Assembly (NCBI GenBank): GCA_001898035.1
Contig: MKRX01000003.1
Coordinates: 20,265-84,264, forward strand
Direction: 5' to 3'
From: Armatimonadetes bacterium 55-13
Lineage (GTDB): Bacteria; Armatimonadota; Fimbriimonadia; Fimbriimonadales; Fimbriimonadaceae
DNA: 64,000 nt
Shown: in pieces, positions 1 through 64,000 of the stretch
Layout of the letters: each line of letters starts with the position of its first letter
How positions within the stretch are numbered: position 1 is the stretch's first letter
Position numbers and translations under genes: made by a program
The notes under the pieces: generated by a model
Seen by the model: the letters and a program-made list of their open reading frames with translations, nothing else
What the model was told of the DNA's origin: nothing
Databases searched by the model: none

Positions 1-1128
1 CCCATCCTCTTGGAAGTCTTCCGAAACGTCCGTGAGCTCAAAGGCCCCACGTTCGTTCATGCGATCACCGTCAAAGGGAAGGGATACGACGTAGCCGAGG
101 AAGATTCCCGCAAGTGGCATGCCGCCGTCCCCTTCGACCTTGACGCGGGCGACATGGTGAAAGCCGCCGGCCCGGTGACCTTCACTCAGGCCTTTGGCGA
201 TGCCGCCGTCGAGTGCGCCGAGAACGATCCGAAAGTCGTCGCCATCACTGCCGCTATGCCCGACGGCACCGGACTCGCCAAGTTCAGTAAGGAATTCCCC
301 GATCGCTACTACGATGTCGGCATCGCCGAGCAGCACGCGGTCACCTTTGCCGCCGGTCTCGCCGCCGGAGGCATCAAACCCTTCTGTGCGATCTATTCGA
401 CATTCCTTCAGCGAGGCTTCGACCAAGTCCTCCACGACGTCTGTATCCAAAAGCTGCCCGTCCGCTTCTTCATGGACCGCGCCGGACTCGTCGGCGACGA
501 TGGCCCCACCCACCACGGCGCCTTCGATATTTCCATGCTCTCCTTCATCCCGAACATCGTCCTCCTCGCTCCCCGGGACACCACCGAGTTGAGAGAGATG
601 ACGCGCTGGATGAAGGACTTCGACGCCCTCCCTTCCGCCGTCCGATACCCCCGCGGAGCAAGCGACGATCGACTCCCCGAGGGTCGCACCCCCATCGAAC
701 TCGGCAAGGCCGAAGTCCTCTCGGAAGGCGATGACCTCACCATTGCCGCCGTCGGCTCCATGACCAGTGTCGCCTGGGAGGCCGCCAAGCGCCTAGAAGA
801 AGAAGGCATCCGCACCTGCGTAATCAACGCCCGATTCCTCAAGCCCATCGATGCCGAAACCATCCTCTCCCGAGCCCAAAAGTCCGGCAAACTCATCACC
901 ATCGAAGAAAACGCCCAAACCGGAGGATTCGGCGAAGCCGTCCGCGCCGCCATCCACGAGGCCAATCTCGATGGAAAGATCGAACACAAACTAAGGGCCC
1001 TCCCCGATCACTTCATCGAACACGGAGCCCAACCCATCATCCGCAACGAATGCGGCCTAAGCGCCGACTCACTGGTCGAAGACGCCCACAAGCTTTTGGC
1101 TGAGAAGAAAGGCGTTCAACGAAGGTAG
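1..1128 (+). CDS. dxs: 1-deoxy-D-xylulose-5-phosphate synthase, 3' part
   Basis: The window opens inside this gene, in the frame that starts at base 1; 375 residues are visible, roughly the C-terminal 60% of a family usually near 620 residues. DXS condenses pyruvate with glyceraldehyde 3-phosphate using thiamine diphosphate, the first step of the MEP isoprenoid pathway, in the cytosol. The segment GPTFVHAITVKGKGY is the typical end of the first domain. The transketolase pyrimidine-binding domain follows, with YDVGIAEQHAVTFAAGLA carrying the thiamine-activating Glu, and then the C-terminal transketolase domain. No frameshift is seen. The N-terminal thiamine diphosphate domain lies outside the window. 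Confidence 0.97.
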   Translation, partial: PILLEVFRNVRELKGPTFVHAITVKGKGYDVAEEDSRKWHAAVPFDLDAGDMVKAAGPVTFTQAFGDAAVECAENDPKVVAITAAMPDGTGLAKFSKEFPDRYYDVGIAEQHAVTFAAGLAAGGIKPFCAIYSTFLQRGFDQVLHDVCIQKLPVRFFMDRAGLVGDDGPTHHGAFDISMLSFIPNIVLLAPRDTTELREMTRWMKDFDALPSAVRYPRGASDDRLPEGRTPIELGKAEVLSEGDDLTIAAVGSMTSVAWEAAKRLEEEGIRTCVINARFLKPIDAETILSRAQKSGKLITIEENAQTGGFGEAVRAAIHEANLDGKIEHKLRALPDHFIEHGAQPIIRNECGLSADSLVEDAHKLLAEKKGVQRR

Positions 1129-1451
1129 CTACTAACCTTCAAGATGCGGTATCGATAGCCTCTCATGTCATTTATAGACATATCGAGAGGATATCGAGAG
1201 AGCTTAACATACGCCAATTTATAGCAAGAGTTGTTTGGTTCTTCTTGTCGAAAACCTGTGCAAATTGCGCAATTATGAAATTGTTAAATTTTAATGAACG
1301 ATTCTCGTGCCGATCGTAGTCTTCCACTTGTCATTAGGGCTCGCGTATCTGATCTACACGTCTAATTGTCTGCGGGCTCCTAGTAATTTTGTTGCAGGCT
1401 ATATGAATAGTCTGCCGATTGTTTGTGCCAATTTCGTTTGGAATAATTATA
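1129..1451. other. Intergenic region with hairpin and 12-bp palindrome
   Basis: I see no convincing gene in these 323 bases. A hairpin at 1159-1190 (CCTCTC-ATGTC paired with GACAT-atc-GAGAGG) sits 30 bases after dxs and may mark its transcript end, although no T-run follows. A perfect 12-bp palindrome, AATTGCGCAATT, lies at 1263-1274, and the sequence between 1255 and 1300 is AT-rich, as expected of a promoter or operator region for the prepilin gene at 1452. Confidence 0.5.
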
Positions 1452-2327
1452 ATGAAGAACCGATTCCAGAGTGCATTCACTCTTATCGAACTCCTCGTCG
1501 TTATCGCAATCATCGCGATTCTTGCAGCGATCCTCTTCCCCGTTTTCGCCCAAGCAAAAGCAGCAGCCAAAGACAGCGCGAACCTTAGCAATGTGAAGCA
1601 AACGGGTCTCGCATTCTTACAATACAGCGCTGACTATGACGACACCTTTCCTCTCGTAGTAATAGTAGGTGCTGGTTACCAAATTCCTTGGCAAGACTCA
1701 ATTCAGCCTTACACAAAGAATCGAGATATTCTGGTTAATGCAAAGGGCCCCACTCCTGCCAAAGATGCCAACTATCAGATAAAGACTTGGCAATTCATGG
1801 GAGGCGTTCCACGATTCGGCATCACCGCCGGTTCCGCAACCGCCGGATATTGGGAAACCACTTCCGCTAACTTCCTAACCAACGGAAGAATCGGTCGATT
1901 CGACGGCATCCTCGGTGCAGGCGTCGACGGCGGTTCCTATGGTTCGATCACCTTGGCTGCCCCGTCGGCTGGTCAGACCCAGATCGAGAACATTTCCGAC
2001 GTTGTGATGGTCGCTGAAGGAGGTCTTTACGACTTCGGTATGGCTGTTTGGGCAAGTGGCTCTGCACCCGGATTTGTCTGCGGAACCGTCAATCCAAGCC
2101 CATATGGGACAGGTGGCGTTCTTATGGGCTCTCCGTTTGCACAGAAGACTCCTACGGGATCCTGGCAAGGATACAAGTGCTCGGGAATTTCCAGTGGCAA
2201 AACGACTTATGTTGCTACCGACGGCTCTGCTAAGACCGCCGATCTCCGTGGCAGGATCTGGGAGACGGTCCAGGCTTCAGACGGCAATTACTATGTAAAG
2301 CGCTTCTATACGGGGTCCACTCAGTAA
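1452..2327 (+). CDS. Prepilin-like secreted protein (module copy 1)
   Basis: A 291-residue protein with a class III (type IV prepilin) signal: a short basic leader, QSA, then [18 protein letters not shown] and [12 protein letters not shown] as the hydrophobic helix. ATG at 1452 is chosen over an upstream in-frame ATG at 1419 because it gives the usual short charged leader. The residue before the Phe cleavage site is Ala rather than the usual Gly. After the helix come the [19 protein letters not shown] block and, near the C terminus, a degenerate DG-x-AK motif (TDGSAK), as in the DUF1559-like/H-X9-DG pseudopilin group. Likely processed by prepilin peptidase and displayed at the cell surface; its specific job is unknown. 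The stop codon abuts the next gene, a mini-lipoprotein. Confidence 0.85.
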
Positions 2328-2501
2328 GTGAAAAAGTCTCAAATCCTACTCGTCCTCGTGGCTATGGTTGCCACCATCGTTGTAATGGGATGTGGTGCGC
2401 CAAGTGACGTATCCAATTCCAAGCCAGAAGATGTTGGCAATGCGGCTGCTCCGGCCGCTGCCCCCGGCGCCTCGGCTCCGGCTGCTGCTCCCGGTCAGTA
2501 A
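2328..2501 (+). CDS. Mini-lipoprotein paired with prepilin copy 1
   Basis: A 57-codon ORF starting with GTG directly after the TAA of the prepilin gene (zero spacing), which suggests translational coupling. The product has a lysine-rich start (VKKSQ), a hydrophobic stretch (ILLVLVAMVATIVVMG) and a lipobox ending at Cys22 (VVMGC). The mature part is about 35 residues, the second half almost only Ala, Pro and Gly. It should be a lipid-anchored envelope peptide. A strong terminator follows 15 bases later. No family is recognised. The same arrangement recurs at 3538-3696 and 61648-61866, which supports it being a real gene. Confidence 0.72.
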   Translation: MKKSQILLVLVAMVATIVVMGCGAPSDVSNSKPEDVGNAAAPAAAPGASAPAAAPGQ

Positions 2502-2515
2502 ATCTGTTCTTTCAG

Positions 2516-2549
2516 AAAACGCCCAGAATCTCACGATTCTGGGCGTTTT
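2516..2549 (+). terminator. Intrinsic terminator after prepilin/lipoprotein pair 1
   Basis: A perfect 15-bp stem: AAAACGCCCAGAATC at 2516-2530 pairs with GATTCTGGGCGTTTT at 2535-2549 around a TCAC loop. The 3' arm ends in TTTT, so it reads as a rho-independent terminator for the + strand operon. Confidence 0.88.
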
Positions 2550-2656
2550 CATTTACAATGAACCTCACGCACCCTTCAAAGCGTCTGGCGATTGTGGTGT
2601 AAGTTAATTGAATTAGCCAGGACAGAATCTCTCCAAACGATCCTGGGAGGCTTTCG

Positions 2657-3541
2657 TTGGCAAAATCCAAATCTGGTTTCACGCTCATTGAGCTCTTGGT
2701 AGTCATCGCGATCATCGCAATCCTGGCCGCCATCCTCTTCCCCGTCTTTGCGCAGGCAAAAGCCGCCGCCAAAGCCGCGGCCACCATCAGCAACATCAAA
2801 CAGCAGAGTCTTGCCCACATCATGTACTCCGGCGACTATGACGACCTCGTTTGCCCTGCCCAAACCCAAAGCGCTCAACCCGGTTCATACGACCTCGGAG
2901 GAGGGCTTGTCTTCACCCCCTGGACCAAGCTCATCTATCCCTACATGAAGAACACCGAAATATTCGGAGATCCCCTCGGTCCAAATTTCGGCGCCGTCGC
3001 CGGCCTAACGATCGAAGATGTGAGATATCTCTTCCCTCGCTTCGGCTTGAACTGGAATGGACTCAACACCGCCACCTCCACCGGTCTCGCCGGAGTCAGC
3101 ATGACCGCCGCCGCGAATCCCGCCGATACCGTCATGCTTACGACACGCTATGGAGTCAATGGCGATACGGCCTCCTACGAAATCGTAACCTACGTCCCGT
3201 CCAGTGGCCCCACCTATGACGTCTTCGGGGGGCTCCTTTCCTTCCCCCCTGCCGGAATTCAAGTTCCCGCCAATTGGGGAAAGGGCGGCGACTTCGATGA
3301 CCCCGCATTCGGCCTCAATCCCGTCACCGGCCGCTACACCGCCGGAATCGCCCTCCGACATGCCGATAACATCATCGTCGCCTGGGTAGATGGCCACGCC
3401 AACAAGAAAAAGCCCGGACAACTCGGAGCGGGAACCGGCTTCCGGTTTGACAAGTCGGGCGCAAATACCTCCGCTGTCGGAGACATCGCCGTCCCCACCA
3501 CCGACCCCGGACTTTCTCAATACCTATGGGATCTTCAATGA
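2657..3541 (+). CDS. Prepilin-like secreted protein (module copy 2)
   Basis: A 294-residue protein starting at TTG 2657, six bases after a GGGAGG ribosome site. It has a basic leader MAKSKSG, a canonical Gly/Phe prepilin cleavage site and the same hydrophobic helix as copy 1. Across the shared N-terminal stretch the amino acids are identical to copy 1 but many codons differ, so selection acts on the protein rather than recent duplication. Near residue 250 it has a full H-X9-DG motif (His in LRHADNIIVAWVDGHANKK), the hallmark of the DUF1559-like pseudopilin group. Predicted exported pseudopilin or surface protein. Its stop overlaps the start of another mini-lipoprotein gene (ATGA). Confidence 0.87.
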   Translation: MAKSKSGFTLIELLVVIAIIAILAAILFPVFAQAKAAAKAAATISNIKQQSLAHIMYSGDYDDLVCPAQTQSAQPGSYDLGGGLVFTPWTKLIYPYMKNTEIFGDPLGPNFGAVAGLTIEDVRYLFPRFGLNWNGLNTATSTGLAGVSMTAAANPADTVMLTTRYGVNGDTASYEIVTYVPSSGPTYDVFGGLLSFPPAGIQVPANWGKGGDFDDPAFGLNPVTGRYTAGIALRHADNIIVAWVDGHANKKKPGQLGAGTGFRFDKSGANTSAVGDIAVPTTDPGLSQYLWDLQ

Positions 3542-3696
3542 GGCGATTCTTCGTATTACTTGTGGTTTACGTCGTGGCCGGATGCTCGGCTCCTCCACAA
3601 CCGCCTCTGGCCCCTCGGGAAGTCACCGCCTCCCCCTCCACGGGCCAAGGGGTGAACACGCAGGTCAGAAAGATCGGTCAAATCAAGAAGAATTAG
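3538..3696 (+). CDS. Mini-lipoprotein paired with prepilin copy 2
   Basis: A 52-codon ORF whose ATG overlaps the TGA of the prepilin gene (ATGA at 3538-3541). The product starts MRRFFVLLVVYVVAGC: two arginines, a hydrophobic run and a lipobox VAGC with Cys16. A proline-rich section follows (SAPPQPPLAPRE), then a short basic tail ending KIGQIKKN. Predicted signal peptidase II substrate, lipid-anchored, mature length only about 37 residues. No family is recognised. Its position and architecture match those at 2328-2501 and 61648-61866, although the mature sequences share no clear similarity. Confidence 0.7.
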   Translation: MRRFFVLLVVYVVAGCSAPPQPPLAPREVTASPSTGQGVNTQVRKIGQIKKN

Positions 3697-3764
3697 GAAT
3701 CGCAAGGATTCATATAAATATCCTTAGCTGAACCTAAATTCTTCGCAAAAGACAGCATCTATTT

Positions 3765-3797
3765 CCCCGAAATTCGTCGCTCAGAGAATATTCGGGG
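3765..3797 (+). promoter_or_regulatory. Inverted repeat just upstream of the TlpA-like gene
   Basis: Arms CCCCGAA (3765-3771) and TTCGGGG (3791-3797), with ATTC/GAAT extending the pairing inward, end 13 bases before the GTG start at 3811. It could be a leader hairpin or an operator. There is no T-run, so a terminator is less likely. Confidence 0.35.
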
Positions 3798-3810
3798 TCA
3801 TAATGCCAAA

Positions 3811-4872
3811 GTGCGACATATTAACCGATTCACACTCATCGCGGCCGCTCTTGCGGGCAGCATCGTCGCTGCCAATGCCGCGGGCATCGGTCCGGGTTCG
3901 CCCGCACCTGCCCTAGACGTCAAGACTTGGTACAAGGGAACTCCCGTTAAGGAGTTCGCGAAGGACAAGATCTACGTGGTCGAGTTCTGGGCAACATGGT
4001 GCGGTCCCTGTAAGGTCAGCATCCCTCACCTCACGGAGCTTGCTCACAAGAACAAAGACGTAACCTTCATCGGCGTCAGCATTTGGGAAGACGATAACGG
4101 CACCAACGTTAAGCAATTCGTCGACCAGATGGGAGACAAGATGGACTACAACGTCGGCTACTCGGGAAACAAGACCGGAATGGCCGTCACTTGGATGCAA
4201 GCCGCCAGCCAAAATGGCATCCCCAGCGCATTCATTGTCAAGAATGGCCAAATCCAGTGGGTGGGTCACCCCATGACCATGGAGAAGCCCCTTGAAGAGA
4301 TCAAGGCGGGCAGCTTTGACCTCAAAGCTTACAAGGCCGATTTCGACAAGAAGGCCGAAGAAACTCGACAGCAGATGGCCGCTCGCACTGAAATCGTCGC
4401 GATCAATAAACTGATCGACGACGGCAAGTTCGGTGATGCTTCCAAGAAGCTCGATGAAGTCCAGTCGAAGTATCCGGCCGTGGCGCCCCAGTTGAGAGGC
4501 ATCCGCTTCAGCCTGCTCGCCAAAACGGATCCCACCGCATGGCAGAACGAGGCCAAGAAGATTGCCGCGTCAAACGACACCTCTCCTCTCTGGCAATTCG
4601 CGATGGATCAAACCGTCAAGAAGACCGGCGGAGATATGGCTAATGGCGCCATCGCCATGGACCTGGCCCTCAACGCCGCCAAAGAAGACGACCTCGTGGT
4701 CTTCTACTATGCAGCCACGTTCTTCTCAAAGGCGGAGGACTACAAGAAGGCCCTCGCCGCCGCCGATAAGGCGCTGGCCGCTCTTCCGAAGTCCGAATAT
4801 AAGGACAACGCCCAGTTGAAGGCTCAAATCGAAAAGATGCGAACCGACCTCGCTGCCAAAGCGAACAACTAA
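3811..4872 (+). CDS. TlpA-like exported thioredoxin with C-terminal helical region
   Basis: A 353-residue protein with a Sec signal peptide (basic start, hydrophobic 9-20, likely cleavage after ANA near residue 23). A thioredoxin-like domain covers about residues 28-165, with the redox motif WCGPC at 63-67 in VEFWATWCGPCKVSIPHL, as in TlpA/ResA-type extracytoplasmic thiol-disulfide oxidoreductases. Residues about 175-350 are Lys/Ala-rich and helical, probably TPR-like repeats (for example AEDYKKALAAADKALAAL). The start is GTG 3811; no in-frame ATG lies near. The role is probably disulfide reduction or protein maturation in the periplasm; the substrate is unknown. Confidence 0.88.
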   Translation: MRHINRFTLIAAALAGSIVAANAAGIGPGSPAPALDVKTWYKGTPVKEFAKDKIYVVEFWATWCGPCKVSIPHLTELAHKNKDVTFIGVSIWEDDNGTNVKQFVDQMGDKMDYNVGYSGNKTGMAVTWMQAASQNGIPSAFIVKNGQIQWVGHPMTMEKPLEEIKAGSFDLKAYKADFDKKAEETRQQMAARTEIVAINKLIDDGKFGDASKKLDEVQSKYPAVAPQLRGIRFSLLAKTDPTAWQNEAKKIAASNDTSPLWQFAMDQTVKKTGGDMANGAIAMDLALNAAKEDDLVVFYYAATFFSKAEDYKKALAAADKALAALPKSEYKDNAQLKAQIEKMRTDLAAKANN

Positions 4873-4886
4873 CCCAAGCACCAATA

Positions 4887-4910
4887 CCTCCTGGGATCGA
4901 ACCCAGGAGG
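4887..4910 (+). terminator. Hairpin after the TlpA-like gene
   Basis: A perfect 9-bp stem, CCTCCTGGG (4887-4895) with CCCAGGAGG (4902-4910) around ATCGAA, lies 15 bases after the stop codon. It lacks a clear T-run, so it may be a weak terminator or a 3' stabilising structure. Confidence 0.4.
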
Positions 4911-4934
4911 TCCCTCCCAGGTAAAATAACGACC

Positions 4935-5270
4935 ATGTCGACCTGGAAAGAGGGAGATCGCGTCCGCATCAAAACGCGTCCGGTCACCGAAGAAGACCGA
5001 AAGACCAACCGCTACTTCGACCATATGGCGGGCCTTGTCGGCACCGTTCAAAACATCTACAGCGAGACGGAAATCGCCGTCAAAATCGATGAAGGCTGCA
5101 TGAGTCCCGTGACCGCGGAAGTCCAAGCCGAAGCCACCCGCCGCATGCGGGAAAAATTCATCGGCAGCGTCTCGGAAGAGCAACGCAAGCAGCTCACTAA
5201 AGAAGAGTTGGAGTTCAACGCCCACTACGTCCAACTCGTCGTCAGTGCCGACCTGGAGCCTGAATCCTAA
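4935..5270 (+). CDS. Small KOW/SH3-like protein of unknown function
   Basis: A 111-residue soluble protein starting MSTWKEGDRVRIKTRPVTEEDR. The first 60 residues read as a small beta-barrel of the KOW/SH3-like type: a GDRVRI opening, GLVGTVQNIYSETEIAVKI in the middle, which is the pattern of domains that bind RNA or ribosomal partners. The C-terminal half is charged and helical. Its last base overlaps the start of yajQ (TAATG), so the two are probably cotranscribed. The fold is inferred from pattern only and no function can be given. Confidence 0.75.
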   Translation: MSTWKEGDRVRIKTRPVTEEDRKTNRYFDHMAGLVGTVQNIYSETEIAVKIDEGCMSPVTAEVQAEATRRMREKFIGSVSEEQRKQLTKEELEFNAHYVQLVVSADLEPES

Positions 5271-5764
5271 TGGCCGCATCCGAATTCTCGTTCGACATCG
5301 TTTCCCGCGTCAACCAGATGGAAGTCAAAAACGCCATCGATCAAGCGCAAAAGGAACTGTCCAACCGATACGATCTCAAGGGAACGAAGTGCGAAATCCT
5401 TTCCGAAAAGGACGACATCACCGTCATCGGCGATGACGAATTTCGACTCCAGCAAGTGCAAGACATCGTCTTCTCCAAACTCATCAAACGCGGAATCGAT
5501 CCTCGTCAAGTCGAGTGGGCCAAACCAGAACCCGGCGCCGGTGTCTCCATGAAGTGCAAACTCACCTTCAAAGCGGGCATCCCTCAAGATCAGGCGAAGG
5601 CGCTCACCAAGCAGATTCGAGACAAGGGCCTCAAGGTCAACGCCCAAATTCAGGGCGAAGAAGTCCGAGTCAGCTCCAAGAGTAAAGATGACCTCCAAAA
5701 GGCCATCACCTTTGTCAAGGGACTCGACCTACCCTATCCCGTCGACTTCGTCAACTACCGATAA
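5270..5764 (+). CDS. yajQ: YajQ family nucleotide-binding protein
   Basis: A 164-residue protein with the family opening (FSFDIVSRVNQMEVKNAIDQAQKELSNRYDLKG), close to the usual 160-165 residues. YajQ proteins have two RRM-like ferredoxin folds; some members bind cyclic di-GMP and act with a transcription regulator, and others have been reported to bind RNA or nucleotides. The final motif DLPYPVDFVNYR is also typical. The gene follows the KOW-like gene with a TAATG junction and converges on recN, overlapping its 3' end by 14 bases. The molecular role in this organism is not evident from context. Confidence 0.95.
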   Translation: MAASEFSFDIVSRVNQMEVKNAIDQAQKELSNRYDLKGTKCEILSEKDDITVIGDDEFRLQQVQDIVFSKLIKRGIDPRQVEWAKPEPGAGVSMKCKLTFKAGIPQDQAKALTKQIRDKGLKVNAQIQGEEVRVSSKSKDDLQKAITFVKGLDLPYPVDFVNYR

Positions 5765-7412
5765 GCTCTCGGGCGTTTGCCATCGCGGTCTCCGTGATCT
5801 CCTCGCCCGCGAGCATCCTCGCGATCTCCGAAATCCGCTGATCCCGATCAAGCCCCACAACCTGGGTCACCACGCGGCCATCCACTTCGCCCTTCTCAAT
5901 TCGGAAGTGAGAGGCCGCCGCCGCCGCGATCTGCGGCAAGTGGCTAATCACCACCACCTGATAGTGCTCGGCTAATTCGGCCAGCTTTCGCGAGACCACC
6001 GCCGCCGCGCGACCCCCAAGGCCCGTATCGACTTCGTCAAAGATCAACGTCGGCACGCCCGCCTTGCCCGCCAGCGCCGTCTTCACCGCCAGCATCATGC
6101 GAGAGATTTCGCCGCCACTCGCTATCTTGCTGAGGGGCCTGGCCGGCTCACCCGCGTTGGCGCTAAAGAAGAACTCAACGATCTCCGCGCCTGTGGCATC
6201 GGGCGGCTTGACTCGAAAATTAACTTCGAAAACTGCCCGCTCCAACGCCAAATCTCGCAGTTGTGCTTCAACCAGATCGGCAAATTCGGCTGCCTTCTCA
6301 TGCCGGAGGGCGGCAAGTTCTGCGCAAAGCATCGCCAGCGCATCCTCAGACTCCTCCACCTGAATCATCAAGTCCTGCTCACTGGCCTCGGCATCGTCGA
6401 GCAAGTCAAGCTCCGTCTTGCATTTCTCCAGAAAGGTCAAGATCGCTGATTCATCGTCGCCATATTTGCGCCGTAGCCGATGCAAGGAATCGATCCGCGT
6501 CGCGATCTCGTCCAACCGGTTCGGATCGGACTCCAGAGTGTCCGCGTAGCCACGGAGCGCATGAATGCCTTCCTGCATGCTCACCAAGGCATCGCGCAAA
6601 GGCTTGACGACCGGCTCCAAGGAGCTATCGAGGCGCACCGCGTCTTCCAAAGAGCGAACGGCGCCCCCAAGCTTCTCGTCCGCGGATCCTTCTTGGTCCT
6701 GCAAGACCGCTAATGAACCAAAGGAAGCCGCCGCCAACTTCTCGACATTCCGCAAGCGAGCCAAGAGAACCTCGAGATCGTCGAGCTCGCCAACCTTGGG
6801 CGAGACCGCCTCGATCTCATTAATCTGGAAACGAAGCAGATCCAGCTTGTGCTCTCGGTCGCGCTGCCCCTGCCGAATTGCGGCCAGCTTATGTCGCAAA
6901 AGCTCGGTATTGTGATGAGTCGTGGAAACCTTGTTCAGCAGGTCATAGGCAGGCGCGCCAATCCAAGCGTCCAAGTATCCGACGTGCGTTTCAGGGTCCA
7001 GCAGACTCTGGTGGTCATGCTGTCCGTGTAAGTCCACCAGGAACTGACCAAGCTGCTTAAGCTGCCCCACCGGCGTCAGCTTCCCGCCAATCCTGCACTG
7101 CGACCGACCTTCGGCAAAAACCTCTCGATGAATATAAAGCGTCGTATCATCGAGGGGAATGCCTAAGTCTTGGCATACACGCACCAGCCCAGGACGATTG
7201 GAGAGGTCGAAAACGACCGAAACCGATGCTTTGGGGGCCCCCGCCCGAACAAGCTCCGCGTCGGCCCGCTCTCCCAACACAAGCTCAATCGCGTCGATCA
7301 GCAGTGACTTACCCGCTCCGGTCTCACCCGTTAGAACTGTATATCCCGGTCCAAGCGCCAGTTGAGCCTTCTCGATAATGGCGATATTTTCTACGGTAAG
7401 TTCAACGATCAT
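5751..7412 (-). CDS. recN: DNA repair protein RecN
   Basis: A 553-residue SMC-like ATPase that acts early in double-strand break repair. The start is ATG at 7412, giving MIVELTVENIAIIEKAQL; a longer reading to 7544 has no family character. The Walker A motif GETGAGKS lies near residue 30, the long middle is coiled-coil-like, and the signature and Walker B segments (LSKIASGGEISRMMLAVK and PTLIFDEVDTGLGG) are in the last third. The product closes with HLPQIAAAAASHFRIEK, as expected for RecN. The length matches the family. The 3' end overlaps yajQ convergently by 14 bases. Confidence 0.96.
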   Translation of the reverse strand: MIVELTVENIAIIEKAQLALGPGYTVLTGETGAGKSLLIDAIELVLGERADAELVRAGAPKASVSVVFDLSNRPGLVRVCQDLGIPLDDTTLYIHREVFAEGRSQCRIGGKLTPVGQLKQLGQFLVDLHGQHDHQSLLDPETHVGYLDAWIGAPAYDLLNKVSTTHHNTELLRHKLAAIRQGQRDREHKLDLLRFQINEIEAVSPKVGELDDLEVLLARLRNVEKLAAASFGSLAVLQDQEGSADEKLGGAVRSLEDAVRLDSSLEPVVKPLRDALVSMQEGIHALRGYADTLESDPNRLDEIATRIDSLHRLRRKYGDDESAILTFLEKCKTELDLLDDAEASEQDLMIQVEESEDALAMLCAELAALRHEKAAEFADLVEAQLRDLALERAVFEVNFRVKPPDATGAEIVEFFFSANAGEPARPLSKIASGGEISRMMLAVKTALAGKAGVPTLIFDEVDTGLGGRAAAVVSRKLAELAEHYQVVVISHLPQIAAAAASHFRIEKGEVDGRVVTQVVGLDRDQRISEIARMLAGEEITETAMANARELIGS

Positions 7413-7547
7413 TGCCCTGGGATGCCCTCTAATAAAGACGAAACGCCCGCCAGAATAGCGGCTCCGTAAACCCCGTTTTCCATCTCTACCCTGATATAAA
7501 ACCCGTAAGGGAGCCGTGTTTGGTACAGAAACGGGACTATACAAACG

Positions 7548-7588
7548 AAAAGCCCGCCGCGCCTCATGACAAGGCGCGACGGGCTTTC
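7548..7588 (-). terminator. Terminator of the rpmG-rpmF transcript
   Basis: On the minus strand GAAAGCCCG-T-CGCGCC pairs with GGCGCG-G-CGGGCTTTTC around TTGTCATGA, and the 3' arm runs into TTTTCGTTT. It starts 12 bases after the rpmF stop and may also separate it from recN transcription. Confidence 0.85.
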
Positions 7589-7599
7589 AGAAATCGAAA

Positions 7600-7782
7600 T
7601 CAGTCCTTATAACCTGGCAGGCGTCGACCCTTGTAGTAACCCTCGGGGCTGGCCATGTTCCGGAGCTTGAACGGCTCGCCGCCCACTTGCTTATTTTGCT
7701 CGATCTCGGGCAAAACGGCCTTGTAGTTGGTTCGGCGCAGAGCGGTTCGCTGGTGGCTAAATCGTCGTTTTGGATTAGGCAT
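7600..7782 (-). CDS. rpmF: Ribosomal protein bL32
   Basis: A 60-residue basic protein opening MPNPKRRFSHQRTALRRTNYKA, the standard bL32 N terminus (conserved PKRR.S..R...RR). It ends GYYKGRRLPGYKD. It has no cysteines and so is the zinc-independent form. It lies 12 bases after rpmG and is followed by a strong terminator, so the two form a small ribosomal operon. Confidence 0.96.
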   Translation of the reverse strand: MPNPKRRFSHQRTALRRTNYKAVLPEIEQNKQVGGEPFKLRNMASPEGYYKGRRLPGYKD

Positions 7783-7794
7783 TTCAGTTCTTCC

Positions 7795-7962
7795 TTACTT
7801 CTTCTCTCGGTGCAGCGTGTGCTTGCGCAGGTTCGGGTTGTACTTCATCAATTCCAAGCGATCCGTAGTGTTTCGCTTGTTCTTGGTCGTGGTGTAATAA
7901 TTCTTTCCGTCTTCCGTACACACGATCCGGATAATCTCACGGGCTTCCGATTTCTTTGCCAT
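7795..7962 (-). CDS. rpmG: Ribosomal protein bL33
   Basis: A 55-residue protein starting [19 protein letters not shown], with the conserved [22 protein letters not shown] core of bL33. ATG 7962 is chosen because the upstream extension in frame has no bL33 character. It has a single Cys, so no zinc ribbon. It is first gene of the rpmG-rpmF unit, and a plausible promoter lies at 8017-8046. Confidence 0.96.
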
Positions 7963-8016
7963 TGCGGTCCTCTGCTGGAGGACGAAGAAAAGAGGTGCCG
8001 TCCAGACAGCCTTGAT

Positions 8017-8046
8017 ATTATGCACGAACCATTCGTGCCATTTCAA
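8017..8046 (-). promoter_or_regulatory. Promoter of rpmG-rpmF with palindrome in the spacer
   Basis: On the minus strand a -35 TTGAAA (8046-8041) and a -10 CATAAT (8022-8017) are 18 bases apart, about 55 bases before rpmG. The spacer holds a perfect 7-3-7 inverted repeat, GCACGAA-cca-TTCGTGC (8022-8038 on the + strand), which could be a repressor site. Confidence 0.55.
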
Positions 8047-8067
8047 CCCAAGGTCGTGAGACCTACT

Positions 8068-8076
8068 TGGTATAAT
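8068..8076 (+). promoter_or_regulatory. Extended -10 promoter of tRNA-Leu
   Basis: TGGTATAAT at 8068-8076 is a perfect -10 hexamer with the TGn extension, 14 bases before the tRNA-Leu 5' end. No good -35 is visible at 17 bases, which fits an extended -10 promoter. Confidence 0.65.
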
Positions 8077-8089
8077 CTCTCCCACGCCC

Positions 8090-8175
8090 GCCCGGGTGGT
8101 GAAATGGTAGACACAGGGGACTTAAAATCCCTTGCTCGAAAGAGCGTGCGGGTTCGAGTCCCGCCCTGGGCACCA
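8090..8175 (+). tRNA. tRNA-Leu (anticodon UAA), CCA encoded
   Basis: The acceptor arms GCCCGGG (8090-8096) and CCTGGGC (8165-8171) pair with one G-U. The anticodon loop reads TTAAAA within GGGACTTAAAATCCC, giving anticodon TAA. A long variable arm (TGCTCGAAAGAGCG) marks a class II tRNA, and the T arm is GCGGGTTCGAGTCCCGC. The discriminator A and CCA follow directly at 8172-8175. Confidence 0.95.
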
Positions 8176-8177
8176 CT

Positions 8178-9380
8178 TCATTCTCCACTTTGAGTCGCGG
8201 TAGGCGTAGTTCCACCCGTTTCACTCGGTCTCGGACCAGACCCACCTCCATGAGACTGAGGAGGCGCCGTCGTCTCTCCATCGACCGAGGTCGTTTCCGG
8301 CAGCTCCTTGAATGTCGGATCATCCACCGGAGCCGCCTCTGGCGCTATCTCGTGGAGGTATCCATTGTCCGTCGTCTCCTTCGTAAGCACGGTGCGCACA
8401 TGCAGCTCGATAGGATCGCGACTGAGTCCTTTTAGCGTCGCCTCTAATGACTTGGTTTGGTCAGGTGTCACGGAATTAGGGGCTCGGACTACGGCCACTA
8501 TGATCTGCAAGTCAGTCTCGGGAACAAAGCGCAATTCCACCAAGTAAGTCCCGCTAATCGGTCTCAGCCCCGCCTCCAGTTTGTCCTTGACGCTCTGCTC
8601 AAATCGCTCACGGGCGAGAGTGCTCGCCAGATTGATCCCCAGTACCACTGAGAGAACAAGCAAGATCCCCACGCTCGTAGCCAAACGACCGATGTATTTT
8701 GAATCGCCAATCGGCCGCCTCGTGATTCGGTGAAATCCATGCGCATACATCACGGCAGAAGAGGCGCACTGAATCGCAACCAAATTGGTGAGGAAGAGCA
8801 AAAAGCCGCCCGAGGCCAGTCCCATTTGCCCCCGCGCTAAGCAAATTCCGCAAGTTGTCAGGGGTGGCACCAAAGCGGTTGAGATCGCAACGCCTACCAA
8901 TCCCACGCTTACCTTCGGCGAGACCACGGCGTAGGCACCCGCCGCGCCACCAGCAAGGGCAATAATCAGATCAAGCAGATTCGGCTTGGTCCGAGCAAGG
9001 ATTTCCGCCGTCAGCGGCATATCTGCGTGAATCATCCCGATAAAGTAGGAAATGACCAAAACCAAGATCACTCCCGCTATCTCGGACCCCAGCGCCCATC
9101 GGAGCAGCCGAGTGTTCCCATCGACCAGAGCCAATGCTAACCCCGTGATCGGCCCCAAGAGCATCGCGATAATCATCGCTCCAATCACCACCGCCGTACT
9201 GTTGGCCAGCAGGCCGTAACCCGCCACGATGGTGGCGAGCGAGTTCATCACGATGTATGAAACGGTGAGTCGAGAACTCTCGGCGATCTGTCGACGAACC
9301 TCACTCCGAGCATCTCGCTCTTCCTCCGGTTCTTCATGTTCCTTGTCCCTAACAAGCCCAGCATCCAAGCCCGAACCCAT
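8178..9380 (-). CDS. DUF389 family membrane protein
   Basis: A 400-residue protein. After a charged N-terminal 30 residues, five or six membrane segments span about residues 35-240, including the DUF389 core VSYIVMNSLATIVAGYGLL and NSTAVVIGAMIIAMLLGPITGLA with the GAMIIAMLLGP signature. A soluble region of about 150 residues follows (FVPETDLQIIVAVVRAPN), ending in a low-complexity Ser/Gly/Thr/Pro tail. DUF389 proteins are widespread bacterial inner-membrane proteins without a settled function. It stands alone, convergent with tRNA-Leu, whose 3' end is two bases away. Confidence 0.88.
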   Translation of the reverse strand: MGSGLDAGLVRDKEHEEPEEERDARSEVRRQIAESSRLTVSYIVMNSLATIVAGYGLLANSTAVVIGAMIIAMLLGPITGLALALVDGNTRLLRWALGSEIAGVILVLVISYFIGMIHADMPLTAEILARTKPNLLDLIIALAGGAAGAYAVVSPKVSVGLVGVAISTALVPPLTTCGICLARGQMGLASGGFLLFLTNLVAIQCASSAVMYAHGFHRITRRPIGDSKYIGRLATSVGILLVLSVVLGINLASTLARERFEQSVKDKLEAGLRPISGTYLVELRFVPETDLQIIVAVVRAPNSVTPDQTKSLEATLKGLSRDPIELHVRTVLTKETTDNGYLHEIAPEAAPVDDPTFKELPETTSVDGETTAPPQSHGGGSGPRPSETGGTTPTATQSGE

Positions 9381-9497
9381 GATCCCGGATTATAACGCCC
9401 CGCCCCTCAAAACACCCAAACATGCCTAAAACCTTTCTGTTCTCCTCTCTCTGATCCCTTGATCCTCTTCCATTTCCGCCAATAATAGGAAAAGCCT

Positions 9498-10052
9498 ATG
9501 AGCAGCCGCACCCTCATCACCGGATTCGGACCCTTTCGAGACGTCAAAGAAAACCCTTCCGCCGAACTGGCCGGACTCTTCAACCGGGATCATGCGGTCC
9601 TGGAAGTTAGCTACAAGTACGTCTATGAGTTTTGGGACGCCCTGGAAAAGGAAGGGGGATACGACACAATCATTTGCCTCGGCCTATCGGCCAAAGCGCG
9701 AAGGATGAGACTCGAACTCTTTGCACGAAACAACGTGGGTACCACGCCTGACGTTCGAGGGGAAACCTGGTCGACGGACTTTATCGTATCGGAGGGCCCT
9801 CCCTGTCTCGGCGCCACCCTTATGCCCCCCGACCTTATCTTTGCCGCTTCGGAACTGCTGGATAACAAGGTTTTGGAACTCAGCACCAATCCTGGCGATT
9901 ACCTCTGCAATTTCTTGTACTACTTACTGCTTGCCGGCCATCCCGGTCAAGTAGGCTTCGTCCACGTCCCACCCTTTGAGGTCGTCTCCATCGAAAAACA
10001 ATACGAGACCCTCGCCAGACTCATCGTCTCCACCGAAGCCCTAAGCTCCTAA
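9498..10052 (+). CDS. Pyroglutamyl-peptidase I-like protein (peptidase family C15)
   Basis: A 184-residue cytosolic protein with the C15 opening LITGFGPFRDVKENPSA. The candidate catalytic triad is Glu73 (RLELFARN), Cys137 (NPGDYLCNFLYY) and His156 (VGFVHVPPF), all in the expected order. Such enzymes remove N-terminal pyroglutamate from peptides. It is somewhat shorter than the usual 200-215 residues and the Glu motif is divergent (normally ERxAxN), so substrate range could differ. ATG 9498 follows an AGGAAAAG ribosome site. Immediately after the stop comes the repeat patch at 10051-10200. Confidence 0.85.
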   Translation: MSSRTLITGFGPFRDVKENPSAELAGLFNRDHAVLEVSYKYVYEFWDALEKEGGYDTIICLGLSAKARRMRLELFARNNVGTTPDVRGETWSTDFIVSEGPPCLGATLMPPDLIFAASELLDNKVLELSTNPGDYLCNFLYYLLLAGHPGQVGFVHVPPFEVVSIEKQYETLARLIVSTEALSS

Positions 10053-10136
10053 CGCCCAACGCCCAACGCCCAACGCCCACGTCGCGAAGCGACCCTAACA
10101 CCTAACACCTCGTCCCTGGTCCCTGGTCCCTAGTCC
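10051..10136 (+). repeat. Heptamer tandem repeats
   Basis: Four perfect copies of AACGCCC (10051-10078) are followed by two CCTAACA units and then GTCCCTG units around 10112-10139. All have a 7-bp period. The GTCCCTG core reappears in the 11-unit heptamer array at 24507-24583. Confidence 0.85.
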
Positions 10137-10193
10137 CTGCCGCGAAGCGGCGAAGTCCCTGCACGAAGTGCGAAGTCCCTGCGGCGAAGCCGC
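10081..10193. repeat. Series of four mini-hairpins with an invariant GAA loop
   Basis: Four perfect hairpins share the loop GAA but have different stems: GTCGC/GCGAC (10081-10093), GCCGC/GCGGC (10139-10151), GCAC/GTGC (10161-10171) and GCGGC/GCCGC (10181-10193). The last three alternate with GTCCCT units, so the patch is a tandem array of GTCCCT plus hairpin plus CGAA. The stem changes are compensatory. The array lies between the convergent C15 peptidase and isomerase genes. Confidence 0.8.
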
Positions 10194-10204
10194 CAAGCGG
10201 CGCC

Positions 10205-11047
10205 TCAAAGATACTTCTTCGCGTTCTCAATCGAGCGCCGAACCGCGGTCAGGGGATCCTCATCCCCTTCATATTCCACGCTCAACCAACCATCAAACCC
10301 TGCGTCCTTGAGTTCCTTGATGCAGCGCTCGAGATCCACAGAACCCTCTCCGACGGCAGTACCAATAACTTTCTCGCCCTGAATGGTCGTATAGGCGAAT
10401 CCGCCATATCCTTCAGGCTCCGGCTTGAAGTCCTTGAAATGAACCATATAGGCGAACTTCGCCACCTCGGCGATCGCCTCGTGGCTCTCTTGATGGACGA
10501 TAAGGAAATTGCCAGTATCGGGATTTGCCCCTAGCGCGTCGTTCCCCGCCATCTTCCGAACGTCCTCGATGAGTCCACGCACCTGCTCGCCACGACCGGC
10601 AAGAGTTCCGTGGTTCTCAAGCGCTAGGCGCTTGCCTTTGGCGCTGGCATATTTGGAAGCTTCCGCCAACCCTTCAACGATCCAAGTACGTGCTTGATCG
10701 AAGGTAATCCCTTCTGCAACGTCTCCGGCAAAGACTCGAACGACATCGGATTGGTAAAGGACCGCTTCATCGACGCCGAACTTGATCCGATCGAGCTGAG
10801 CGCGACGCTCCTCCTCAGTCGGTTTCGCGAAGTTCTGGGAGACCGAAAAAATCGGGCAAGGAAGTCCGGTCTCTCGCAACGCTTGTAGCGCCGCCGCACG
10901 GTCCGCCACTACGTCTCGATAAAAAAAGTCAAGCAACTCGACGCCATCTGCGCCACTACGCTTGGCTTCATGAATAAATCCAGGAATGTCGAGCCGTCCG
11001 TCTTTAAATGCGCGGACATAACTCCACATACTCACGCCGATCTTCAA
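10205..11047 (-). CDS. Sugar phosphate isomerase/epimerase family protein
   Basis: A 280-residue protein of the xylose isomerase-like TIM barrel family. Typical pieces are GVSMWSYVRAFKDG at the start, SGADGVELLDFFY, ALENHG near residue 150 (metal ligand Glu), ANPDTGNF with the ligand Asp, MVHFKDF with the ligand His, and WLSVEYEG with a C-terminal Glu ligand. Substrates in this superfamily vary widely (inositol and keto-sugar derivatives, for example), so the reaction cannot be named. It ends just past the repeat array and is not obviously in an operon. Confidence 0.88.
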   Translation of the reverse strand: MKIGVSMWSYVRAFKDGRLDIPGFIHEAKRSGADGVELLDFFYRDVVADRAAALQALRETGLPCPIFSVSQNFAKPTEEERRAQLDRIKFGVDEAVLYQSDVVRVFAGDVAEGITFDQARTWIVEGLAEASKYASAKGKRLALENHGTLAGRGEQVRGLIEDVRKMAGNDALGANPDTGNFLIVHQESHEAIAEVAKFAYMVHFKDFKPEPEGYGGFAYTTIQGEKVIGTAVGEGSVDLERCIKELKDAGFDGWLSVEYEGDEDPLTAVRRSIENAKKYL

Positions 11048-11116
11048 AACAAAATCCTCCTTGAAACACAGGAACGCCCCTGTAGGCCTGAAAAGATTGA
11101 GATCCAGTTACTTTGA

Positions 11117-12583
11117 CTACCGAGTGCCGAACAACTGCATCAACGGCGAGAAGAAAATCGCCGCGCCAAAAATTCCAACCATGCAAATCACGCAAGCACT
11201 TTTCAGGCCATTGTTCATCGCAGAGTTTCGAACATACTCGCCTTCTTCGTCGACAACGAACATCGAGCGCAAAATACCCAAGTAGTAATACACGCTGATG
11301 ATGGAATTCACCGCCAGGACGAAGGCCAATGGCGCCAGATCGGCTGCCATCGCATCTTTAAAGATCAGTAGCTTTCCAATAAACCCGGAGGTCGGCGGAA
11401 TACCGATCAGAGAGGCCATGAACACGATCAGAGAGCCTGCCGCCAGGGGCGCACGGTGCCAAAGCCCCTGCACGTCTCCAAACTTGGTCCCTTCTTTACC
11501 GGCTCGAGCGGAAAGCGTGATAACTGCAAACGCCCCGATTGTCATCAGTGCGTAGCTCAACAAGTAGTAGCTAACGGTGTCTGAGCCAATCTTCATCGGC
11601 TCTCGAACGTGAGCAAGGATGCCCACCAAAATATAACCGGCGTGAGCGATCGAGGAATAACCCAACACGCGCTTCACGTCCTTTTGTCCAAGGGCGATCA
11701 AGTTGCCAACCGTCATCGTCAGGATGGCGATCCAAAACATCGCTGGCATCCAATACTGCTGCATCATTCCCATGGCATCCAGAACGCGCCACAAAGCCGC
11801 GATGGCTCCAATTTTGGACCCCGCCGCCATGAATGCCGTAACGTTGGTGGGCGCGCCCTGATAGACGTCGGGAGTCCACATATGGAAGGGAACGAGCGAA
11901 CTCTTGAAACCAAGGCCGATGAGAACCAATCCTAAGCCAAACAAGAGCAACATATGGCTGCCCGAATTGCCCACTGCCCATGACTGGCGGATCGTATCCA
12001 GATGGATAGAACCGGAGCCGCCGTAGAGGAATGCGATGCCGTAAAGAAGAAATCCGCTGGCGAATGCTCCCAGCAAGAGATACTTCAGCGCCGACTCTTC
12101 GGACTTGTTCTCGCTTCTGCTCATTCCCGCCAAGACATAGAGCGAGATCGAGAGAACTTCGAGCCCAAGGAAGATCATCAGCAGATTCTGGGTCGCGACC
12201 ATGACCATCGCTCCTACTGCCGACCAACAGAGAATTGGATAGAACTCGCCAAACGGAATTCGCTTCTCGCGGAGATAGCCCTCACTAAAGAGGACCGAAA
12301 GAAAGGCCGAAATCACAACCAATAGCTGCATGGTTAGCGAAAATCGATCTCGCGTCACCATGCCGGAAAGGGTCTCGCCAATCCGATAGCTGTCCATATC
12401 GAATTGGACCAAGATCGCGATGGCGGCAACCGCTAAACCAGCCAAAGTGAAGCCAACTATCAAATTGTTGTTCTTCTTCGGTCGCGCCATTTCGATGCAA
12501 AGCGCGATGATGCCCACCATCGCCACCAGTACCACCGGGGCGATCATGGACCAATCTATTGGCAGAATAACGGGCTTATACAT
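11117..12583 (-). CDS. nuoN: NADH-quinone oxidoreductase subunit N
   Basis: A 488-residue membrane subunit of complex I, an antiporter-like proton-pumping subunit with about 14 helices. Family features include LLMIFLGLEVLSISLYVLAG, a lysine in a membrane helix around SALKYLLLGAFASGF, and GLVLIGLGFKSSLVPFHMWTPDVYQGAPT. It is last of the nuo row here. Its start overlaps the 3' end of the URO-D-like gene by 8 bases, so the two are likely coupled. Confidence 0.97.
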   Translation of the reverse strand: MYKPVILPIDWSMIAPVVLVAMVGIIALCIEMARPKKNNNLIVGFTLAGLAVAAIAILVQFDMDSYRIGETLSGMVTRDRFSLTMQLLVVISAFLSVLFSEGYLREKRIPFGEFYPILCWSAVGAMVMVATQNLLMIFLGLEVLSISLYVLAGMSRSENKSEESALKYLLLGAFASGFLLYGIAFLYGGSGSIHLDTIRQSWAVGNSGSHMLLLFGLGLVLIGLGFKSSLVPFHMWTPDVYQGAPTNVTAFMAAGSKIGAIAALWRVLDAMGMMQQYWMPAMFWIAILTMTVGNLIALGQKDVKRVLGYSSIAHAGYILVGILAHVREPMKIGSDTVSYYLLSYALMTIGAFAVITLSARAGKEGTKFGDVQGLWHRAPLAAGSLIVFMASLIGIPPTSGFIGKLLIFKDAMAADLAPLAFVLAVNSIISVYYYLGILRSMFVVDEEGEYVRNSAMNNGLKSACVICMVGIFGAAIFFSPLMQLFGTR

Positions 12584-13250
12584 GGCTTTCTTCGGTTCGA
12601 ATACTCGATTCGAGCATTCGCGTCAAACAGGCGGTTCCCGGCTCTAACTGAATGTCGGACTCGGGATCGGTACTAACCAACGCGCCTTGGCGCATCGAGC
12701 GAACTTCGCTGACTGGAATCTTGGATTCGTCATAGTCCCAACCAAAGGCGTGGGCCGGAAGGTCACTCACAAAATCGAGATATACATCGTCTTCTCCGAC
12801 GACGAAAATCATATTGAAAAGGGCATCCTGAACGCCGCTCAGCAACTCGCGGTCGCGTTCCAAGTAGAAGCCTCCATATTGCATCGGCGTGCAATGCCGC
12901 CCCCGGGCGCCATAGATCCGGTAGATAATTCCGTCGGCTCCCACTTCAAAGGCTTGATTGATATCTCTCTGCACTTCGTCGCAGAGGTCGCCCAATATCC
13001 GATTCCCTTGCTTCGGATCTTCCTTTAATTCCGTATTAAGATCGATCTCCCTTTGAAGTGCCAGCCCAAATGGGTTAGTAATTTCCACGAGGCTTAATTC
13101 TTCGGAACTGCCATCGATATGCTCGGGCAACGTTTCATGGTTGAAAAATCGAATATCCGAGGTCTCATCCCAATGAGGCCAATTGAAGACAGGCTTCCGA
13201 TCCGGCTCGTCGCCGCGCGCCGTGACGAGAACGCGTTCTCGCGAGGTCAT
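12576..13250 (-). CDS. Shortened uroporphyrinogen decarboxylase-like protein inside the nuo operon
   Basis: A 224-residue protein opening MTSRERVLVTARGDEPDRKPVF, the usual N terminus of the URO-D superfamily (HemE, MtaA and related methyltransferases). The middle, QAFEVGADGIIYRIYGARG, also fits this TIM-barrel family. HemE-specific motifs are absent, and the protein is over 100 residues shorter than normal members, so a decarboxylase activity is doubtful. ATG 13250 overlaps the nuoM stop (ATGA) and the 3' end overlaps nuoN by 8 bases, so it is fully embedded in the complex I operon. The reading frame is intact. Its function is unknown. Confidence 0.78.
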   Translation of the reverse strand: MTSRERVLVTARGDEPDRKPVFNWPHWDETSDIRFFNHETLPEHIDGSSEELSLVEITNPFGLALQREIDLNTELKEDPKQGNRILGDLCDEVQRDINQAFEVGADGIIYRIYGARGRHCTPMQYGGFYLERDRELLSGVQDALFNMIFVVGEDDVYLDFVSDLPAHAFGWDYDESKIPVSEVRSMRQGALVSTDPESDIQLEPGTACLTRMLESSIRTEESHV

Positions 13251-14983
13251 TCGTGTTCGCCCTCTTGCGGACGCTCCTGCGCACGCAATGTAGCCGTGGA
13301 ACCCATTGCCCCTGCTTCCGGAACCTGAAACTCGCTCACAATCGGATAGTGCAGCTTTGCCGGAACGAGGATTTGACCGTTCGCAACAAGGTTCTGGTCC
13401 GCGTCGATCTCTTGAGTGGAATCTGCCCAACTCGGTCGCTGAGATTCCGGATTGACCGCCATCATCCTCGCCGCCCCCAAGCTAGCCTCCATCGGCTTCA
13501 AGAACGTATTCGGATAGAAACCGCCCCAGAAGATGAAGATCAGGAGAAGGCCGCACATCGCCATTTCACCCGGTTTGATGTCCTTCAACCGCTGATTTTC
13601 GGGGTTTTCATTCTTGCCGTAGAACACTTGCTGGAACATGTATAGCAAGTAGACCGCCGCCAGAACAACGCCAAACCCTGCCACCACGGCGTACCAAATA
13701 TTCAGACCAAAGGCGCCTGCATAAGCCGATTCGAAGGCTCCCAGCATCGCCATGAACTCGCCAATAAATCCATTCGTACCGGGCAAACCCACGCTCGACA
13801 ACATCACGATTAGGAAGATCGTCGAATAAATCGGCATCTGAGCCTTCAACCCACCAAAGTTCTTGAACATGCGCGTATGTCGCCGTTCATAGACCAGGCC
13901 GATCAAAAGGAACAAAGCGCCGGTGCTAATACCATGGTTAAGTTGCTGCATCGATCCCCCCAAGAGCCCCGTGTGGGTCAAAGAGAAGATCCCCAATAGC
14001 ACGAAACCCATGTGAGAAACCGAGGAATAAGCCACCAACTTCTTCCAGTCCGGTTGAACCGCGGCCACAATCGCTCCGTAGATAATCCCAATCACCGCGA
14101 GCGCCATGATGATCGGCACCTGTTTCGCGATCGTATCCGGGAAAAGCGGCAAGCAGAACCTCAAGAATCCATAGGTCCCCATCTTCAGCAAGACGCCCGC
14201 CAAGATAACGGAACCGGCGGTAGGCGCTTCAACGTGAGCGTCGGGCAACCATGTGTGGAACGGAAATGCCGGACACTTCACCAAAAACGCCACTGCAAAC
14301 GACCAGAAGATCCAAGGCTGAAGGTACATCGCCTTCGCCCACAGACTCCCATTCGCTACTGCATGCTGAATATCGATGATGCTAAAGCTCAGCTGCCCAT
14401 TCGCCGTTCCCGCGTACAGATTGGCCAAGGTGATAATGCCAATCAACATGAAGATCGAGCCCGCAAAGGTGTAGATGAAGAACTTCAGACCCGCATAGGT
14501 CCTTCGCTCACCACCCCAAATGCTGATCAGTAGCCACATCGGCACCAACGAAGCCTCGAAGAACGTGTAGAACAGAATCATGTCCAGCGACACAAACACG
14601 CCCAACATCGCCGTCTCAAGGATCAGCAAACAAATAAAGTAAAGCTTGACCCGCTTATCGACATAGAAACTGAACCAGGTCGCGATGATGCTCAAGAACG
14701 TGGTGAGCAAGATCAACCAATAGCTAATCCCGTCGACCCCTATCTGGTAGTTGATCCCCAGGCTCTTAATCCAGGGCATAAACTCCACTAACTGGAAGTG
14801 AAACGTATCCCCGTTAAACTTGGTAATCAGTGCCAAAGAAGCAACAAAGGTGAGAATCGAAACCGCAAGCGCGACTCGCTTGTGAGTCAACTCCTGCTCC
14901 CGAGGAATCAGCATCATCACAATCGCCCCGAGAAGAGGCAAGAAGGTGATGAGCGAGAGTAATCCCAACCCAGTTGGCTCCAC
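13247..14983 (-). CDS. nuoM: NADH-quinone oxidoreductase subunit M
   Basis: A 578-residue antiporter-like proton-pumping subunit of complex I. Visible signatures are FYTFFEASLVPMWLLISIWGG with the key membrane Glu, FAVAFLVKCPAFPFHTWLPDAHVEAPTAGSV in the conserved core, and LGIFSLTHTGLLGG. It starts with GTG at 14983, two bases after the nuoL stop. The C-terminal extension of about 70 residues beyond the last helix is hydrophilic and ends GSTATLRAQERPQEGEHE. This tail is unusual in length and overlaps the start of the URO-D-like gene. Confidence 0.97.
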   Translation of the reverse strand: MEPTGLGLLSLITFLPLLGAIVMMLIPREQELTHKRVALAVSILTFVASLALITKFNGDTFHFQLVEFMPWIKSLGINYQIGVDGISYWLILLTTFLSIIATWFSFYVDKRVKLYFICLLILETAMLGVFVSLDMILFYTFFEASLVPMWLLISIWGGERRTYAGLKFFIYTFAGSIFMLIGIITLANLYAGTANGQLSFSIIDIQHAVANGSLWAKAMYLQPWIFWSFAVAFLVKCPAFPFHTWLPDAHVEAPTAGSVILAGVLLKMGTYGFLRFCLPLFPDTIAKQVPIIMALAVIGIIYGAIVAAVQPDWKKLVAYSSVSHMGFVLLGIFSLTHTGLLGGSMQQLNHGISTGALFLLIGLVYERRHTRMFKNFGGLKAQMPIYSTIFLIVMLSSVGLPGTNGFIGEFMAMLGAFESAYAGAFGLNIWYAVVAGFGVVLAAVYLLYMFQQVFYGKNENPENQRLKDIKPGEMAMCGLLLIFIFWGGFYPNTFLKPMEASLGAARMMAVNPESQRPSWADSTQEIDADQNLVANGQILVPAKLHYPIVSEFQVPEAGAMGSTATLRAQERPQEGEHE

Positions 14984-14985
14984 GG

Positions 14986-17247
14986 CTAGTTACCCCCCTG
15001 GGATCGCGTCACCGCCGGTCCACCCACCGGACCGCCCGGAGGCATCACTTTATATCCAGTTACCGACTTCCCGCCATCTCGACTGATGGCATAGCCAAGC
15101 GCGCCCAGAAGCAACACAACGCCTACTAGCATGACCAATGCATACATCCTTACAAAACCCGTCTGAAGCGAGCCAATAATCTTGCCCAGCGCCCCCGCGA
15201 ACCAGCCAGAGCCATTCACCGGTCCATCCACCAGCTTTGCGTCCGCGCCTTTCCAAAGAGCAAGCCCTAAGTCGTCGCCTCCCTGCACCGCCGCGTTCAC
15301 CATCAGCGCGTCATATCCAAACTGATCGCGAGCCAACTTGCGGAAGGGATTCCACTTACTCTCGTCCCAACCTTCTTTCGCCGACAATCCCTTGATATAG
15401 AAAATCGCGCCAATCAAGATGCCGCCCAACGCCGCAATCAACGAGTAACCCATCAAACTCAACCCGCCCGGCAGGTGATGAGGATGTTCCTCCAGTTTGA
15501 GCAACGTCGTGCCTTCTGGATAAAGCCAGTGCTCCAGCAATCCGTTATTCGCCAGAACAAAGCCCCCCACCGCCGAAAGAATCGCCAAAACCACCAACGG
15601 GAACCACATACTCGGCGGAACCTCATGAGGCTTGTGCGTCTCATCCAAGTCATGGTGATGCTCATGCTCATGAGGCATCGCCGCCAGTTCTTCATCGGTG
15701 TAGAAAAACCCGTGCTTATCCGGCCCGTGGTCGTGCCCTTCGTGATGCGCATGCCCATGATCGTGCCCGTGGTCATCGTGAGCATGATCGTCATGGTGCG
15801 CCGCCGCCGGAATCAACCGCCATCTCTCCTGGTTTCCAAAGAACGTCAAGAGCGTCATGCGGGTCATATAGAACGCCGTCAGCAACGCGGCGAACAGCGC
15901 CACCATACCGGCGTAGTAACCAAGATTCACCCCGTCAATCGACGCGTGATCGTTGGCCAAGGCATAACCCAAAATCGCTTCCTTGGAATAGAAGCCCGCC
16001 AAGAACGGAAACCCTGCAATAGCCAGGTAACCGATAAACATCGTCCAGCAGGTAATCGGCAGGTACTTCGCCAATTTCCCGTAGTTCCGCATGTCCTGGT
16101 TGTGCGCCATCGCGTGAATGACCGCACCCGAACCAAGGAACAACAGCGCCTTAAAGAACGCGTGCGTAGTCACGTGGAACATGCCCACCCAATACGCTCC
16201 CGCACCGCAGGCCACAAACATAAAGCCCAGCTGCGAGACCGTCGAGTAAGCCAAAACCTTCTTGATATCCGTCTGCCCAAACGCGATCAACGCCGCAAAC
16301 AGCGCCGTAAACGCGCCAACGCAAGCAATCACCGCACTCGCCACCGGGCTCATCTCAAAGATGAAGTGCAGTCGGTTCAGCATGAACACGCCCGAGGTAA
16401 CCATCGTCGCCGCGTGAATCAAAGCCGAAACCGGCGTCGGACCCGCCATGGCGTCCGGCAACCAGAGATAAAGCGGGAACTGAGCCGACTTACCGCAGGC
16501 GCCTACAAACAGCAAGAGCGCAATCGCCGTCGTCACTCCCGGCATCCCTTTCAACAGGGTCACCACGTTTGGCAGGATCACGTCGTAGCTCAGGAACCGG
16601 TTATCCGCTCCCGCTCCCAACTTGTCGGCGTTCGCCGCCATCACCACGAACAGCAAGAACATGCCCAGGGTCAAACCCCAGTCACCAATTCGGTTCACGA
16701 TGAAAGCCTTGTTCGCCGCCTTCGAGTTGTTGACGTCCTTGTACCAAAAGCCGATCAGCAGATAAGAGCACAAGCCCACGCCTTCCCAGCCAATGAACAT
16801 CAGCGCCAGGTTGTTCCCCAGCACCAAGATCAACATCGCCGCAATAAACAGGTTCAGGTAAGTGAAGAACCGCGTGTAGTCCTTTTCTTCACTCATGTAC
16901 CCCGTCGCGTAAAGGTGAATGAGAGATCCGATTCCCGTGATGATCAACGTCATCATCATCGAAAGCGGGTCGATCGCCGCCTCGAACGGAATATTCAGCC
17001 CCGCAATCTTAATCCAGTCGAAGGCGTGAACCACCACATAGCGCTGGTCGGGCGCCGCCTGCGCCAATTGCATCGTCAAGTAAACGCCAATCGCAAACGA
17101 GACCGCGATAGGCAGAACCGCCAAGGCCCCCGCCACGCGCTTCCCGCCCCCGTTGCCCACGATGCGCTTGCCGAGCAAGGACTGAACCAGGAAGCCCAAG
17201 ATAGGCATCCCGATTACCAACCAGATCAATCCAAAGTTTCCCGTCAT
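14986..17247 (-). CDS. nuoL: NADH-quinone oxidoreductase subunit L with His-rich loop
   Basis: A 753-residue antiporter-like subunit, longer than the usual 610-660. The core is standard: FIGWEGVGLCSYLLIGFWY, FLLFVGACGKSAQFPLYLWLPDAM and AGPTPVSALIHAATMVTSGVF. Between about residues 480 and 545 (bases about 15615-15810) an inserted hydrophilic loop is packed with histidines and aspartates, for example HHDDHAHDDHGHDHGHAHHE. It lies between the last antiporter helices and the long lateral helix region. The loop is encoded in frame and has no stop. It accounts for much of the extra length. Confidence 0.97.
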   Translation of the reverse strand: MTGNFGLIWLVIGMPILGFLVQSLLGKRIVGNGGGKRVAGALAVLPIAVSFAIGVYLTMQLAQAAPDQRYVVVHAFDWIKIAGLNIPFEAAIDPLSMMMTLIITGIGSLIHLYATGYMSEEKDYTRFFTYLNLFIAAMLILVLGNNLALMFIGWEGVGLCSYLLIGFWYKDVNNSKAANKAFIVNRIGDWGLTLGMFLLFVVMAANADKLGAGADNRFLSYDVILPNVVTLLKGMPGVTTAIALLLFVGACGKSAQFPLYLWLPDAMAGPTPVSALIHAATMVTSGVFMLNRLHFIFEMSPVASAVIACVGAFTALFAALIAFGQTDIKKVLAYSTVSQLGFMFVACGAGAYWVGMFHVTTHAFFKALLFLGSGAVIHAMAHNQDMRNYGKLAKYLPITCWTMFIGYLAIAGFPFLAGFYSKEAILGYALANDHASIDGVNLGYYAGMVALFAALLTAFYMTRMTLLTFFGNQERWRLIPAAAHHDDHAHDDHGHDHGHAHHEGHDHGPDKHGFFYTDEELAAMPHEHEHHHDLDETHKPHEVPPSMWFPLVVLAILSAVGGFVLANNGLLEHWLYPEGTTLLKLEEHPHHLPGGLSLMGYSLIAALGGILIGAIFYIKGLSAKEGWDESKWNPFRKLARDQFGYDALMVNAAVQGGDDLGLALWKGADAKLVDGPVNGSGWFAGALGKIIGSLQTGFVRMYALVMLVGVVLLLGALGYAISRDGGKSVTGYKVMPPGGPVGGPAVTRSQGGN

Positions 17248-17255
17248 CCTAACTC

Positions 17256-17603
17256 TTATCCGCGGAGCAGATTCATCTCATCGATGTCGATATCCTGTCG
17301 AAGCCGGAAGATCGCCATGATGATGCCAAGCCCAACGGCAACCTCCGCCGCCGCCACTGCCATCACAAAAATCACCATCATCTGGCCAGACATCGCCGCG
17401 TCAGCTAAAGGCGCCTTGCCAGGAATCGTCATCGTCGGCAAGAACTTCGCAAAGGCCAAGAAGGTCAAATTCACCGCGTTCAGCATCAATTCGATGCACA
17501 TGAAGATCACGATTGGGTTACGACGAATCACAACCCCCACGACCCCAACACTGAATAGAAAGAGCCCAAGCGTCAGATACGCGATTAAAGGAACACCCTG
17601 CAT
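17256..17603 (-). CDS. nuoK: NADH-quinone oxidoreductase subunit K
   Basis: A 115-residue, three-helix membrane subunit of complex I. It has the conserved [21 protein letters not shown] segment with the membrane Glu residues, and the second conserved Glu in [17 protein letters not shown]. The length is slightly over the usual 100. It sits between the 27-codon ORF and nuoL, 8 bases before the latter. Confidence 0.97.
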
Positions 17604-17604
17604 C

Positions 17605-17688
17605 CTACTTCTGCCCTCCCTCAGGCTGCCGGAATCGCAAAGCGAACGCCGCGATCGCGATCAACAACAAAATCGGAATCAGCTTCAT
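17605..17688 (-). CDS. Candidate 27-residue membrane peptide between nuoJ and nuoK
   Basis: The 93-base gap between nuoJ and nuoK is filled almost exactly by a small ORF, ATG 17688 to TAG 17605, one base before nuoK starts. It encodes [20 protein letters not shown] followed by QPEGGQK: a positive start, one hydrophobic helix of about 14 residues and a short charged tail. A weak ribosome site (AGGGGCG) is 8 bases upstream. It could be a supernumerary complex I peptide or a translation-coupling device. No homologue is known to me, and only its placement and shape support it. Confidence 0.5.
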
Positions 17689-17696
17689 CGTCGCCC

Positions 17697-18218
17697 CTAA
17701 ATTCTCCTCTTCGCCAGCAAGATCGAACCAACGATGCCGACCATCAACAAGATGCTCGCGATCTCAAACGGATACAAATAGCCAGAAAACAGCGAGTATC
17801 CCACCGCCTGAGGAGAACCAAATCCTTCCGGAGCCCGAGGCTCTTGAACGCCAACCAACGGCGCCAAGACCTGCGCCCCAATCATTCCCGCCAGCGCCAA
17901 ACCCATCGCTCCGCCCACGATCATCTTGGGATCGCGCTGCTGAATCAAGGACTTCATCGGACCCAAATTCAAAAGCATGATCACAAACAAGAACAAAACC
18001 ATGATCGCACCGGTGTAAACCACTATTTGGAGGATCCCCAACATCTCGGCGTTCAACGTGAAATACAAGAACGCCAACATGAAGAAGCAAACCACCAAAC
18101 AAAGGGCGGAACGAACCGCGTTGTTGAGAACAACCACGCCTAGAGCCGCCAAGGCCGCCACTCCGCCAATCGTGGCAAAGATCGCGAGATTAGGAGTTAA
18201 CCACTCGGGAAGGTTCAT
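17697..18218 (-). CDS. nuoJ: NADH-quinone oxidoreductase subunit J
   Basis: A 173-residue membrane subunit of complex I with five predicted helices. It has the NuoJ core LGILQIVVYTGAIMVLFLFVIMLL, including the conserved V-Y-x-G-A-I pi-bulge region, and the usual length. It follows nuoH by 31 bases. The nuoI gene that commonly lies between H and J is not present here. Confidence 0.96.
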   Translation of the reverse strand: MNLPEWLTPNLAIFATIGGVAALAALGVVVLNNAVRSALCLVVCFFMLAFLYFTLNAEMLGILQIVVYTGAIMVLFLFVIMLLNLGPMKSLIQQRDPKMIVGGAMGLALAGMIGAQVLAPLVGVQEPRAPEGFGSPQAVGYSLFSGYLYPFEIASILLMVGIVGSILLAKRRI

Positions 18219-18249
18219 GAGTTATTCAGAAGCTCCATCGTAAAACTGC

Positions 18250-19596
18250 TTAAGATGCCGCCACTCCCTCTTTGGAAGGATCGACCAATGTCACCGAACG
18301 AGATTCCAGCACCGGCTCTCCGGACATCTTATTGAGAACCCGCCAGATCGAATAAACGAACACACCCGCAACGACCCAAAGGCCAACTCCCGCAATAGCG
18401 CCCATCATCTGATTGCTGGCGTTCTCCGCCACGATTCGCGAAACCAAAATCCAAGCGCCAACCACGATGAAGTTAACCGTTGCCAGCGGAAGCAAGGACT
18501 TCCAACCCAAAGACATAAGCTGGTCGTAGCGCAGGCGAGGGAGCGTAGCGCGAAGCCAAATGTAAACCGAGATCATGAAGGTGATCTTGCCCATGAACCA
18601 CAGCGGCGCTAACCAGTAGTTCAACTTGCCCATGATGTCGGCCAAACCAGAGAAAACCGGAATCGTTGAGTGCTGAGCCACCCAGTCCCAATTGATCGGA
18701 AGCGCGTTCCACCCACCCAAAAATACCGTGGCCAAAACACCAGAGAAGATGAACATCGCCGCGTACTCTCCCATGAAGAACACCGCGAACTTCATTGAGG
18801 AATACTCCGTGTGATAACCGGCGATCAATTCGTTCTCTGCTTCCGGCAGGTCAAAGGGAGCACGGTTAGTCTCCGCAACCATACAGATCAAGAACACGAC
18901 CATCGCCACAAAGCCGAAAGGCGTGAACACGTACCAGTTCTGAAGGAACGGCGCCAGCCCCCACAAAGGCTTCTCCTGCTCGTGAACCATGTCGGTCATT
19001 CGAAGGGAGCCGGTGGCCAAGACGATGCAGGCCAACGACATACTCATCGCCAACTCATAGCTGATCAGCTGGGCCGAAGCACGCAAACCACCCATCAACG
19101 AATACTTGTTGTTGCCTGAGTAACCCGCCAAGACGACTCCGTACACGCCCAAGGAAGAGATCGCGAGCATGTAAAGAACGCCAACATTCGCGTTTGAAAT
19201 CGGAGTGAGCGAAGGATAAGGCCCCCAAGGCAAAGTCGCTCCTAGAGCAAATGCTGGAAAGAGCGCAATGCCCGGCGCGATGAAATAAATCACCTTATCG
19301 ACCGCGGAAGGCGTGATGTCCTCTTTAAAGAAAAGCTTTACTCCGTCGGCAATTGGCTGCAGAAGCCCAAAGATGGAAGTTTTCTTGCCTCGCAAAAATG
19401 GAGGCACGAACTTACTCGTCTTGGACCACGTGATGGTAGCCACACGGTTCGGACCAATACGGTCCTGCATCCAACTCAAAAGCCGCCGTTCCCACCAAAT
19501 TAACCCGGGAACGAGGGCTAGAATCGGGACGACCAGGAGCAAAACTCGAATGAGCGCCTGGATCGCGGGATGGAGATGGGAAAACCAATCGGCCAT
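18250..19596 (-). CDS. nuoH: NADH-quinone oxidoreductase subunit H
   Basis: A 448-residue membrane subunit linking the quinone site to the proton-pumping arm. Markers are ERRLLSWMQDRIGPNRV near residue 37, QPIADGVKLFFKEDI, the acidic quinone-entry loop MVAETNRAPFDLPEAENELIAGYHTEYSSMKFA (bases about 18780-18880) and LRATLPRLRYDQLMSLGWK. It is about 100 residues longer than many NuoH proteins, with extra helical sequence at the C terminus ending in a Val/Ser-rich tail. It is the first gene of this minus-strand complex I row. Confidence 0.97.
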   Translation of the reverse strand: MADWFSHLHPAIQALIRVLLLVVPILALVPGLIWWERRLLSWMQDRIGPNRVATITWSKTSKFVPPFLRGKKTSIFGLLQPIADGVKLFFKEDITPSAVDKVIYFIAPGIALFPAFALGATLPWGPYPSLTPISNANVGVLYMLAISSLGVYGVVLAGYSGNNKYSLMGGLRASAQLISYELAMSMSLACIVLATGSLRMTDMVHEQEKPLWGLAPFLQNWYVFTPFGFVAMVVFLICMVAETNRAPFDLPEAENELIAGYHTEYSSMKFAVFFMGEYAAMFIFSGVLATVFLGGWNALPINWDWVAQHSTIPVFSGLADIMGKLNYWLAPLWFMGKITFMISVYIWLRATLPRLRYDQLMSLGWKSLLPLATVNFIVVGAWILVSRIVAENASNQMMGAIAGVGLWVVAGVFVYSIWRVLNKMSGEPVLESRSVTLVDPSKEGVAAS

Positions 19597-19738
19597 GGAT
19601 TCGGTTCACAATTTACCAGCCTCAGCCGATTTTTCGCTCTCACCCAAACCTGTTTTAGACGTAACCAACGCCAACTCCGCTCCAATTCGGGAAAAAAGAC
19701 CTCAAAATGCGCGAGAAGTCCTCAATTGTGCTAACCCG

Positions 19739-19767
19739 TTGAAAATACGGGCGTCTTGGATTACACT
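19739..19767 (+). promoter_or_regulatory. Sigma-70-type promoter for the beta-barrel-like gene
   Basis: TTGAAA (19739-19744) and TACACT (19762-19767) are separated by exactly 17 bases and lie 44 bases before the ATG at 19811. A GGAGGG/AAGGAAGG purine stretch supplies the ribosome site. Confidence 0.7.
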
Positions 19768-19810
19768 CACCGGTGACGCCCACATAGGAGGGCTACCAAG
19801 GAAGGTCAAG

Positions 19811-20371
19811 ATGAATAAGATTCTTGCTACATTCGTAACGACCGTCGCAGTCGGATCGGCTGCGTTCGCGACCGGCAGCAAGCCTGCCCAAGGCAACATG
19901 CTCGCCAACGGAAAGTGGTCCATCCGAGTGTTCTACGGCTTCAACAGCGGGGACATTAAGGACGACGCCGACGTTGACGGCATCTTCGGCGGCGGCGTCG
20001 AATACACCCTCCCGAACATGGGCTCTGGGGAATTCGGCGGAAAGTTCCACCTCGGAGCGGAGTACAACACCTCTACCGAAGGAACCGGCAATCTCAAGAT
20101 GGATAACTGGGGCATCTACGGCGGTCTCACGTTCCCCATCGGCCAAAACACCGTCAACGGTCTTGAGCTTCTCGGCAATGTTGGCTACTACAACACCAAG
20201 CTCCACGCAAGCGGCGCTTCTGATGACAAGTGGGGCTTCGGTTTCGATGCCGGCGTCCGCTACAACTTCGGAAAGGCTTCCGCGGAGCTCTTCTACCGAA
20301 TGCGACCCGAAGTCAATAGCGTTAGCAATAGCGCCATCGTCATCGGTGTCAACTTCCCCCTCGGCAACTAA
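19811..20371 (+). CDS. Small outer-membrane beta-barrel-like protein
   Basis: A 186-residue exported protein: a signal peptide MNKILATFVTTVAVGSAAFA, then alternating amphipathic beta strands rich in Gly, Tyr and Phe (WSIRVFYGFNSGD, FGGKFHLGAEYNT, NWGIYGGLTFPI, WGFGFDAGVRYNFG, AIVIGVNFPLGN). The terminal strand ends in a hydrophobic-aromatic pattern. This is the layout of 8-stranded OmpX/OmpW-like barrels, which would imply an outer membrane. ATG 19811 is chosen over longer upstream in-frame starts because it gives a clean signal peptide and a strong ribosome site. The function is unknown. Confidence 0.8.
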   Translation: MNKILATFVTTVAVGSAAFATGSKPAQGNMLANGKWSIRVFYGFNSGDIKDDADVDGIFGGGVEYTLPNMGSGEFGGKFHLGAEYNTSTEGTGNLKMDNWGIYGGLTFPIGQNTVNGLELLGNVGYYNTKLHASGASDDKWGFGFDAGVRYNFGKASAELFYRMRPEVNSVSNSAIVIGVNFPLGN

Positions 20372-20392
20372 TTTAACACTTAGAAGCGAAAG

Positions 20393-20430
20393 AAAAAGAC
20401 CTCTAGGCTAACCCCCAGAGGTCTTTTTCA
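20393..20430 (+). terminator. Intrinsic terminator after the beta-barrel-like gene
   Basis: AAAAAGACCTCT (20393-20404) pairs with AGAGGTCTTTTT around GGCTAACCCCC and ends in a T-run. Because both arms carry A or T runs it may act on both strands, also serving the convergent hexosaminidase gene. Confidence 0.87.
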
Positions 20431-20482
20431 TCTCATCTGCAAAGAGCATGAGCCGAGGGCTCCATGTCTGCCCCCGGAATCG

Positions 20483-23035
20483 CTAAATCGCCGTCACCCC
20501 AAACAAGCGCAGACCCGCATAATCGCTCCGGTTTTCCATTCGAATCCCTGTCACCGCCACGTCCTTCTTACCCAGCGGAATCCGAACTAAGCACACCCCC
20601 TTAGCCCGCTCCCCGCGCAAGACCGCGCGAGAATCGCCCGGAGTACGAATGTCGATCCCATACCGCAAATCGCGAGACACCGTTTGACCGTCCGAAGTCG
20701 TTACTAAGACGCGGGCCACCACTTCTCCTTCGTCTGCCTTTGCCAGTGTGTCAACTGCCAAATCCACTTCTTGAGCCCGAAAATGAGTATTGATCGATAC
20801 TGAAGACCGAAGCGGTGCCTCCTCCTCCATGTTAGACCCCAACCCCACCGACTCGTTCATTAAGACCTTAAGCGGCCCAACCTCACGCACTCCGTCCAAC
20901 TTCTCCCCGAACTGCAAAGAGAGTCCACCCTCGCCGCGGACAGATTGCTTCCTCTCATACATCAGCGACCGAAATCCCTCCGTTGGGTCGTAGCCAAGTT
21001 TCTCGGGCAGTTCCTCCCGACCGCTCGTCGCATAGTCTCCTGCCAAGACCATCGCGCTGAACTGCTCCGGCGCCGCCAGCATCCCTTCTTCACTACTCTC
21101 ATAGCCTGCCCAAGTCGTTTGCAGGGTTCCAAATCCGTGGGCAGCCGCCGCCAAATTGAAGCCGTAGATATTCTCCGGCCGGAACCAGGCCGAGGCCACC
21201 GGCTGAAAGCCCTCACGCTCCCACAGCATCAAAGAAGACATGAACGGAGAGGGCTTGGGCTCCGCCTTATAATGCCAGTCCGCCACAAACGCCCCCTTGG
21301 GAATGACTGCCCGCCGCGCCGCCGCTTCCTCCGCGTTATCGCCCAGCGCCGCATCCACCGCTTCGCCGGGGGCCAACCCCTTGTCGCCCCACAGCATCAT
21401 CTGCACTCCGTGCCGCTTCGCAATCTCGCCCAGCATCGGCACCTGAATCTTCCAAAGCTCCGTCACCAGCTTCGGATCATGCGGGAAGCCCAACATATCC
21501 ACCTCGTCGAGTCCAAAGTGGATCGTCTTCGCTTTCGTCACCGAGATCACTTCGTCCCACAGCTTGTTGAACAGCTCCTTCACCCTGGGCTTGCGCGGGT
21601 CCACCGCATAGGGAACGTCCGGGTTGAAAACAATGTCCTGGTTCGCCTTCCCCGCAAACAGCCACTCCGCGTGGCCAAAGCTCTGAACCAAAGGAATTGG
21701 CTCAACCCCCACGCTCCGGTACCAATCGCAAAGCGCCGCCAGATCGGCCCGCTTCATCGTGATCCCGCCCCGAACGTTGGGCAGGCATTCCCACGCCGTC
21801 CGCTCGCACTGCAAAACCACCTTGTTAAATCCCATCGGCAGCAGCACGTTCGTCCAGAGCTTCTTGTGGAACGCCAATGCCTTCGGCCCCACAAATAGAT
21901 GAACCCCGCGCCACGCCGTCGCCGGAATCTCTTCCAGCGTCCCCGTCGGTAAAACCAGCTTCCCATTCGCCACAAAGGCCAAGAGCGCCACTCGGCGCGC
22001 CACCCGCTCAACCGGCGTCATCGGCCCCAGCGCCACCTTGATCGCCGTCGAACTGATCGAAAGCCGATAGCTGTCCACCGGCGCGTCCTCCTGCCGCGTT
22101 ACTAAGATCTTTAAAGGTCCCACTGCCACCGGCGTCTCATCGAACCGCCGCGCCAACCCCGCTAGCGCTTCCTTTCGAAACGCTGCCGCATCTCCTGCCC
22201 CGGAAGCCAACCCCACCAGTACCGGCTTCGTAAAGTCCAACGTGCTCGCCGTGGGTTTCGGAACCAGCGGCATCCTAGGTCCCCCCGCCGCCACCGCTCC
22301 CTTCAACGTCCGCGTGACCGAGCTCAACTCAAGATCCTGGGCGGGTGAAATCGGTTTCGGCGAAAGATCCAGTTCGAATCCCACCTTCGCCGTCGCCCCC
22401 GGCTGAATCTCAATCCCCATGGCCCCGAGCCACAGGTAATCCCGACCCTCCGCAAAGTCCTGGCTATACCCCCGGGCGTCGAACAACGCCAACTTGGTGT
22501 CCAAGCCCCGGATCCCCATCTTCCCAACCGGCGCCTCAAACTCAAAAGAAGAGGCATCGCCCCCATACCGCCGCTCCGCCATGTCCGACTTGGACCGATA
22601 CACCCCCGGCGCTAACGACCGAACCTTCGCCCCCTCCACCTTCAAGGAGCCCTTCTCAAACGCCGGCGCCCAAATCAGCCCCGCCGTAAGTTCCACATTC
22701 GCCTGCTTCTCCCCCTTCCAAGTGAACTCGTAGCTGCAAACCAACCGAGTCCCCTCCCGATGAAAAACCCCCGATCCAAGGGCCCGACCATCGGCCCCCA
22801 CAAATCGCATCCGAACCGTGTCCGCATCGGGCCGCTCGATGGTCTGAGTGGTGTAAGTGGAAGAGTAGTACCCCTTCGTCCAGCCCGGCTCATAAAACTG
22901 AAACATCGACTTCCGAACCACCGGAACCCCATTCATCGAAACCGAAAGCCCCGCCCCCGACTGGTAGTCAAAAGAAATTCCCGAGGCCCCCACTGCCCCC
23001 GAAACCAACCATCCCAACCATCCTGCCAGCACCAT
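20483..23035 (-). CDS. Glycoside hydrolase family 20-like beta-N-acetylhexosaminidase
   Basis: An 850-residue exported protein with an N-terminal hydrophobic signal (VLAGWLGWLVSGAVGASG). Residues 20-300 are a beta-rich region without a clear assignment. The TIM barrel begins near WRGVHLFVG and carries WYRSVGVEPIPLVQSFGHAEW and the acid/base pair Asp510-Glu511 in IHFGLDEVDM, matching the GH20 D-E catalytic dyad. Later pieces MMLWGDKGL and FVADWHYKAEP fit the barrel end, followed by a C-terminal beta domain. GH20 enzymes cleave terminal beta-linked N-acetylhexosamine, for example from chitin or glycan fragments. The substrate is not defined. Confidence 0.8.
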   Translation of the reverse strand: MVLAGWLGWLVSGAVGASGISFDYQSGAGLSVSMNGVPVVRKSMFQFYEPGWTKGYYSSTYTTQTIERPDADTVRMRFVGADGRALGSGVFHREGTRLVCSYEFTWKGEKQANVELTAGLIWAPAFEKGSLKVEGAKVRSLAPGVYRSKSDMAERRYGGDASSFEFEAPVGKMGIRGLDTKLALFDARGYSQDFAEGRDYLWLGAMGIEIQPGATAKVGFELDLSPKPISPAQDLELSSVTRTLKGAVAAGGPRMPLVPKPTASTLDFTKPVLVGLASGAGDAAAFRKEALAGLARRFDETPVAVGPLKILVTRQEDAPVDSYRLSISSTAIKVALGPMTPVERVARRVALLAFVANGKLVLPTGTLEEIPATAWRGVHLFVGPKALAFHKKLWTNVLLPMGFNKVVLQCERTAWECLPNVRGGITMKRADLAALCDWYRSVGVEPIPLVQSFGHAEWLFAGKANQDIVFNPDVPYAVDPRKPRVKELFNKLWDEVISVTKAKTIHFGLDEVDMLGFPHDPKLVTELWKIQVPMLGEIAKRHGVQMMLWGDKGLAPGEAVDAALGDNAEEAAARRAVIPKGAFVADWHYKAEPKPSPFMSSLMLWEREGFQPVASAWFRPENIYGFNLAAAAHGFGTLQTTWAGYESSEEGMLAAPEQFSAMVLAGDYATSGREELPEKLGYDPTEGFRSLMYERKQSVRGEGGLSLQFGEKLDGVREVGPLKVLMNESVGLGSNMEEEAPLRSSVSINTHFRAQEVDLAVDTLAKADEGEVVARVLVTTSDGQTVSRDLRYGIDIRTPGDSRAVLRGERAKGVCLVRIPLGKKDVAVTGIRMENRSDYAGLRLFGVTAI

Positions 23036-23772
23036 CCCAAGAGCTTACACTCCATCCGTAGCATGGTCGTCTCGACGGTGGCTCCCCTTGCGCACTCAGT
23101 ACCAAGCATTGCCGCACGCAAACACCCAGCCCCCGGCAGGGGTAGTCGCGGTAGGCGTCCCGCCCGTGAAACCTTTCCGCACTCACGCCTTCTCCAATCG
23201 CCTATTCGTCTCCCGGCGCAAGCCGGGAGACGAATCTCCAAAATCTCCTCCCTTTGAAGGGAGGCCGGGAGGGATGATCGCAAACAGAGCGCCCTGGTTC
23301 CAGATCACAACGCCAATGACACGACTCAAGCCCATTCCGACCCGCGATCCCGACGGAGCGCACTCAGTACTTCGCACTCACGCACTCAAAAATCCGGGCC
23401 GCGGGAGGGGTCCCGCGCTGAGCGCAACCGCCCAAAGAGTGCCTTCACCAAAAACCGCAATCCCTCACCCACCGACGCGAAGCGTGTAGCCGGGACCAAA
23501 CCGTCACGCAGTTCCTTTTCGCATTTCGCACTCCCAGAGCAAGAGAATCCCAACGGGATTCCGTAGGCGAGCGAAGGGTTGGAGGCGCAAAGCGACTCCT
23601 ACCCTGGTAATCCAGGAATGCGCATACCCAACCCCAACGGGGTTGCGTCTTACACGCCTCGGCAAAAGCCAAACAATCTACTCGGCGGCCAATTCTAAAC
23701 TGCCCCGATCCGACCACCCCAAAACCTCGCCCACCTCTCGCTTCCCCTCTCGCCCCGGGGGTGAGGGGCACG
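23036..23772. repeat. Gene-poor region rich in short perfect palindromes
   Basis: No open frame here has convincing protein character. The region contains a 14-bp perfect hairpin with loop GCAA (23204-23235), CCTCCCTT-tg-AAGGGAGG (23247-23264), GCGGGA/TCCCGC (23401-23416) and ACGC-GAA-GCGT (23475-23485). GAATCCC-AAC-GGGATTC (23545-23561) and CAACCCC-AAC-GGGGTTG (23629-23645) share the same loop with different stems. A CGCACTCA word recurs at about 23092, 23178 and 23358. It looks like an accumulation of REP-like elements. Confidence 0.7.
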
Positions 23773-24408
23773 CTACCGACACCTCAAAAAAGCCTCCCGA
23801 ATATCTCCAACCACCTCCCATCCATCCCCCAACGCCCCCATAAAATCCCTCTTCTGTCCCTCGTCGCCAAAGAAGAGCCGCGGCCAAGGGCTATCGAGGG
23901 TGGCAAGCTCCGAAACAATCAAAGCCGCCCATCCCGATTGAAAAGCTTCCCGACCAACCGAGACCACATGAGAATCAGGTGATCGACACTCATCCAACCC
24001 GAAAGTATCCTCGGCCAAGCCTCCGGGCCTCGGAATTTCCCTTTGTGTGGCCTTCGCAAAGAGCGCTCCTTGGAGAAACGGACCATCAGCAAAACGTTCA
24101 ACTCCGTACCCATGTAAATCGTGAATGGATCGCCACACCTCTGGCGGCGTCCCAAGTAAGGACAACGCGAGTGGCCAGCCCACCGCCTCAAGGAAACGGG
24201 AGGTGACCCAAAATCCTTCGCGACTCCAAAATTTCTTCCCTTCCGCCGTCCAATCGCCTCCCGGATCAAACCCGATCAGAGTCAAGCAGAAAACATCCTC
24301 AATCTTGCGGTCAACCACAAAGCGCAGCATTTCTACACGTCCTGGGAAATCAACTTCCCACCCCTCGAATGATAATCGCGAACCTCCCCCAATCCGAGCC
24401 CCAAACAA
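23773..24408 (-). CDS. Hypothetical protein, 211 residues
   Basis: A soluble protein with no recognised domain. It has a balanced composition with many aromatic residues (WTAEGKKFWSREGFWVTSRFLEAVGWPLALSLLG spread over residues 55-90) and the segment TPPEVWRSIHDLHGYGVERFADGPFLQ. The frame has natural-looking content, whereas the opposite-strand frames are arginine/serine/proline-rich shadows. It contains no signal peptide. It lies between two repeat patches with no operon partner. Another reading is that it is a decaying or lineage-specific gene; the protein-like composition argues for a real gene. Confidence 0.6.
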   Translation of the reverse strand: MFGARIGGGSRLSFEGWEVDFPGRVEMLRFVVDRKIEDVFCLTLIGFDPGGDWTAEGKKFWSREGFWVTSRFLEAVGWPLALSLLGTPPEVWRSIHDLHGYGVERFADGPFLQGALFAKATQREIPRPGGLAEDTFGLDECRSPDSHVVSVGREAFQSGWAALIVSELATLDSPWPRLFFGDEGQKRDFMGALGDGWEVVGDIREAFLRCR

Positions 24409-24506
24409 TCCCCTTCCAACCCACCAAATCCGGCGATAACCCGTTCAATATCACTCAGGACCTCCTATCTGCCACCAAACCATGCCCCATTCCTAGTCCC
24501 TCGTCT

Positions 24507-24594
24507 AGTCCCCTGTCCCTTGTCCCTTGTCCCTTGTCCCCTGCCCCCTGCCCCCTGTCCCCTGTCCCCTGCCCCCTGTCCCTAAAAGGGACAG
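24507..24594 (+). repeat. Eleven-unit heptamer array ending in a hairpin
   Basis: From 24507 to 24583 eleven consecutive 7-bp units follow the pattern TGTCCC[T/C] or TGCCCCC. The last unit forms the left arm of an 8-bp hairpin: CTGTCCCT (24576-24583), loop AAA, AGGGACAG (24587-24594). The core matches the GTCCCTG units at 10112-10139. The array ends 47 bases before the ATG at 24641 and so may lie in its leader. Confidence 0.85.
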
Positions 24595-24640
24595 TAACCC
24601 GCCTCCCCCTCAACCGTCCGACTCCCGTCGGAGGCATTCT

Positions 24641-25618
24641 ATGAAGCATCGATTCGGACTCAGCGTGCTGGCTTGCACCTCAATCGTCGCCATCGCCGCT
24701 TTCTCCCTTGCCGGGGGACGTGTCGCCAAAACCACCGTCCACGGAATCGGATGGTTCAATTCGTTTGAGGACGCCAAGCAAGAAGCCAAGCGCACCGGGA
24801 AACCCATCCTGTTCCTCAGCATGTTCGGCAAGCTCGACGAACCCATGCCTTGCGCCAACGCGCGCACCCTCCGAGCCACGCTTTTCAAAGACCCCGAATT
24901 CAAAAAACTGGTGACCGACGAGGTTATTCCGGCCTGGGAGATGGTCCGCGCCGTCCCCCACATCACCATCGACTTCGGCGACGGCAAGAAGATCACCCGC
25001 ACCGCCCGTGGCAACGCCTGCATGTACCTCTGCAATCCTGACGGCAAAGTCGTCGACGCCTACCCCGGCATCTATACCGCCAAAGACTTCATTCCGATGG
25101 TCGAAGAATCCGTCAAAGACTTGACCAAGGCAAATGCTGACGACGTCATCGCCTGGCACGGCAAACGAGGCAACTTCGTCCGAGCCGTCCCCTCAACCCT
25201 CAGCAAAATGGCCGTCGAGAGCCCGACCCTCAATGTCATGGGCGCCCGCCCGTCTGCCACCATCACCCCGCCAAAGGCCACGGGTGATCCAAGGCGGGAT
25301 CTCTTCCTCCGCGCCGCGCGTGGCGTCAGCGACATGAGCCTCAACCCCATGTCTCCCGACCAAATCGCCGAGTTCGCAACGGGCGAACCCATTGCCGGAC
25401 GATCCCCTGCCGATGTTGGCCAACTCATTCTCAAAGCCGACTCCCAGCAAAACGTAAATCGAATGCGCGCGGTCATCCACCTCTGGCTCGCCAGCGAAAA
25501 GACGCTTCTCACGCCCGCCGAGGCAAGGGATACCGTCCTGGAAACAATCCTGAAAATCCCCTACAAAGACCCATATTTCGGTCTGAAAGAGATCGAAGTT
25601 CCCGGAACCCCCAACTAG
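24641..25618 (+). CDS. Exported thioredoxin-fold protein without a CxxC motif
   Basis: A 325-residue protein with a Sec signal (basic MKHRFG, hydrophobic to about residue 24). Residues about 32-170 resemble a thioredoxin-like domain: GWFNSFEDAKQEAKRTGKPILFLSMFGKLDEPMP, then CMYLCNPDGKVVDAYPGIYTAKDF as the second half. At the expected active site there is only Cys71 (PCANARTLRA), so it is not a classical redox thioredoxin. The C-terminal 150 residues are helical and unassigned. ATG 24641 gives the clean signal peptide, whereas upstream in-frame starts run into the heptamer repeats. The function is unknown. Confidence 0.75.
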   Translation: MKHRFGLSVLACTSIVAIAAFSLAGGRVAKTTVHGIGWFNSFEDAKQEAKRTGKPILFLSMFGKLDEPMPCANARTLRATLFKDPEFKKLVTDEVIPAWEMVRAVPHITIDFGDGKKITRTARGNACMYLCNPDGKVVDAYPGIYTAKDFIPMVEESVKDLTKANADDVIAWHGKRGNFVRAVPSTLSKMAVESPTLNVMGARPSATITPPKATGDPRRDLFLRAARGVSDMSLNPMSPDQIAEFATGEPIAGRSPADVGQLILKADSQQNVNRMRAVIHLWLASEKTLLTPAEARDTVLETILKIPYKDPYFGLKEIEVPGTPN

Positions 25619-25630
25619 CTTGGGCCTTCG

Positions 25631-25664
25631 GTCCGATTGGGCTTGGCCCCCCGCCCAATCGGAC
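25631..25664 (+). terminator. 12-bp perfect inverted repeat after the thioredoxin-fold gene
   Basis: GTCCGATTGGGC (25631-25642) and GCCCAATCGGAC (25653-25664) flank TTGGCCCCCC. It lies 12 bases after one stop and 14 before the next ATG. A T-run is lacking, so it is either a GC-rich terminator or a leader structure for the next gene. Confidence 0.45.
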
Positions 25665-25678
25665 TTACACTGATCGGC

Positions 25679-26563
25679 ATGTCGTCGGATCAGACCTCGA
25701 TTCAGCGCTTCCTCCAAAACCGCGCCACGCAAATCATCGTTACCTCCCAACTGCGGACCGGTAACGCATGGCAAATCGCCATCGGCATCGCATGTACGTT
25801 GATTGGTGCGGGCTTGCTGATCGCAGGACTGATTTCGGGTGTATTCGGCTTGAAGGTTGGCTCGATCGGTCCGCTCGTCGCTGGCGTGATCAATCTCGGC
25901 ATAGGCATCGCTTTTCGACGGAGAAGTACGCCTGATCAAATTGAAGTCAAGCTTACGCCAGAGGCAAGGGGATTCCTTCAAGACCTCATGCGTCAAACCA
26001 ATACCCAGTGGGGCTGTGGCACAAGCTGGGGAAGCCACCGAGCGTGGCAGCAAAGCAACTCGCCGCTCAAAACCTTTGCTGGTGAAAACTCGATCTTTCA
26101 TCAGTTGGGCAAACACTGGGGCTTCATCCCCAAAACTCCCAAAGACGTCCTTCCGAAGCCTGTCCACGACATGCTGGATATCGCTTGCTTCCACTACAAC
26201 CGCGTGTATGGCATTCTCGAATCTGGCAAAACCGATAGCGGCATCACCAAGGTAGCCAATACTGCCCGCGCCGGCGCCGATGAAGCGCTCTTTACCGTCC
26301 TGCACCACGCCGCCACCATGCACCGCTATCCCGAAACCACCGCATCCGCATCTCGCGATTGCGATGAAAAGATTCGCGCCCTGAAAGAAATGGCTGACGG
26401 CCTCGAAAAGATCAAGGTCCGCCCAACCTCCATCTCAGACCGCCTGGGCTATACCTCCGCCATGGACAGCGCCCTCGAAGAAATCCGCCTCGAGCAACTC
26501 GCAAGAGAAGAACTCCGCACCCATCGTTCGGACGATGAACAACACCTTCGAGACCGACTTTAA
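25679..26563 (+). CDS. Hypothetical membrane protein, 294 residues
   Basis: An unrecognised protein with two closely spaced membrane helices near residues 24-75 (WQIAIGIACTLIGAGLLIAG and SIGPLVAGVINLGIGIAF) followed by a basic FRRRST stop. About 200 cytoplasmic residues follow, mostly helical, with a Trp/Gly/Ser-rich patch and a charged C-terminal coiled-coil-like part (EKIRALKEMADGLEKIKV). ATG 25679 fits better than an upstream in-frame ATG at 25637, which would put the inverted repeat inside the gene. No operon partner is evident. Confidence 0.72.
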   Translation: MSSDQTSIQRFLQNRATQIIVTSQLRTGNAWQIAIGIACTLIGAGLLIAGLISGVFGLKVGSIGPLVAGVINLGIGIAFRRRSTPDQIEVKLTPEARGFLQDLMRQTNTQWGCGTSWGSHRAWQQSNSPLKTFAGENSIFHQLGKHWGFIPKTPKDVLPKPVHDMLDIACFHYNRVYGILESGKTDSGITKVANTARAGADEALFTVLHHAATMHRYPETTASASRDCDEKIRALKEMADGLEKIKVRPTSISDRLGYTSAMDSALEEIRLEQLAREELRTHRSDDEQHLRDRL

Positions 26564-26602
26564 CGATTCATTAAAAGGATGCCTCTATGGGTATCCCTTT
26601 GA

Positions 26603-28681
26603 TCAAGGGGTATCCAATAGAAGCTTCGTTGAAGGCTGCGTCATAAAGAACGCCTGAGACTCGAAAACCGGCTCACTAGCCTTTTTCTTGACCTTGTGAT
26701 AGTCCCCATTGGCGTCCAACCGCCAAGCCTTCACATTGTCCCGAAGACAGTTGTCCAAAATGTGCTCCCGAAGATGCCGCCGAAGGTCTTCCTGCTCAAC
26801 CGGAACCAGCACCTCAATCCGACGATCCAAGTTCCGCCGCATCAAGTCCGCCGACCCGATCAACACATCAGGCTCCCCTCCGTTGTGGAAGTAGTAAATC
26901 CGACTGTGCTCTAGGAACCGCCCAACAATAGAGATGACCCGAATATTCTCACTCATCCCCACCACCCCCGGCCGCAGACAACAAACGCCCCGAACAATCA
27001 GATCCACCGGAACCCCCGCATTGCTCGCCTCATACAAGGCATCCACAACCTCCGGGTCTACCAGGGCATTGAGCTTAAACATAATCCGCCCCTGCCCCTT
27101 CTTCTTATGAATCTCAATCTCCCGCTCAATCCGAGAAAGAATCCCTTCCCGAAGATTGATCGGCGCCACCAGCAACTTCCGGTACTCAGTCTGCTTACTG
27201 AACCCCGTCAGATAATTGAACAACTCAGAGATGTCCTGAGTAATCGCCGGATCCTTGGTAAAGAGACCAAGATCGGTGTACAGCCGAGACGTGACCGGGT
27301 TATAGTTGCCGGTTCCAATGTGGGCATAACTCCGTATCCCCGCCCCTTCCCGCCTGACGATCAAACATAGCTTGCAGTGAGTCTTCATCTCCGCAAAGCC
27401 ATAGGTAACATGTACCCCCGCCCGCTCCAACGTCCGCGCCCAAACCAAGTTGTTGCTCTCGTCAAACCGAGCCTTCAACTCCACCATCGCTGCAACCTGT
27501 TTGTCGTTCTCCGCCGCATCTAACAAGCTCTCCACAATCGGAGATTCACTGCCGACTCGATACAGGGTCTGCTTAATCCCAATAACATTCGAATCATGAG
27601 CCGCTGAGGCAACAAACCCTTCAACCGTTCGAAATGAATCGTACGGATGGTGAACCAAGATATCTCGACTGGCAATGGTCTCAAACAACTCTTCAGAGTT
27701 CGAAAGCTTCTCCGAGAGGTAGGCGGGAAAAGGATGAAATCGGAGAGCCGGACGGTCGATGCGGGAGAGCTGCCAAAAGACATCCATCCCAATCAACCCA
27801 TCCACCACAAACACATCCTCATCGTCCAGCTTGAGGATGTTCATCAGCAGCTTGCGGATCCGCTTCGGCATCGTACTCGCGACTTCGACCAAAACTGGAT
27901 CGCCAAATCGTCTGAGCTTAAGCGTCTCCTCAATCGTCGAGATCAAATCCGCGGCTTCTAGCTGCCGAATCTCAATATCCGCGTCTCGAATGACGCGAAA
28001 GATATGTGAAGCCACAACCTTGACCCCAGGAAACAGATACTTAAGGTTCTCCGCGATGATCTCCTCAAGCAAAACATATTCATGCTTCCGCCCCGGCAGC
28101 CGGACCGCGCGAGGGACGATGCTTGGGACCTTGACGCGAGCCAGTCTCAATTCCGTCGTTGCATCGCTTAACTCGATCACAAGATTCAGCGATCGATTGG
28201 AGATAAAGGGCACCGAGGGTGCGGGGTGCAGGATTAGGGGCGTGCAGAGCGGGAAAATCTCCTTCGTGAAGAACGCTTCAAGCTCTTTCTTCTGCTTGGC
28301 GTTCAACTCTGCATAGTGCCGAATCACAATCCCGCTTTTCGCCAATTGCGGTCGGAGGGTCTTCTCAAACACATCGCTCGCTCTCTGCCGAAGTGGCTGA
28401 GCCATGCGCGAGATCATTCCCAACTGTTCGTTGGGAGTCAGGCCATCGGGAGACTGCTCAAGAATTCCGCTTTCGAATTGCTCGATGAGCCCCGACACAC
28501 GAACCATGTAGAACTCGTCAAGATTGGACTCGAAAATCGCCAGAAACTTGAGGCGCTCGAGAAGCGGATTGTGTTCGTTAATCGCCTCTTCCAACACGCG
28601 ACGGTTGAACAGCAACCAACTAAGTTCGCGGTTGATATAGCGAGCGTAATCAGGCGGATTGGTGGGTTGAGGGGCCTTCAC
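26603..28681 (-). CDS. ppk1: Polyphosphate kinase 1
   Basis: A 692-residue enzyme that reversibly makes polyphosphate from ATP. The N-terminal domain begins YINRELSWLLFNRRVLEEA. The two catalytic histidines are visible: His454 in SYAHIGTGNYNP, the phosphorylated one, and His592 in FLEHSRIYYF. HPYDSF, followed by VEGFVASAAHD, is also typical. The length is normal. Its ATG overlaps the ppx stop by 4 bases, so synthesis and hydrolysis enzymes are cotranscribed. Confidence 0.97.
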   Translation of the reverse strand: MKAPQPTNPPDYARYINRELSWLLFNRRVLEEAINEHNPLLERLKFLAIFESNLDEFYMVRVSGLIEQFESGILEQSPDGLTPNEQLGMISRMAQPLRQRASDVFEKTLRPQLAKSGIVIRHYAELNAKQKKELEAFFTKEIFPLCTPLILHPAPSVPFISNRSLNLVIELSDATTELRLARVKVPSIVPRAVRLPGRKHEYVLLEEIIAENLKYLFPGVKVVASHIFRVIRDADIEIRQLEAADLISTIEETLKLRRFGDPVLVEVASTMPKRIRKLLMNILKLDDEDVFVVDGLIGMDVFWQLSRIDRPALRFHPFPAYLSEKLSNSEELFETIASRDILVHHPYDSFRTVEGFVASAAHDSNVIGIKQTLYRVGSESPIVESLLDAAENDKQVAAMVELKARFDESNNLVWARTLERAGVHVTYGFAEMKTHCKLCLIVRREGAGIRSYAHIGTGNYNPVTSRLYTDLGLFTKDPAITQDISELFNYLTGFSKQTEYRKLLVAPINLREGILSRIEREIEIHKKKGQGRIMFKLNALVDPEVVDALYEASNAGVPVDLIVRGVCCLRPGVVGMSENIRVISIVGRFLEHSRIYYFHNGGEPDVLIGSADLMRRNLDRRIEVLVPVEQEDLRRHLREHILDNCLRDNVKAWRLDANGDYHKVKKKASEPVFESQAFFMTQPSTKLLLDTP

Positions 28682-29589
28682 GGCTGTTGTCCCTTAATCT
28701 TGCCCTTCGCCATCTCCAAGATCGCGCCTTCCCGGACGCCGAACTCGCTGACGAATATCTCCCCCAATCCAAACTTATCCATCAATGCGTGATACACCAT
28801 TGCGCCAGGAAGAAGGGTGGCGGCTCGCTTCGGCTTAACATTAAAGCGCTCGATAATCCTCTCTGTCGAAAGCCGCTCCGTTGCCCATATCAAATATTCG
28901 ATCTCCTGGATAAAAATCCTCTTGTCACCATCCGGATGCAACGCTCTCCAAAGCCCGCGAGCCACTCCACCGCTGGCCAGCCCCTTGGGTTCAGCCACTT
29001 GCTTGACTTCACAATCTCGCAGAACCGAAGCAATGTAGTCTTGAGCACGTTTTTTCGCATCGGCATTGACGGGATTTTCAAGCCCAGACTCAGCGATCAC
29101 TCGCCCGGTGCCCAGTCTTAGCGAAGTCTCTTCAATAATGGAATTCTTGTCGACCAGCGCAATCTGCGCACTACCGCCGCCGACTTCGAACATCAGGTCA
29201 GGCTCGATTTCTCTCGTATCCAGACGGACGCCGTAGAAGCTAAATTCAGCTTCTCGCTGAGGCGGAATGATATCGACGCTAACTCCCGTCTCCTGCTTGA
29301 TTCGCTTGAGCACATCTTTGTGATTCTTCGCAGAACGCATAGCCTCGGTAGCAAAGACGTACAAGGCGTTCGCTTTTTTTCCACCGGCGACTTTTCGAAA
29401 CTCTTTAACGGCACCGACCAACTGATCGATGTATTCCTTTGGGATTGTTCCCGCTTTCGCCACAACTTCTCCGAGGGGGATCCACTCGTTCATGTTGTCG
29501 ATGCGCATTACGATGTCGCCGTCGGTAGCGCCAACCAATAAATGAGCGGTATTGCTCCCGATGTCGGCGGCTGCGAGAATCTTGGCCAT
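28678..29589 (-). CDS. ppx: Exopolyphosphatase / pppGpp phosphatase family protein
   Basis: A 303-residue ASKHA-fold phosphatase. The first nucleotide loop is AADIGSNTAHLLVG and the second is MFEVGGGSAQIALVD. ATEAMRSAKNHKDVLKRI and LPGAMVYHALMDKFGLGEI are family features. Its length corresponds to the short Ppx/GppA form without the C-terminal HD-like domain. It hydrolyses polyphosphate or pppGpp; the sequence does not decide which. It is first gene of the ppx-ppk1 pair and is divergent from the HD hydrolase at 29668. Confidence 0.93.
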   Translation of the reverse strand: MAKILAAADIGSNTAHLLVGATDGDIVMRIDNMNEWIPLGEVVAKAGTIPKEYIDQLVGAVKEFRKVAGGKKANALYVFATEAMRSAKNHKDVLKRIKQETGVSVDIIPPQREAEFSFYGVRLDTREIEPDLMFEVGGGSAQIALVDKNSIIEETSLRLGTGRVIAESGLENPVNADAKKRAQDYIASVLRDCEVKQVAEPKGLASGGVARGLWRALHPDGDKRIFIQEIEYLIWATERLSTERIIERFNVKPKRAATLLPGAMVYHALMDKFGLGEIFVSEFGVREGAILEMAKGKIKGQQP

Positions 29590-29667
29590 TAGTTGATTGT
29601 AGATTGGTTGGCTCTAGTTCAACCGTCACGGAGTCAATTGCGAGGATTGACGGCTCTAAAATAAAGC

Positions 29668-30201
29668 ATGAATCTTGACGATGCGATGGAGTTTGCAGCT
29701 AAAGCTCATCGGGGCCAGGTCCGAGATGGCGAGGCTCCTCTTCCCTACATCACCCACCCAGTCGAAGTCCTGATCAATCTTCGGTATGTCGGCGGGATTG
29801 AGAACCCAGACATGCAAACAGCGGCGCTCCTCCATGATGTGGTGGAGGAGTCTGGCACTACGTTTGAAGAGATTGAGAAACAGTTTGGGCCGCGAGTGCG
29901 GGATCTTGTGAAGGAACTTACACGAGAAGAGCCCACATCCGAACAGACAGCGGGGATGAGCAAAGACGAGATTTGGGAACTCCGTTCAGGGATGTTGCTG
30001 GGAGAGATATCGCAGATGAGTCCAACCGCGCAAACGATCAAATTGGCCGATCGCTTCTCGAACTTACGAGAAGCCCACCAAGTGAAATCGGGAAAGAAGT
30101 TAAAGCGTTACGCCAAGCAATCTGAGAAGATTCTGGAAATCATTCCCAAGGCGACTAACCCTGGCCTTTGGATGGCAATCAGACAGCTACTTGATGGCTA
30201 G
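29668..30201 (+). CDS. HD-domain hydrolase of the RelA/SpoT type, stand-alone
   Basis: A 177-residue protein with a single HD phosphohydrolase domain: AAKAHRGQVRDG with YITHPVEVLINL (first His), ALLHDVVEE (the HD pair) and TIKLADRFSNLREA (second Asp). This matches the hydrolase domain of SpoT and of small stand-alone ppGpp hydrolases (Mesh1-like). No synthetase or TGS domain is present. Being divergent from ppx-ppk1, it may belong to a (p)ppGpp/polyphosphate control region. Its substrate is inferred from family only. Confidence 0.85.
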   Translation: MNLDDAMEFAAKAHRGQVRDGEAPLPYITHPVEVLINLRYVGGIENPDMQTAALLHDVVEESGTTFEEIEKQFGPRVRDLVKELTREEPTSEQTAGMSKDEIWELRSGMLLGEISQMSPTAQTIKLADRFSNLREAHQVKSGKKLKRYAKQSEKILEIIPKATNPGLWMAIRQLLDG

Positions 30202-30351
30202 TTGCCACAAAATCCGGCTCGATCTAATCGGCCATAAGGCCCATTGGTTAAGAAATGAAGAAGGCGAGTCGGCATGTTTTGAATCTAAATTAGTGTTATT
30301 TCATCTAGTTTTTAGAGGTTAGTACCGGAATCGACCGAAAACAATGCTAGG
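30202..30351. other. Intergenic stretch before the ilv leader
   Basis: No gene is seen. The AT-rich segment 30270-30320 should hold the ilv promoter. TTGAAT at 30279-30284 is a possible -35, but no convincing -10 stands out. Confidence 0.4.
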
Positions 30352-30471
30352 ATGATAGACGTGGAGATGAACACGCCACCGGATAACCTTCGAACGGTCC
30401 AACGACCGCGGTTGTCGGTTGTTGGTCTCGTTCTTCTCGTCGTGCTAAGCATTATTCTCGGCCTACCGTAG
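30352..30471 (+). CDS. Candidate ilv leader peptide, 39 residues
   Basis: A short ORF from ATG 30352 to TAG 30471. After a hydrophilic first half (MIDVEMNTPPDNLRTVQRPR) the second half is LSVVGLVLLVVLSIILGLP: 14 of its last 19 residues are Leu, Val or Ile, exactly the amino acids whose synthesis the downstream genes serve. It is followed by a strong intrinsic terminator and then ilvB. This is the layout of transcription attenuators such as the enterobacterial ilv leaders. The start is uncertain (GTG 30361 or ATG 30367 are alternatives). A single-helix membrane peptide is the competing reading. Confidence 0.65.
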   Translation: MIDVEMNTPPDNLRTVQRPRLSVVGLVLLVVLSIILGLP

Positions 30472-30533
30472 CCGGGACAGGGTGCTAAGCACAGCAAGCC
30501 TTCCCGGACTCGAAAATCCGGGAAGGCTTTTTT
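30442..30533 (+). promoter_or_regulatory. Putative transcription attenuator of the ilv operon
   Basis: The word GTGCTAAGCA occurs twice, in the leader codons (30442-30451) and after the stop (30482-30491); being nearly self-complementary, the copies can pair with each other. CCGGGA at 30472-30477 can pair with TCCCGG at 30502-30507 inside the terminator 5' arm, a possible antiterminator. A ribosome stalled on Val/Leu/Ile codons would cover the first element. The pairing scheme is inference. Confidence 0.55.
30496..30533 (+). terminator. Intrinsic terminator between leader peptide and ilvB
   Basis: A perfect 13-bp stem, AAGCCTTCCCGGA (30496-30508) with TCCGGGAAGGCTT (30517-30529), loop CTCGAAAA, continues into a run of six T's. 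It stands 25 bases after the leader stop and about 87 before ilvB. Confidence 0.93.
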
Positions 30534-30619
30534 GTTTGTAAAAACGAAAGGGCGCCGACAATGCAGTCGGAACCTGGCAGCTCCAAAGACGGGGCATAGC
30601 TACAGGAGGACTTAACGAC

Positions 30620-32314
30620 GTGCGTTCAGGCGCAAAGATAGTAATGGAAGCTCTCGTCCGTGAGGGCATCGACACGATCTTCGGATATCCCGGAGGCGTT
30701 GTCCTGCCGCTTTACGACGAAATGCTGAATTGGCCCCAGGTGAAACACGTCCTGGTGCGACATGAACAATGTGCGGCCCACATGGCCGACGGCTATGCCC
30801 GAGCAACCAACAACGTGGGAGTTTGCCTTGCCACGAGTGGTCCCGGCGCGACGAATTTGGTGACTGGAATTGCCAACGCAATGATGGATTCGATTCCGAT
30901 GGTCGCGATTACCGGCAACGTGAACACGTGGGCCATCGGAAAGGATGCGTTCCAAGAGACCGACATCCAAGGCATCACGATTCCAATCACGAAGCACAAC
31001 TACCTCGTGACCAACGTTGACGACTTGCCCGGCGTATTGGCAGAAGCCTTCTATCTGGCGAACACCGGTCGTAAAGGTCCTGTGCTTGTCGACATTCCCA
31101 AGGATGTCTTTACAGCTATGACAGACAAGCCGTTCCCGGAAACGGTGACTCGGCGAGGCTACGAAATCCCCGGCGCTCCTGCCCAGGAACAGGTTGATGA
31201 AGTTGCCCGATTGATTGCGGAGGCTAATAAGCCAGTGATCATCGCGGGACAGGGCGTTCTCGCTTCTGGCTCAATGGACTTGCTTCGTGAGCTTGCTGAG
31301 AAGGCGCATATCCCCGTCATCAACTCGCTGTTGGGTCTGGGCAGTTTCCCGCGCAACCATGAATTGTCCCTTGGAATGATGGGAATGCATGGCGAAGCCA
31401 CCGGCACGCTGGCGGTTCAAGACGCTGACCTCGTGATGGGAGTTGGCATTCGCTTTGATGACCGACTGACCGGCGATACCAATACCTTTGCAAAGAACGC
31501 CAAGATCGTTCACTTCGACTTGGACCCAAGCGAAGTCGGAAAGACGGTCACTCCGGTTGCATGGGTGATTGGCGATCTTAAATTGGGACTGGAAATGCTG
31601 GTCCCCATGGTTGAGCCCAAGCGACATGACGAGTGGGTAGCTCAGGTCAAGGGTTGGCAAGAGGCCTATCCGCTGGTGGTTCCGGAAGGCAAGTTCCTCT
31701 CCCGAACTGTCTTGCGCGCTCTGAATGAGCACACTAAGGGGCAAGCCATTGTTTCAACCGACGTCGGACAGCACCAAATGTGGACGGCTCAGTTCTACAA
31801 GGTCATGAAGCCGTATCACTTCATCTCTAGTGGTGGTCTCGGAACTATGGGCTTTGGATTCCCTTCCGCAATGGGCGCCAAGTTCGCTAAACCGGACTCT
31901 GAAGTTTGGTGCGTGGTGGGCGACGGCGGCTTCCAGATGACTCTGCAAGAACTCCAGACCGCAGTTGAATATGGCGTGAAGGTCAATATCTGTTTGCTGA
32001 ACAATGGCTACCTGGGCATGGTTCGGCAGTGGCAGGAGTTGTTCTTCGACAACCGCTACAGCAGCGTCCAAATGGGTTCTCCAGACTATGGCAAGCTTGC
32101 GGACGCCTATGGAGTGAAGTTCTTCCGTTGCACGCGAGTTGAGGATCTCGATGAGACTCTCCGGCAGGCGCGCGAATTCGATGGACCCACCCTTTGCGAA
32201 TTCGTCGTTGAAATGGAAGAGAACGTCTATCCGATGGTTCCGGCTGGAAAGGACAACAGCACGGTCATCATGGATCCCGATCTGCCTAAGCAACCGGCAG
32301 GAGCAACCAAGTGA
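30620..32314 (+). CDS. ilvB: Acetolactate synthase, catalytic subunit
   Basis: A 564-residue thiamine diphosphate enzyme that makes acetolactate or acetohydroxybutyrate, the first common step of Val/Leu/Ile synthesis. It starts at GTG 30620, nine bases after AGGAGGA. The catalytic Glu49 is in VRHEQCAAHMADGYARA, and the cofactor motif GDGGFQMTLQEL with LLNNGYLGMVRQWQ lies near residues 433-475. The central FAD-type domain has LPRNHELSLGMMGMHG-like sequence. It is first structural gene after the attenuator and overlaps ilvN. Confidence 0.98.
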   Translation: MRSGAKIVMEALVREGIDTIFGYPGGVVLPLYDEMLNWPQVKHVLVRHEQCAAHMADGYARATNNVGVCLATSGPGATNLVTGIANAMMDSIPMVAITGNVNTWAIGKDAFQETDIQGITIPITKHNYLVTNVDDLPGVLAEAFYLANTGRKGPVLVDIPKDVFTAMTDKPFPETVTRRGYEIPGAPAQEQVDEVARLIAEANKPVIIAGQGVLASGSMDLLRELAEKAHIPVINSLLGLGSFPRNHELSLGMMGMHGEATGTLAVQDADLVMGVGIRFDDRLTGDTNTFAKNAKIVHFDLDPSEVGKTVTPVAWVIGDLKLGLEMLVPMVEPKRHDEWVAQVKGWQEAYPLVVPEGKFLSRTVLRALNEHTKGQAIVSTDVGQHQMWTAQFYKVMKPYHFISSGGLGTMGFGFPSAMGAKFAKPDSEVWCVVGDGGFQMTLQELQTAVEYGVKVNICLLNNGYLGMVRQWQELFFDNRYSSVQMGSPDYGKLADAYGVKFFRCTRVEDLDETLRQAREFDGPTLCEFVVEMEENVYPMVPAGKDNSTVIMDPDLPKQPAGATK

Positions 32315-32796
32315 GCCAGCAACACACCATCACCGCGCTCGTTCAGAACGAGGCGGGAACCATCAACCGATTGGTCTCGATGTTTCGTCGACGCGGTGTT
32401 TCTTTGGCTTCGTTCAATGCGGGGGATTGCGAGCAGGAAGGATATTCTCGACTCACACTCCTCGTCGACGGCGATGAATCCATGCTTCATCAAACGCTAA
32501 AGCAACTTGTGAAGCTCATCGATGTTGTAGAAGTTGAAGACTTGGCAGCGGATCACGGAATTCAGCGTGAGCTAGCGTTGATCCGAGTCGATCCAAATTC
32601 AAGCGAAGTCGAACACGTCAAGAATCTGGCCTCCGAGTTTGAAGCCAAGATTCCGAAGGAAACGGCGACGAGCGTCTTTGTTGAATTCACGGGGAATCCG
32701 AAAGACATCGAGAAGCTAATTGGGGCGCTAAAGCCGTACAATGTTGCGGAAGTTGTCCGAACGGGCCTAGTCGCGATGCGAACGGATTCGGTCTAG
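32311..32796 (+). CDS. ilvN: Acetolactate synthase, regulatory subunit
   Basis: A 161-residue small subunit (ilvN/ilvH type). The N-terminal ACT domain HTITALVQNEAGTINRLVSMFRRRG binds valine for feedback control. The second domain is about residues 85-160. The GTG start overlaps the ilvB stop (GTGA), so the two subunits are translationally coupled. The length is normal. Confidence 0.96.
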   Translation: MSQQHTITALVQNEAGTINRLVSMFRRRGVSLASFNAGDCEQEGYSRLTLLVDGDESMLHQTLKQLVKLIDVVEVEDLAADHGIQRELALIRVDPNSSEVEHVKNLASEFEAKIPKETATSVFVEFTGNPKDIEKLIGALKPYNVAEVVRTGLVAMRTDSV

Positions 32797-32803
32797 CCTT
32801 ACG

Positions 32804-33997
32804 ATGGGTTTGAATGTGGCTGGCGCACTCGTTACGGACTCAACCGTATACGGAAAAGCGGTTTCAAAGGAAAAACGAGTGCAGCCAGACCTCCTTGACG
32901 TTAGCGTTTCGCTCATCTGTGCGTCCCAGAGTATGGGAGGCACCGAACAGATCGTTCGGCTGCTCGCAGCAGGGCTTCATGAGAGGCGCGCAAACGTCAA
33001 TCTTGTGACGATATCGTCATCCAACGCTCAGTGGCTATCCACAAGCGGAGTGGATGCAAAGCCTGAGCCTCTTCTTGAAAGCGGCGCGGGTATTCGAAAG
33101 CAGATCCTAGGATTAAGAAACACATTCAGGCCCCTTCGCAAGTCAGTCGTAAATATTCACTATCCGACATGCGACATCTACCGGAGTCATATCTTGGCAC
33201 TAAGGCTCGCGGGATGTCGGCGCATCATTGTGTCGCTACATCACCCGAATCTGGAATTCGGTCATCGGACCGCTATGAACAGAAAGATTCTTGGTCTTTG
33301 CGAGCGCATCGTGGTTACCACTCGGGCAAATCGAGATTTTGTTGCTTCGAACGGAATTGCTTCCGACGACAAGATAACTATCGTGGCGCCCGGAGTACCT
33401 GATCAAACTCAACTCGATCAAAACGTTGCCCGAGAGAAACTAGACCTTCCCAAAGGAAAGTTTATCGTAGGAGTTTTGTGCCGTCTGGAACCGGAGAAGA
33501 GAGTGAGAGAGGTAGTCGAAGCCTGCCGCATTGCAAATGCCGGTGGAGACGAGGTCTTCCTTGTTATCGCAGGCCAAGGAACTCGATACGACTTTATTCG
33601 TGAACTGGCGACCAAGGCACTGGGCGATAAATTTAAGATGGTGGGCTGGGTTGAGGACGCCAACGTCTTCTACTCGGCCATTGACGCATACGTGATGCTT
33701 TCGGAGTTGGAGGGATTTGGTCTTGCCTATGCAGAAGCCGCGTTGCACGGGGTTCCGAGTATCGGTTGCCGCACAGGGGGTACACCCGATGCGATTGAGC
33801 ACGGAGTTACCGGTTTTCTTGTAGACGTTGAAAATCCCAATTCTGCCGCCGGAGACTATCTTCGCTCTTGGATGAATTCAAGAGAGACGTTGAGGAAGAT
33901 GGGCGACGCAGCCCGAACACGAGCTTTGGAACACTTTACAGCAAGTTCGCTGCTCAGCGGATACATGCAGCTTTACGACAAAAAACATAACAAATAA
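32804..33997 (+). CDS. Glycosyltransferase family 4-like protein within the ilv operon
   Basis: A 397-residue GT-B fold protein. The N-terminal domain has SQSMGGTEQIVRLLAAGLHERRA, and the C-terminal nucleotide-sugar domain has VGVLCRLEPEKRVREVVEA, FKMVGWVEDANVFYSAIDAYVMLSELEGFGLAYAEA with the conserved E-x7-E motif, and GVPSIGCRTGGTPDAIEHG. It probably transfers a sugar to an envelope glycan or lipid. It follows ilvN by 7 bases and precedes ilvC by 45, on the same strand, although it has no obvious link to amino-acid synthesis. The first 30 residues are not conserved-looking, so the true start may be downstream. Confidence 0.88.
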   Translation: MGLNVAGALVTDSTVYGKAVSKEKRVQPDLLDVSVSLICASQSMGGTEQIVRLLAAGLHERRANVNLVTISSSNAQWLSTSGVDAKPEPLLESGAGIRKQILGLRNTFRPLRKSVVNIHYPTCDIYRSHILALRLAGCRRIIVSLHHPNLEFGHRTAMNRKILGLCERIVVTTRANRDFVASNGIASDDKITIVAPGVPDQTQLDQNVAREKLDLPKGKFIVGVLCRLEPEKRVREVVEACRIANAGGDEVFLVIAGQGTRYDFIRELATKALGDKFKMVGWVEDANVFYSAIDAYVMLSELEGFGLAYAEAALHGVPSIGCRTGGTPDAIEHGVTGFLVDVENPNSAAGDYLRSWMNSRETLRKMGDAARTRALEHFTASSLLSGYMQLYDKKHNK

Positions 33998-34042
33998 CCG
34001 CCAGAAACAAAGAGGTTTGAGGCGAAGGAACAGCAATTAGAA

Positions 34043-35038
34043 ATGGCAAAAATTTATTACGAGAAGGACGTCAATCCCGAACTCATCAAATCTCTCAAAG
34101 TAGTCATCATCGGCTATGGCAGTCAGGGACACGCCCACGCGCTGAATCTGCGCGATAGCGGAATCGACGTTCGAGTGGCACTTCACCCGGACAGTAAGTC
34201 GATTGAAAAAGCCAAGGAAGCAGGTCTGGAGGTCATGACTGTGCCCGAAGCAACCAAGTGGGCGGATGTCATGATGTTCTGCACCCCGGACGTTCCGATG
34301 AAAGGCATCTATGAAGAGGGAGTTGCGCCAAACCTGAGAGCCGGGCAAACCCTTCTCTTTGCTCATGGTTTCAACATTCACTACAAGCTGATTACCCCTC
34401 CCACCGATATCAATGTGGCAATGGTCGCACCCAAGGGTCCGGGACATCGGCTTCGCGCGGAGTTTGTGGGCGGAAACGGGATGCCCTGCTTGGTAGCCGT
34501 TCATCAAGACGCTACGGGCGATGCGAAAGATATTGCTCTGAGCTACGGTTGGGGAATAGGTGGCGCCAAGGCTGGAATCCTTGAGACGACGTTCAAGGAA
34601 GAGACCGAAACCGACCTGTTTGGCGAACAAGCCGTTCTTTGTGGTGGAATCTCCGCATTGATCAAAGCCGGTTTTGAGACACTTGTTGAGGCTGGGTATC
34701 AACCAGAAGCAGCCTACTTTGAGTGCCTGCACGAGACCAAGCTGATCGTGGATCTTCTTTACGAAGGCGGTTTGAACTACATGCGCTACTCCATCAGCGA
34801 TACTGCCGAGTGGGGCGACTACACGGCAGGGCCACGAGTTATCAACGATCAGAGCAAGAAGGCGATGCGAGAGCTTCTCACCGAGATTCAAGACGGCACC
34901 TTTGCCAAGACTTGGATTGAGGAGAACGAGAATGGTCGTCCCCGCATGAACAAGTATCGCGAAGAGGAATCCCAGCACCCGGTTGAGAAGGTCGGTAAGG
35001 AACTCCGAGCGATGATGCCATTCATTAAGGCTAAGTAG
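34043..35038 (+). CDS. ilvC: Ketol-acid reductoisomerase
   Basis: A 331-residue class I enzyme that isomerises and reduces acetolactate with NADPH and Mg. The Rossmann loop is [21 protein letters not shown], and [13 protein letters not shown] fits the cofactor-phosphate-binding loop. The catalytic region includes [26 protein letters not shown] and [17 protein letters not shown]. It is in operon order with ilvBN, separated only by the glycosyltransferase. Confidence 0.98.
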
Positions 35039-35045
35039 CCTTACG

Positions 35046-35843
35046 ATGGCAGAGCCCCTCGTACACTTTCAGGACGCGACGGTCATCCGAAATGGCCGGA
35101 CCGCTCTCTCCGGCATCAATCTTAAAATCGATGCCGGAGAGTCGGTCGCGATCCTGGGCCCAAATGGGAGCGGCAAGTCCTCCATGGTCAAGGTCATGGC
35201 GGGCGACTTGCGAGTGTATGCGGGAAAGGGCGAAGTGACCATTCGGGGACTTCGCCGCTGGAATCTCTTTGAACTCCGATCGATATTAGGAATCGTTTCC
35301 AACGATCTTCAAACAGATTGTAAGGGCTCGACCAAGGGCTTGGATTTGGTTCTCTCGGGCTACTTCGGCTCCTATGGATCCATTCCTCTTGAAAAAGTCA
35401 CGCAGGAAATGGTGGAGCATTCCAAGTCCTGCCTTGATATGGTCGAGGCAGGATATCTAGCGGATCGGAGTTTCGAAGAGATGTCCAGTGGCGAGATGCG
35501 AAGAGTGATGATTGCTCGAGCGCTTGTTCATGAGCCCCAAGCGCTTCTTCTGGACGAACCTACCACCAGTCTTGATATGCGAGCGTCGCATGAATTCCTA
35601 GAAACCGTTAGTTCCCTTGCCAGACGAGGGACGGCCGTGATTCTAGTGACGCACTACTTGGAGGACATCGTCCCCGAGATTGGCAGGGTCGTGTTGCTCA
35701 AAAACGGGAAAGTCTTCTGCGATGGTCGGCGAGACGAGGTGCTTTCAGAGAAGAATATATCGGAGCTTTTCGATATGCCCGTGAAATTGACAGGAAGCAA
35801 TCGAGTCCACGCCACGATCTCTATAGGCGAGGGTGAGGATTGA
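35046..35843 (+). CDS. Orphan ABC-type ATPase
   Basis: A 265-residue single ABC domain. Walker A is LGPNGSGKSSM (about residues 36-46), the signature is MSSGEMRRVMIARAL, Walker B is ALLLDEPTTSLD, and the switch His is in LVTHYLEDI. There is no adjacent permease or binding protein, so the transport partner is unknown. It resembles ModF/YlmA-type ATPases associated with uptake, but a non-transport role is possible. It lies 7 bases after ilvC and overlaps the next start by 4 bases. Confidence 0.9.
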   Translation: MAEPLVHFQDATVIRNGRTALSGINLKIDAGESVAILGPNGSGKSSMVKVMAGDLRVYAGKGEVTIRGLRRWNLFELRSILGIVSNDLQTDCKGSTKGLDLVLSGYFGSYGSIPLEKVTQEMVEHSKSCLDMVEAGYLADRSFEEMSSGEMRRVMIARALVHEPQALLLDEPTTSLDMRASHEFLETVSSLARRGTAVILVTHYLEDIVPEIGRVVLLKNGKVFCDGRRDEVLSEKNISELFDMPVKLTGSNRVHATISIGEGED

Positions 35844-36796
35844 AAAGCCGCCCTTTGCTTCTGGCAAAACTCTCGATGGTCAACTTGGCCATGCTCCTTA
35901 CGGTGTTTCTTTGCGGCACATGGGTCGCTGAAAGAACCAGTCTGACCACGCTCATCGGCTACACGCCTCAAGCGCAGTGGCTACTCCCTTCTGCCCTCCT
36001 GATCCTCGTCTGTGGGTTTAAGAAGCAGAGGCGACTCCTCGCATTGAACATTCTGGGATTTCTGGTGCTTGGTTGGCTCCTTCTGGGCTTTACCGTTCCA
36101 ACAGGAAGGGCCCGCGAAAACAGTCGGGCGTTTAGTCTGATGACTTACAACATTCACCATGGAGACGGGGGCTGGGATGAGATCCAAAACCTCATCAAGA
36201 AACGAAAACCAACGGTTTTCTGCCTTCAGGAAGCTAATGCAGTGGGCAGGTACGGTTGGCCGGTAACGGAGGTCTCTGGCTACCATTTGGTGCGAGCCGG
36301 GGGCCTGGTCATTGGCTCACGCTTGGCGATTCTGGACTCCAGAGTTGTCTCCCTTGCTCCTGGTACCGCCGACGCGTTGGAAGCGACCTTAGCCAATGGA
36401 ATCACAGTCGTCACCGTTCAACTCAAATCGTTTGCCGTGGAAAGGGTTGCCAAAAAGAACCTTGGCAGCGTCCCCGGTCACTTGAATAACATTGCGCTTA
36501 TCCACTCTCGACAAGCGGCCCGATTGGTCGAGAGCTATCAGCACAATCCAAACGTCGTGATTTGCGGTGACTTCAATGGACCTCCTCGAGGCAGCGTCTA
36601 TCGAAGTCTTACAAAGTCATTCAACGATCTCTTTGCTCAATCTGGCTGGGGGCCTGGGTACACCTATCCCAGTTCGCTTCCCCTTCTGCGCATCGACTAC
36701 GCATTCTCTTCGGGGTTGGCTCCCGTCAGCGCCGAAGTCATCGACTCGCAGCTCTCCGACCACCGACCGGTGATCTTTGAGCTCCAACCACGTTAA
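35840..36796 (+). CDS. Membrane-anchored endonuclease/exonuclease/phosphatase family protein
   Basis: A 318-residue protein with three N-terminal membrane helices (about residues 10-88) and a C-terminal EEP domain. EEP motifs are [27 protein letters not shown] with the metal Glu, [16 protein letters not shown] and [12 protein letters not shown] at the end. Members hydrolyse phosphodiester bonds in nucleic acids or lipids; the substrate is unknown. TTG 35840 overlaps the preceding stop (TTGA); ATG 35876 is an alternative. It precedes ilvD by 5 bases. Confidence 0.85.
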
Positions 36797-36801
36797 TCAT
36801 C

Positions 36802-38472
36802 ATGTTCGATCCAAAACACAAATCAAGAGTCATCTCGGAAGGGGCCGATAAAACCGCCAACCGAGCCATGCTGAGAGCCATGGGCCTGGGGGACCAGGAC
36901 ATGCTTCAGCCTTGGGTGGGCGTTGCCACGGTATGGAGTGAGGCAACCCCCTGCAACGTCAATCTCGATGTCCAGGGCCTGGCAGTGGCAGAAGAGATTA
37001 AGAAGCACGGCGCGACCCCTCGACGCTTCAACACCATTTCCGTTAGCGACGGAATTGGTATGGGCCACGAAGGCATGAAGGCATCTCTGATCTCGCGCGA
37101 GGTTATTGCAGATTCGGTCGAGCTTATGATGCGCGCCCACTGCTACGACGGGCTGGTGGGAATTGCCGGTTGCGACAAGAGCCTTCCTGGAATGTTGATT
37201 GCCATGGCACGCTTGAATGTCCCGAGTGTCTTCCTTTATGGAGGCACGATCATGCCGGGCAAGTACAAAGGCAAGGACGTGACGATTCAGGACGCTTTCG
37301 AGGCGGCCGGCGCATACGCGGCGGGAACGATCACCGCCGAGGAATTGCACGACATCGAGTGCGCGGTTTGTCCGGGCGCAGGCGCCTGCGGTGGGCAGTA
37401 CACGGCCAACACGATGGCCTGTGTGGCCGAGGCGCTTGGAATGGCAGTCTCGGGCTCCAGCGGTCCTCCTGCCGAATCTGAGGACCGAAATGGTTACCTC
37501 AAGCAAGTTGGGGAGACAATCGTCAATGCGCTCAAGAGTGGCATCTTGCCGCGAGACATTCTGACCAAAGAAGCGTTTGAGAACGCGATCGCGGTTGGCG
37601 CAGCTACGGGAGGATCGACCAACGTCGCGCTCCATATTCCAGCGATTGCGAATGAACTTGGAATCGAAATCACCCTAGATGACGTCCAACGAATTTCTGA
37701 GCGGACGCCTACGCTGGCTGACCTTCGACCCGGCGGACGATTCGTTATGCTCGACCTCTACAATGTCGGTGGCGTTCCTACGGTTCTGAAAGCGATGCTG
37801 GATGCCGGCTGCCTGCATGGCGACTGCATGACGGTCAATGGCAAGACTCTCGCCGAAAACTTAAAAGATGTGGTGATTCCGGCTGGTCAAGAGGTGGTTC
37901 GGACCAAAGACAACCCGGTCTCGCCAACCGGGGGCCTGGCAATCGTTCGAGGGAATCTGGCCACCGAGGGTGGCGTGATCAAAACGGCCGGCGTTAAGAA
38001 GCTGGCTCACACCGGTCCGGTACGCGTTTTTGATTGCGAAGACGACGCCATGGCTGCGGTTCAGCGACAAGAGATCAAGCGAGGCGACGTGGTGGCGATT
38101 CGTTACGAAGGCCCTAAGGGTGGCCCTGGCATGCGTGAGATGCTCGGCGTGACGGCGGCGATTGTAGGCCAGGGATTGGGCTACGATGTTGCGCTCCTGA
38201 CCGATGGCCGCTTCTCTGGTGCAACTCGAGGTTTGATGGTCGGGCACGTTTGTCCAGAGGCGATGGATGGTGGCGCGATCGCTCTGCTTCAGGATGGCGA
38301 CATTGTAACTGTGGACGCTGAGAAGGGCGTTCTGAGCGTCGATCTGAGCGAGGCTGAGTTGGAAGCTCGACGAGCGGCTTGGAAGCCGATTGAACCGCGG
38401 TACACGACCGGCGCGCTAGCGAAGTACGCAAGGTCGGTAGGTCCGGCCAGCAAGGGCGCGGTTACTCGATAA
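36802..38472 (+). CDS. ilvD: Dihydroxy-acid dehydratase
   Basis: A 556-residue Fe-S enzyme making the 2-keto acids for Val and Ile. Cluster ligands are visible in [24 protein letters not shown] and [38 protein letters not shown] near the end carries the catalytic Ser/Gly-rich loop. Its start ATG 36802 follows the EEP gene closely, which places it in the extended ilv operon. Length and motifs are standard. Confidence 0.98.
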
Positions 38473-38477
38473 GGACC

Positions 38478-38509
38478 AGTCATCCACAAGCTACGGCACG
38501 TGGATGACT
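38478..38509 (+). terminator. Inverted repeat at the convergent ilvD/desaturase ends
   Basis: AGTCATCCAC (38478-38487) and GTGGATGACT (38500-38509) form a 10-bp stem overlapping the last codons of the desaturase. It probably ends ilvD transcription, although it lacks a T-run. Confidence 0.5.
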
Positions 38510-39297
38510 CTCACCTTGTCTTCGGCGAGGTATGGACGGAGCCTCTCGGCAAGTTTGGGCAGGTTGTGACTGGGCACCATCGGATAGAGATGGTGCTCCA
38601 AATGATAGGCGAGAGGTAGGAAGAGCTTTGGCAGAATACGTCCTCTGACCGTCCATGCATGGGTGATTTGGTCATCTTCGAAGTGCTTGTGCGGCAAGTG
38701 AACGGCAAACACCGGATAGAACCAACTGGCTATTCCCACCATGAGGACGTAGATCAGCACGGAATGGGTGAGTGGCCACACCAGCCACCCCAACACCAAG
38801 GCCAGGAAGGGTAACAAGGCTTCCGCAATAAGCCATCGCCTTTGAATGGGCATTCGTGCCGCCTTGTTCCAAGACCATAACCACAACTTGGGCAAGAACG
38901 TCGGTCCGCCAAGCAAGACCTTCCAGATGGGCTCATGGGCAGCTCTTCCCTCTAAGTCTTCGTGGCCTGGAAACACCTTGTGGTGGAAGAGATGGGTCAT
39001 GCGGTAGGCGTGACCGCTTTCGAGAATCGGCACCGCAAGAAAGAACAGGAGCCACTCCGTCATTCGACGACTCAGTCCCAGGCTTCCATGCAGGACGTCG
39101 TGCGTAGAGGTACTGGTGGCTGAAAACACCAGGACCAGGCTCAATCCCGCCAGCCAATAGCTGTTTAGATGAAGAGTTATTAAGCAAATAAGACCCCAGA
39201 AGGTGGGCATCACCACCGGTTGCCATCGTTGCCAGACATTCGTCTCCAGCAGATCGGCTCCGAGTTGATCAATCTTCGGCAGGTTTGAATTGCTCAT
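38491..39297 (-). CDS. Fatty acid desaturase-like membrane enzyme
   Basis: A 268-residue integral membrane di-iron enzyme with the three histidine boxes: HDVLHG near residue 70, HLFHHKVFPGHED near 105 and LEHHLYP near 235. The last box, with VPSHNLPKL, fits acyl-lipid desaturases; carotenoid hydroxylases and ketolases have similar boxes, so the substrate is not certain. ATG 39297 is preferred to a TTG at 39312. It stands alone and converges on ilvD. Confidence 0.85.
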   Translation of the reverse strand: MSNSNLPKIDQLGADLLETNVWQRWQPVVMPTFWGLICLITLHLNSYWLAGLSLVLVFSATSTSTHDVLHGSLGLSRRMTEWLLFFLAVPILESGHAYRMTHLFHHKVFPGHEDLEGRAAHEPIWKVLLGGPTFLPKLWLWSWNKAARMPIQRRWLIAEALLPFLALVLGWLVWPLTHSVLIYVLMVGIASWFYPVFAVHLPHKHFEDDQITHAWTVRGRILPKLFLPLAYHLEHHLYPMVPSHNLPKLAERLRPYLAEDKVRVIHVP

Positions 39298-39369
39298 ACT
39301 CCCAAGTTTCAATAATAACTGAAATCATTGAAATACACAGAGACTTGGGCCTTTATTCGAGAAGATGTT

Positions 39370-39739
39370 TCAAAAGATAGTTGGATTGTCTAGAAACGAA
39401 CGCGTGGTCTGCACGCGCTCTAATTCGTCCCACCTGCGCTGGCTAACTCCTTCTTCATCCAGCCAATAGGTCTGTGCATCCGGATAAGCAAGGAGGATCG
39501 GCGAATGGGTGGCGATGATGAACTGGCACCCGCTCTTGATAAGCCAGTGGATTTCCTTCATCGGACCAGAAGACGAGCCGGGATAGGGCCGCTTCGGGTT
39601 CATCCAAGATGAAGGGGCTTTTGTCGTGAAAGCGGTTTTGCACGAGGGCGAGGAGGGCCTCTCCGTGGGATACCTGGTGCAGGGATTTGCCGCCATAGCT
39701 AGCGTAGATTCTCGAGCTTTCTTTGGCGTGTTCGTCGAT
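39370..39739 (-). pseudogene. Frameshifted C-terminal remnant of an AAA/ABC-like ATPase
   Basis: The minus strand shows two frames that join into one known pattern. The first frame reads ...YGGKSLHQVSHGEALLALVQNRF and SPFILDEPEAAL (signature-like and Walker B). The second reads HWLIKSGCQFIIATHSPILLAYP with the D-loop/H-switch region, ending SFLDNPTIF. The switch between frames occurs around 39565-39600. A stop (39742-39740) lies directly before the first frame, and the N-terminal half with Walker A is missing. It resembles the COG3910-type predicted ATPases. It is a decayed fragment between a desaturase and rluB. Confidence 0.8.
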
Positions 39740-39780
39740 TTACCGTTGCCCATCCGAAAGCTCGGTGGCAACGAAGAGCT

Positions 39781-40566
39781 TTATTGGGGCGGCAAACTGA
39801 CGAGGCGGCGGAGTTCGTTCACTTCTTGGACGCCCAAAAGCCGACACTCCCCTGGGCGCATGCCCTTGAGGCGCAGCGGGCCGATCCGAATCCGCTTTAA
39901 ACTTTTGACGGGAAAGCCCACTAACTCACACATCAGACGAATCTGCCTTTTTCGCCCTTCATGGATCGTAATTCGCAACCCTGTCGTGTTGCTTCGCTCT
40001 TCGGCGTGTATGACTTCTATCTTGGCGGGCGCGGTCCGGCGGCCCTCGATAAAGACGCCACGACGCAAATCGTTCAGCGCTTTGTCCGTTGGAATTCCTT
40101 CGACGATGGCCTGGTATTCCTTCTCGATGCCAAAACTTGGATGCGCCAGCCGGTGGGCGAGGTCTCCATCGTTGGTACAGAGGAGGAGCCCCTCGGTATC
40201 CATGTCAAGACGACCAACGGGTTTCAGTTGGACTCCATAGTCGGGAAGAAATCGAACGATGGTGGGGCGCTTCTGGGGATCGTAGAGGGTGGTGACAACT
40301 CCGGTGGGTTTGTTCAGCAGGACGGTGTAGACCTTGGCTGGAGCGACCGGGATTCCATCAACTCGAACATCGTCGGTATCGGTGACCTTGACGCCCATTT
40401 CAACGACGAACTCGCCGTTGACGGTAACTCTTCCCTCCACAATGAGTTGCTCAGCCGCCCGTCGGCTGCAGAGGCCGGCGTGGGCGATGTAGACATGCAG
40501 ACGCACCGCCTCATCTTTGGCAGGAGCGTTAGTCTTTCTTTCAGAAGTACGAGGAGCGCGAGGCAT
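39781..40566 (-). CDS. rluB: rRNA pseudouridine synthase, RsuA/RluB family
   Basis: A 261-residue enzyme that converts a uridine of rRNA to pseudouridine. It has a short basic N-terminal tail, an S4 RNA-binding domain (LHVYIAHAGLCSRRAAEQLIVEGRV), and a catalytic domain with PVGRLDMDTEGLLLCTNDG carrying the catalytic Asp. It ends with the IHEGRKRQIRLMCELVG motif. ATG 40566 is used; a longer frame runs into dacA and lacks conservation. It overlaps the dacA 3' end by 26 bases. Its position after scpAB is common in bacteria. Confidence 0.94.
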   Translation of the reverse strand: MPRAPRTSERKTNAPAKDEAVRLHVYIAHAGLCSRRAAEQLIVEGRVTVNGEFVVEMGVKVTDTDDVRVDGIPVAPAKVYTVLLNKPTGVVTTLYDPQKRPTIVRFLPDYGVQLKPVGRLDMDTEGLLLCTNDGDLAHRLAHPSFGIEKEYQAIVEGIPTDKALNDLRRGVFIEGRRTAPAKIEVIHAEERSNTTGLRITIHEGRKRQIRLMCELVGFPVKSLKRIRIGPLRLKGMRPGECRLLGVQEVNELRRLVSLPPQ

Positions 40567-41734
40567 AGAATCGGGAGCGCTTGTTTTTGACTCGAAGCAC
40601 GATGACTCCGGCCAGAAGGGCACCCCCAAGGATACCGAAACCGGCCTTAGTGGTCGTAGTCCCTGATGAGGCTGCCACGTAGGCAACGTCTGCGCCGGCG
40701 AGAAGTGGTGACTTCACCTCCCATCCAGTGCCGTCCGTCAACGTCACGGTTCCAATCTCTTGCCCAGAGGTTATGGGAGCCGTAAGATTGGGGACGTAAT
40801 CCGTCTTGATAGCGACTGGTGGCTCAGTGCCCTTCCTCGCGATATGAAAGACCTCGTTCTTGATCTTAGCGGGAATTTCTTTTAGCGAGCCGCTTGCGAT
40901 AGGCGCTTTCGCAATCGTGTCACCCTTCTTGGCATACAGCGTGCGGTCGTAGTTCTTGAACGCCCAGTTGAGCATGTTTTGGTGATCGACCTGCCAGTCC
41001 TCGCTCTTGAGGACGACGGTGATCACTCGGTAGCCATTTCGAGTGGCCGAGCCGACGTAGCAACGTCCGGCAGGGATGGTCCAACCCGTCTTGATCCCGT
41101 CTGCGGTTGCATCCTTTGCCAACCACTTGTTGTGGTTCGTCAACAAAAGATCTTTGGAATCGCTGCTTCGCTCAATCGTCACCTTCTGCGTTTTCACGAC
41201 AGCCCGGAATTGGTCATATTTCATGGCTTGGCGGGCGATTGTCGCCAAGTCTCGAGCGGAAATGGTGTGCTTGGGGTCGTTGAGTCCGTTGGGATTATTG
41301 AAATTGGTATGGGTGCAGCCGAGTTCTTTCGCCCGATCGTTCATCAGCTTGGCGAAGGCCTGAACAGAACCGCTAATGTGCTCGGCGACCGCCACGCATC
41401 CGTCGTTTGCACTCCGCAACATCAGCGCGTAAAGCATGTCCTTTACGGAGATCTTTTCACCTGGCTTGAGATGTAGGCTGGCCTCTTTGACCTCTTCGAT
41501 GTTCTTGGGAGCAACAATGACGTCGGTAGGTAGGCAACGCTCGATCAGGAGCATGGCCGTCATGATTTTGGTGGTGCTAGCGGGGTACCGGGGAGTATCG
41601 GCGTCTTTTTCCCAAAGCACCTTCCCACTATCCGCGTCGATGATGATCGCGCTTTTTGCGGACACATCGAATGCGGAGGCGCCGGCCGCAAGGGCGGTGG
41701 CGGCGAGGATCAGTAGATTCCGAATCGTCGTCAT
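40541..41734 (-). CDS. D-alanyl-D-alanine carboxypeptidase (penicillin-binding protein 5/6 family)
   Basis: A 397-residue exported serine peptidase that trims peptidoglycan stem peptides. It has a signal peptide of about 21 residues (to SAFD). The active-site motifs are Ser53-x-x-Lys56 (STTK), the SAN motif starting at Ser108 (SANDG) and KTG in GIKTGWTIPAG near residue 215. The C-terminal domain of PBP5 type follows, and the chain ends in a single membrane helix (FGILGGALLAGVIVLRV) with a basic tail rather than an amphipathic anchor. It lies in the scpA-scpB-dacA-rluB row. Confidence 0.95.
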   Translation of the reverse strand: MTTIRNLLILAATALAAGASAFDVSAKSAIIIDADSGKVLWEKDADTPRYPASTTKIMTAMLLIERCLPTDVIVAPKNIEEVKEASLHLKPGEKISVKDMLYALMLRSANDGCVAVAEHISGSVQAFAKLMNDRAKELGCTHTNFNNPNGLNDPKHTISARDLATIARQAMKYDQFRAVVKTQKVTIERSSDSKDLLLTNHNKWLAKDATADGIKTGWTIPAGRCYVGSATRNGYRVITVVLKSEDWQVDHQNMLNWAFKNYDRTLYAKKGDTIAKAPIASGSLKEIPAKIKNEVFHIARKGTEPPVAIKTDYVPNLTAPITSGQEIGTVTLTDGTGWEVKSPLLAGADVAYVAASSGTTTTKAGFGILGGALLAGVIVLRVKNKRSRFYASRSSYF

Positions 41735-41804
41735 TTCAACCGGTCTAAGGGATCATACCGCCGTTGTCGGAGATGCGCAACCCAAACCCCGGAATAAATA
41801 CGGG

Positions 41805-42350
41805 CTAATCGTCGAATAGAGTCTTTGCCACTATATCGGCAGCGTCATCTCGCTCGGGATCGATCTCGGGGAGATCTTTCAAATCGTTGATCTTGAATTG
41901 GTGAAGAAACTCCTGTGTCGTTCCGTACAAGACGGGACGCCCCGGAACGGGTTTCCGGCCAACCTCGGCGATGAGCTTTCGCTCGACAAGCGAGCGGACA
42001 CTGTAGTCGCTTTGAACGCCTCTGACTTGTTCCAATTCGCTCAGCGTGATGGGCTGCTGGTACGCGACGATGGCCAGGACTTCCATCAAGCTCTTGGATA
42101 GCCGATGTCGCTGGGGTTTCAAGAATGCGGCGATGACGGCGGCAAATTCTGGTTTGGTGGCGAGTTGGTAGCCGCCAGCCAGTTTGGTCAGTCGCAAACT
42201 TCCCCGCTCTTCCAGGCGTGCTTCCAGAACTTCTAGCCCCTGCTCAACCTGACCTTCCGTCACCTGCATGGCCCCAGCTAACGATTTGATGGTAGCAGGC
42301 TGGTCGGCGACAAAGAGTAGCGCTTCCAGAGTGTCAACGATCTGAGACAT
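41805..42350 (-). CDS. scpB: Segregation and condensation protein B
   Basis: A 181-residue winged-helix protein that joins ScpA and SMC in chromosome condensation. It opens VDTLEALLFVADQPATIKSLAGAM and has the family core LSKSLMEVLAIVAYQQPITLSELEQVRGVQSDYSVRSLVERKLI in pieces across residues 80-125. It starts 3 bases after the scpA stop. The length is normal. Confidence 0.96.
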   Translation of the reverse strand: MSQIVDTLEALLFVADQPATIKSLAGAMQVTEGQVEQGLEVLEARLEERGSLRLTKLAGGYQLATKPEFAAVIAAFLKPQRHRLSKSLMEVLAIVAYQQPITLSELEQVRGVQSDYSVRSLVERKLIAEVGRKPVPGRPVLYGTTQEFLHQFKINDLKDLPEIDPERDDAADIVAKTLFDD

Positions 42351-42353
42351 CGG

Positions 42354-43136
42354 TTACTCCGCCGTCGCCGGAACGGGAGTACTGTTTCGAGAGGCTCGGG
42401 CAAAGACGACATCTTCGCCTTCAACTCGCACCGCGGCCTGCCCCAACCGAATGAGTTCGAGAAGTGCCAAGAACCAGTAGACCGCTTCATAACGCGTAAA
42501 CGGTTCTTCGATCATGTCCTCAAGATGCCGCCAATCCTCCGACAACGTTTGAAGAACGATTCGCATCTGCTCCGAGAGTGACTTTCTCGGCTTGCCGAGT
42601 GGCTTGATGGACTCGGGCTTAGCTCGGCGAAGCAGCTTTTCGAGCGCCTTCGCCAAGTCGCCGGGCGAAACATTGTCAAGGCTAACCGGCAGTTCGTACG
42701 GATCTGGCCCGGCTTCTACCGATCGGAAGAAAATCTGAGATCGCTCTTCGTGCCAGATTCTCAGCGACTCAATCGCCGTCTCGTATTCGTGAGCGGTGGG
42801 CGTGGGCAGTTCAAGCGGCTCGTCCAGTTCAGGTTCAGGATCGGGAACAGGCAAGAGCATCCAGGCCTTTCGCTCAATCAGATAGGCGAGAGCAGTTAAG
42901 GCGGCGGCGGCTTCGTCGAGGTCCGCTTCATCCAGGTTCACAAGGTAGAAGAAGTAAGCCTCGCAGATGGGAAAGAGCGGCACATCAAGCAGATGGACCT
43001 TGTGGTCACGCACACACTGAAACAGCATCGCAAGCGAACCATCAAAGGTCGGTGTGGTGACGTGGATTGGCGGAGGCGCGATGACGCCCAGCGAGGAGAT
43101 GCTATTGCGCTCAGCTAGCTGTTGGCGGGGAGCCAT
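42354..43136 (-). CDS. scpA: Segregation and condensation protein A
   Basis: A 260-residue kleisin that bridges the SMC heads. The N-terminal helix region is present (FDGSLAMLFQCVRDHKVHLLDVPLFPICEAYFFYL, split over residues 30-65), although the usual LLLxLI pattern is altered. The C-terminal winged-helix (RYEAVYWFLALLELIRLGQAAVRVEGEDVVFAR) is clear. It is the first gene of scpA-scpB-dacA-rluB, 75 bases after a tRNA-Cys. Confidence 0.93.
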   Translation of the reverse strand: MAPRQQLAERNSISSLGVIAPPPIHVTTPTFDGSLAMLFQCVRDHKVHLLDVPLFPICEAYFFYLVNLDEADLDEAAAALTALAYLIERKAWMLLPVPDPEPELDEPLELPTPTAHEYETAIESLRIWHEERSQIFFRSVEAGPDPYELPVSLDNVSPGDLAKALEKLLRRAKPESIKPLGKPRKSLSEQMRIVLQTLSEDWRHLEDMIEEPFTRYEAVYWFLALLELIRLGQAAVRVEGEDVVFARASRNSTPVPATAE

Positions 43137-43210
43137 GTTCTCGGTAAAGACGAATCCCGACCCTCGGGTGATTCAAAGATCTTGGTCAAGCGATCAAATC
43201 TGAAGAGATT

Positions 43211-43287
43211 TGGAGGTGCCGGGCGGATTCGAACCGCCGAATAACGGTTTTGCAGACCGTCCCCTTAGGCCACTTGGGCACGGCACC
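43211..43287 (-). tRNA. tRNA-Cys (anticodon GCA), first copy
   Basis: On the minus strand the acceptor arms GGTGCCG and CGGCACC pair, and the anticodon stem-loop is ACGGT-CTGCAAA-ACCGT with anticodon GCA. The T arm is GCGG-TTCGAATC-CGCC, and T plus CCA is encoded at the 3' end (43211-43214). All arms are intact. Confidence 0.94.
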
Positions 43288-43349
43288 TCATTCGAAGCGT
43301 TATGGTACCCGAGGGCAGCCTGCGGTCCCAAGGAGTTTTTTGTTAGGAT

Positions 43350-43425
43350 TGGAGGCGCCGAGCGGAATCGAACCGCTGAATGAGGGTTTTGCAGACCCTT
43401 CCCTTAGCCACTTGGGTACGGCGCC
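43350..43425 (-). tRNA. tRNA-Cys (anticodon GCA), second copy
   Basis: The acceptor arms GGCGCCG and CGGCGCC pair, and the anticodon stem-loop is AGGGT-CTGCAAA-ACCCT with anticodon GCA. The T arm is AGCGG-TTCGATT-CCGCT, and CCA is encoded. It is one base shorter than the other copy in the D-loop region and differs in acceptor, anticodon and T stems. It follows the GT4 gene by 13 bases. Confidence 0.94.
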
Positions 43426-43438
43426 CAAAGTGTGGTGT

Positions 43439-44536
43439 TTATTCGCGGCCTGCGGCTCGGGAATAAACGCCCTCAAATTGGCGGACCATTTCGCCAACGG
43501 TGAACTTCTGTTCCACGATCTTGCGGCCATTGGCGCCCATTTGTTCACGAACGTCGTCATTGGCAAGCAGGTAGCTCACCGCTTCTGCAATTTCGTCAGG
43601 GCGAAGGTCAACGAGGATGCCGGTTTGTCCATGTCGAACAACCTCAGGGAGTCCGCCGACTCGCGTCGCAACTACGGCCTTACTCCGGGCCATGGCTTCC
43701 AGCGCGGCGATTCCAAATGTCTCGATGTGCGACGGCATCGTGCTCATGGTCATCGAATCAAGCAATCGGGGAACATCGTGGCGGATTCCAGTAAGGGTTA
43801 CACGATCTTCGATGCCAGCGCTTCGAATGGCATCGTCGAACTCTTCTGCAAAGGGCTCTTCGACTTTGCCGACAAACATGATGTGGGCCTCTGGGTGGTC
43901 CTTGCGAACGAGCTTCATCGCCTCCACCATTTCAAGGTGTCCCTTTTCTTTGCAGACCCTGCCTACGAGACCGATGAGTCGTCGGGAATGGGGGATCTTG
44001 AACTCATCCTTGACAGCAGCCGGATCAGAAAGCGCAAAGTCTACGAAGTCGGTCCCGTTGTAGACAGTATCGACATACCGGTCCGGAACACCTTTTCCGT
44101 GGAGCATGCCACGGACAAAGTTCGAAACGGCAACCAGACGATTGGTGCCTCGCGCCAGGCGCTTGTAAATCTGATCGTTGTTCGCGATATGGACGCTGGT
44201 AACGACCGGAGTCCTTGAGAGCAAGCTGGCCGCATGACCGATGTAGGCAGCACGGGTTAGGTGCGTGTGGATTACGTCGATCTTGTGCTTTCGCGACTGA
44301 TGGATCAGGTACAGCATGGTGCGATACCAGCCCGTACCCTTCATCATAGAGATCTTTGAAGGGATTTCCGAGTCTTCCAGAACGGTCGGAAGCCAACCCT
44401 TTGAAGGGCAAACCACTTTTACGAAGTGCCCCTTCTCTTGAAGCTTGCGGGAGAGGTGGACCACATGCTTCTCCGCGCCAGACGTTGCAGAACTCGAAAT
44501 TACCTGCAAAATCCTAAGCTGCGACGGAGTTACCAA
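43439..44536 (-). CDS. Glycosyltransferase family 4 protein
   Basis: A 365-residue GT-B enzyme. The N-terminal acceptor domain opens LRILQVISSSATSGAEKHVVHLSRKL, with VIHTHLTRAAYIGHAAS. The donor domain has LIGLVGRVCKEKGHLEMVEAM, VTLTGIRHDVPRLLDSMTMSTMPSHIETFGIAALEAMA with the E-x7-E pattern, and VGGLPEVVRHGQTGILV. It is probably involved in surface polysaccharide or glycolipid synthesis. Its sugar donor cannot be deduced. It may be cotranscribed with the following two tRNA-Cys genes. Confidence 0.93.
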   Translation of the reverse strand: MVTPSQLRILQVISSSATSGAEKHVVHLSRKLQEKGHFVKVVCPSKGWLPTVLEDSEIPSKISMMKGTGWYRTMLYLIHQSRKHKIDVIHTHLTRAAYIGHAASLLSRTPVVTSVHIANNDQIYKRLARGTNRLVAVSNFVRGMLHGKGVPDRYVDTVYNGTDFVDFALSDPAAVKDEFKIPHSRRLIGLVGRVCKEKGHLEMVEAMKLVRKDHPEAHIMFVGKVEEPFAEEFDDAIRSAGIEDRVTLTGIRHDVPRLLDSMTMSTMPSHIETFGIAALEAMARSKAVVATRVGGLPEVVRHGQTGILVDLRPDEIAEAVSYLLANDDVREQMGANGRKIVEQKFTVGEMVRQFEGVYSRAAGRE

Positions 44537-44667
44537 TTCAACCTCACGCTTCCTGCGTTATTCAAAAGTCTACCAGACACCAACCATAACGGACGGTTCG
44601 CCCTAGGCTATTCGTTTCACCGCAAGACGATGTGCCCTCTATAACTCGTATAACATATCTATACAGA

Positions 44668-45948
44668 ATGATTAAAGGTTCCGCTGAAAATGAAGACGAC
44701 GAACAGCGGCAAGAACAAGAAGACGGTTTACAGGTAGAAACGAATAAGTTAAAGCGAGTCTTTCGCCACCGAGATTTTCGCCTCCTGTGGACGGGGGCGT
44801 TTTTTTCGTTCATTGGCAGCTGGATCCAAAATATCGCTGAGGGCTACCTGGTCTATCAGCTCACTAAAAGTGAGTACCTGCTCGGCCTCGTTTCCTTCTT
44901 CGGAATGCTCCCCGTCACCCTATTTGGCCTCTTTGCGGGAAGCTTAACCGATACTCTTAACAAACGTGTTCTCCTCGTCATCACACAATCAGTGTTTGCA
45001 CTGAGCGCCTGCTTTCTGGCGGCGGCTACTTACTTTGGATTTGTCCAATATTGGCACATTGTAGTTGTAGCTCTAATTGTTGGAACGATGGGGGCTCTGG
45101 ACATGCCTACCCGGCAATCCATCATCAGCCGAGTCGTTCCCAAAGAAGATCTACCGGTCGCCATTCCCATCAACGCGCTTACCTTCAATATGGCGCGCCT
45201 AGTTGGTCCCGCCGTGGGCGGTGTTTTGCTGGCTCTCTTTGGGCCGGCGGTGTGTTATTTTGTCAACGGCTTGAGCTTCTTCGCATTGATCTTCGCGGGG
45301 CTGGCAATCCGAGCCGACCTCAAGGCTACGGCCCGTGAGCCACAGCCTCTTAAGGATCTGATCTTTGAAGGCTTTCTTTATACAATCCGAGAACTTAGGC
45401 TACGGACTATTTTTGTCCTGGAGGCTAGCGTGGCGATCTTTGGGCTCTTCTATCTCTCCCAAATCCCGGCCATCGCTGACAAGCTGTTTCATCTTCCCAA
45501 AACTGGGCTTTGGGTCTCCTATCTCTCGGTCGGGATAGGATCCGTATCGGCACTTGTGACCGTTACGACACTTGCTGAAAAGCCGGTAAAGGCAACCTTG
45601 CTTCGCCTGGCGATTTCGATCATTGCGTTATCCCTCCTTTCACTCTCCTTCACGCAAAATGTCGTGCTGGGATATGTCGTATTTGCATGCCTCGGATTTG
45701 CGTCAGTGATGGTGTTCAACACGTGCAACACTCTTTTTCAACTCCTATCCCCCGAGCGACTCAGAGGACGAGTGTTGTCCATGCACGTTTGGGCGGTCTC
45801 CGGTTTGGGACCTTTTGGAGTGTGGGGCTTTGGCTTCTTTGCCGAGAAATATGGTCTGCGAACCGCTTTTCAGTTAGCGGGAGGAATTCTCGTTCTAGCA
45901 GCGGCATTTGCTTGGGCTTATCGCAAGGGCCTTGCAGGAGTGAGATAG
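44668..45948 (+). CDS. MFS exporter (EntS-like)
   Basis: A 426-residue major facilitator with about 12 helices and a charged acidic N-terminal cytoplasmic tail (ENEDDEQRQEQEDG). It resembles the EntS/MFS_3 group: FRLLWTGAFFSFIGSWIQNIAEGYLVY, LDMPTRQSIISRVVPKEDLPVAIPINALTFNMARLVGPAVGG (split over residues 130-175) and SPERLRGRVLSMH. Such proteins export siderophores or drugs. ATG 44668 lies after an AT-rich leader; an upstream in-frame GTG at 44632 is less likely. It is divergent from the GT4 gene. Confidence 0.9.
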   Translation: MIKGSAENEDDEQRQEQEDGLQVETNKLKRVFRHRDFRLLWTGAFFSFIGSWIQNIAEGYLVYQLTKSEYLLGLVSFFGMLPVTLFGLFAGSLTDTLNKRVLLVITQSVFALSACFLAAATYFGFVQYWHIVVVALIVGTMGALDMPTRQSIISRVVPKEDLPVAIPINALTFNMARLVGPAVGGVLLALFGPAVCYFVNGLSFFALIFAGLAIRADLKATAREPQPLKDLIFEGFLYTIRELRLRTIFVLEASVAIFGLFYLSQIPAIADKLFHLPKTGLWVSYLSVGIGSVSALVTVTTLAEKPVKATLLRLAISIIALSLLSLSFTQNVVLGYVVFACLGFASVMVFNTCNTLFQLLSPERLRGRVLSMHVWAVSGLGPFGVWGFGFFAEKYGLRTAFQLAGGILVLAAAFAWAYRKGLAGVR

Positions 45949-45969
45949 GGGAGGGCACTCTGCCCTCCC
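45949..45969. terminator. Hairpin between convergent MFS and lipoprotein genes
   Basis: GGGAGGGCA (45949-45957) and TGCCCTCCC (45961-45969) form a 9-bp stem with a CTC loop, ten bases before the 3' end of the minus-strand lipoprotein gene. It lacks T-runs. Confidence 0.5.
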
Positions 45970-45978
45970 GGTAGGTTG

Positions 45979-47385
45979 CTAGTTATTCTCTAGCTTGCAC
46001 TTCTTAGCCATAAGCACCGTCCCGTCCCAATGCCCTTCCACCTCAGCCAACCGACCCGAGAGTTCAGTGAGAGCTCCAAAGAACTGCTCAGCGGTAATGG
46101 AGTTGCCTCCAGTCTGCCCCCGATAGCTGGTGTCCTCGGTCACATGAACCTGAATTACCGTACCAGGAGCCACGTTTAGTCCGGAAAACTCCGTAGCGAC
46201 AACATTAAACGTCCCCGCACCGAAGTTCGGAAGGGAAGTGGCTCCGGTGATTTCCGCATTGTCTTCATGTCCACCGCCGCCTTGGCCGTCCTCCTTTTCT
46301 ATCTTCACTTTGGTCGCACTCAGCGTATTTGTTCCCGCGTCGTACTGCCCCTCGACTTCAACATAGCCTCCTTCTGTCAAGGCGACAAAGAACTCTTCCT
46401 CACTCACAATGGCTCCCGAATGAATTCGGAACGTGGCGCCCGACGTTGTTACGTGAACGGGATCGCCTGCTGGAACAAAATCGTCCGCCTCAATAATGGA
46501 CAGGTCAAAATTTCCAGATCCGGAGTCGATGGCGCTTGCGGTTCCGAAGGCTTCATCGTGGGACCCAGGCGCCGCATTGCCGGTAATCTTCACGCGTTCG
46601 GCGTTCAATCGAGTTGTTGTTGGGTCGAATGCGCCCCTCACTACGACATGCTGGCCATTGGCCAGAACCGGGTTCCCGGTTCCACCTGAACGGTGAATTT
46701 GGGTATCGAGCGAACATTGGACAACAATGCTTCGGCCTTCTTTCGTTAGTTTAAATGACTGATTGGGCGCGACCCCAGACAGATCACTAACCGAACCCGG
46801 ATAGTTCGATCTCTCATGCCGTGATTCGTCGTTCAGAGAATTGTCATCGAAGATTGAGCCGATGGATGCGGTGACTTCTGTTCCATTATCGGTCCAATTT
46901 GAGAGATCAAAGTCGATGACGAGATCGTCGGTTCCGCTCCCAAAAGTGCGGGCAGAGAAACTGCTTGTCAGGGTCTTCTGACCCGAACTTGCCCCGGCAA
47001 AGATCCGGTTGAGACCTGTCGTTGCGCCAGTGGGATAGAGAACCAAGTTCTCGTCCAAAGTTACGTTGATTGAATTGTATTGGCCACTCAACCCGTCGTC
47101 CATCGAGATGAACTGAAATCGACGGCCAGTTCCATCTCGAAGGGTTTTCAGGTCCACTACTTCCCCACTAGAACTTGTGAAGACAACGGAGTTTCCACCT
47201 CCAACCTTGCCAACCGAGATCGCCTTGATGGTTACCCACACATGGTCATAACCGTTATTCAGATCATCGGTGATGTAAATTGCTGCGCTGCTGGAGGATG
47301 TACTTCCACCTCCCCCACCTCCGCATCCAGCAAATGCCAAGGCAGCTACAACCAAGTAGGCAATTCTAAGTAAACACTTCATCAT
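45979..47385 (-). CDS. DUF4382/DUF5666-type lipoprotein
   Basis: A 468-residue envelope lipoprotein. It has a signal and lipobox with Cys at AFAGCGGGGGG, near residue 21, then a Gly/Ser linker. Residues about 35-165 match the DUF4382 pattern (IYITDDLNNGYDHVWVTIKAISV, then FQFISMDDGLSGQYNSINVTL). The rest consists of repeated small beta units with the theme ADGxxVEVEGxYD..TNTLxAxKVKI, as in DUF5666 repeats (for example GGYVEVEGQYDAGTNTLSATKVKIE and LAEVEGHWDGTVLMAKKCKLE). The role is unknown, possibly surface binding. MMK at 47385 or MK at 47382 are equivalent starts. Confidence 0.85.
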   Translation of the reverse strand: MMKCLLRIAYLVVAALAFAGCGGGGGGSTSSSSAAIYITDDLNNGYDHVWVTIKAISVGKVGGGNSVVFTSSSGEVVDLKTLRDGTGRRFQFISMDDGLSGQYNSINVTLDENLVLYPTGATTGLNRIFAGASSGQKTLTSSFSARTFGSGTDDLVIDFDLSNWTDNGTEVTASIGSIFDDNSLNDESRHERSNYPGSVSDLSGVAPNQSFKLTKEGRSIVVQCSLDTQIHRSGGTGNPVLANGQHVVVRGAFDPTTTRLNAERVKITGNAAPGSHDEAFGTASAIDSGSGNFDLSIIEADDFVPAGDPVHVTTSGATFRIHSGAIVSEEEFFVALTEGGYVEVEGQYDAGTNTLSATKVKIEKEDGQGGGGHEDNAEITGATSLPNFGAGTFNVVATEFSGLNVAPGTVIQVHVTEDTSYRGQTGGNSITAEQFFGALTELSGRLAEVEGHWDGTVLMAKKCKLENN

Positions 47386-47542
47386 TCAATTCCCCAATTT
47401 GCCTGACCGCCTTCGAGAGGCTGGCCATGGTCCGCGCGTAGGCGCTTAACTGGTTAAATACTGCGTGTTTCGCTCGATTGTTCGCCTAATCGTCTTTGAA
47501 AAACGCCCAGCATCTCTCGCAGGCGATTGGTAAACTCCCACT

Positions 47543-47994
47543 ATGCCGCGTCGCGACGTCGATGAATGGCTGTGGCAAGTTGGGAACGAGCTACAGCGGT
47601 TGAGTGAAGAAATGGTCCGAACCCGACCCGCGATGGCGAGCGGCAAGGGCTGGGAACCTCGGGTTGACGTACTGGAAGATGCCAGCCGAATCCTCGTGAA
47701 AGCCGAGATCGCCGGTGTACGTGGCGAAGACATTAGCCTGCTCTACATTCCCGAGCGACACAGTCTTTTGATCCGTGGACAGCGCAACGACGACCGAGAC
47801 ACCGTAGTAGATAGGACTGGCTTTTACCAGTTGGAGATTTACTACGGAGAGTTTCAACGCGAGGTCCGGCTACCCGATATCCCGGTCATTGTTGACCAAA
47901 TGCGTGCGCAGTATCGAAATGGATTTCTGCTCGTCATGTTGCCCAAGCAAGAACGGGTTGTCGTCACAAAAACGATTACCATCAAGAAGTCTTA

Positions 47995-47995
<1 letters not shown>
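47543..47995 (+). CDS. Hsp20/alpha-crystallin family small heat-shock protein
   Basis: A 150-residue ATP-independent chaperone. The N-terminal region is MPRRDVDEWLWQVGNELQRL. The alpha-crystallin domain covers about residues 35-145, with WEPRVDVLEDASRILVKAEIAGVRGEDISL, HSLLIRGQRNDD, YYGEFQREVRLPD and YRNGFLLVMLPK with the conserved G-x-L-like motif. Its stop overlaps the lon start (TAATG), which couples a holdase with a protease. Confidence 0.93.
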
Positions 47996-50430
<2,435 letters not shown>

Positions 50431-50434
50431 CGAA

Positions 50435-51022
50435 ATGGCCCTTGAAACGCCGCTAGGAGGACGTTTTCTAAAAGAGGGCCGGATCCTCTTCTTTGGCCCG
50501 CCGCCCTGGTACCTGCAATTGATGTGGGGCACTTTGGCGGTGGGTGGCGCTTCCATTCTTTGGGGAACAATCTCCGTAGCGCGCGGGACAGGAGATCCGG
50601 TCTATTTTGGCTGGGTGGGCTTGATGCTTCTCTTTGCCGGATGCTGGGCGTTCGGCTCGCTTCAGAGGATCACCTTTGATATGCGAACGAAAACGTATCG
50701 ACGGTGGCACGGTCCGGGATTCCTACCTCGACTTTACACGGGGTCTCTGGAAAATCTCCATTCGATGACTCTCATGGCTGAGCAACGGATGATGCCTAAT
50801 GGCCGGTATGTCACATACCGCCTCGTGCTGCACTGGAAGAATCCGCGGGAGCCTTTGATGGTAGTTCAACAAGTCACGGCGCCACTGCCCGCTGGCGCGC
50901 CTTTAAACGCATCCGTACAAGGAATTGGGGCGGCGGGATGGGAGTATGCCAAGGCACTGGGGATTGGTTGGCAGGACATTTCTCACACCCACCAACCATG
51001 CCCCGTCTCCGTTTTTGCCTAA
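50435..51022 (+). CDS. Hypothetical membrane protein, 195 residues
   Basis: An unrecognised protein starting MALETPLGGRFLKEGRILFFGPPPWYLQL. It has two helices at about residues 28-75 (MWGTLAVGGASILWGTISV and YFGWVGLMLLFAGCWAFG), followed by a soluble beta-rich part with ITFDMRTKTYRRWHGPGFLPRLYTGSLENLHSM, which recalls PH-like domains on membrane proteins. It begins 4 bases after lon and may share its transcript. The 3' end overlaps mgtE convergently by 4 bases. Its function is unknown. Confidence 0.75.
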   Translation: MALETPLGGRFLKEGRILFFGPPPWYLQLMWGTLAVGGASILWGTISVARGTGDPVYFGWVGLMLLFAGCWAFGSLQRITFDMRTKTYRRWHGPGFLPRLYTGSLENLHSMTLMAEQRMMPNGRYVTYRLVLHWKNPREPLMVVQQVTAPLPAGAPLNASVQGIGAAGWEYAKALGIGWQDISHTHQPCPVSVFA

Positions 51023-52407
51023 GTTCCAAGATGGCCGAGCACATGCTTGGCGATTTCGAAGTAAATGATCAAGCCTGTGGCATCGACAAAGGTCGAGATG
51101 AACGGTGCGCTCATGACGGCCGGGTCCAAACCAAAGCGCTTGGCGGTGATGGGAAGGAGACTGCCAACGCTGGTCGACCAAATGATAATGGCGGGCAGAG
51201 CCGCCCCCACGACCAAACTCAGATCCAGCGGAGCTCCCCAACCTAAGATCGGAACATTTACGAATGCCCGTAAGAAGCCAACGACGCCCAAGATAGTGCC
51301 CGAAATGAGCGCAGTCGCGATCTCTCGGCGCGTGACTCTCCACCAGTCAGTTGGCCGCACCTCACCTAGGGCGAGGGCACGCGTGATCGTGGTGGTGACC
51401 TGCGAACCACTGTTTCCTCCCGCACCGATGAGAAGGGGGATGAAGAAAGCCAAGGGATTCATATGGAGGTCGTCTCCGCCCTGGCCATAGTAACGAAGCA
51501 CATTTCCGGTGAGGCTCTCCGCAACAAAGAGGCCGAGCAGCCACGGGACACGTCGTTTCACCAACTGCCATACACTTAAGGAGAGATAGGCCTCGGCGTC
51601 GCCCGAAACGGCGCCCATCTTGAGGACGTCTTCCGTGTCCTCTTCTCGGATAACGGTTTGCGCGTCATCACCCGTGAAGAGGCCCACCATCCTTCCGCGC
51701 CTATCCAGAACGGGCAAGGCATAGAAGCCGTAGCGAGCCATGCGGCGGGCAGCTTCTTCTGCCAGTTCAAATGCTTCGCATGTGACTGGCTCCTGATTCA
51801 TGAGCTCGCCAGCCTTCTGGTCCGGAAGCGCTCGAATCGCTCGACGCAAGCTAAATACACCCAGCAGGTGACTGTGCTGATCGAGCACATAGATATCGTT
51901 GACCGTCTCGTACTTCTCTTCCGAAGATAGGCGGATGTCCTTCAGGACTTCGGCCATGGTCGTGTCGGGACTGACTTCGAAGAACTGCTCGGTCATGATT
52001 CGACCAACAGCGTCTTCGGGATACTCCATCAATCGACGGATTTCGAGAGCGTCTTCGGCGGGAATGATCTCAAGGAGGGCATCGAAACGCTCGGGACCTA
52101 GTTCTTCTCGAAGGTCCAACGCGTCGTCCATCGGAAGGATGTCCAAGTAGTGGGCCAGAGTCGTATCGGGAAGTTCCCGAATATAGGCGCGCGCTGTTTC
52201 CGTTGGCAGTTCAACGAGGATGTATCCGGCTTGCTCTGCGTCCAATGACTTGAGGACGACGAGGCCCTCGTCCAGGTCCAAACGTACAAGCGCATCGGCC
52301 AGATCTTCCGGTCGTTCGTCCGAGAGCTGTTCGCGAATCAGCGCTCCGTTTTGTGAGCGCGAAAGCGACTCTAGCTGCTCGATGAATGTTTGATCATCGC
52401 TTCGCAT
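51019..52407 (-). CDS. mgtE: Magnesium transporter MgtE
   Basis: A 462-residue Mg2+ channel. The N-terminal cytoplasmic superhelical domain covers about residues 1-130 (ADALVRLDLDEGLVVLKSLD). A CBS pair follows (YPEDAVGRIMTEQFFEVSPDTTMAEVLK, later VTCEAFELAEEAARRMARYGFYALPVLDRRGRMVGLFTGDD), then five helices with FFIPLLIGAGGNSGSQVTTTITRALALGEV, the pore-forming MgtE signature. ATG 52407 has a GGAGA ribosome site, so the upstream ATG at 52440 is not used. A structured leader precedes it. Confidence 0.95.
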   Translation of the reverse strand: MRSDDQTFIEQLESLSRSQNGALIREQLSDERPEDLADALVRLDLDEGLVVLKSLDAEQAGYILVELPTETARAYIRELPDTTLAHYLDILPMDDALDLREELGPERFDALLEIIPAEDALEIRRLMEYPEDAVGRIMTEQFFEVSPDTTMAEVLKDIRLSSEEKYETVNDIYVLDQHSHLLGVFSLRRAIRALPDQKAGELMNQEPVTCEAFELAEEAARRMARYGFYALPVLDRRGRMVGLFTGDDAQTVIREEDTEDVLKMGAVSGDAEAYLSLSVWQLVKRRVPWLLGLFVAESLTGNVLRYYGQGGDDLHMNPLAFFIPLLIGAGGNSGSQVTTTITRALALGEVRPTDWWRVTRREIATALISGTILGVVGFLRAFVNVPILGWGAPLDLSLVVGAALPAIIIWSTSVGSLLPITAKRFGLDPAVMSAPFISTFVDATGLIIYFEIAKHVLGHLGT

Positions 52408-52570
52408 GGCGGCAGTCTCCTTAGTGTTTCTAGGGCGCATCTTGCAGGGACCCTAGAGCCTTGCGCCGCCGCACGTCATGTGAGACGGCCCCTTAACGTT
52501 TGGGAATGTCCATCTTGTGTAGGTGGGATAGTTTCACGGGCAAGTCAACGCCGGGGAAACCACCCCTATT
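52408..52570 (-). promoter_or_regulatory. Candidate structured leader of mgtE
   Basis: Upstream of mgtE the sequence folds readily: TCTAGGG (52429-52435) pairs with CCCTAGA (52451-52457) just before the ribosome site, and GCCG/CGGC with CAC/GTG words lie around 52467-52491. Mg2+ genes often have riboswitch leaders, but I cannot match this to the known M-box core by eye. The call is tentative. Confidence 0.25.
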
Positions 52571-52741
52571 GTGATGGTCGGCGTCAAAGAATGTCAACAG
52601 CGGTCGTTTTTTGTCCCAAATTTGATTCAACTGCGGGAAAACCTGGCTCGAATCGAGCGATTTTCTGAACGGATTCGCATAAATCGCCGTTTTTCATTGA
52701 AAATCGTGCGTTATCTCGTTCAACGGTATCATCAACAGTGC

Positions 52742-54157
52742 ATGTACGAGGCCTTTGTCGATCACCTCAACCAGTCTCAACTCATCCCAACCGGCGCTCG
52801 TGTTCTTGTGGGTTATAGCGGCGGGGCAGATTCGACCTGTCTGGTTCACCTCATGCATCGTGCCGGGTTAGATTTCGTCGCCGGTCATTTACACCACGGT
52901 CAACGCGAGGAGGCCGATAAAGAGCTGGCTCTCTGCGAAGCCTTTTGTCGAGATATCGACGTTCCTTTCGCCTCGGGTCGTGCCGACGTTCCTCGGATCG
53001 CGGCGGATCTCAAAATCGGATTAGAAGAGGCCGGTCGGCATGCTAGATACTCTTTCTTCAATCAGGTGTCATTTGGCCTGCACTGCAATCTCATCGCAAC
53101 CGCCCACACGCGTACCGACAACGTTGAGACGACCATTCTCCATCTGGCGAGGGGTACTGGGATGAGCGGCTTGGCAGGCATTTCCTCCAAACGAGACAAC
53201 ATCGTTCGCCCGATTCTTCCGTTCAGTCGCGAGGAAACACGTGCATATTGCGATGAGCATGGCCTTTGGTATCACGATGATCCTGCCAACGAAGACTTTG
53301 CCTTCTCGCGCGCTCGGGTTCGGCATCGCATCCTTCCCGAGCTTCGATCGATCAATCCTGGTGTCGAACAGGCCATCGCAAGACTTTCCGAGATAATCGA
53401 CGAAGAAGATCGATTTCTCAATGGCATGGCAGCTGCCGCGCTCGAACAAAGCGAACTTGACACCAACGGGGCTCTGAGTTTCTTGACCGAGGATTGCGAA
53501 GCTTCCTTTGACCGAAGTCGACTCGCTTCGTTGCCTCCGGTCCTTTTCCGCAGAGCCGTTCGGCTTGCCGTTCAGGCGTTGGGAGCCGGTTTGTCTCGCG
53601 AACAGACTCTCCTTGTTGAATCTGGCGTTATCTCGACAGAAAAAGGATCGCTAACGGCTGAAGGTGGCGAGGTGGTCGTCGAATGGAACCCGCAATCGAT
53701 CACGGTTCGACAACTCCAGCCAACTGAACCCTTTCGATATTCACTCACCCTTCCTGGCGAAACCATCAGTGAGGAATTCGGATGGCAATTTACCGCTTTC
53801 GATGGAAGTGCCGAGGGAACGATCCAGAGGAGAAACTCTCTGGAAGTTTGTCTTCCCGCAGCAGCGGTTAAGGGATCTCTCTACTTCCGATCCGCCGTCC
53901 AAGGAGATACGATGCGGCCTCTTGGATTCGACGGCAGTCGTAAGCTTTCCGACCTATTTGGTGAAGCAAAGCTATCAGCCGCCGCGCGAGTACGATTGCC
54001 AATCGTATGTGACATGATAGGGCCTATCTGGGCCCCAGGAATTTGCTTGGACCAAAGAATGAAGCTAACTGGACTTGAGGAACGTGCGATTATTTTGAGG
54101 TTCGGTCAGGTTCGACAGGACCCAAGCCATAATATGGAAACGGGCGTGCGCGCGTGA
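52742..54157 (+). CDS. tilS: tRNA(Ile)-lysidine synthetase
   Basis: A 471-residue enzyme that converts C34 of the tRNA-Ile2 CAU anticodon to lysidine with ATP. It has the PP-loop VLVGYSGGADSTCLVHLMHRAG, then HLHHGQREEADKEL and TAHTRTDNVETTILHLARGTGMSGLAGI, which are typical. The C-terminal region carries a TilS substrate-binding domain with GDTMRPLGFDGSRKLSDLF. The frame is open to 52571, but the extra 57 residues lack family character, so ATG 52742 is chosen. Confidence 0.93.
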   Translation: MYEAFVDHLNQSQLIPTGARVLVGYSGGADSTCLVHLMHRAGLDFVAGHLHHGQREEADKELALCEAFCRDIDVPFASGRADVPRIAADLKIGLEEAGRHARYSFFNQVSFGLHCNLIATAHTRTDNVETTILHLARGTGMSGLAGISSKRDNIVRPILPFSREETRAYCDEHGLWYHDDPANEDFAFSRARVRHRILPELRSINPGVEQAIARLSEIIDEEDRFLNGMAAAALEQSELDTNGALSFLTEDCEASFDRSRLASLPPVLFRRAVRLAVQALGAGLSREQTLLVESGVISTEKGSLTAEGGEVVVEWNPQSITVRQLQPTEPFRYSLTLPGETISEEFGWQFTAFDGSAEGTIQRRNSLEVCLPAAAVKGSLYFRSAVQGDTMRPLGFDGSRKLSDLFGEAKLSAAARVRLPIVCDMIGPIWAPGICLDQRMKLTGLEERAIILRFGQVRQDPSHNMETGVRA

Positions 54158-54202
54158 ACGTACCCTAAAGGACAGGGTCAGCAATGATCCGTCGGTGACA
54201 AT

Positions 54203-56140
54203 TTGAGTAAAGCAGCAAGAACATTTCTCGCCTTGGTTGTAACGGTCGTTGTATTGATCGGCGCCATGCAGTTGTTCTCGGATCCTCGAGCGCTGTTGGG
54301 TCCGAGTGAACAGCCTGTCATGCTAAGCATGTCAGAGGTTATAGCGGACGCCCGCGAAGCAAAACTTGGCGACAGCACATGGTCGCAGGATGTGATTCGA
54401 GGAACGATCAAGGAGAACGGAAAGAAGTACGAGGCCAGGGTCGTTGATTCCGATGCACAGGCCGCACAAACGATTTGGGATGCTTTTGCCTCGCGTGGCA
54501 TCAAGCTGGAAAAAGAGAAGCCGCCCGCAATCAATAACATCCTGAGCATTCTGTCGGTTATTGCGTTTCCGTTGATGATCGGTTTGATGATCTGGTTCTT
54601 GGTGTTGCGACCGGCTCAGATGGGCGGTAACCAAGCCCTGAACTTTGGACGTAGCAAAGCCAAGCGAGTCGGTGAGTCTGGACCTAAGATTACGTTTGAC
54701 GATGTCGCAGGCATTGATGAAGCCAAACAAGAACTCTTCGAGATCGTTGATTTCTTGAAGAACACCAAGAAATATGCCGCTCTGGGGGCGAAGATTCCCA
54801 AAGGCATCCTGCTTACCGGCCCTCCCGGCGTAGGTAAGACCCACCTCGCTCGTGCGATTGCAGGTGAAGCTGGCGTCCCATTCTTCCACATTAGCGGTTC
54901 TGACTTCGTCGAAATGTTTGTGGGCGTCGGCGCGGCGCGCGTGCGCGATCTCTTTGAGACGGCAAAGGCGCATCGTCCTTCTTTGATCTTCATCGATGAA
55001 ATCGATGCCGTCGGTCGTCAGCGAGGCGCAGGTCTCGGCGGCGGACACGATGAGCGAGAACAGACGTTGAACCAGATGCTCGTTGAGATGGACGGTTTCG
55101 ACCCGAATTCCGGCGTCATCATGATCGCCGCGACCAACCGGCCCGACGTATTGGACCCAGCCCTGCTGCGTCCCGGTCGCTTCGACCGCCAGATCGTCGT
55201 CGATTCGCCCGATCAGCCTGGCCGACTCTCCATCTTGAAGATTCATGCCAAGGGCAAGCCCTTTGAGTCCAACATCAACATGGAGACGCTGGCGAAACGA
55301 ACCCCTGGGTTCACGGGCGCCGACTTGGCGAATATGCTCAACGAGGGAGCGCTTCTTGCCGCTCGACGCGGACACGCAAAGATTCAGCAGGAAGACCTCG
55401 ATGAAGCCCTTGATCGCGTGATTGCGGGTCCGCAGCGAAAAAGCCGCATCATGGATGGCAAAGAACGCGAAGTGATTGCCTATCACGAAGCCGGACACGC
55501 AGTCATTGGTGAGCTTTTGGAGAATTGCGATCCCGTCCACAAGGTCACGATTTTGCCTCGCGGTATGTCGCTTGGTTCCACTTGGCACGTACCTGAAGCT
55601 GATAAGTTCTTGGTGAGCCGCGAAGAGCTTGAGGACGACATCACCGCCCTCTTAGGAGGTCGCGTGGCCGAGGAATCGGTCTATAGCAAAGTCTGGACGG
55701 GTGCTTCGAACGACCTTGAGCGGGTCACCCGAATTGCAAGAGCGATGGTATGCGAATACGGTATGAGCGAGAAGCTCGGCACGCTGGCCCTTGGTCGACG
55801 CAGCCACAATCCGTTTCTGGGTCGCGACTATCACGATGAGCGTAACTACTCCGAAGACGTCGCCAAGATGATCGATGAGGAAGTGCGCGAGATCGTGGAC
55901 CGATGTCACCGGCGAGCCACGGATATCTTGTTGGAGCATCGTCATCAATTGGATGCGGTTGTCCATGCGCTTCTTGAACGAGAGACGCTCACTCGAGAAG
56001 AGTTCCTTGCCGTCATGGAAGGAAAACCTTTGCCCGAAGTAGTGGAGAATCCGCCCAACGATGGGGGACACGCAGCCGACGATAAGGAGTCGGAAAAGTC
56101 TCGCAAACCTAACGTTGCTCCTCGATTCGAGCCAGCTTAA
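54203..56140 (+). CDS. ftsH: ATP-dependent zinc metalloprotease FtsH
   Basis: A 645-residue membrane-bound AAA+ protease. It has two N-terminal helices (about 4-24 and 115-135) around a small extracytoplasmic domain. Walker A is [19 protein letters not shown] (about residue 205), the second region is [22 protein letters not shown], and the zinc site [13 protein letters not shown] is near 427. It starts at TTG 54203, since the next in-frame Met would truncate the first helix. It follows tilS, a common bacterial order. The C-terminal 40 residues are acidic and low-complexity. Confidence 0.98.
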
Positions 56141-56154
56141 ACGGTCTACGGATG

Positions 56155-56181
56155 TTGAATTGCCAGAACGTGTGATATACT
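56155..56181 (+). promoter_or_regulatory. Promoter before the TPR gene
   Basis: TTGAAT (56155-56160) and an extended -10 TGATATACT (hexamer TATACT at 56176-56181), spaced 15 bases, lie about 34 bases before the ATG at 56215. The -10 has the TGn extension. Confidence 0.6.
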
Positions 56182-56214
56182 CACCGCTCTGGCAATGATG
56201 CCAATTTGGTCTCC

Positions 56215-56559
56215 ATGAACGAAGAAGAGATCTATCAAAAAGGATTCACCTATCGCTGCAACGGTCAATACCCCGAGGCGATGGCGGAATTTCAAAAGGT
56301 TCTCGCCCTGAATCCGAATCACGTCAATGCACGCCTCCAGATCGGGCTCGTGCACGGCTTCTTGGGCGATTTTGATGCCTCTCTCGCCGCCCTCCAGTCG
56401 CTCAGTACACAGCACCCCAATAATTTGGATGTTCGATACGAACTGGCGATGACGCAGATGATGTTGGGCATGTTTGAAGAAGGCTGCGCCAACATCCGCT
56501 ACGTGCTGGCAATGGACCCAACGCACGAGAAGGCGCTTCAACAGGCCGCCTACTGTTAA
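56215..56559 (+). CDS. Small TPR-repeat protein
   Basis: A 114-residue soluble protein of three tetratricopeptide repeats: EIYQKGFTYRCNGQYPEAMAEFQKVLALNPNH, then VNARLQIGLVHGFLGDFDASLAALQSLSTQHPNN and LDVRYELAMTQMMLGMFEEGCANIRYVLAMDPTH, each split into two helices. TPR units mediate protein-protein contacts, and the partner is unknown. ATG 56215 is preferred to TTG 56206. It ends one base before the 3' end of the convergent lipoprotein gene. Confidence 0.85.
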   Translation: MNEEEIYQKGFTYRCNGQYPEAMAEFQKVLALNPNHVNARLQIGLVHGFLGDFDASLAALQSLSTQHPNNLDVRYELAMTQMMLGMFEEGCANIRYVLAMDPTHEKALQQAAYC

Positions 56560-57630
56560 CTAGCGTTTGACTTCGGCGTAGGCTGCCTTGGCTCCAGGAG
56601 GAACATATCCCTCAGAAAGGTAGAGTCTATATCCTTGAATGAACTGGGCATCGGCCTGAGATTGCTTACCTAGGCGAGCATAGGCATGCCCTAATACATA
56701 AACCGCTAATGAGTTCTGAGGACAAATTCTGATTGCTTCACTCAGATACTTTGCTGAGGCCCTCAATCCAGCGTTTGTTTTGGGAGTTCCCAGAAATCCG
56801 CCGGGAGACCGTTCACCCCGATAAAAGTAGAACTGGGAGCGAAGAAAACTGCGATCCAAAGTTCTAATGGCCCGTGGCTTTGACTCATCGGTCGATTCGG
56901 CGGCAAGGTACGTCGTAATCTCAGATTGCGAGTTGTATCGAGGACGGGCAAAACGGTACCTCTGCGCCTCTACGACAAAGAGACCTTGGTGACGCATGAA
57001 GGGTGCGGGATCAGACGCATCGACCAAAAGATCATGCCCGTTGGAAAGCTTCAAGACGCTTACGGCATGCCCGTTATTGCTCTCACTTCCCTTCTCATTC
57101 TTCCAGACCATATACACGCCAGCATCGATGCCCATCGACTGGGCTAGGCCCGCGATGAGAACAGATTGGAGAAAACACTGCCTTTCTCCATACCTAACCG
57201 TGTTCGTAAATTCAAAGCCTCTATCAAGGCTAAATTTTGGGATTACCGTCTTGACCAAACGGTGCAACCAAACTCCCAGCCTTCGTTCCTCTGCAGTGCG
57301 TTTATTCAAGTCCTTGATGGAAGCGAGGAGCGTTCTTTGTCTGGCAAGTTCCTTGGCAAGAGTCGCTAAGCTGTGGGGATCAAGTTTTTTGTGAACCGAG
57401 GAATATGCTTTGTCCATCCAGGTGTAAAAAGGAGTGAGACTTTCACCCCTCGTCTCTCTTACGGAATCAGTCACGAATTGGGTGAACGATTGACCGTGAT
57501 AGGGGTATGCCTCGTCCCCGTCTTTTCTTGGAGATATCTCGACATGGCGCTGCCCTCCTGCCGCGAACCCGTTATGCGGTGAGCAACCGCCCAGAACGAG
57601 CGACAAAGCGATGAGAGGCGAAATGTTCAT
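56560..57630 (-). CDS. Lipoprotein with transglutaminase-like domain
   Basis: A 356-residue protein with a lipobox at Cys16 (LVLGGCSPHNG). Residues about 140-210 show a transglutaminase-like Cys-His-Asp order: Cys in YGERQCFLQSVLIAGLAQSMGIDAGVYMVW, His in NGHAVSVLKL and Asp in LLVDASDP. The C-terminal part has a TPR-like repeat (KYLSEAIRICPQNSLAVYVLGHAYARLG). The fold suggests a peptidase or amidase acting outside the cytoplasm. The substrate is not known, and the catalytic assignment is by pattern only. Confidence 0.75.
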   Translation of the reverse strand: MNISPLIALSLVLGGCSPHNGFAAGGQRHVEISPRKDGDEAYPYHGQSFTQFVTDSVRETRGESLTPFYTWMDKAYSSVHKKLDPHSLATLAKELARQRTLLASIKDLNKRTAEERRLGVWLHRLVKTVIPKFSLDRGFEFTNTVRYGERQCFLQSVLIAGLAQSMGIDAGVYMVWKNEKGSESNNGHAVSVLKLSNGHDLLVDASDPAPFMRHQGLFVVEAQRYRFARPRYNSQSEITTYLAAESTDESKPRAIRTLDRSFLRSQFYFYRGERSPGGFLGTPKTNAGLRASAKYLSEAIRICPQNSLAVYVLGHAYARLGKQSQADAQFIQGYRLYLSEGYVPPGAKAAYAEVKR

Positions 57631-57672
57631 GATCCAATGACTTCAACGCCCTCAGATCGCCTAGAGTTCGTC

Positions 57673-57984
57673 TCAGTCAGCCCACTCTTGGCTAACTTCA
57701 ACTTGTATGCCGATCGTGGCAATCACGGAAGCCACTTCTTGGCATGTTTCCTGGCTCGCACGATGCACCACAGACTTGCCAAGATGATCGATTTCCCAGG
57801 TCTCGATGTAGGCTTCTTCCGCATTGCAATGGGTTGCGATCATGAGGATCAGGATGACTTCGTCGTAGGTATTGGTTTCGTTGTTGTAAACGGTAACCAT
57901 CCAACCTTCACCGTGAGACGAATCTTGAACTTGTTCGTCCGGCCGCTCAATGATGCTTGGCAGTGAGTCTGCTATTCGGGCCAC
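57673..57984 (-). CDS. ClpS-like adaptor, paralogue 1
   Basis: A 103-residue protein with a flexible N-terminal tail of about 26 residues and a ClpS-like fold: MVTVYNNETNTYDEVILILMIATHCNAEEAYIETWEIDHLGKSVVHRA, then QETCQEVASVIATIGIQVEV. ClpS delivers N-end-rule substrates to ClpAP. The NND-type motif of ClpS (NDDYT) is NNETNTY here, and an Asp replaces the conserved His before the G-K turn (WEIDHLGK), so recognition may differ. It starts with GTG 57984, overlapping the stop of the second paralogue. Confidence 0.8.
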   Translation of the reverse strand: MARIADSLPSIIERPDEQVQDSSHGEGWMVTVYNNETNTYDEVILILMIATHCNAEEAYIETWEIDHLGKSVVHRASQETCQEVASVIATIGIQVEVSQEWAD

Positions 57985-58259
57985 TCTAAACTCACCTCCG
58001 TCTTCACGCCGATTTGGCTAATTATTGCGGCGACAGATTCACACTCATCATGCCCGGCAAAATGAACTGAAGCTTTGCCGAACGTGTGAGCTTCCCACAT
58101 TTCGATGTAGGCCTCCTGAATATCGCAGGCCGTCGCCTCCATGATCACGTTGACGACCTCGTCCGCCGAATTGTGATCGTTATTGAAAATAACGACCATC
58201 CAACGGCTACCTCCGGTGTCCGTATCTTGTATTTGAGGCTCTAGTGTGGTCTGACTCAT
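57972..58259 (-). CDS. ClpS-like adaptor, paralogue 2
   Basis: A 95-residue protein of the same fold as the next gene: RWMVVIFNNDHNSADEVVNVIMEATACDIQEAYIEMWEAHTFGKASVHFAG, with a 20-residue flexible N-terminal tail. The His before the G-K turn is kept (EAHTFGK) and the N-N-D loop is close to ClpS (NDD). ATG 58259 is used rather than an upstream in-frame start at 58277. The two paralogues overlap by 13 bases and are probably cotranscribed. No clpA or clpP lies nearby. Its partner protease is inferred only. Confidence 0.82.
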   Translation of the reverse strand: MSQTTLEPQIQDTDTGGSRWMVVIFNNDHNSADEVVNVIMEATACDIQEAYIEMWEAHTFGKASVHFAGHDECESVAAIISQIGVKTEVSLEWPE

Positions 58260-58434
58260 AACTGACCAACCAATCAATGGTGGGAATACATAGTTTACTA
58301 GAGTGTGGACTCGACGAACTCGGAATTAATAAATAGATAAGTTTTTGAAGTTTTTTTACACTTCAGTCTTCCAAAGTGAAACCTGGTGGGCCAGAATGTC
58401 GGTCTTCATTCCTCCAGCCGGTACGCTATAGGCG

Positions 58435-59991
58435 ATGTCCGTTCGCGTTCGTTTCGCACCTAGTCCAACCGGCCTGCTCCATGTTGGGGCGCTTCGCACT
58501 GTGCTTTTCGACTACCTCTTCGCACAGCATAACGGGGGTCAGAACATTCTGCGAATCGAAGACACTGACCGAACTCGATATAACGCCGACAGCGAGAAGG
58601 AATTTGTCGATACGTTGGCTTGGGTAGGAATTGAATTCGATGAAGGGCCGCATATCGGTGGTCCCCACGGTCCCTACCGCCAAAGCGAGAGAAAAGAGGC
58701 GGGCATCTATTCTCACTGGATCGAAAGGTTAATTGAGCTGGGGCATGCCTACATGGCCTTCGACACCCCAGAAGAGTTAAACGAAATGCGCGAGTATCAG
58801 CAGATCAACAAGATGCCCACCGGATACTTCGGTGGCGATTGGAGGGACGCTGACCCGAGTAAGGCTGCGGCGGCAATCGCCGAAGGTAAACCCTATGTTA
58901 TTCGGCAGCGAATACCGCGAGACCGGACGGTGGTGGTCGAAGACGCCATAAGGGGCCGGGTGGAATTCGACACGAACACACTGCCAGACCCCGTTTTGAT
59001 TAAGGGCGACGGGATGCCTACGTACCACTTTGCCGCCATGGTCGACGATCACCTCATGGAGATCACACATGTGCTACGAGGCGAAGAGTGGATCGCAACC
59101 TCTCCCATCCACTGGTTGTTGTTTGAAATGTTCGGATGGGATCGTCCGGTGTTCGTCCACTGCCCCGTCATCGTAGGGACAGACGGAAAGAAACTGTCCA
59201 AGCGACATGGTGCAACGAGAGTTTTGGACTACGCCGCGCAAGGATACGACAAAGAAGCGCTGAAGAACTTTATTGCCCTGATAGGCTGGTCGCCGGGCGA
59301 CGACCGCGAGGTCATGTCTCAACAGGAACTCATCGCCGCATTCGATCTCAAGGGGCTTCAAGCTTCGCCTGGAAGATTCGACATTGAAAAACTCCGCTGG
59401 TTGAATGGGCATCGCATTCGACAAATGTCGACGGAGGAATTGCTGGACACAATCCTCGAGTATGTGAAGGCTCCGTATACGATGGAGTATTGGATGAATT
59501 TTGTGGACGAGAATCCAATGCCGAACAAGAAGCCCACTGACGGGCCGGAGGTCTGGAGGCGTTTAGTTCGACTTAAGGAAAAGGCTGAAACCAATCGCAG
59601 CTACGTCCTTGAGGCAGTCAGGCTCGAGCAGGAGCGGGTCCAAACCCTCGCAGATTTTGGCGAAGCATGTGAGTTCTTCCTGGTCGATGAGGTTTTCTTT
59701 GATGAGAAGGCAGTCGAAAAGTGGTTCGGACAAGAACATGTAGGAAAACTCCTTCGCTTCCTGCTTGAGCGGGTCAGTGAAGCTCAGACTGCTTCAGTTG
59801 AATGGTGCGAATCTCTTATTCGACAATTTGCTTCGGATCACGGATTTGACAAGCTTGGCCCCGTTGTCCATCCCACACGGGTGGCCTTAACCGGAAAGAC
59901 GGTTGGCCCCGGCCTCTTTGAACTCATGAACGTTTTGGGACCGAGCCGCATGAAGGCCCGCCTAGAACGAGCTCTCGCAATGCTCAAATGA
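58435..59991 (+). CDS. gltX: Glutamyl-tRNA synthetase
   Basis: A 518-residue class I synthetase charging tRNA-Glu. The HIGH-type motif is HVGALRT in FAPSPTGLLHVGALRTVLFDYLFA (His16), and the KMSKS-type motif is KLSKRHG (about residue 252). EDTDRTRYN is also typical. The anticodon-binding all-helical domain is in the last 150 residues, ending ALTGKTVGPGLFELMNVLGPSRMKARLERAL across the final 40. Its stop overlaps the hisD start (ATGA). Confidence 0.97.
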   Translation: MSVRVRFAPSPTGLLHVGALRTVLFDYLFAQHNGGQNILRIEDTDRTRYNADSEKEFVDTLAWVGIEFDEGPHIGGPHGPYRQSERKEAGIYSHWIERLIELGHAYMAFDTPEELNEMREYQQINKMPTGYFGGDWRDADPSKAAAAIAEGKPYVIRQRIPRDRTVVVEDAIRGRVEFDTNTLPDPVLIKGDGMPTYHFAAMVDDHLMEITHVLRGEEWIATSPIHWLLFEMFGWDRPVFVHCPVIVGTDGKKLSKRHGATRVLDYAAQGYDKEALKNFIALIGWSPGDDREVMSQQELIAAFDLKGLQASPGRFDIEKLRWLNGHRIRQMSTEELLDTILEYVKAPYTMEYWMNFVDENPMPNKKPTDGPEVWRRLVRLKEKAETNRSYVLEAVRLEQERVQTLADFGEACEFFLVDEVFFDEKAVEKWFGQEHVGKLLRFLLERVSEAQTASVEWCESLIRQFASDHGFDKLGPVVHPTRVALTGKTVGPGLFELMNVLGPSRMKARLERALAMLK

Positions 59992-61367
59992 TTCGCATTA
60001 TCGACTGCCGAACCGAAGATCCTCTTAAATACCTGAACGCTCGGGGTGTACGCCATGACGAGGCGGTCATGCAAGTAGTGGCTTCAATTATCGAAGATGT
60101 GCGGACAAGAGGTGATGAGGCCCTTCTTGAGAGCGCAAAGAGATTTGACGCCCCCGATATCAAGAATCTTGTAGCGTCTCAAGAGGAAATCGATCGGGCC
60201 ATGCCTTTGGTTGAGCAAACGTTTGCCATCGATCACGCCATCGAACGCGTGAAGTCATTTCACGAGAATCAATTAGGCTTCCTAATATCTGGATGGCAGG
60301 AAGAAGAGTACCAGTCGGCGGCAGAACGAAAAATCGAGGGGCAACCTCGACATCATGTCTCTAATCATCGGTGGACTTGGAATAGCGCGGGCATAAAGGG
60401 CGAGTGGCTAGGACAACGGTTATGTCCACTTAGCACCGCTGGCGTCTATGTTCCGGGTGGCAATGCAAACTACCCCAGTTCGGTGGTCATGAATGTGATT
60501 CCGGCTCAAGTGGCTGGGGTCAATCGGATTACGGTAACCACCCCGGCACGGCAAGATGGAACCCTTGCGCCGGCTGTGCTGTATGCCGCTCGTTACTGTG
60601 GAGTAGCCCAGATAGTGAAAGTGGGAGGAGCTGCCGCCATCGCCGCTCTTGCTCTGGGGACGGAAAGCGTTCAACGAGTGGACAAAGTAGTGGGTCCCGG
60701 TAACCGATATGTCAACGAAGCAAAGCGACAACTTTGGGGCGTGGTCGGGCTGGACGGATATGCAGGTCCTAGCGAAGTCGCGGTGCTGGTAGATGAAACT
60801 TCAAATGCAACTTTTGCTGCAGCAGATTTCCTCACCCAAATTGAGCACGCTTCCGACAATGCTGGATTCTTGGTCTCTACCGACGAGTCCAAGGCCAAGG
60901 AGGTGTTGGATGAGATCGAAAGACAATTGCATGGCGCCGCGCGAGAAAACACCATGCGAGAGGCCATGGCGCATGAAAGCGCCGTGCTGTTGGCACGAGA
61001 TCTAAATGAGGCATGCGATCTCATCAACGCCATCGCGCCGGAGCACTTGAGTATCGCAACTAAGGATCCAGAGGCCACCGCATCGAAGATTCGCAACGCT
61101 GGCTGCATCCTGATGGGAGAATGGACCCCCGAGAGCGCAGGCGACTACTGCGCAGGACCGTCCCACACCCTTCCTACCGCTACCGCCGCAAGATTTGGAT
61201 CACCGGTGAATGTTCAGGATTTTCTCAAATTCCAGAGCATGCTTCGATTTGACCGAACTTCCCTGGAAGAACTCACTCCGACCATCGAAGCATTTGGACT
61301 CATGGAGGGGTTTCCCGAACATGCAAAAGGCGCCTCTGTGAGACGCCTTAGCGAAAAAGGAAACTAA
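59988..61367 (+). CDS. hisD: Histidinol dehydrogenase
   Basis: A 459-residue zinc enzyme oxidising histidinol to histidine, the last step of the pathway. The signature VKVGGAAAIAALALGTESVQRVDKVVGPGN, AGPSEVAVLVDE and AAAFLTQIEHA (here AAADFLTQIEHASDNAGF) are present, and the region AIAPEHLSIATKDPEA with AGDYCAGPSHTLPT closes the active site. It is about 25 residues longer than usual: residues 96-136 hold an insertion rich in Gln, Glu and Arg. It is coupled to gltX, an unusual neighbour. Confidence 0.97.
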   Translation: MIRIIDCRTEDPLKYLNARGVRHDEAVMQVVASIIEDVRTRGDEALLESAKRFDAPDIKNLVASQEEIDRAMPLVEQTFAIDHAIERVKSFHENQLGFLISGWQEEEYQSAAERKIEGQPRHHVSNHRWTWNSAGIKGEWLGQRLCPLSTAGVYVPGGNANYPSSVVMNVIPAQVAGVNRITVTTPARQDGTLAPAVLYAARYCGVAQIVKVGGAAAIAALALGTESVQRVDKVVGPGNRYVNEAKRQLWGVVGLDGYAGPSEVAVLVDETSNATFAAADFLTQIEHASDNAGFLVSTDESKAKEVLDEIERQLHGAARENTMREAMAHESAVLLARDLNEACDLINAIAPEHLSIATKDPEATASKIRNAGCILMGEWTPESAGDYCAGPSHTLPTATAARFGSPVNVQDFLKFQSMLRFDRTSLEELTPTIEAFGLMEGFPEHAKGASVRRLSEKGN

Positions 61368-61416
61368 ACTTTGCATTAGCGGCTCGTTCCCAACGACGAC
61401 GAACTCACCGCTAATG
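61327..61416 (+). terminator. Hairpins at and after the hisD 3' end
   Basis: AAGGCG/CGCCTT (about 61327-61350) overlaps the last hisD codons. Further on, CATTAGCGG (61374-61382) pairs with CCGCTAATG (61408-61416), enclosing CGTT-ccc-AACG. These probably stop hisD transcription, although no strong T-run is visible. Confidence 0.4.
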
Positions 61417-61589
61417 GTGGCAACTAGAAATGATTCGAGGAGCGTGAAGGCTCTTTCGAAATCCCCAAAACCTCAAGAAGAGGCGATATAAACTTACATC
61501 AGATTTGGCATTTCTGGAAGATATTTTTGAGAATTTTTCCCTAGATGGGAACTTATCGTAATGCAATTGCTGTAGCGAGCGCAAAAATG

Positions 61590-61636
61590 CCAAGGGCCGC
61601 CAAAAGTGAGCAAAAACTCACTCTCGACGGCCCTTG
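61590..61636 (-). terminator. Terminator of prepilin/lipoprotein pair 3
   Basis: On the minus strand GCAAGGGCCG with GAGTGAG pairs with CTCACT and CGGCCCTTGG, followed by ATTTTTGC. It lies 12 bases after the lipoprotein stop. Confidence 0.8.
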
Positions 61637-61647
61637 CTTTTTGTGAT

Positions 61648-61866
61648 TTAGTTACCAGGCGACCCAGGCTGGAATTTTCCAGATTTGGGTGCCCCGCCAC
61701 CGGCCACGGGAGCAGGCAAATTCGGATTGGGGGCGGCTCCGCCCTTATCTGAATTCATCATCACCTCATTGCCAGCCGATTTCGTTTGATCAGGCCCTCC
61801 CCCGCTGCAGCCAATTGCCAAAATCAGCAAGGGGAGTGCGGCCAGAATCGGGCGAGTGAGTTTCAT
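61648..61866 (-). CDS. Mini-lipoprotein paired with prepilin copy 3
   Basis: A 72-residue product: [20 protein letters not shown] gives a Sec signal with lipobox and Cys20, then a mature part of about 52 residues rich in Gly, Ala, Pro and Asn ([17 protein letters not shown]) ending [12 protein letters not shown] 61866 overlaps the prepilin stop (ATGA), as at 3538. It is probably a lipid-anchored envelope peptide. No family is recognised. This is the longest of the three mini-lipoproteins. Confidence 0.8.
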
Positions 61867-62729
61867 TTCAGGTCCCAGAGGAACGCATCGTTGTCTGTGA
61901 TAACCGCGGTGGTTACGTTACAGCCCTTCGAAAGATCTCCGATGCGAAGACCCTTTGCGTGTCCATCTACGAAGTTGGAGTTAATGACCGTGCGGCCAGT
62001 AAAGAATGGAAATGCGTAGCCAAACTGCGTCGGGGAGTTCGGGTTATTGGGATCCCATTTGATTCCATTCGACGTAGAGAGCGCATAGAACGAATAAGTG
62101 GTAGGAACGGCATAGGACGCTCCACCGACTTCGATGTAGCAAGGAGCATTGACGGCCCAGTTGCCTCCGCCTTTAGGTGCTCCGCCCGATCGATCCCAAA
62201 TACTGGTAACGGAGAACAACGTGGCCGCCGGCGAACCAACGGTTGTCGAACTCTGTGGATTGGGTTGTCCGTTCGGGACGCCACCAGACCCATAAACGGG
62301 AAGGCTCAGGTACATGAAGTTGTAGCCGTAGTTGCTTCTCCAGCCATAGCAAAGCCCTTTGTCCGTGGCCGTACAAGGACCCGAGTCATCTGGCATCAAC
62401 CCATACACAGATTCTCCCGAGCTATCACCGGGAGACCGGTGGATTTGCCAGTTCTTCGAATAGGGTTGAAGGAGATACGGATAGGTCGTACATGCCGTCG
62501 TGCCGTAGATCGCGCTGCCCCAATCGCAGCCATTTACAGGGACCATGTAATCGTCATAGTCGGCTTGATACTGTAGTTCAGAAAGAATGACCTGCTTAGA
62601 ATTGCTAAGACAACTGGTTTTCTTCGCGGCTTCTTTTGCTTGAGCAAATACAGGAAAAAGGATAGCGGCCAAGATTGCAATAATGGCGATAACGACGAGG
62701 AGCTCAATAAGCGTAAATGCACGCTTCAT
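61863..62729 (-). CDS. Prepilin-like secreted protein (module copy 3)
   Basis: A 288-residue protein: a very short leader MKRA, then [19 protein letters not shown] and [22 protein letters not shown]. Ala precedes the cleavage-site Phe, as in copy 1. The rest is a globular, aromatic and Gly/Ser-rich domain, with VDGHAKGL near residue 260, aligning with the H-X9-DG region of copy 2 without the first His. The C terminus AFLWDLK resembles YLWDLQ in copy 2. ATG 62729 has an AGAGG site 10 bases upstream, and the upstream region is AT-rich. Confidence 0.88.
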
Positions 62730-62872
62730 CTAGTCAACACCTCTATTAAAGATTAAAGATAGATTATCAATCTTTCTAGGATCTAACAATCGCAATTGCA
62801 GAAAATGCGTATAAAAATTTTTTTGTGCAATTATGAACAACTTTTGGCGACTGGTAACCTGGTGACAGCAAA

Positions 62873-63745
62873 ATGCAATTAAGCGTAGGATTTGTTGGTC
62901 TTGGAGTTATGGGAGCGCCGATGGCGGTCCATCTGTTGCGATCAGGATGCGAAGTTAACGTTTGGAATCGGACCAAATCCAAGGCGGTAGCCGTGGCAAA
63001 CGAAGGATGCAAGGTCTGTAAAGAATTGCCTGAACTAGGAGCAAGATCATCGATCGTATTTCTCTGCGTCAACCGCTCCGAGGATGTTTGGCAGTGCCTC
63101 GAAAAACTGACGGCCGCTTCTTCCCCAGGGACACTCTTCGTCGATCACTCGACGATTTCTCCCGCCGCCGCTTCGGCCTTTCACGAGACTCTCTCGAGCC
63201 AAGGCTTTCGGTTCATCGATGCTCCCATTACGGGGGGTAGCGTTGGCGCAAAGAACGGGACCCTCACCGTCTTCTGTGGAGGGAGCATCGATGACATTTC
63301 TGAGGTGACTCCACTGATCAGTTGCTATGCCAAAAAAGTCGCCAGGGTTGGGGGACCTGGCATGGGTCAGATGGCAAAAATGGCGAATCAGATCGCCGTG
63401 GGTGGGGCGCTCTTGGCGCTTTGCGAATCCCTTAGCTTCGCCCAAAAGGCCGGACTTGACCCTGCGCAAATCCGGGAATTAGTCGGCGGCGGAGCGGGTG
63501 GAAGCTGGGCCTTCGAGAACTACGGTCCTATGATTTTGGATAAGAATTGGGCACCTGGATTCAGCGTGAAGAATCAGCGCAAAGATTTCGGATATTGTTT
63601 TGAGGCCGCAGAGCTCGTGAATGCCGCAATCCCGGGTACACAACTCGTCGATCAATTGTTATCCTTGCTTGAAAAAGAGGGACACGGCGAATGGACAACG
63701 GCGGCTCTCTATGAAGTCATGCTAAGGATGGGCTCAAAGGGTTGA
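62873..63745 (+). CDS. NAD(P)-dependent beta-hydroxyacid dehydrogenase
   Basis: A 290-residue protein of the 3-hydroxyisobutyrate dehydrogenase family. The Rossmann loop is [13 protein letters not shown], and [17 protein letters not shown] and [18 protein letters not shown] are the family substrate motifs. Lys in [14 protein letters not shown] corresponds to the catalytic lysine helix. Substrates in this family include 3-hydroxyisobutyrate, tartronate semialdehyde and glyoxylate, and the sequence does not decide. It is coupled to the following ABC gene by a TTGA overlap. Confidence 0.92.
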
Positions 63746-64000
63746 ATTACGCGGTCGAAATGACCGGCATATCGAAGAGATTCGGAGCGGTTCAAGCTCT
63801 TGATTCTGTCGATCTTCACGTCAAGGCTGGCGCCATTCATGCTTTGGTCGGCGAGAATGGGGCAGGCAAGACGACGCTCATGAAGATCCTGTATGGCGCG
63901 CTTCACCCTGACAGCGGCCAACTATCGGTAAAAGGTTCATCCACCGAGTTTAGAAGTTCGGCGCAAGCGATTGCCGCAGGAGTCGGAATGGTGAGCCAAC
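63742..64000 (+). CDS. ABC transporter ATP-binding protein, 5' part (sugar/nucleoside type)
   Basis: The gene runs off the window end; 86 residues are visible. The start is TTG 63742 overlapping the previous stop, with ATG 63760 as alternative. The product reads [44 protein letters not shown], with Walker [10 protein letters not shown], then [14 protein letters not shown]. The phrase ITKRFG..AL..V.L....[19 protein letters not shown] is typical of the two-domain ATPases of ribose or nucleoside uptake systems, so the rest probably has a second ATPase domain and permeases follow. Confidence 0.88.

Follow-up and report, generated by a model that had tools for sequence, protein, structure and literature searches.

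The attenuators of the E. coli ilvGMEDA and ilvBN operons work in the same way as the leader that we propose here, and a 1:2 pause hairpin is standard in them, whereas such a hairpin was not detected in most species of the family that we studied. The ilvB1NC leader of M. tuberculosis precedes the same gene and combines a uORF rich in branched-chain amino acid (BCAA) codons, a terminator and an antiterminator that is blocked by a ribosome at the stop codon (PMC13236596). It has four regulatory codons (LVVI) in a leader of 166 nt, compared with a run of about 12-18 codons in a leader of about 260 nt at our locus; attenuation of ilvB1NC was demonstrated by experiment, in a different phylum (PMC13236596), whereas here it is predicted from sequence. 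The ilvBNC leader and ilvB-II motif of Corynebacterium likewise have a BCAA-rich uORF before ilvB, a terminator/antiterminator pair and an anti-antiterminator hairpin, and translation has been discussed in terms of leaderless mRNA; the uORF usually has 15-17 codons and the antiterminator arm lies in the P1 region (PMC10272879, PMC11857589). In contrast, the arm at our locus comes right after the stop codon, and an anti-antiterminator is predicted only in the genus of the organism itself.

Similar attenuation has been predicted in other Actinobacteria (PMC1262725), and the ilvB-OMG and Leptospira ilvB motifs are ilvB leaders with predicted BCAA-rich uORFs (PMC10272879); our comparison with these two motifs was by Rfam searches, which gave no hit for the leader described here. 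T-box leaders (RF00230) also respond to tRNA charging and precede ilvB in other Armatimonadota lineages, but a T-box senses tRNA directly, without translation, and T-boxes are absent from the order studied here. A literature search combining Armatimonadetes, attenuation and leader peptide returned no report, with subscription papers mostly outside its reach, and the sequence-only reading from which this work started likewise knew of no case described in Armatimonadota.

The ilvB leader of Armatimonadetes bacterium 55-13

We analyzed a stretch of 64,000 nt (the window) of contig MKRX01000003.1 from Armatimonadetes bacterium 55-13, which belongs to the family Fimbriimonadaceae and the order Fimbriimonadales. 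The ilv genes were identified by NCBIfam models, and the locus has the following features:

30345-30353, + strand: putative extended -10 element of the leader transcript, TGc-TAGGAT
30361-30471, + strand: leader peptide ORF, (f)MEMNTPPDNLRTVQRPRLSVVGLVLLVVLSIILGLP, 36 codons from GTG 30361, second half rich in I/L/V
ATG 30352 and ATG 30367, + strand: alternative starts of the leader ORF
30442-30493, + strand: long hairpin of two GTGCTAAGCA words plus UCUCGG/CCGGGA, in the MFE structure of the window leader and also seen in L002
30472-30477, + strand: antiterminator 5' arm CCGGGA, immediately 3' of the stop codon and complementary to the terminator 5' arm
30496-30529, + strand: intrinsic terminator, perfect 13-bp stem, 8-nt loop, T-rich tail
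30552-30601, + strand: tandem-hairpin element, hairpin A 30555-30570 (CCGAC/GUCGG) and hairpin B 30580-30595
30620-32314, + strand: ilvB, acetolactate synthase large subunit, the controlled gene, GTG start (TIGR00118, 732.8 bits)
32311-32796, + strand: ilvN, acetolactate synthase small subunit (NF008864/TIGR00119, above cut-off)
34043-35038, + strand: ilvC, ketol-acid reductoisomerase (TIGR00465, 440.7 bits)
36802-38472, + strand: ilvD, dihydroxy-acid dehydratase (TIGR00110, 710.3 bits)

The sequence-only reading had recognized the layout of ribosome-mediated attenuation in a 39-codon ORF with 14/19 Leu, Val or Ile in its second half, a perfect 13-bp terminator with a T-run before ilvB, and CCGGGA/TCCCGG as an alternative pairing. 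All of these elements are present. The ORF at 30352-30471 encodes 39 aa, ends with TAG at 30469-30471, and has 14 I/L/V among its final 19 residues, LSVVGLVLLVVLSIILGLP. The terminator stem begins 24 nt past this stop and reaches -23.9 kcal/mol when folded alone; TCCCGG (30502-30507) in its 5' arm is common to terminator and antiterminator. Folding of the RNA from 30340 to 30560 gave a z of -5.3, with 0/200 shuffles as low. The start was revised: ATG 30352 overlaps the -10-like TAGGAT (30348-30353), and GTG 30361 is the likelier one. Our promoter/start script paired this hexamer with ATG 30367, but GTG 30361, at a spacing of 6-7 nt, is the start that L002 has as well; the RTGGAG start of the window leader also occurs in L002, L003 and L031.

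A strict sigma-70 scan found no -35/-10 pair. Of the 29 orthologs, 28 have TAnnnT 6-13 nt 5' of a codon that could plausibly start the leader, against about 7% of background positions, a contrast somewhat inflated by picking starts that maximise hexamer presence. Transcription driven by such a -10 would begin on the start codon or a few bases 5' of it, and the leader mRNA is therefore probably leaderless or nearly so.

We scanned the 1250 short ORFs of the window, counting both strands, and the leader ORF stood out twice: it alone reaches at least 10 I/L/V per 12 residues, and no other combines an end rich in I/L/V with a strong terminator after it.

Conservation and covariation in the family

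A search of 85 genomes of the family gave 30 IlvB orthologs of about 65-100% identity, 29 of them with upstream DNA; the 76%-identical ilvB relative L051 is from an uncultured Armatimonadetes bacterium. The parts of the attenuator and their conservation, covariation and spacing can be read directly in these orthologs. In 29/29, a short ORF with 8-11 I/L/V in 12 residues is followed by a stop codon, 121-192 nt upstream of ilvB, and by a strong hairpin that starts 14-36 nt 3' of the ORF. A CCGGGAAG-like arm, complementary to the hairpin 5' arm, lies 0-4 nt after the stop in 28/29. The two arms change together, for example CCCCAGGAAG/CTTCCTGGGG in L036, GGGAAGACC/GGTCTTCCC in L007 and CCGGAGA/TCTCCGG in L049. 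Own arms outpaired swapped arms in 5000/5000 permutations (mean score 20.0 vs 16.9), and the control scores were 12.0 for shuffled arms and 10.8 for leader segments. The antiterminator pairing is weak or unusual in L032, L009 and L031, and the T tract is weak (2-3 T in 9) in about 10/29 terminators, some of which may depend on a factor or be less effective.

These data bear on what the sequence-only reading had proposed. Its attenuation layout gained support from the 29/29 orthologs, from the covariation of the arms it had pointed out (no permutation, 0/5000, did as well as the native pairs) and from the logic of ribosome position described below. Its proposed check for conservation of codon run and terminator throughout the phylum gave a divided answer: both are kept in 29/29 family orthologs, while such an ORF plus terminator preceded ilvB in 0/47 genomes of the phylum outside the family, and phylum-wide conservation was rejected on that count.

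One could argue that a hydrophobic ORF and a terminator simply happen to be neighbors, as ILV-rich short ORFs do occur occasionally and eight others in the window carry 8 or 9 I/L/V per 12. We regard this as refuted by conservation and covariation, and so improbable that it hardly counts: the arrangement was present in 29/29 family loci as opposed to 0/77 control upstream regions, with chance rates based on the window and the control loci.

The composition of the run bears on a second alternative, in which the ORF is a gene for a small single-span membrane protein that precedes ilvB by chance and is followed by an ordinary terminator. The C-terminal 19 residues are indeed hydrophobic enough for a membrane helix. 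Yet F, M, W, Y and C are entirely missing from the 377 run residues of the 29 species, unlike in a typical helix; codons -4 to -16 are 75% I/L/V, and the remainder is mostly Gly, Ser and Ala. The peptide itself is hardly conserved, with a median pairwise identity of 33% over the last 18 residues, so that composition is retained while sequence has diverged, which argues that codon identity is selected, not a peptide or a membrane helix. The run also keeps a fixed position relative to the stop and the antiterminator arm and precedes ilvB in every ortholog, and we consider the membrane protein very unlikely.

Ribosome position and hairpin formation

We favor, with a high degree of confidence, a ribosome-mediated transcription attenuator that controls ilvB-ilvN(-ilvC-ilvD). 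The proposed mechanism is classical ribosome-mediated attenuation, as for the ilv genes of E. coli, C. glutamicum and M. tuberculosis, and the leader lies directly 5' of its cognate biosynthetic genes, ilvB first.

From promoter to starvation response, we infer the following course. RNA polymerase would begin the transcript on the leader start codon or immediately 5' of it, with a ribosome translating the Leu/Val/Ile-rich leader behind it. When Leu-, Val- and Ile-tRNA are charged, the ribosome would reach the stop codon and its footprint would cover CCGGGA, blocking the antiterminator; the terminator at 30496-30529 would then form and transcription would end before ilvB. If any of the three tRNAs were uncharged, the ribosome would stall several codons before the stop, leaving CCGGGA to pair with TCCCGG in the terminator 5' arm, and polymerase would read through.

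In computed folding of the nascent RNA, the position of the ribosome decides which hairpin forms. The mask that stood for the ribosome ended 13 nt from the first base of the A-site codon, a size taken from general knowledge of ribosome footprints. The mean antiterminator probability was 0.00 with the A site at the stop codon, 0.14 one codon earlier, 0.63 two codons earlier and 0.90 for stalls at codons -3 to -7. The ILV profile of the orthologs matches these positions: 62-93% (mostly >72%) at codons -5 to -14 and high to -16, but 0-45% at -1 to -3, positions from which the footprint of a stalled ribosome would still reach over the arm. Computed equilibrium folding favors the terminator at every ribosome position, so that, as with the attenuators already known, the choice must be made kinetically.

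The two GTGCTAAGCA words (30442-30451 and 30482-30491), which the sequence-only reading had offered as part of the alternative pairings, are present but were rejected as the core switch, since only the window and L002 have the repeat among the orthologs. What stands is an extra hairpin at the level of the genus. With the ribosome 14 codons before the stop, the antiterminator probability was 0.01 in the window (L001) and 0.06 in its congener L002, suggesting that the hairpin may act in this genus as an anti-antiterminator, which would capture CCGGGA when the ribosome is far upstream or the leader is untranslated, and make termination the default. In the test for a 1:2 pause or protector hairpin, one was present in the window and L002, L037, L040 and L006 had a similar drop only far upstream, and in most other orthologs it was not seen.

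Tandem hairpins, downstream genes and distribution

The tandem-hairpin element between terminator and ilvB ends a few bases 5' of the ilvB Shine-Dalgarno sequence (30604-30609). In an alignment of 21 orthologs, 97.9% of cells are paired and 6/9 pairs have two-sided changes; 0/500 shuffles did as well, a control that leans in favor of the structure, which was drawn from the same alignment. A covariance model run on the 85 family genomes found the element at ilvB in 20, down to E ~0.001. Six weaker matches that we inspected (E 0.001-0.02) all lie inside coding sequence, and we rejected a multi-gene regulon; within the family the element looks specific to ilvB. It matched no Rfam family. Both hairpins carry similar RNNGNN hexaloops, which do not fit the ANGGA of CsrA sites or the ACGR of mini-ykkC, and these two identities were discarded.

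Interspersed among the ilv genes are three others, which resemble a glycosyltransferase gene, encode an ABC ATPase and resemble an endonuclease/phosphatase gene, respectively. The first (32804-33997) separates ilvN from ilvC and looks like an insertion, because the gap from ilvB to the ilvC match is about 1800 nt in the window and about 500-1000 nt in most relatives. As separate observations, this type of IlvB was found in only about 31/85 family genomes and an ilvC match in 74/85; family genomes lacking this IlvB may rely on another acetolactate synthase or be auxotrophic in part. The LeuA-like proteins, among them that at G000:C10:19838-20971 (L204; G000 is the genome of the window), align in most members of the family with no more than the first ~380/494 positions of the leuA model, and in these members the C-terminal regulatory domain seems to be missing. 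Upstream of leuA the attenuator layout was absent (0/30 loci), and no convincing Trp-rich leader was found before trpE in 30 loci.

T-boxes were found in 151/251 genomes of the phylum, none of them from the family, and in 0/113 genomes of the order. An Rfam test of 20 of the 47 ilvB loci outside the family placed a T-box next to ilvB in 8 (directly 5' of the gene in L131, L140, L143, L151, L152, L167, L168 and L169). This neighborhood lends some plausibility to an intrinsic terminator that acts constitutively, or to a leader that answers another signal (T-box, ppGpp riboswitch or protein) and not its own translation. The Rfam search of the window leader, however, gave no match, with RF00230 absent and the amino-acid leader families (e.g. 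Phe_leader RF01859) reaching at best 19 bits against a gathering threshold of 55; the order lacks T-boxes, and the codon run and arm geometry would be left unexplained. We give such a signal very little credence compared with attenuation by the translating ribosome.

Leader-like ORFs with terminators also precede ilvB in some other phyla, e.g. L054, L072, L083, L092 and L102; L054, L072, L092 and L102, from Chloroflexi and an unassigned bacterium, have BCAA-rich leader ORFs and strong terminators. Desulfobacterota/Deltaproteobacteria leaders (L083, L079, L091 and L111) end in ...CTGATAATGGCC-stop or similar, and close to the end of the ORF they carry CTGATAA, which could pair with the 5' arm of a terminator of the CCGTTATCAG type. 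They had no Rfam match and are possibly another attenuator layout.

In the IlvB tree the family forms its own clade (support 1.0) beside Chloroflexi and Acidobacteria sequences, and apart from seven other Armatimonadota sequences, a placement with supports of 0.71-0.91 and limited sampling. Because the family IlvB groups outside the other Armatimonadota, the sensor of tRNA charging may have changed together with the lineage of the enzyme. More tentatively, and on balance doubtfully, the ilvB leader might have two layers: a (near-)leaderless attenuator that replaced a T-box when a different IlvB was acquired, and tandem hairpins that sense a second signal or bind a protein to control translation.

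The tandem hairpins add a new candidate RNA motif, and the attenuator would extend ribosome-mediated attenuation of ilv genes to a phylum in which our search found no earlier report of it. Within this one phylum, a T-box precedes ilvB in several lineages and a leader-peptide attenuator in the family Fimbriimonadaceae; this contrast opens both the change of sensor and its possible link to a change of IlvB lineage to testing.
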